Part shown: positions 1 to 15,219 of the stretch, piece after piece
How the letters are laid out: every line of letters starts with the position of its first letter
How positions within the stretch are numbered: position 1 is the stretch's first letter
DNA from: a candidate division Zixibacteria bacterium RBG_16_43_9
GTDB lineage: Bacteria > Zixibacteria > MSB-5A5 > RBG-16-43-9
Assembly (NCBI GenBank): GCA_001775355.1
Contig: MEWM01000066.1
Span: 138 to 15,356 of the forward strand
Direction of reading: 5' to 3'
Length of the DNA stretch: 15,219 bases
Program-made: the position numbers and the translations under genes
The notes under the pieces: generated by a model
Databases searched by the model: none
Told to the model about the DNA's origin: nothing
What the model saw: the letters and a program-made list of their open reading frames with translations, nothing else

Positions 1-250
1 GGATGCTGTCCGCATCTATAATTATGTCCGATTAGTTCGAGGTGGAAAATACTTACGCGGGGATGCCAACGGGGATAAAAGGGTGACCATATCGGATGTG
101 GTCTATATCGTGAATTACCTTTTCAAAGGAGGACCTGCCCCTGCTCCGTTCCTTGCCGGTGATGTAAACTGTGATGGAGCTGTTACTCTCACGGACGTGA
201 TCTACTTGGTTAATTACCTGTTCAAATGGGGACCGGGACCTTGCAGTTGA
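1..250 (+). CDS. C-terminal end of a secreted protein with two dockerin-like calcium-binding repeats (5' end outside window)
   Basis: The frame is open from base 2 to the TGA at 248-250, giving 82 residues; the start lies to the left of the window. It contains two near-copies of a dockerin type I-like loop. Residues 21-32 (GDANGD...TISD) and 54-65 (GDVNCD...TLTD) carry the D-x-N-x-D-x(6)-D ligand spacing, each followed by a helix of the form DVxYxVNYLFK and a G/P-rich turn. In cellulosomes dockerins bind cohesins. In many uncultured FCB-type bacteria such pairs end large secreted proteins, where the partner is unknown. No cohesin or cellulase is visible here, so the loop pair can be called but its partner cannot. 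This is the only accepted gene on the plus strand, and it is followed by a tandem hairpin at 351-422. Confidence 0.85.
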
Positions 251-350
251 AAAGCAGGGTATTGTCTAAAAACCAGGGTCAGAAACCAAAGCTCGTTTAG
301 TTGGTGAATTTAGGAGCTTCAACCTTTACAGGGAGAAGAACCTCCGCCTG

Positions 351-422
351 AAGAATAGAAGTCAGCATCCCAATCACTCCTTCTATTCTTTTAAAAGAGC
401 CCCTACGGGGGCTCTTGGTTTT
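351..422 (+). terminator. Tandem hairpin, likely transcription terminator after the dockerin gene
   Basis: There are two adjacent perfect hairpins. The first is AAGAATAGAAG (351-361) paired with CTTCTATTCTT (380-390) across an 18-nt loop. The second is AAGAGCCCC (395-403), loop TACG, then GGGGCTCTT (408-416), followed by GG and TTTT at 419-422. The second has the GC-rich stem, short loop and T-run of an intrinsic terminator for the plus-strand gene ending at 250. On the minus strand its stem is followed by only a short TTTT, so it could also stop transcripts leaving the ABC transporter genes. Confidence 0.65.
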
Positions 423-473
423 ATACAGGTAGGACAGATTTTTAGTCTTTCTCTGGTTGGTTCAAGAATAAAG

Positions 474-501
474 GTAGGGGCGTATTGCAATACGCCCCTA
501 C
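474..501. repeat. 28-bp perfect palindrome, GTAGG/CCTAC-type element
   Basis: Bases 474-487 (GTAGGGGCGTATTG) are the exact reverse complement of 488-501, giving a 28-bp palindrome with no spacer. It ends 14 bp from the stop codon of the ABC ATPase gene at 516. No T-run follows on either strand, so it is not a standard terminator. A diverged copy with 22 of 28 identical bases lies at 2218-2245, and other members with different cores are at 2305, 5456, 10746, 11694 and 14030. Confidence 0.85.
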
Positions 502-515
502 AGATTATCTAAAAG

Positions 516-1244
516 TTACTTCAGAACTTTGCTCAGGAAAGCAATGGTGCGGGGGTTTTGGGGGGAGTTCAGGATGTCTTCGGTTTTCCCTTCTTCTATG
601 ATTTTTCCCTGATCCATAAAGATTATCCTTTTAGCTACCTCTCTGGCAAATCCGATCTCGTGGGTTACCACCAGCATGGTCATCCCTTCTTTTGCCAGAT
701 TTTTCATCACTTCTAAGACCTCACCAATCATCTCCGGGTCTAAAGCTGAGGTCGGCTCATCAAATAGCATTATCCTGGGATTCATAGCTAATGCCCGGGC
801 AATGGCTACTCTCTGCTGTTGCCCGCCTGAAAGCTGGTTGGGAAATGAGTTTTTTTTGTCCAGAAGCCCCACTTTTTTTAAAAGCTCCAGAGAGATTTTC
901 TCGGAATCTGGTTTACTCCTTTTACGCACGGCCTCCTGGGCTAAACAAAGATTTCCTAAGACCGAAAGATGAGGGAAAAGATTGAATTCCTGAAAGACCA
1001 TTCCCAATTCCTCTCTCACCTTGTGGATACTACTCTTATCCTTGTCTAATTTTATCCCATCGATTACGATTTCACCTGAATCTGTTTTCTCCAAACCATT
1101 CAGGCAGCGAAGCAGGGTGCTTTTACCAGAACCTGAGGGCCCGATTATCACCACAACCTCACCTGCTTCAATCTCAAAATTGACCGCGTCCAGGGCAATG
1201 ATTTCGCCGAATCTTTTGCTGATTTCTTTAGTCTGAATAATCAT
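516..1244 (-). CDS. Polar amino-acid ABC transporter, ATP-binding subunit (GlnQ/HisP family)
   Basis: A 242-residue ATPase of normal length for the family, acting on the cytoplasmic face to power amino-acid import. All motifs are intact: Walker [10 protein letters not shown] (35-43), Q-loop Q85 in FQEFNLF, signature LSGGQQQR (138-145), Walker B MLFDEP with D162/E163, D-loop SALD (166-169) and switch histidine H195. The [15 protein letters not shown] and FQxFNLFPH forms are typical of the GlnQ/HisP/ArtP branch. It is the last gene of a binding protein-permease-ATPase set; the permease ends 115 bp upstream. The start ATG (1242-1244) follows AGGA at a spacing of about six bases, and that AGGA touches the edge of the palindromic element at 1252-1306. 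The substrate (Gln, Arg, His or other) cannot be read from the sequence. Confidence 0.95.
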
Positions 1245-1251
1245 AAATTCC

Positions 1252-1306
1252 TGGAGTGTAAAGCTTCAGCTTTACCTTCCTGATAAACCTAAAGGTTTAT
1301 ACTCCA
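1252..1306. repeat. Three-way-junction palindromic element, intact copy 1
   Basis: The outer stem is TGGAGT (1252-1257) with ACTCCA (1301-1306). Inside are two hairpins, GTAAAGC-TTCA-GCTTTAC (1258-1275) and ATAAACC-TAAA-GGTTTAT (1283-1300), each with a 7-bp stem and 4-nt loop, joined by a 7-nt linker (1276-1282). The whole element can fold into a cruciform-like three-way junction. It lies between the permease and ATPase genes, directly beside the ATPase ribosome binding site. Confidence 0.8.
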
Positions 1307-1359
1307 CTCATCCTGAATGTTTATGTTTGTGCGAGAATTGAAATTCCCGCACTTGGCAA

Positions 1360-2055
1360 TCAATGCGGTATTCCGTACCCATGCACCTTGTACTTTTTCT
1401 CCAGATGGGCAACCAATCTGGATAAGCTCAGAGTCATTACCAAATAGATTATGCCCACCACAAGCCAGGTCTGGAAATCTACAAAATACTGAGAATAATA
1501 TTCCCTGCCGGCACGGGTCAGCTCCCTTAGTCCGATTATGGAGACCAGGGAGCTATCTTTCAGGGAAGCTATGAACTCGTTTGCCACAGGTGGGACTATA
1601 ATCCTTAAGGACTGCGGCAGAATCACATACCTCATAGTCTGATAAGGGGTCATTCCCAAAGATAGAGCTGCCTGATATTGTCCCTTGTGGATTGCCTGGA
1701 TGCCAGCTCTAATTATCTCTGCTAGATAGGCGGAATAACACACTGCAATGGCAATGACTCCTGCCAAAAAGCGGTCTAAATTAAGGATTTTGCCCAAGCC
1801 GAAATAGATGAAGAAAATCTGCACTAAAAGCGGAATCCCTCTCAACACATCCACATAGATTTTGGACAAGGCTTTGATTAAACCTCTCTGCGATAACCGG
1901 GCTAAGCCTATCAAGAGTCCTAAAATCAAAGCCAAAGCAAAAGCAACCAAGGTCAACTTGATGGTCATCGGTATTGCTGGGGCAAGGAAAATAAGGATAT
2001 TTTTCAGGATATGAAGTTGGAATGAAATCCAGTTGATTATTTCTCTTAGGAACAT
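1360..2055 (-). CDS. Polar amino-acid ABC transporter, permease subunit (HisM/GlnP family)
   Basis: A 231-residue inner-membrane protein of the binding-protein-dependent transport family for polar amino acids, providing the translocation path. Hydrophobic segments lie at about residues 30-52, 70-88, 95-115, 150-165 and 195-212. The cytoplasmic EAA loop that docks on the ATPase is clear at 127-147 (AALSLGMTPYQTMRYVILPQ). Family hallmarks RGIPLLVQIFFIYFGL (72-87) and AYLAEIIRAGIQAI (109-122) are present. One permease gene is seen, so a homodimer is likely. An in-frame TGA two codons before the ATG (2053-2055) limits the start to this codon or one further in. No convincing Shine-Dalgarno sequence precedes it, which is unusual for this window. 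A 326-bp repeat-filled gap separates it from the binding-protein gene upstream. Confidence 0.95.
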   Translation of the reverse strand: MFLREIINWISFQLHILKNILIFLAPAIPMTIKLTLVAFALALILGLLIGLARLSQRGLIKALSKIYVDVLRGIPLLVQIFFIYFGLGKILNLDRFLAGVIAIAVCYSAYLAEIIRAGIQAIHKGQYQAALSLGMTPYQTMRYVILPQSLRIIVPPVANEFIASLKDSSLVSIIGLRELTRAGREYYSQYFVDFQTWLVVGIIYLVMTLSLSRLVAHLEKKYKVHGYGIPH

Positions 2056-2127
2056 ATCAAAATACCCAATTTTAGCGAAAATTTAAGGAATGGGAAAGAG
2101 AAGTCAAGGGGAATATTGGGGTTTCTC

Positions 2128-2173
2128 TGGAGTGCAAGAGCTTGCTCTTGCATTAGCAAGCTAATGCACTCCA
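2128..2173. repeat. Three-way-junction palindromic element, intact copy 2
   Basis: The outer stem TGGAGT (2128-2133)/ACTCCA (2168-2173) is identical to that of the copy at 1252. The arms are GCAAGAG-CTTG-CTCTTGC (2134-2151) and CATTAG-CAAG-CTAATG (2151-2166), so the architecture is the same but the arm sequences differ, and there is no linker between them. It lies 72 bp upstream of the permease start. Confidence 0.8.
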
Positions 2174-2185
2174 ATTTCAGATGCG

Positions 2186-2209
2186 CCGATGGGTCTCCTG
2201 ACCCGACGG
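2186..2209. repeat. Hairpin with GGTC-TCCT-GACC core
   Basis: Bases 2186-2195 (CCGATGGGTC), loop TCCT, then 2200-2209 (GACCCGACGG) pair with two mismatches. The same GGTC-TCCT-GACC core recurs at 13000-13025 and, on the opposite strand, at 10810-10833 with different outer stem bases. Confidence 0.65.
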
Positions 2210-2217
2210 AAAGAAAA

Positions 2218-2245
2218 ATAGGGGCGTTTTGCAATATACCTCTAT
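2218..2245. repeat. Diverged copy of the 28-bp GTAGGGG palindrome
   Basis: This stretch aligns without gaps to the perfect palindrome at 474-501 with 22 of 28 identical bases. The centre GCAATA and the left arm TAGGGGCGT are preserved, while the right arm has decayed to TACCTCTAT. It is best read as an older copy. Confidence 0.7.
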
Positions 2246-2304
2246 CTGCGGATCCGTTTTCCGGGACAAAAATATTTGGGCTTGATGAATCAAGTCCTCA
2301 AACC

Positions 2305-2332
2305 GTAGGGGCACGGTGCGCCGTTCCTCTAC
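2305..2332. repeat. 28-bp GTAGGGG palindrome with a different core
   Basis: It has the same length and the same GTAGGGG end as the element at 474, but the core is CACGGTG-CGCCGTT. The two 14-base halves are complementary at 11 of 14 positions. Sharing ends and length while changing the core on both arms defines the family. Confidence 0.7.
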
Positions 2333-2339
2333 CTTCTAT

Positions 2340-2371
2340 TGCATCAGCCCGCCTTTGGCGGGATGCACTCC
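2340..2371. repeat. Hairpin with an ACTCC arm, probable half of a three-way element
   Basis: TGCAT (2340-2344), bulge, CCCGCC (2348-2353), loop TTT, GGCGGG (2357-2362) and ATGCA (2363-2367) form a stem. It runs directly into ACTCC (2367-2371), the right outer arm of the three-way elements. No left TGGAGT arm is visible. It ends 10 bp from the stop codon of the binding-protein gene. Confidence 0.55.
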
Positions 2372-2381
2372 GATTTTTAAT

Positions 2382-3176
2382 TTACTGTATCCTGGTCTGT
2401 ACCGAGAACCACTTTTTATTCAGGTCCTCTAATTTGCCGGAAAGCTCTAAGGAGGTGAGGGCGTTGTTGATGGCGTCAAGTAATCTTTTTTCCCCTTTTC
2501 TCACTGCAATTCCATAATTCTCAGAGGAGAGGTCTGTTCCTACTATCTTTGCATTTCCACGCAGAGCGATGATTCGCTGGGAGGTAGGTTTGTCGTTTAT
2601 GATGGCGTCTAATTTACCGTTCTCCAAGTCAATAAAAGCCGCACCGATATTGTCGAAAGAGACAACTTCTGCTCCCTCGACTTTCTTAGCCAAAAGCTCG
2701 CCAGTGGTGCCTAACTGGACACCAATCTTTTTACCTTTGAGGTCTATTAAAGAATTTATCTTCTGCCGGTCTAATCTTACCGCTATCGACTGGCTTGCCT
2801 GATAATAGGGTTTGGAAAAATCGATGACCATCTCCCTTTCCGGGGTGATGGTGAAGGAGGAGATGATGGCGTCATATTTTTCGCTGTTCAGACCGGAGAC
2901 GATGCCGTCAAATGGGACTACCACATATTCACACCTGGCTCCTAACTTATCGCAAATGGCATCCATCAGGTCTATATCGTAACCCACGAGCTTGCCAGAA
3001 TCATCTTTGGATTCAAAAGGAGGATAGGTAGCATCCGTTCCCACCAGCAGCTTTTTCTCCTTCATCACTCTGGAAAAAGCATCTGGTTTTTCTCTGGAAC
3101 AATTTAAGGGGAATAAAAAAGTAAATATCAAAAGAAAAGTGATAAATCTGCAATACGGTTTATATGATTTTAGCAT
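2382..3176 (-). CDS. Polar amino-acid ABC transporter, substrate-binding lipoprotein (SBP family 3)
   Basis: A 264-residue periplasmic binding protein that delivers the ligand to the permease. A basic start and hydrophobic stretch (about 11-24) precede Cys26 in FPLNC. This would be a relaxed lipobox, since Asn at -1 is not canonical, so lipid anchoring is likely but not certain. The mature part (about 42-260) is a complete family 3 domain: GTDATYPPFE (46-55), GYDIDLMDAI (65-74), SFTITPERE (107-115) with Arg114 in the place that grips the ligand carboxylate, DFSKPYY (119-125), and Asp195 in AIINDK near the amino-group site. It begins 11 bp after the LiaF-like gene stops, so the two are probably co-transcribed. 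The ATG at 3174-3176 is preceded by ACTCCT, not a Shine-Dalgarno sequence, so initiation may depend on translation of the upstream gene. The ligand is not assignable. Confidence 0.93.
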   Translation of the reverse strand: MLKSYKPYCRFITFLLIFTFLFPLNCSREKPDAFSRVMKEKKLLVGTDATYPPFESKDDSGKLVGYDIDLMDAICDKLGARCEYVVVPFDGIVSGLNSEKYDAIISSFTITPEREMVIDFSKPYYQASQSIAVRLDRQKINSLIDLKGKKIGVQLGTTGELLAKKVEGAEVVSFDNIGAAFIDLENGKLDAIINDKPTSQRIIALRGNAKIVGTDLSSENYGIAVRKGEKRLLDAINNALTSLELSGKLEDLNKKWFSVQTRIQ

Positions 3177-3187
3177 AGGAGTAAGAT

Positions 3188-4099
3188 TTAATACCCGATC
3201 ACTTTGAGCCCGGAGATACCTCCTCTCAAAGAGATATCTATTTTCAAGGGTGCGGAGTCGTAATTAGATGTCCAGTATATTTTTTTCTGGTGATTGATGG
3301 AGATATCTTCAAAATCAGTGGAGCTTAAAGAAGCCCGGTTTTCAATATGCAAGCCAACCCCTTTAGGTATGAGAAGCTCCAACTTGGAAGCATCTGAATC
3401 TATCTTGGCTTTTAAATTCTTTGCCTTATCCCCTAATTTGATCTTGAGTCTGCTGGCATCTGAGTCAATGGATAAATTCTCCAGGATAAGTTCAGAAAGA
3501 TTCAGGTCTCCGCTCATAGCCGCATTCTCTATCTTGAGATCCCAAGGTATCTTCTCAGAAAGGAAAAGGTCCCATTCATGTCTATTCATGAAGCCAGGCT
3601 TAAACCATCCTCTCCAGAAATGATCGAGGTCCTTTATCTCCAGCCTGACAGAGCTATCCTTATCAGAATAGTTATAAATGCATAAGGGTTCTCTTCTCCA
3701 GTAATCAAAATTTGCCAGGATGAGCTTATCCTTTCCGGCATCGACTTTTAGTCTTCCAGCCTTAAAATCGATTGAGGCGTACCCCTTTCTTACCGGTAGA
3801 GTCATCTCTTTTTCCCAGCGAAAGGTTTTGCCAGAAGGAGCCGCCTTTTCCTCATAATTGTAGTAATAATAAGCTGGTCCCAAAATTGCCAAAAGAAGCA
3901 GAACAGGGGAAAGATAACTTAGGAAACTCAAAGGAGTCTTGGCAAAGATCTTCTCAATCCCTATGGCGATAAGCAAGACTGGCCATAAAGATAAGATGGA
4001 GACCCAGACTGACCAGTCCACGTAGTCTAAATTGTTCAGCAGTAAAACTACGCCGACTGAAAGTAAAATAACTCCGTTTCTTATTCTGGAAACTGTCAT
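3188..4099 (-). CDS. LiaF-like membrane protein: LiaI/LiaF-type transmembrane domain plus beta-rich C-terminal domain
   Basis: 303 residues. Three membrane segments (about 8-24, 31-49, 58-76) form a LiaI/LiaF-like module with the LLNN...WPVLLIAIG pattern. A soluble beta-repeat region follows (about 100-300) resembling the LiaF/toastrack adhesin-like fold; the near-repeats LSIDSDASRLKIKLG (209-223) and AKIDSDASKLELLIP (231-245) show its strand periodicity. LiaF-type proteins report cell-envelope stress in Firmicutes, but no two-component system is nearby. The gene follows the PspC-domain gene after 31 bp, and that protein carries a similar C-terminal membrane module, so the two may form a pair in the membrane. 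The ATG at 4097-4099 has a strong GGAGGAAAT just before it. The exact role is unknown. Confidence 0.75.
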   Translation of the reverse strand: MTVSRIRNGVILLSVGVVLLLNNLDYVDWSVWVSILSLWPVLLIAIGIEKIFAKTPLSFLSYLSPVLLLLAILGPAYYYYNYEEKAAPSGKTFRWEKEMTLPVRKGYASIDFKAGRLKVDAGKDKLILANFDYWRREPLCIYNYSDKDSSVRLEIKDLDHFWRGWFKPGFMNRHEWDLFLSEKIPWDLKIENAAMSGDLNLSELILENLSIDSDASRLKIKLGDKAKNLKAKIDSDASKLELLIPKGVGLHIENRASLSSTDFEDISINHQKKIYWTSNYDSAPLKIDISLRGGISGLKVIGY

Positions 4100-4130
4100 A
4101 TTTCCTCCACTAAGGGTCTGCTTATCGAGT

Positions 4131-4496
4131 TTAAGCCTTTATTAAAAGGAAAAGCCCCAGGATTATAAGAATGACTGGCCAGATGAAGTGGAAATGGAAC
4201 CAGGGGATGAAATTATTAAGCAAAAACAGGATGCCTACCCCGATGAGAATTAAGCCTGGTAGATATTTTTTTGACTCAGACTCTTTCTGGCTCACGGTCT
4301 CACCCTCAAACGCCTCAGCCCGGGGCATGATTATCCAGGCGATAAGATAAAGGATTATCCCAATCCCTTCAGCAAAGATCAAGAGGACTGCAAACAAGCG
4401 GACAATGGTCGGATCGACATTCAGATATTCTCCTATACCTCCGCAAACCCCGGCGATCATCGAATTTTTTGTGGAACGATAAAGTTTTTTGTCCAT
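4131..4496 (-). CDS. PspC-domain membrane protein with C-terminal LiaI/LiaF-like segment
   Basis: 121 residues. The PspC domain is at 3-60, with the hallmark MIAGVCGGIGEYL (13-25), DPTIVRLFAVLL (28-39) and LYLIAWIIMP (49-58). After a charged linker (60-77) comes a second pair of hydrophobic stretches, GLILIGVGILFLLNN (81-95) and WPVILIILGLFLLI (106-119), of the same type as the N-terminus of the next gene. In enterobacteria PspC helps sense inner-membrane damage together with PspA/PspB; neither is visible here. Stand-alone PspC proteins next to LiaF/toastrack proteins are common in other phyla and are thought to act in envelope maintenance. The ATG follows AGAGGT. It sits 49 bp after the methyltransferase gene and 31 bp before the LiaF-like gene, consistent with one operon. 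Confidence 0.9.
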   Translation of the reverse strand: MDKKLYRSTKNSMIAGVCGGIGEYLNVDPTIVRLFAVLLIFAEGIGIILYLIAWIIMPRAEAFEGETVSQKESESKKYLPGLILIGVGILFLLNNFIPWFHFHFIWPVILIILGLFLLIKA

Positions 4497-4545
4497 TTCT
4501 ACCTCTTTTTTTTCTTCCCTATACGAGCCTGTCAGCTCTTTGGTT

Positions 4546-5286
4546 TCATTTCTTTTCTGCCTCCCCGGTCATAGGCACAAAGCGAACCGGGATGACGTTT
4601 TCTTTTTTAATACCTTTTTCTGTTTTGGTTACCAGGATAAGCTCCTGAAAAAGTTCTCCCACCGGGATAACCAGCCTTCCGCCGATCTTCAACTGGTCAA
4701 CTAAAGGTTGAGGGATATGGTCAGGAGCGGCAGTTACGATTATCCCGTCAAATGGGGAGTACTCTTTCCATCCCTGGTAACCATCCCCGCACTTGACTGT
4801 GATATTCTTATATCCTAATTCCTTCAAACTGCTTTCAGCCCTTTCTGCCAGGGGGCAGATAATCTCAATACTGTAAACCTCTTTGGCGATCTCAGCTAAG
4901 ATGGCTGCCTGATAACCAGAGCCGGTTCCTATTTCCAGAACCTTTTCTCCCCCTTTTAAGCCTAAAAGCTCAGTCATCAGGGCAACTATGTAAGGCTGGG
5001 AAATGGTCTGCCCCTCTCCGATAGGTAAAGGCTCATCTGCATATGCTTCTTCCTGATAGCTCTTAGGGACGAAAAGATGTCTGGGGACTTTTCTCATGGC
5101 TTTTAAAACCATAGAGTCTTTGACCCCCCGGCTTTCAATCTGGGCTTTTACCATCCAGCCCCTTTTCTCCTGCATCCTCAGGGAATCTGACTGAGTATTA
5201 TTCTCCATAGAAGAGTCCTTTTCCTCAGTTTTCCCGCAGCTAAACACAAGAAACATGAGGATTACAAGTAATACCTGCCATTTCAT
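4546..5286 (-). CDS. pcm: Protein-L-isoaspartate O-methyltransferase with a lipoprotein signal peptide
   Basis: Pcm transfers methyl from S-adenosylmethionine to isoaspartyl residues, starting repair of aged proteins. The catalytic part (about 40-242) is complete: [19 protein letters not shown] (88-106), SAM motif [11 protein letters not shown] (116-125), DGIIVTAAP (180-188), GGRLVIPVG (202-210) and the terminal VPVRF-like [11 protein letters not shown] (231-241). The oddity is the start. Residues 1-17 form a signal peptide ending in LVFSC with Cys17 as a good lipobox, followed by a polar spacer, so the protein is 246 rather than the usual 205-220 residues. The ATG at 5284-5286 follows AGGTGGAAAG and a promoter at 5325-5353, so this start is credible. 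An internal ATG at codon 27 also has AGGA seven bases before it and would give a cytoplasmic form. Which form is active is not known. Confidence 0.93.
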
Positions 5287-5324
5287 CTTTCCACCTGAAA
5301 ACTATTGGAATCTCCTTTGAGGAA

Positions 5325-5353
5325 AATAAAAATCAAAATATAGGCTTTGTCAA
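5325..5353 (-). promoter_or_regulatory. Sigma-70-type promoter before the pcm-PspC-LiaF-transporter genes
   Basis: On the minus strand a perfect TTGACA (5348-5353) is followed by 17 bases and TTTATT (5325-5330), four of six consensus positions. Transcription would start near 5318, about 30 bases upstream of the pcm ATG, leaving room for the AGGTGG ribosome binding site. It is the only consensus -35 box in the 231-bp gap. Confidence 0.5.
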
Positions 5354-5455
5354 TAGATATTTAAGAATAAGGGCTCGAGGATTAAGGGGTCAAAGGTTCA
5401 AGGAAGAAAAGAGGAAAAAATGCTGAGCAATAAGATGGGTGGGGTTGATTTTAAG

Positions 5456-5482
5456 ATAGGGGCGAGGAAACCTCGCCCCTTG
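5456..5482. repeat. GTAGG-type palindrome with GGCGAGG core
   Basis: AGGGGCGAGG (5458-5467), loop AAA, CCTCGCCCCT (5471-5480) is a perfect 10-bp stem. Extending it with flanking bases gives 27 nt with TAGGGG at one end, matching the family at 474 and 2305 but with a new core. It lies 36 bp after the VIT/vWA stop codon. Neither strand has a proper T-run, so any terminator role would be weak. Confidence 0.65.
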
Positions 5483-5517
5483 GTTTATTTGGGTGGGTAA
5501 ATCCTGCCCCTGCGATT

Positions 5518-7668
5518 TCAATGTAACTGGTTAAGAACCTCTATTCTTTCCTCACCCTGGTCTGAGATTTCGAGCATTTTGTCCTGATGCACAAAAATGA
5601 CCTTATCCCCTAAAGAAAGGTACTTCTCAAATTCCGGGAACCTTTTTGCTAACTCGAAATAGGCACGGCTGAATCTTTGAATTTTTATAATCTTAAGAGT
5701 ACTGTCATATTGACTATCCACCCAGAAGTTTCCTTCTTTGAAGAAGGTCTTGTTCCCTGCCTGGACTATGCCGGATATTTTCTTCTCTTTACCTGAAGGG
5801 TCAATGAACGCCTCTGGAGCTTTCAAGGCGTCCTGCAGACCAAGTAAATTCTTGGATTGATAAACTGCGCCTGAGCCGGTCACTGTTCGAAGGTTAGCGG
5901 TTACGCCTTTCTCGATTATTGGTCTTTCCGGGGTAACCGTTATGGGGCGATCTGCATCTACCAGAAAAGAAGTATATTGGGTTATTATACCATATCTCTT
6001 GGAGAGGCGGACAATTTCGTCGATTAATTCTGTGCTTTGGCCGTAAAGTCTAATCTGATCAACTAAATATCCGATCCTCCTTGTAGCCCAGAGACGGGGG
6101 ATGAAACTGTTTTTTCCCTCGGGTGAAAAATTTACTCGATAGGAATAGGTCTGCTTTTCTTCACCACTATATCCGCTCAGAGTAGCTGAGCTGCTTCCTT
6201 TTCCTTCATATTTTCCTAAAACCAGCACCTGAGAGCCGCTGAAAAGGTCAGGCAGTTCTTTGGGATAGATTTCAAAAGTTTTGATACCTGGGAACTTCAG
6301 GCTTAAGTCAGATAATATCGGATTAGAGATCTTCTTAAAGAAATTGGATACTTTGACTTCAATGTCCTCAGCCGGAGTCACATAATCGGAAGTAGCATGA
6401 TTTTCCTGAGCCAGTCTGTCCAGAAAATGAGTGTTCACATCAAAGCCCACGCCGAAGACAAAAATTCTGTTGGAAACATTTTTCTCTTTCACATTCTCCA
6501 GTATCCTCTTGATGTCTGTTAATCCAACCGTTGGCAAGCCATCAGTCAGAAATACGATATATGAAGTTTTGTCTTCAGGGTTTAAGTTTTTCAGACCCTC
6601 TAAAAGGGCGGAATTAATGTCTGTTCCTCCATCTGCTTCGCAATTCTGAACGAATTTTATTCCGGAATTAATATTTTCCCTGGATGCAGGGAGAAGTCTT
6701 TCACTGAAAGGCTTGATCTGGTCATCGAAATCGATCAGATTAAAGCTGTCCCCTGGATTCAGGCTGTTCAAGCAGAAGACCAAGGCATTCTTTGCCTGTT
6801 CCATCTTCTTTCCCTGCATACTGCCTGAAGTATCCAGAATAAGAATTACTCTTTTTTTGATGAACCTATCAGCCCTCTGGATTTTGGGGGAGAAAAGAGC
6901 CATAAAGAAGTTTCCCTCTTTTTTATCCTCATAACTCAAGAGATTGAAGCCCACTTCCTTATCTGACAGCGAGTAATAGAGGACAAAATCCTTATTCGGT
7001 CTGGCGTTCTCCTCAAAATAGGAGACCCTTATTCTATGGTCAGTCTCCCTTTCAATCTTTATATTCTGAGTAGGAGAATAGATATTTTTAATCGGAATAT
7101 CTGAATTGATGACCAGTTCGATTCTTACGTTTTCCAATGGAGTCTGGGAGAATTTCTCAGTGGAAAGAGAATACTTGTATTCGCAGAGGTTGTTCTCAGA
7201 TTTCAAGACCTGAGAATATCCCAATTTTATCCTGGTCTCGCCGTGTGCAGGTATGGGATAGACCCGAGCCCTGAACATCCCCTGATTATAATATTCCAAA
7301 AGAGCCGGGTCTTTTCTACGGCGAACTATCTCCTCATAAATCCTTCTGGCTCTGTCCCTGTCAAGAATTTCACCTTTTAGCTCTTCGCCACCTACAAACA
7401 TCGAAAATTTAGAAATAGAGGCATCCTCAGGCAGAGGAAAGATATAAGTCCCTTCAAGATCACGAGGATAATCATTTCTAAAAACCTGATCAACTGTGGT
7501 CTGAGCCACCTGGTTATCGATTTTGATTTCTACGTGATGATATTTGATCGAGAGGTAAGGCGGAAGCGGCTCATCTGGATGGCGGGGAACCGGGACGATG
7601 AACCCATCCGCTAAGGTCTTGGAGTAGAGGATGAGGAAGAGACATAAGGCAAAACTTAATTTCTTCAT
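5518..7668 (-). CDS. Exported VIT and von Willebrand factor A domain protein
   Basis: 716 residues with a signal peptide (1-20, MKKLSFALCLFLILYSKTLA). The VIT domain (about 40-155) shows TYIFPLPEDASISKFSMFV (74-92), RRIYEEIVRR (108-117) and ARVYPIPAHG (134-143). The vWA domain (about 272-445) has a complete metal-ion-dependent adhesion site: D279-T-S281-G-S283, T349 and D376 in LTDG. VIT/vWA proteins resemble inter-alpha-trypsin inhibitor heavy chains, and bacterial members are extracytoplasmic with poorly known ligands. Residues 576-597 hold a segment shared with the upstream anti-sigma factor. The C-terminal part (630-705), with KTFFKEGNFWVDSQYD, recurs in this protein class as far as I recall. 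The ATG follows GGAGGG. The gene lies 67 bp after the anti-sigma gene, so it is probably a target or partner of that sigma system. Confidence 0.92.
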   Translation of the reverse strand: MKKLSFALCLFLILYSKTLADGFIVPVPRHPDEPLPPYLSIKYHHVEIKIDNQVAQTTVDQVFRNDYPRDLEGTYIFPLPEDASISKFSMFVGGEELKGEILDRDRARRIYEEIVRRRKDPALLEYYNQGMFRARVYPIPAHGETRIKLGYSQVLKSENNLCEYKYSLSTEKFSQTPLENVRIELVINSDIPIKNIYSPTQNIKIERETDHRIRVSYFEENARPNKDFVLYYSLSDKEVGFNLLSYEDKKEGNFFMALFSPKIQRADRFIKKRVILILDTSGSMQGKKMEQAKNALVFCLNSLNPGDSFNLIDFDDQIKPFSERLLPASRENINSGIKFVQNCEADGGTDINSALLEGLKNLNPEDKTSYIVFLTDGLPTVGLTDIKRILENVKEKNVSNRIFVFGVGFDVNTHFLDRLAQENHATSDYVTPAEDIEVKVSNFFKKISNPILSDLSLKFPGIKTFEIYPKELPDLFSGSQVLVLGKYEGKGSSSATLSGYSGEEKQTYSYRVNFSPEGKNSFIPRLWATRRIGYLVDQIRLYGQSTELIDEIVRLSKRYGIITQYTSFLVDADRPITVTPERPIIEKGVTANLRTVTGSGAVYQSKNLLGLQDALKAPEAFIDPSGKEKKISGIVQAGNKTFFKEGNFWVDSQYDSTLKIIKIQRFSRAYFELAKRFPEFEKYLSLGDKVIFVHQDKMLEISDQGEERIEVLNQLH

Positions 7669-7735
7669 AATTCCCTCCTGGTTAAAGTTTTTCCACTTTT
7701 TCTACAAATCAAGGAAGGGATTATTCCCGAAAATT

Positions 7736-8935
7736 TTATTTTTTCTTCAAAGCCTCTAATTCGGCAATTTTCTGACTGAGTTCCTCTTTGATTTTCTGGT
7801 CAGTTACGGACGTTTTATATTTATCTAAGAGTTCTATTCCTTCTTGAAGCGCCGACTGATCCCTGGTCTTCAGGAAAAGCAGTTGATAGCCAATTATAAT
7901 CTGTGAAAAACCTTCAGGAGCCCATTCTGATACCGGCTTTTTTTCAAAATATTCTTTCCAGCAAGAAATTACCTTTTTCAAGGTATCTGCTTCCACCAGT
8001 GTGTCTTTTTCGGTTAAGGCACGCACCCAATTATTATCCAGCCTGTAAAATCTTAAGATTTCAATCGGTTGTGATTTATCTCCAATGCTTATTCGCGGGC
8101 TGACCGGAATGCCACTTGTTGTCCTGATGCGTTTATCTTCTGGCGACTTCTGAACATAAAGGATGGTTTCTGGTAAGCTTGGAGGCTTCATGGCCATTTC
8201 TGCTTGAGTAACAGTCCTTAAATTTGCTGTGACTCCTTTCTCGATTACTGGTCTTTCTGCGGTGACCGTAATAGCTTTCTTGTGCTCTGAATTGGTGCCT
8301 TCACCGATCTGTTTTGCTTTTTCTTCCCCTTTTTCTCCGATGGATGAAATCGCTGACTCTGAAGGGGTGGGGACCTGAACTATTTTTTCTTCAACTGGAG
8401 ACATTTTTGAGCCCGTGAAAGTGGTTTCTTCCTTCTGTTCTGCGACCTGGAGCGATTCTTTGACTGCTGGTGCTAATGCTTCAACTTTTTGCTGGGTTTG
8501 AGGGATTAGCACTTTCTCCATCTTTTCGGACCTAATTTTCTCCAATTCCTTCCCCCTGTAATCCCAGTAGAGCTTGCCGATTATGAAGACTAAAAGGATC
8601 GAGGCGATTCCAGCAGCTATTCTCAGTTTGACGGGCGAGTAAAAGAAAAAAGACTCCCAGCCGGATTTGAGCCTTGCCCAGATAGATTTTCTCCTTCTGA
8701 GGATAATCTCATTCCTTACCCTTTCAGCAAAGGTTTTCCAGTAATCAGGGGAAAGTTCTGGCATTCTTATACTCTTAGCACTTTCTTCAAGCTTTTTAAG
8801 CTCCTGCAGTTTTGCCGCGCAGTTTTGACAGGTCAAAAGATGCTCCTCTATCTCTTTTGATTTTCCCGCATCTAATTCACCGTCAAAATAAAGATGAACC
8901 AGTTTGTCAAAATCCTCACACTTCAATTTTCCCAC
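7736..8935 (-). CDS. Zinc-finger anti-sigma factor with long extracytoplasmic region
   Basis: 399 residues as drawn. The N-terminal zinc-binding anti-sigma domain has Cys6 and H32-x3-C36-x2-C39 (EEHLLTCQNC), expected to hold the neighbouring ECF sigma factor inactive at the membrane. One membrane helix is at 104-122. The rest, about 275 residues, lies outside: a low-complexity charged stretch (130-220), the 222-243 segment ITVTAERP...IEKGVTANLRTVT shared with the VIT/vWA protein, and an alpha-helical tail (305-399), possibly a coiled coil at the end. Most anti-sigma factors of this class are shorter, so the outer part may be a sensor. The frame opens with GTG (8933-8935), 6 bp after the sigma stop. 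However, AAGGTGG overlaps that GTG and is ideally placed for a TTG at codon 4 (8924-8926), which I consider the likelier start. Confidence 0.88.
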   Translation of the reverse strand: MGKLKCEDFDKLVHLYFDGELDAGKSKEIEEHLLTCQNCAAKLQELKKLEESAKSIRMPELSPDYWKTFAERVRNEIILRRRKSIWARLKSGWESFFFYSPVKLRIAAGIASILLVFIIGKLYWDYRGKELEKIRSEKMEKVLIPQTQQKVEALAPAVKESLQVAEQKEETTFTGSKMSPVEEKIVQVPTPSESAISSIGEKGEEKAKQIGEGTNSEHKKAITVTAERPVIEKGVTANLRTVTQAEMAMKPPSLPETILYVQKSPEDKRIRTTSGIPVSPRISIGDKSQPIEILRFYRLDNNWVRALTEKDTLVEADTLKKVISCWKEYFEKKPVSEWAPEGFSQIIIGYQLLFLKTRDQSALQEGIELLDKYKTSVTDQKIKEELSQKIAELEALKKK

Positions 8936-8941
8936 CTTCTT

Positions 8942-9538
8942 TCATAGATAACCTTTTAAACTCTTTTGCAGTCTTTCTCTTGCCCGGAAGAGCCGGGACA
9001 TCACGGTCCCTTTGGAGATCTTCAGAGTATTAGCAATCTCCTCATAGCTTAATTCCTCATACGTCTTGAGAATAAAAACCGCCCTGAATTCAGCTGGCAG
9101 GTGATCTATCTCGCTTTCTATTTTTCTGGTCAATTCATCCCTGATTAACTGCTCTGAGGCATCGGCTTTCCCCATATCCTCCACAAGCTCAAGGGAGCCC
9201 TGGGGTATCTGGCTTTCTGAGATGGTAAATTTCTGTCTTTTAAGGTAATTTATGGTCAGGTTCATACAGATCTTATAAACCCAGGCACAGAAGCTGTAAC
9301 CTTCTTTAAAAGATTTAAGGGAATAAAATGCCTTGATGAAAGATTCCTGAGCCAGGTCATCTGCTGCCTCATGCGATCTGGTCATACGTAAAGCCAGATA
9401 ATAGATCTTCTTCTGGTATTTCTCTACCAGTCTTTCAAAGGAATAGATATCCCCCTTTTTCGCCCTGGCAATGAGCTTGCCCTCAGGCTCCTCAGTTCCG
9501 GTTTTGAATCTTTTCTCCACCATCCGGACTTCCATCAT
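8942..9538 (-). CDS. RNA polymerase ECF-type sigma factor (sigma-70 family, RpoE-like)
   Basis: 198 residues, normal for ECF sigma factors. Region 2 spans about 36-103, with DLAQESFIKAFYSL (61-74) contacting core polymerase and the -10 element. Region 4 spans about 137-190, with the helix-turn-helix LSYEEIANTLKISKGTVMSRLFRAR (163-187) for the -35 element, quoted here by position with key residues E166, G177 and R182. A short linker joins them and there is no region 1 or 3. It is the first gene of a sigma/anti-sigma/VIT-vWA unit and has its own promoter 20 bp upstream. The drawn start ATG (9536-9538) has no Shine-Dalgarno sequence; an ATG at codon 6 (9521-9523) has GGAAG in front and may be the true start. 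The promoter is sigma-70-like, so autoregulation is not evident from it. Confidence 0.94.
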   Translation of the reverse strand: MMEVRMVEKRFKTGTEEPEGKLIARAKKGDIYSFERLVEKYQKKIYYLALRMTRSHEAADDLAQESFIKAFYSLKSFKEGYSFCAWVYKICMNLTINYLKRQKFTISESQIPQGSLELVEDMGKADASEQLIRDELTRKIESEIDHLPAEFRAVFILKTYEELSYEEIANTLKISKGTVMSRLFRARERLQKSLKGYL

Positions 9539-9559
9539 TATTAATACAAATCAGAATAA

Positions 9560-9588
9560 ATAATATTCCCCTGTTTTTCCAAATTCAA
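9560..9588 (-). promoter_or_regulatory. Sigma-70-type promoter before the ECF sigma factor gene
   Basis: On the minus strand TTGAAT (9583-9588), 17 bases, then TATTAT (9560-9565), five of six consensus positions in each box. Transcription would begin about 9552-9553. That leaves only about 15 bases before the ATG at 9538 but about 30 before the ATG at 9523, which has a GGAAG ribosome binding site. The 80-bp gap to the holA gene upstream supports a separate promoter here. Confidence 0.6.
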
Positions 9589-9618
9589 TTTGCTGCTTAA
9601 AAGTGAGTTTCCTAAACC

Positions 9619-10614
9619 TTATAGATGACAGAGCTCATAGACCAGAAGCTCAAGCAAAAACTTTTCCGGCATCTTGCCTGATTTCAGGTCTGAATCTGCC
9701 TGGTAAAGGAGTGCCAGCCCTTTTTCCAACTGTTCCAGGCTAAAATTCTTTGCCTGGTCCTGGTATTCGAGAATAAAGTTAGAGTTAGTCCTTAAGGCAT
9801 GAGCCAGATTATATATATTCTGGTCTTTGGAGGCTTTCACCTGATAAAGTTTCAGAAAATGGTCTCCCAGCTTGTAGTTTATGCTGGATTCTCTTTCTTT
9901 GGAAAGGGAGAGGTCTTTCAGGATCTTTAAAGCCTGGCTGAGGTTTTTCCCGACAATTGCCTGGGCTAACTGAGATATGTTCTCAGCTTTGGTATAACCG
10001 ACTACTGCCTCGGTATCTTTTAAATTGATCAGCTCCCGTTCTTTAACATAAAGAGATAATTTCTCCAGCTCATTTGACAGCTCATACAGGTTATTTCCCA
10101 CTGCTTCCTGCAGGAAATTAATCCCCTCTGAGGTTATTTTTTTACCGTAGGTTTTGACTCTTTCCCTGATCCAGTCTGATGCTTCCTCCGGGCCGAGTGC
10201 AGAAAATTCAACTTCGGCTGCGAGCTTCTTTAAACTCTGATAGAATTTCAAGCGGTTATCAACTGTATTCGAAAATAAAACCAGGCAGGTTGTCTGGGGA
10301 ACTTGGGGAAGGTATTTTAAAAGCTCATCCTTCTGAGCCGGATGAAGTTTCTGGCTCTCGTAAACTACCACCATTCTTTTTTTGGAGCCAAAGGGGAGGG
10401 TGGCACACAGGTTTATAATCTCCTCTGCCTTGACTCCTCTTGCCTGGAGAAAATCTAAATTGAAGCTTTTCAGGGATGGCTCTATCAGAAGTTGGATCAG
10501 TTTCTCAGTAGCTTCTCGTTTGAGAAAATCCTCTTCACCGGAAAAGTGATAAAGTGAAACTATCTTTCCTTTTTCGATCTGGGTTATGAATTCAGTATAT
10601 TTCACATTTTCCAA
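9619..10614 (-). CDS. holA: DNA polymerase III, delta subunit
   Basis: 331 residues, the usual length. The delta subunit is the clamp-loader 'wrench' that opens the beta sliding clamp during replication. Family marks are LYHFSGEEDFLKREATEKL (21-39), LPFGSKKRMVVVYE (73-86), the region-II segment GNNLYELSNELEKLSLYV (173-190), and the C-terminal ADSDLKSGKMPEKFLLELLV (306-325). The usual neighbours (leuS, lptE, rpsT) are not in view, and the genes on either side are unrelated in function. As drawn it opens with TTG (10612-10614), without a ribosome binding site. A GTG at codon 4 (10603-10605) has GGA five bases before it and is an alternative. A TTGACA box just upstream is described separately. 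Confidence 0.93.
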   Translation of the reverse strand: MENVKYTEFITQIEKGKIVSLYHFSGEEDFLKREATEKLIQLLIEPSLKSFNLDFLQARGVKAEEIINLCATLPFGSKKRMVVVYESQKLHPAQKDELLKYLPQVPQTTCLVLFSNTVDNRLKFYQSLKKLAAEVEFSALGPEEASDWIRERVKTYGKKITSEGINFLQEAVGNNLYELSNELEKLSLYVKERELINLKDTEAVVGYTKAENISQLAQAIVGKNLSQALKILKDLSLSKERESSINYKLGDHFLKLYQVKASKDQNIYNLAHALRTNSNFILEYQDQAKNFSLEQLEKGLALLYQADSDLKSGKMPEKFLLELLVYELCHL

Positions 10615-10641
10615 GTTAGCAAAATAGACTTAGTCTGTCAA
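10613..10641 (-). promoter_or_regulatory. Possible promoter overlapping the start of holA
   Basis: On the minus strand a perfect TTGACA (10636-10641) is followed by 17 bases and TAACTT (10613-10618), only three of six for the -10 box. The spacer holds a short palindrome AGACTAAGTCT. If used, transcription would begin at or inside the first holA codons and favour the GTG at 10605 as a nearly leaderless start. The weak -10 keeps confidence low. Confidence 0.25.
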
Positions 10642-10659
10642 TATTTTACTCTTTAAAAC

Positions 10660-10735
10660 AATGACAAATAACAGATGTAAGATGACAAATAAGAAAATAA
10701 TGACCGATGACGGATGTCGAATAACGAATAAAGGA
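10660..10735. repeat. Degenerate short tandem repeat (GATGAC/AATAAC words)
   Basis: ATGACAAATAACAGATG, AGATGACAAATAAG, AATGACCGATGACGGATG and CGAATAACGAATAAAG follow one another, all variants of a short unit rich in ATGAC and AATAA. The unit is too irregular for a strict period. It appears confined to this intergenic stretch. Confidence 0.55.
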
Positions 10736-10745
10736 AAATCTTTCT

Positions 10746-10774
10746 GTAGGGACAGGGCTTGTCCCTGTCCTAAC
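10746..10774. repeat. GTAGG-type palindrome with GACAGGG core
   Basis: GTAGGGACAGGG (10746-10757), spacer CTTGT, CCCTGTCCTAAC (10763-10774) pair at 10 of 12 positions. The length (29 nt) and GTAGGG end match the family at 474 and 2305; the core is different. Confidence 0.65.
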
Positions 10775-10809
10775 TCTAATGCGGACTGTATCCTCACCAA
10801 CGAAAGGGA

Positions 10810-10833
10810 GTTGTTGGTCAGGAGACCAACAAC
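10810..10833. repeat. Perfect 10-bp hairpin with GGTC-AGGA-GACC core
   Basis: GTTGTTGGTC (10810-10819), loop AGGA, GACCAACAAC (10824-10833) pair perfectly. The core is the reverse complement of GGTC-TCCT-GACC seen at 2186 and 13000, whereas the outer stem differs on both arms and stays paired. Confidence 0.75.
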
Positions 10834-10853
10834 CAGCAGGGGAAAGATATATT

Positions 10854-10915
10854 CCCTCTCCTTTTTTCCTAAACGGAGACTACGTCTGGCGTAGCCACCG
10901 TAGGAAAGGAGAGGG
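10854..10915. repeat. Nested palindrome with CTACG-CGTAG inner hairpin
   Basis: The outer arms CCCTCTCCTTT...CGG (10854-10876) and CCGTAGGAAAGGAGAGGG (10898-10915) pair with small bulges. The inner hairpin is CTACG (10880-10884), loop TCTGG, CGTAG (10890-10894). Bases 10874-10902 match 11377-11405 at 25 of 29 positions. Confidence 0.65.
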
Positions 10916-10990
10916 TCAGGGTGAGGTTTATTAATAATAAAAAAACGTCAGGGATAAACCCTGACGTTACACTTCCTCACCCTAACCCCT
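10911..10990. repeat. Palindrome inside a longer inverted repeat
   Basis: GAGGGTCAGGGTGAGG (10911-10926) pairs with CCTCACCCTAACCCCT (10975-10990) except near the outer end and one inner C/A. Between them is a perfect 10-bp hairpin, AACGTCAGGG (10944-10953), loop ATAAA, CCCTGACGTT (10959-10968), bordered by AT-rich sequence. The arrangement looks like one element inserted within another. Confidence 0.65.
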
Positions 10991-10998
10991 ATCTTTTT

Positions 10999-11364
10999 TC
11001 AAATCAAAGCCGGATTGTCATTTTTGGGTATCCAGTTCAGCACGTAGGAGATCTTCTTTTTATACCCTAAGGCCATATTGCGATAAGGCTCTAAGTCTTT
11101 GGTACAATGCATCTGCATATTGACCTGATGGACCACGGTGAAACTGTCACCGTAAATCTCAATCCTTTTGCTCTTAAACAGGTTCGGGTTCTGCTCGATA
11201 AATTCCAGAAGGGCTAAAAGGCTGGCATATTCGCATTCAGCCGGAGTGCCTTTGAACTGTGCCCGGAAGATGAATCCCAGATCAGGTATGGCGAAGGACA
11301 GCACTCCATTGAATCTTTCTTTTACCTCTTGTTCTCTTATCGTTCCGTAAAAGAAGCATTCCAT
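10999..11364 (-). CDS. RNase H-fold protein, probably non-catalytic
   Basis: 121 residues resembling the ribonuclease H-like (RVT_3) fold. The helix AECEYASLLALLEFIEQ (42-58) matches the conserved E-x2-A-LxxALE helix with Glu45. IEIYGDSFTVVHQVN (68-82) matches the GDSxxVVxQV strand-helix with Asp73, and the end NWIPKNDNPALI (110-121) recalls the R-x2-N-x2-AD ending. The first acidic residue is missing (CFFYGTI at 3-9) and the last Asp is replaced, so only two of four metal ligands remain. Hydrolysis of RNA in hybrids is therefore doubtful. The chain also stops just where the family would continue. The ATG at 11362-11364 has GGAGGAGAT before it, showing active translation signals. Its stop lies close to the repeats at 10911-10990. 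The role is unknown. Confidence 0.65.
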   Translation of the reverse strand: MECFFYGTIREQEVKERFNGVLSFAIPDLGFIFRAQFKGTPAECEYASLLALLEFIEQNPNLFKSKRIEIYGDSFTVVHQVNMQMHCTKDLEPYRNMALGYKKKISYVLNWIPKNDNPALI

Positions 11365-11373
11365 ATCTCCTCC

Positions 11374-11405
11374 CTACGGGGACTACGTCCGGCGTAGCCT
11401 TCGTA
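11374..11405. repeat. Second copy of the CTACG-CGTAG repeat
   Basis: The inner hairpin is CTACG (11383-11387), loop TCCGG, CGTAG (11393-11397), flanked by CTACGGGG and CCTTCGTA. It matches 10874-10902 in the same orientation at 25 of 29 positions (11377-11405). It lies immediately upstream of the RNase H-like gene, next to its ribosome binding site. Confidence 0.7.
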
Positions 11406-11693
11406 AAGCTTTTAACGACCTCTGCCATTTTCCAAAGTTACTCTACTGCAAAACCTATGCCTGTTAAGAGGTGATAGGGGAGATGCTGAAAAGATGACCA
11501 TGAAAGGTAGGGGCATTCCATAATTCGCTGATTTCAAGTGGGATATGAAAAGCGATGAAAAAATCGGGAGTATTGCAATTTGCAATAACAGGTTGTTGGC
11601 GATGATCCCGTGAGAAAGGAAGGCTACTGGAAAGATTTTTTATGCAAGCAGATTCATACTTGGTGCAATCTATTACATAGACGTTTCATGGAG

Positions 11694-11720
11694 AATAGCG
11701 GGGCTGGGAGCCCCGCCTAC
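11694..11720. repeat. GTAGG-type palindrome with GCGGGGCT core
   Basis: GCGGGGCT (11698-11705), loop GGG, AGCCCCGC (11709-11716) is a perfect 8-bp stem ending in CTAC. The left end has decayed to AATA. Length and CCTAC end match the family. Confidence 0.65.
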
Positions 11721-11793
11721 GATTAAGAAGGATTACAATTAGTTTCGTAGAGCGGGCACCCCTACCCGATGAGGCACTTCTGTTTTTGTTAGC

Positions 11794-12957
11794 CTAAACC
11801 CTTTCAAACGGATCGAAAAGCTTTTTATATTCCTGAAGCGCGAACCTATCCGTCATCCCGGCTATATAATCACAGATCACCTGCATCTTTTCGGTCTCTT
11901 TGAAATTCTTTCGGGTATGGGGTGGAAGCTGATCCGGATTACTCAGATACACTTCAAATAACTGGGTGATTATCCTCTTCGCTTTGTCCGCCATCCTAAT
12001 CATCCGGTAATGGCGATACATTTTATTGAAAAGGAGCATCTTCAACTGAGAGTTGAGCTTTTTTAAATCCGGGCTAAAGCTCAAGATGTGTTCTCCTGAA
12101 GAGCGGACTTCGTCTATGCTTTTGATCTGATATTTGTTCAGGCGTTTGGTGGTCTCCTGGATGGCATCCGTGACTTCCTGGTTTATGATCATCCTCACCA
12201 CCTGGATATATTTATGATGCGAGGGCAAGTTCTTATATTTTTTCTCGATCTGCTCTATGGTCATTCTCCACAGATCGACCTCGCTCAGCTCCTCCTCAGA
12301 CAAGACCTGTGAACGCAGCCCGTCATCGATATCGTGAGCCGAGTAGGCGATCTCATCAGCCAAGTTGACCACCTGGCATTCGAGCGTGGGGCAGAATTTC
12401 GGATTGAACTCAGCCGGGACCGGTTTATCGTAAGTGGTCTCATGTTTTATGATTCCTTCGCGCACCTCATAAGTTAGGTTCAGACCAGGGAACTCAGGGT
12501 ACCGCTCCTCCAGCAGATCGACCACTCTCAGAGACTGACGGTTATGCTCAAATCCGCCATGTGACTTCATAATCTCATTTAAAGTCTCTTCCCCTGAATG
12601 TCCAAAAGGGGTGTGGCCCAGGTCGTGGGCTAAGGCTATGGCTTCAGTCAAATCCTCATTCAACTTTAAAGCCCGGGATAAGGAGCGAGAGATCTGGGCG
12701 ACCTCAATAGTGTGGGTCAAACGGGTGCGGTAGTGGTCACCCTCATGATTTACAAATACCTGGGTTTTGTATTCCAACCTGCGAAAAGCAGTGGAGTGGA
12801 TGATCCGGTCACGATCCCTCTGAAAAGAGGAACGGTAAGGATGATCTTCCTCCTGGTACTTTCTTCCTTTGGTCCCTTCACTTTTCATGGCATAGGGTGC
12901 CAGATATTTTTCCTCCTGTTCCTCCATATTTGTCCGGATATTATCGAATATCTCCAT
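11794..12957 (-). CDS. dgt: Deoxyguanosinetriphosphate triphosphohydrolase-like protein (HD superfamily)
   Basis: 387 residues from the chosen start, matching the shorter dGTPase-like class rather than the 505-residue E. coli enzyme. Members hydrolyse dNTPs to the nucleoside and triphosphate, adjusting the nucleotide pool. The HD metal site is complete: His82 in TRLTHTIEVAQ, His111-Asp112 in ALAHDLGHTPFGHSGE, and Asp201 in NLADEIAYSAHD. RDRIIHSTAFRRLEYKTQVF (49-68) is the family's nucleotide-binding entry motif. The open frame extends six codons further to a TTG, but GGAGGTCTT lies directly before the ATG at 12955-12957, which I take as the start. The 106-bp gap to the proline dehydrogenase gene upstream holds a three-way repeat. 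Substrate preference (dGTP or all dNTPs) is not readable. Confidence 0.93.
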   Translation of the reverse strand: MEIFDNIRTNMEEQEEKYLAPYAMKSEGTKGRKYQEEDHPYRSSFQRDRDRIIHSTAFRRLEYKTQVFVNHEGDHYRTRLTHTIEVAQISRSLSRALKLNEDLTEAIALAHDLGHTPFGHSGEETLNEIMKSHGGFEHNRQSLRVVDLLEERYPEFPGLNLTYEVREGIIKHETTYDKPVPAEFNPKFCPTLECQVVNLADEIAYSAHDIDDGLRSQVLSEEELSEVDLWRMTIEQIEKKYKNLPSHHKYIQVVRMIINQEVTDAIQETTKRLNKYQIKSIDEVRSSGEHILSFSPDLKKLNSQLKMLLFNKMYRHYRMIRMADKAKRIITQLFEVYLSNPDQLPPHTRKNFKETEKMQVICDYIAGMTDRFALQEYKKLFDPFERV

Positions 12958-12999
12958 AAGACCTCCAAAAATCAAAAAACAATTTTAAACTTTAACGTG

Positions 13000-13056
13000 C
13001 TTGTCGGGTCTCCTGACCTGACAAGAAGACTGGTAAACCTGAAGGTTTACACTCCA
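13000..13056. repeat. Three-way palindromic element, chimeric and partly decayed copy 3
   Basis: The left arm is CTTGTCGGGTC (13000-13010), loop TCCT, GACCTGACAAG (13015-13025), one mismatch. A 7-nt linker (13026-13032) follows, then the right arm GTAAACC-TGAA-GGTTTAC (13033-13050) and the outer arm ACTCCA (13051-13056). The right half is nearly that of the copy at 1252, and the left arm is the GGTC-TCCT-GACC hairpin seen at 2186. The left outer arm has decayed (AACGTG instead of TGGAGT). Confidence 0.7.
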
Positions 13057-13063
13057 AAAAAAA

Positions 13064-13978
13064 TTATCTCCGGAAGAAATTTTTTGCCACAAAGAACAGG
13101 TTGGCAGGCCTTTCTGCCATCCGGCGCATAAAATAGGGATACCACTGGTCTCCGTAGGGGACATAGATCCTGACGTTATACCCCTGTTTGACCAGTTCCT
13201 CCTGTAGCTCTCTTCTTATTCCGTAAAGGAATTGAAATTCATAACTCTCTTTAGTTATATTTTCTTTTTTGGCAAAATCGATAGTTGCCTGGATCATCTT
13301 GTCATCATGGGTGGCGATTCCGTGATAGACCCCGCTTTTCAGCATCTGCTTCATCAATTTTACGAAATTTTCATCCACCTCTTTTTTCTTCCGGAAAGCT
13401 ACTGTTTTCGGCTCCTTATAAGCCCCTTTGCATAGTCTTATCCTGATCTTCTGCTCCAGAAGTCTTCTCACATCCTCCTCGCTTCGGTAAAGATAAGACT
13501 GAATCACTGCTCCTACGTTCTGGTATTCCCTGTGCAGAGCAAAACAGATCTGCAGGGTCTTGTCAGTACGAGGGGAATCCTCCATATCGATCCGCACGAA
13601 GTTATCATGCCCTTTTGCCCTTTCGACAATCCTCTTAACGTTATTAAAACAGAAATCAAAATCCAGATCCAGTCCCATCTGGGTGAGTTTGCAGGAGACA
13701 TTGGAGCCAACACCATTCTGACTGATTTTGTCCAATAGCAGAAGATAATCGTCTGCCGCTTTTACGGCTTCCTCCTTATTGGTCACATTTTCACCGAGAC
13801 GGTCGAGGGTTGTCAGAAATCCTTTTTGATTCAGTTCTTTAACGGCCTGAATTGCCTGCTCCTGAGTCTCGCCTGAAACAAACCGGCGGGAAACCCTCTG
13901 GGCAAACTCAAATCCCAGAACGAAATTTTTTAGTTTCTCCTGACGGGAAAGGAAAAGAAGAGTGCTTTTCATAACCAT
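13064..13978 (-). CDS. Proline dehydrogenase (FAD-dependent)
   Basis: 304 residues, the stand-alone form found in Bacillus/Deinococcus-type bacteria rather than the giant PutA fusion. It oxidises L-proline to delta-1-pyrroline-5-carboxylate and passes electrons through FAD to the quinone pool, usually at the inner membrane face. The beta/alpha-barrel motifs are intact: VRIDMED (128-134), RIRLCKGAYKEP (179-190), IATHDD (221-226), YEFQFLYGIRRELQ (246-259), and VPYGDQWYPYFMRRMAERP (273-291), whose Arg285/Arg286 sit in the place that binds the proline carboxylate. The partner P5C dehydrogenase is not in the window. The ATG at 13976-13978 follows AAGGAG at seven bases. The next gene, dgt, is unrelated, so an operon link is uncertain. 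Confidence 0.95.
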   Translation of the reverse strand: MVMKSTLLFLSRQEKLKNFVLGFEFAQRVSRRFVSGETQEQAIQAVKELNQKGFLTTLDRLGENVTNKEEAVKAADDYLLLLDKISQNGVGSNVSCKLTQMGLDLDFDFCFNNVKRIVERAKGHDNFVRIDMEDSPRTDKTLQICFALHREYQNVGAVIQSYLYRSEEDVRRLLEQKIRIRLCKGAYKEPKTVAFRKKKEVDENFVKLMKQMLKSGVYHGIATHDDKMIQATIDFAKKENITKESYEFQFLYGIRRELQEELVKQGYNVRIYVPYGDQWYPYFMRRMAERPANLFFVAKNFFRR

Positions 13979-14029
13979 TTGAAAACTCCTTAATGTTCAT
14001 TTACTTAAAGAGTTCTTAAAAAAGATTAC

Positions 14030-14056
14030 AATGGTCGGGCAGGGTGCCCGACCTAC
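14030..14056. repeat. GTAGG-type palindrome with GTCGGGCA core
   Basis: GGTCGGGCA (14033-14041), loop GGG, TGCCCGACC (14045-14053) is a perfect 9-bp stem ending in CCTAC; the left end has decayed to CAATGG. It lies in the 166-bp gap before the proline dehydrogenase gene. Confidence 0.7.
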
Positions 14057-14082
14057 GAAAGTTACTTATCGTGGACGTAGGC

Positions 14083-14099
14083 GTCCGCCTGAGGCGGAC
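14083..14099. repeat. Short 7-bp hairpin GTCCGCC/GGCGGAC
   Basis: GTCCGCC (14083-14089), loop TGA, GGCGGAC (14093-14099). No T-run follows on either strand. It is bordered by GACGTAGGC on the left, reminiscent of the GTAGG ends of the other elements, but the right end does not match. Confidence 0.45.
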
Positions 14100-14144
14100 C
14101 AGCCCCGCAAGATAGATTTTTCAAAGACCTCCAAGAAACCTGAC

Positions 14145-14966
14145 CTAAAGGTTAAAAGATAGCGTGACCTTATGGCTTCCGCCCAAGACAGGGTGACTTA
14201 GATATCCATAGTCGAACCTTAAATTCTCCAATTCCAATCCAGTGCCCAAAGAGTAGCAGGCTGGAGATGTTTTCATCCCGAATCTTAGAGCCAGGTTACG
14301 GAAAACTTTTATCTCCTGCCCGAACCTCAATTCCTCTTTCTCTGATTTAGTTTTGTACAGTTCTGCCGAGAGGAGAATCTGCTTATAGGGATATAGGGAA
14401 ATGCCAGCCGAATAGGAGAAAGGGATTCTGTCTGAATTCTTTATCAGCTCTGGCTGATTTATGTTTTTCAAAGCCAATCCGATCTGGATTTTTTCCTCTA
14501 TCTCGTAAAGCGAGCCTAAATCCAATCCCAGGGTTTTGAAATCGTCGTAGGGTGAAGGAAAAGAGAGTTGAAAATATTTCAGATTTGTTCCCAGAGAAAG
14601 ATGTTCAGACACTTTTATTCCGAATCCGATTATTATCAGGTTCTCTTTATAGTAATCATTTTTTCCAAAGATATTATATCCTGCGCCTAAGGTCAATCTT
14701 TTATTTAGAGGTAATGTCAAATACAGATCTCCCTGGGAAAGCTCATCCAATCCAAACAATTTAGACCAGCTTAGCTGTATTTCCTTTTTAGAAAAAAGTC
14801 CTGTAGATGCAGGATTGGATAAAAGATGAGAAGACTCCGAGCTAAGGGAAGAAGTAGCCCCTGCAAGGCTTAACCCTCTGGCACTGCCCGGTTTTTCCTC
14901 AAATGCTCCGGAAGAAAACTCAAAAGAAATCAGGCAGAATAAGAATGTAAAAATTAATCTTCGCAT
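14145..14966 (-). CDS. PorV/PorQ-like outer-membrane beta-barrel protein
   Basis: 273 residues with a signal peptide (1-20). The mature start GSARGLSLAGATSSLSSESS (27-46) followed by LLSNPASTGL (48-57) is the hallmark of the PorV/UPF0164 group of outer-membrane barrels in FCB bacteria. The remainder alternates polar and hydrophobic residues in repeated strands (for example RLTLGAGYNIFG at 90-101 and HLSLGTNLKYFQLSF at 121-135) and ends HKVTLSFNL, as expected for a barrel. PorV in Bacteroidetes shuttles type IX cargo to the surface sortase; PorV-like proteins in other phyla are common and their roles less certain. It begins 6 bp after a gene whose product ends in a type IX-like domain, and AAGG lies before its ATG. 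No other secretion component is in view. Confidence 0.75.
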   Translation of the reverse strand: MRRLIFTFLFCLISFEFSSGAFEEKPGSARGLSLAGATSSLSSESSHLLSNPASTGLFSKKEIQLSWSKLFGLDELSQGDLYLTLPLNKRLTLGAGYNIFGKNDYYKENLIIIGFGIKVSEHLSLGTNLKYFQLSFPSPYDDFKTLGLDLGSLYEIEEKIQIGLALKNINQPELIKNSDRIPFSYSAGISLYPYKQILLSAELYKTKSEKEELRFGQEIKVFRNLALRFGMKTSPACYSLGTGLELENLRFDYGYLSHPVLGGSHKVTLSFNL

Positions 14967-14972
14967 GAAAAA

Positions 14973-15219
14973 CTACCTTTTAGCCACTGCTATAGTTGTT
15001 TTTTTTGAAAGGTTACTTGACCCGGAAGTCTTGAGATACAGAATATATATGCCAACTCTTACTATATTCCCATTATTATCCTTACCATCCCAGACAATTT
15101 CTCCTGAGACCTGAGGAGATTTGTCCATCAAGGTCCTGACCTGCCTTCCCCTGACATCATAAATCTTCAAGGTCAGTTCAGATTTGAAGGGGATATCAAA
15201 GCTAATTCCTGTTTGGTCC
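14973..15219 (-). CDS. C-terminal end of a secreted protein with FlgD/type IX-sorting-like domain (5' end outside window)
   Basis: The frame is open from the right edge to the TAG at 14973-14975, giving 81 residues; the start is beyond the window and the TTG at 15170 is not a true start. The sequence has the pattern of the FlgD Ig-like/type IX sorting domain: GISFDIPF near the left, LTLKIYDVRGRQVRTL, EIVWDGKDNNGNIV, then VGIYILYLKTSG, ending in AVAKR. In Bacteroidetes such tails direct proteins through the type IX system; in other FCB-type phyla the same tail ends many exported proteins. It is 6 bp upstream of the PorV-like gene and likely co-transcribed with it, which fits a cargo and outer-membrane partner. 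Confidence 0.8.
   Translation of the reverse strand, partial: DQTGISFDIPFKSELTLKIYDVRGRQVRTLMDKSPQVSGEIVWDGKDNNGNIVRVGIYILYLKTSGSSNLSKKTTIAVAKR

Follow-up and report, generated by a model that had tools for sequence, protein, structure and literature searches.

A TonB-dependent receptor-like plug-entry peptide in an anti-sigma factor and its VIT/vWA operon partner in Zixibacteria

In the window, a stretch of 15,219 nucleotides from candidate division Zixibacteria bacterium RBG_16_43_9 (here G000), a membrane anti-sigma factor (asf) and the VIT/vWA protein encoded beside it share a 22-residue segment that, judged by its sequence, is almost certainly copied from TBDR-1, a TonB-dependent receptor of the same genome, where it forms the TonB-box/plug-entry peptide. 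The segment occupies asf residues 222-243 (ITVTAERPVIEKGVTANLRTVT; 8207..8272, minus strand) and VIT/vWA residues 576-597 (ITVTPERPIIEKGVTANLRTVT; 5878..5943, minus strand). An earlier note had placed it correctly in both proteins and had counted two differences, that is, 20/22 identical residues; its estimate of the matching DNA (about 47 of 63 bases) becomes 49 of 66 when all 66 bases are counted. In 1000 shuffles of asf, the best 22-mer identity to the VIT/vWA protein was 7-10 residues, compared with the 20 observed, and chance similarity was rejected. As that note had proposed, the protein is better conserved than the DNA (pS 0.78 and pN 0.06 between the two segments, NG86), and the remaining parts of the proteins appear unrelated, as no Pfam domain is common to both.

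The operon, whose order sigma-asf-vWA is conserved in relatives, begins with a 198-aa ECF sigma factor (8942..9538, minus strand; Pfam Sigma70_r2 and r4_2). The 399-aa asf (7736..8935, minus strand) consists of a zinc-finger head, a membrane helix read from sequence, a disordered linker, and a helical C-terminal domain. It is assigned to the zf-HC2 anti-sigma factors of ECF type by its zf-HC2 head (E 5e-9), the adjoining ECF sigma gene, and the hydrophobic helix; zf-HC2 is its sole Pfam match up to E 1, and no FecR domain was found. The C-terminal domain is TPR-like, with no Foldseek match at E <= 0.001. The 716-aa VIT/vWA protein (5518..7668, minus strand) carries a VIT domain (E 5e-31) followed by a VWA domain (E 3e-16), the order of ITIH-like proteins, and has an ITIH1-like fold (Foldseek 6fpy, E 6e-34, TM-score 0.45 over the query). 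Neither protein matches the PF00593 barrel or the PF07715 plug up to E 1. In AlphaFold2 models, pLDDT is below 50 for asf residues 143-292, the putative periplasmic linker that holds the peptide (8060..8509, minus strand; model mean 59.8, 9 sequences), and for VIT/vWA residues 567-594, which include most of the segment (model mean 77.9, 42 sequences). Docking of the peptide was not seen in the AlphaFold2 models of asf and the VIT/vWA protein.

TBDR-1 (locus L004 on contig C130 of G000, 1106 aa) carries TTVTAERPIIDKGVTANLRTIT at its TonB-box/plug-entry site, with 18 of 22 residues identical. Its barrel (PF00593, E 3e-21) and plug (PF07715, E 2.4e-9) both exceed the Pfam cut-off, and CarboxypepD_reg was also found; in three TBDR-1 proteins searched up to E 0.01, no STN domain was detected and CarboxypepD_reg precedes the plug instead. 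The likeness to a receptor entry region, which the earlier note had drawn from the letters, is thus borne out by a real receptor of the same genome. A TBDR-1 profile, which finds matches in 129/129 phylum genomes searched, aligns with asf at 8150..8278 (minus strand; 8287-8415 on contig C66; model positions 10-52 of 73, E 1.7e-6) and with the VIT/vWA protein at 5875-5961 (minus strand; model positions 7-34, E 4.6e-4). A plug start had been suspected behind the segment in both proteins. In asf, QAEMAMKPPSLPETILYVQ indeed lines up with the beginning of the TBDR-1 plug; in the VIT/vWA protein, the alignment with TBDR-1 can be extended through the LLGLQDAL stretch, which is nevertheless taken as native because orthologs that lack the segment also have a GAVYQSK-type region.

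The distribution of the peptide is close to that which had been named in advance as support for mimicry. When 11 whole genomes were searched with the profile, 31 rows were obtained: 18 frames of receptor size by the criterion of length (at least 897 residues; one frame masked), 12 asf or VIT/vWA proteins, and one YfbK-type vWA protein. In 30 further genomes, frames shorter than 800 residues yielded 25 rows, 13 of which were receptors; the other 12 were all vWA proteins, MuiA, or small ORFs next to a YfbK vWA gene, and none was obviously cytoplasmic. Further carriers include YfbK-type vWA proteins with adjoining small ORFs, one other vWA protein, and MuiA/DUF4139 proteins. In particular, YfbK-type vWA proteins and the MuiA proteins of relatives of G132 have CarboxypepD_reg with a plug start, not just the peptide. 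Outside the asf/vWA operons, most frames with at least 800 residues were classed as receptors by length, and three of them (834, 886, and 888 residues) were read. A mobile repeat scattered through unrelated proteins, the case that the earlier note had set against its own idea, did not turn up in whole-genome searches of 41 genomes (E <= 0.01).

Pieces of TBDR-1 are also carried by asf, VIT/vWA proteins, or both in further families of Zixibacteria and in a single genome from outside the phylum set. These are mostly the version of the carrier's own lineage, sometimes other plug pieces, doubled (G018 asf) or in swapped order (G035 vWA). Similarity to the receptor of the same genome was tested with 300 shuffles each for 25 vWA tails and 14 asf, 39 tests in which about 0.4 would reach p <= 0.01 by chance. 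The tails were taken from G132 and from 24 of the 28 phylum genomes that had a hit (G005, G007, G031, and G058 were left out because the vWA gene was cut or TBDR-1 was not retrieved), and the asf were those with a retrieved receptor, L071, L094, and L211 lying outside the test. This level was reached by 10 of the 25 vWA tails and 7 of the 14 asf. Among these 17 copies, the own receptor ranked first or tied among 34 receptors in 10, and the best receptor was the own or a same-family one in 15; poor ranks were found for asf of G003 (21st of 34) and G042 (12th). The vWA protein of G132 scored 212 with its own receptor versus 114 with the best other, and MuiA of G017 scored 387 versus 186. For the G132 vWA protein, neither the nearest relative (G140) nor the tandem neighbour has a profile match.

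The peptide is not an obligate part of the operon. It is absent from asf of G005, G009, and G010, which have orthologous operons of the same order, and of G015, as well as of G024 and G047 (genomes without a vWA match); among the 25 vWA tails, 12 gave no sign of it (p > 0.1), and those of G018, G026, and G054 are intermediate (p 0.01-0.05). In G026, the receptor peptide KYETANLRRISTDQ seems to have faded copies in asf (KSETAHMRVISKES) and vWA (KEVANLRKVTTE), with p = 0.08 and p = 0.04, respectively, against the own receptor; the best of a panel gives 0.17 and 0.01. Moreover, no single plug piece is common to all carriers. Since many orthologous operons lack the peptide and some copies leave out the TonB box, obligate docking to TonB is not supported. 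The mimicry idea as first put forward holds in so far as a receptor of the same genome and the profile-search distribution support it; the TonB box as its key part is weak, as several carriers have other plug pieces only.

The copies appear to be old. Pairwise values among asf, the VIT/vWA protein, and TBDR-1 of G000 are 0.78-0.93 for pS and 0.06-0.11 for pN, and 12 copy/receptor pairs gave pS 0.46-0.91 and pN 0.11-0.34, although low pN is partly an artefact because the copies were found by protein similarity. Synonymous sites near saturation together with low pN point to long-standing conservation at the protein level; recent duplication or gene conversion between the asf and vWA genes was rejected. 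Among orthologs the picture is mixed. Between G000 and G001, pN of asf is 0.05-0.09 in two windows covering 226-275 (frame numbering) versus 0.22-0.54 in the surrounding linker windows; pS is also low there (0.33 and 0.12). A dN/dS near 1 had been named as a sign against the idea: pN/pS is well below 1 between the three proteins, but comparison of orthologs does not always show stronger conservation in the segment than around it. It is conceivable, if rather improbable, that TBDR-1 DNA occasionally recombines into genes with tolerant linkers and that the copies are functionless. The asf and VIT/vWA copies do lie in variable linkers, are patchy, and differ in their pieces by lineage; the asf segment is kept no better than its flank between G018 and G033 (pN 0.19 versus 0.21), and the family f1 vWA segment is kept worse than the whole protein (G000-G001, pN 0.10 versus 0.049). 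Against such neutral copying, no measured copy is recent (pS 0.46-0.93), yet pN is 0.06-0.34, and a neutral copy of this age would be hard to recognise; the copies are in frame with the host gene, and carriers are of few kinds, as seen in all 12 short-frame non-receptor rows of the 30 genomes. In view of the pN values between orthologs and of how the receptors rank, our confidence in a docking role is slightly lower and neutral copying stands slightly higher.

Two functional alternatives assign the peptide a more specific task. In the first, the ITVTA core would bind the TonB C-terminal domain by strand addition, pulling would expose asf to proteolysis, and the sigma factor would report TonB load. 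The core does resemble a TonB box, which is a short strand that augments the TonB sheet and which colicin M also has, so that non-receptors can carry one (PMC11658791). TonB_C domains occur in 8/8 genomes tested, and a box-like core is present in asf and vWA of family f1, in G018 asf and G035 vWA, and at a more distant point of the linker in G042 asf. However, the box is missing from vWA of G040, G033, G018, and G008 and from G003 asf, and is altered in G000 vWA (ITVTP) and G033 asf (VLGTA); the matched region extends well past it, and the sole TonB_C match in G000 (a genome 74% complete) is a TPR protein. This reading is considered unlikely. A plug stand-in is less probable still: the carriers would belong to a machine that assembles or energises TBDR-1, vWA and MuiA would use the copied entry to occupy its barrel or plug site during assembly, and asf would just report. 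It would fit the CarboxypepD_reg modules named above and the proposal that vWA proteins are motor-coupled force transducers, but 22 to about 43 residues, the length of the window copies, is not enough to stand in for a plug. For YfbK-like vWA folds, PMC12204202 proposes force transducers without a TonB C-terminal domain; the motor-coupled role was proposed in 2025, and section 8 of that paper reports no deletion phenotype.

Some docking role for the peptide, as a pseudo-substrate, is slightly favoured on the sequence evidence. Both proteins carry the entry peptide of TBDR-1 and relatives carry own-lineage copies, which suggests that asf and the VIT/vWA protein monitor or handle this receptor. 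The full account, a TBDR-1-derived docking peptide placed in flexible periplasmic linkers of both partners, is close to an even call. One circuit of this kind, which on its own is doubtful, can be outlined. A partner that meets the TBDR-1 plug entry in the periplasm (possibly TonB, the vWA protein itself, or another factor) would also bind the asf copy, and while free it would shield the disordered linker from proteolysis. Unassembled or engaged TBDR-1 plugs would draw the partner away, asf would be cut, and the sigma factor would turn on its own operon and thereby yield more vWA protein. Precedents for single steps exist: a receptor domain can shield an anti-sigma factor (PMC11637429), and a partly disordered anti-sigma factor binds a receptor (PMC3984077). 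Upstream of the sigma gene lies the promoter-like GGGAATATT-N14-GTATT (9543..9570, minus strand), whose exact pattern occurs once in each of G000-G003, always at this operon; a control pattern read backwards gave one match in the four genomes. Control of TBDR-1 by this sigma factor was rejected because the exact motif is found at the operon alone in 4/4 genomes, a count of exact matches that leaves weaker targets possible. By eye, TBDR-1 has a TTGACA/TATAAT-type promoter without the operon motif, and a known RNA element upstream of it was also rejected (four sub-threshold matches, all to eukaryotic families). A broader scheme, possible but tentative, treats the plug-entry peptide of TBDR-1, as one core outer-membrane receptor, as an address: as a barcode in vWA, MuiA, and asf, it would let a co-evolving periplasmic machine handle the whole group as a single set, with the sigma factor reading how far this machine is engaged with TBDR-1. 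Such a scheme would span Zixibacteria and at least one group outside, each repeatedly with its own version of the peptide.

As in the FecA-FecR-FecI and FoxA-FoxR-FoxI systems, an ECF sigma factor, a membrane anti-sigma factor, and a TonB-dependent receptor would meet in the periplasm; unlike in these systems, asf has no detected FecR domain, TBDR-1 carries CarboxypepD_reg with no STN match, and the anti-sigma factor bears a copy of the receptor peptide. In the cell-surface signalling known to us, the regulator instead has a receptor-binding domain. In the sigmaE-RseA-RseB-DegS system, peptides of outer-membrane proteins control the anti-sigma factor, and a protease binds porin C-termini; here, the regulator itself bears an N-terminal plug peptide. 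The CarboxypepD_reg/plug fusions to YfbK vWA and MuiA draw on the same donor region but form a larger N-terminal module, whereas the asf and VIT/vWA pair has a short linker-embedded peptide; similar fusions occur in Bacteroidota. Colicins likewise place a TonB box in a non-receptor protein (PMC11658791), but they are imported toxins, while the carriers here would be resident envelope proteins with copies that extend past the box and look like one particular receptor. Among the titles listed in a thin literature search, none concerns plug peptides within anti-sigma or VIT/vWA proteins, and 'DUF4139' with 'plug domain' returned 0 papers. Here it is the regulator that bears a copy of a receptor peptide, and most copies in other lineages are similar to a receptor from the same genome or family. 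Should the peptide serve in docking, it would give access to an unknown partner of TonB-dependent receptors and help to explain what vWA and MuiA proteins do in the periplasm and how uncultured phyla sense receptor assembly.

The peptide shared by the anti-sigma factor and its operon partner is the TonB-box region, linker and plug start of a TonB-dependent receptor from the same genome (G000). The operon, on the reverse strand, consists of an ECF sigma factor (8942-9538), a zf-HC2 anti-sigma factor (7736-8935, 399 residues) and a VIT/vWA protein (5518-7668, 716 residues). The segment lies where the earlier note placed it, at anti-sigma residues 222-243 (8207-8272) and VIT/vWA residues 576-597 (5878-5943), and its two copies agree at 20 of 22 residues in protein and at 49 of 66 bases in DNA; after 1000 shuffles of the anti-sigma factor, the best 22-residue identity to the VIT/vWA protein was 7 to 10. 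A third copy in the genome (a 1.95-Mb assembly, 74% complete) occurs in a 1106-residue protein, TBDR-1 (contig C130; locus L004, 1851-5171; ...TTVTAERPIIDKGVTANLRTITSEEVKYMPVKAVTDVLKTQVGFVVRNQELHVRGGR...), in which Pfam finds CarboxypepD_reg, plug and beta-barrel domains. Three plug-bearing frames were found in G000, and only TBDR-1 matches the segment; the earlier reading of a receptor-like peptide was thus right in outline.

A profile of the stretch from TonB box to IRGGR (A4) matched 129 of 129 phylum genomes searched, among the matches listed, and its best match sat in a frame of 970-1240 residues in 37 of 41 whole-genome searches, the exceptions being G007 (932), G031 (916), G058 (687) and G033 (masked frame). 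TBDR-1 also contains EF-hand-like repeats, as read from its sequence (DRNRNGKWDPAEQF, DVNGNGKYDKGEP and DQNGNGKWDSAEP), which are perhaps calcium-binding loops. A TPR protein of 687 residues (L222, 2942-5005) ends in a TonB_C domain, and frames of 675-697 residues with TonB_C also occur in genomes G001, G002, G003, G009 and G026; G002 belongs to the same genus as G000. At 8 of 80 matching loci listed, the vWA gene follows a sigma gene and an ORF of zf-HC2-like type; all 8 are from Zixibacteria records. In the window, a protein methyltransferase of the PCMT type, bearing a lipoprotein-like signal (LVFSCG; 4546-5286, reverse strand), lies directly downstream of the vWA gene, and an outer-membrane-type protein (14145-14966, reverse strand) matches PorP/SprF, a type IX secretion family (E 1e-5).

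Each protein was compared with the receptor of its own genome, using 300 shuffles. Similarity reached p <= 0.01 for 10 of 25 vWA tails (G000, G001, G002, G003, G008, G033, G035, G040, G050, G132) and 7 of 14 anti-sigma factors (G000-G003, G018, G033, G042), with G008, G050 and G042 weak. The vWA proteins of G018, G026 and G054 and the anti-sigma factor of G026 were intermediate, and p exceeded 0.1 for the vWA proteins of G006, G009, G010, G015, G022, G027, G028, G034, G036, G039, G053 and G131 and the anti-sigma factors of G005, G009, G010, G015, G024 and G047. Copies therefore recur in several orthologous operons, but many operons have none, and the feature is not obligate.

The pieces copied differ. 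In G018, from another family, the anti-sigma factor carries DTVVVTAGKKAEIRKEVATSQVKVAAEEIEKLPIRNTEGLLKVQAGVSQSEGQTHIRGGR, identical to its own TBDR-1 at 46 of 64 residues, and a partial second copy, while the vWA protein carries AIRKEIATSRVKLAPEEEKAL, scoring highest with a sister genome's receptor (69, versus 45 with its own; p = 0.037). The G033 vWA protein has a motif from later in the plug (GGFDAQYGNNASGV), that of G035 two stretches from its own receptor, their order reversed (GVTVRNDRTHLRGGRS, then QKIVVTRERQMIQMDEAATKRD), and that of G040 MTSEKIKNMPITDVTDILRMQTG...LRGGQADELAY. The G003 anti-sigma factor has the IRGGR part (LKTQTGFVTEDSTKDSIHVKAGRAGEV) and lacks the TonB-box part. The earlier TonB-box reading was too narrow. 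In G132, reached through locus L111 and outside the phylum set, the vWA protein shares 44 of 56 residues with its own receptor (score 212, versus 114 with the best other receptor); its tandem neighbour and the vWA protein of the relative G140 gave no match in the profile search.

The version carried mostly matches the lineage. When the 17 positive cases (10 vWA, 7 anti-sigma) were each ranked against 34 receptors, the own receptor came first or tied first in 10 (vWA G002, G033, G035, G040, G050, G132; anti-sigma G000, G001, G002, G033), and the best receptor was from the same family in 5 more (vWA G000, G001, G003, G008; anti-sigma G018). The two misfits were the anti-sigma factors of G003 (own 21st, best G026) and G042 (own 12th, best G012).

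The copies are old. Comparisons among the three G000 segments gave synonymous difference proportions (pS) of 0.78-0.93 and non-synonymous proportions (pN) of 0.06-0.11 (NG86), values that rule out a recent copy and show preserved protein sequence, bearing out the earlier argument from protein conserved better than DNA. Twelve copy/receptor pairs from other lineages, including one cross-genome pair (G018 vWA, G033 receptor), gave pS 0.46-0.91 and pN 0.11-0.34. Low pN is partly selected for, because copies were found via protein similarity; neutral copies at such pS would hardly be recognized as copies. Comparisons of orthologs give mixed results. Between the G000 and G001 anti-sigma factors, linker windows flanking the segment have pN 0.22-0.54 (18 gap positions in one window) and two windows at 226-275 (frame numbering) 0.05 and 0.09, where pS is also lower (0.33, 0.12). 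Counting against an island of constraint are the G000-G001 vWA pair (segment pN 0.10, whole protein 0.049) and the G018-G033 anti-sigma pair (segment 0.19, preceding flank 0.21).

Carriers are of few kinds. A profile search of 11 whole genomes (E <= 0.01) gave 31 rows: 12 anti-sigma or VIT/vWA (11 proteins, the G018 anti-sigma factor counted twice), one YfbK-type vWA protein, and 18 frames of at least 897 residues taken as receptors. In 30 further genomes, every row in frames below 800 residues was read (n = 25), classified by Pfam in part and otherwise, receptors included, by eye. Thirteen were receptors, some truncated at contig ends; six were YfbK-type vWA proteins with an N-terminal CarboxypepD_reg, TonB-box region and plug start; and three were small ORFs of 185-212 residues adjoining such proteins (L151 1170-1805, L254 2702-3328, L255 2432-2986), which comprise only a CarboxypepD_reg-like part, TonB-box region and plug start, stopping inside the latter. 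Their end points within the plug are near-identical. The others were a MuiA/DUF4139 protein with an inserted plug piece (G017), another vWA protein, which ends in an LpoB/CsgG-like region (G131), and G040's VIT/vWA protein. MuiA proteins of three G132 relatives (L322 1880-4105, L323 867-3011, L324 1573-3501) hold a CarboxypepD_reg and plug-start module inside DUF4139 (Pfam on L322 and L323), and one at L259 (2249-4210) a plug piece only. VIT/vWA and MuiA carriers occur inside and outside the phylum set; thus, the carrier kinds overlap.

AF2 models leave anti-sigma residues 143-292 and vWA residues 567-594 disordered; these hold the anti-sigma segment and most of the vWA segment, which thus have the look of short linear motifs. 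In fold, the modelled vWA protein is similar to inter-alpha-inhibitor heavy chain 1 (6fpy). A conserved GGGAATnTT-N14-GTATT pattern lies upstream of the sigma gene; 4 of 4 genomes have it a single time, at the operon itself, which suggests that the sigma factor controls its own operon. TBDR-1 is instead preceded by a TTGACA...TATAAT pair (by eye, four-genome alignment). A block upstream of TBDR-1, at about 5290-5410 of L004 (AGGACCCCTGTTCACCC...GGGTGGGCAGGGGTG in G000), strongly conserved in G000-G003 and partly self-complementary by eye, matched no Rfam family above the gathering score.

Differing pieces, the absence of the TonB box from some and the many operons with no copy argue against one universal mechanism. 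We infer a docking role for the copied peptide. In the simplest circuit, the plug entry of TBDR-1 would have a partner that shields the anti-sigma factor; on exposure of the plug, this partner would leave the anti-sigma factor, which would then be cut. A receptor domain is reported to shield the anti-sigma factor in FoxA/FoxR (PMC11637429), the anti-sigma factor that binds HasR is partly disordered (PMC3984077), and the TonB-box-holding strand of FpvA pairs with its signalling domain (PMC11658791), which makes strand addition at the TonB-box site plausible. PMC12204202 proposes that vWA folds resembling YfbK replace the C-terminal domain of TolA/TonB in motor-driven force transducers; if so, contact between the vWA protein and the plug would be natural.
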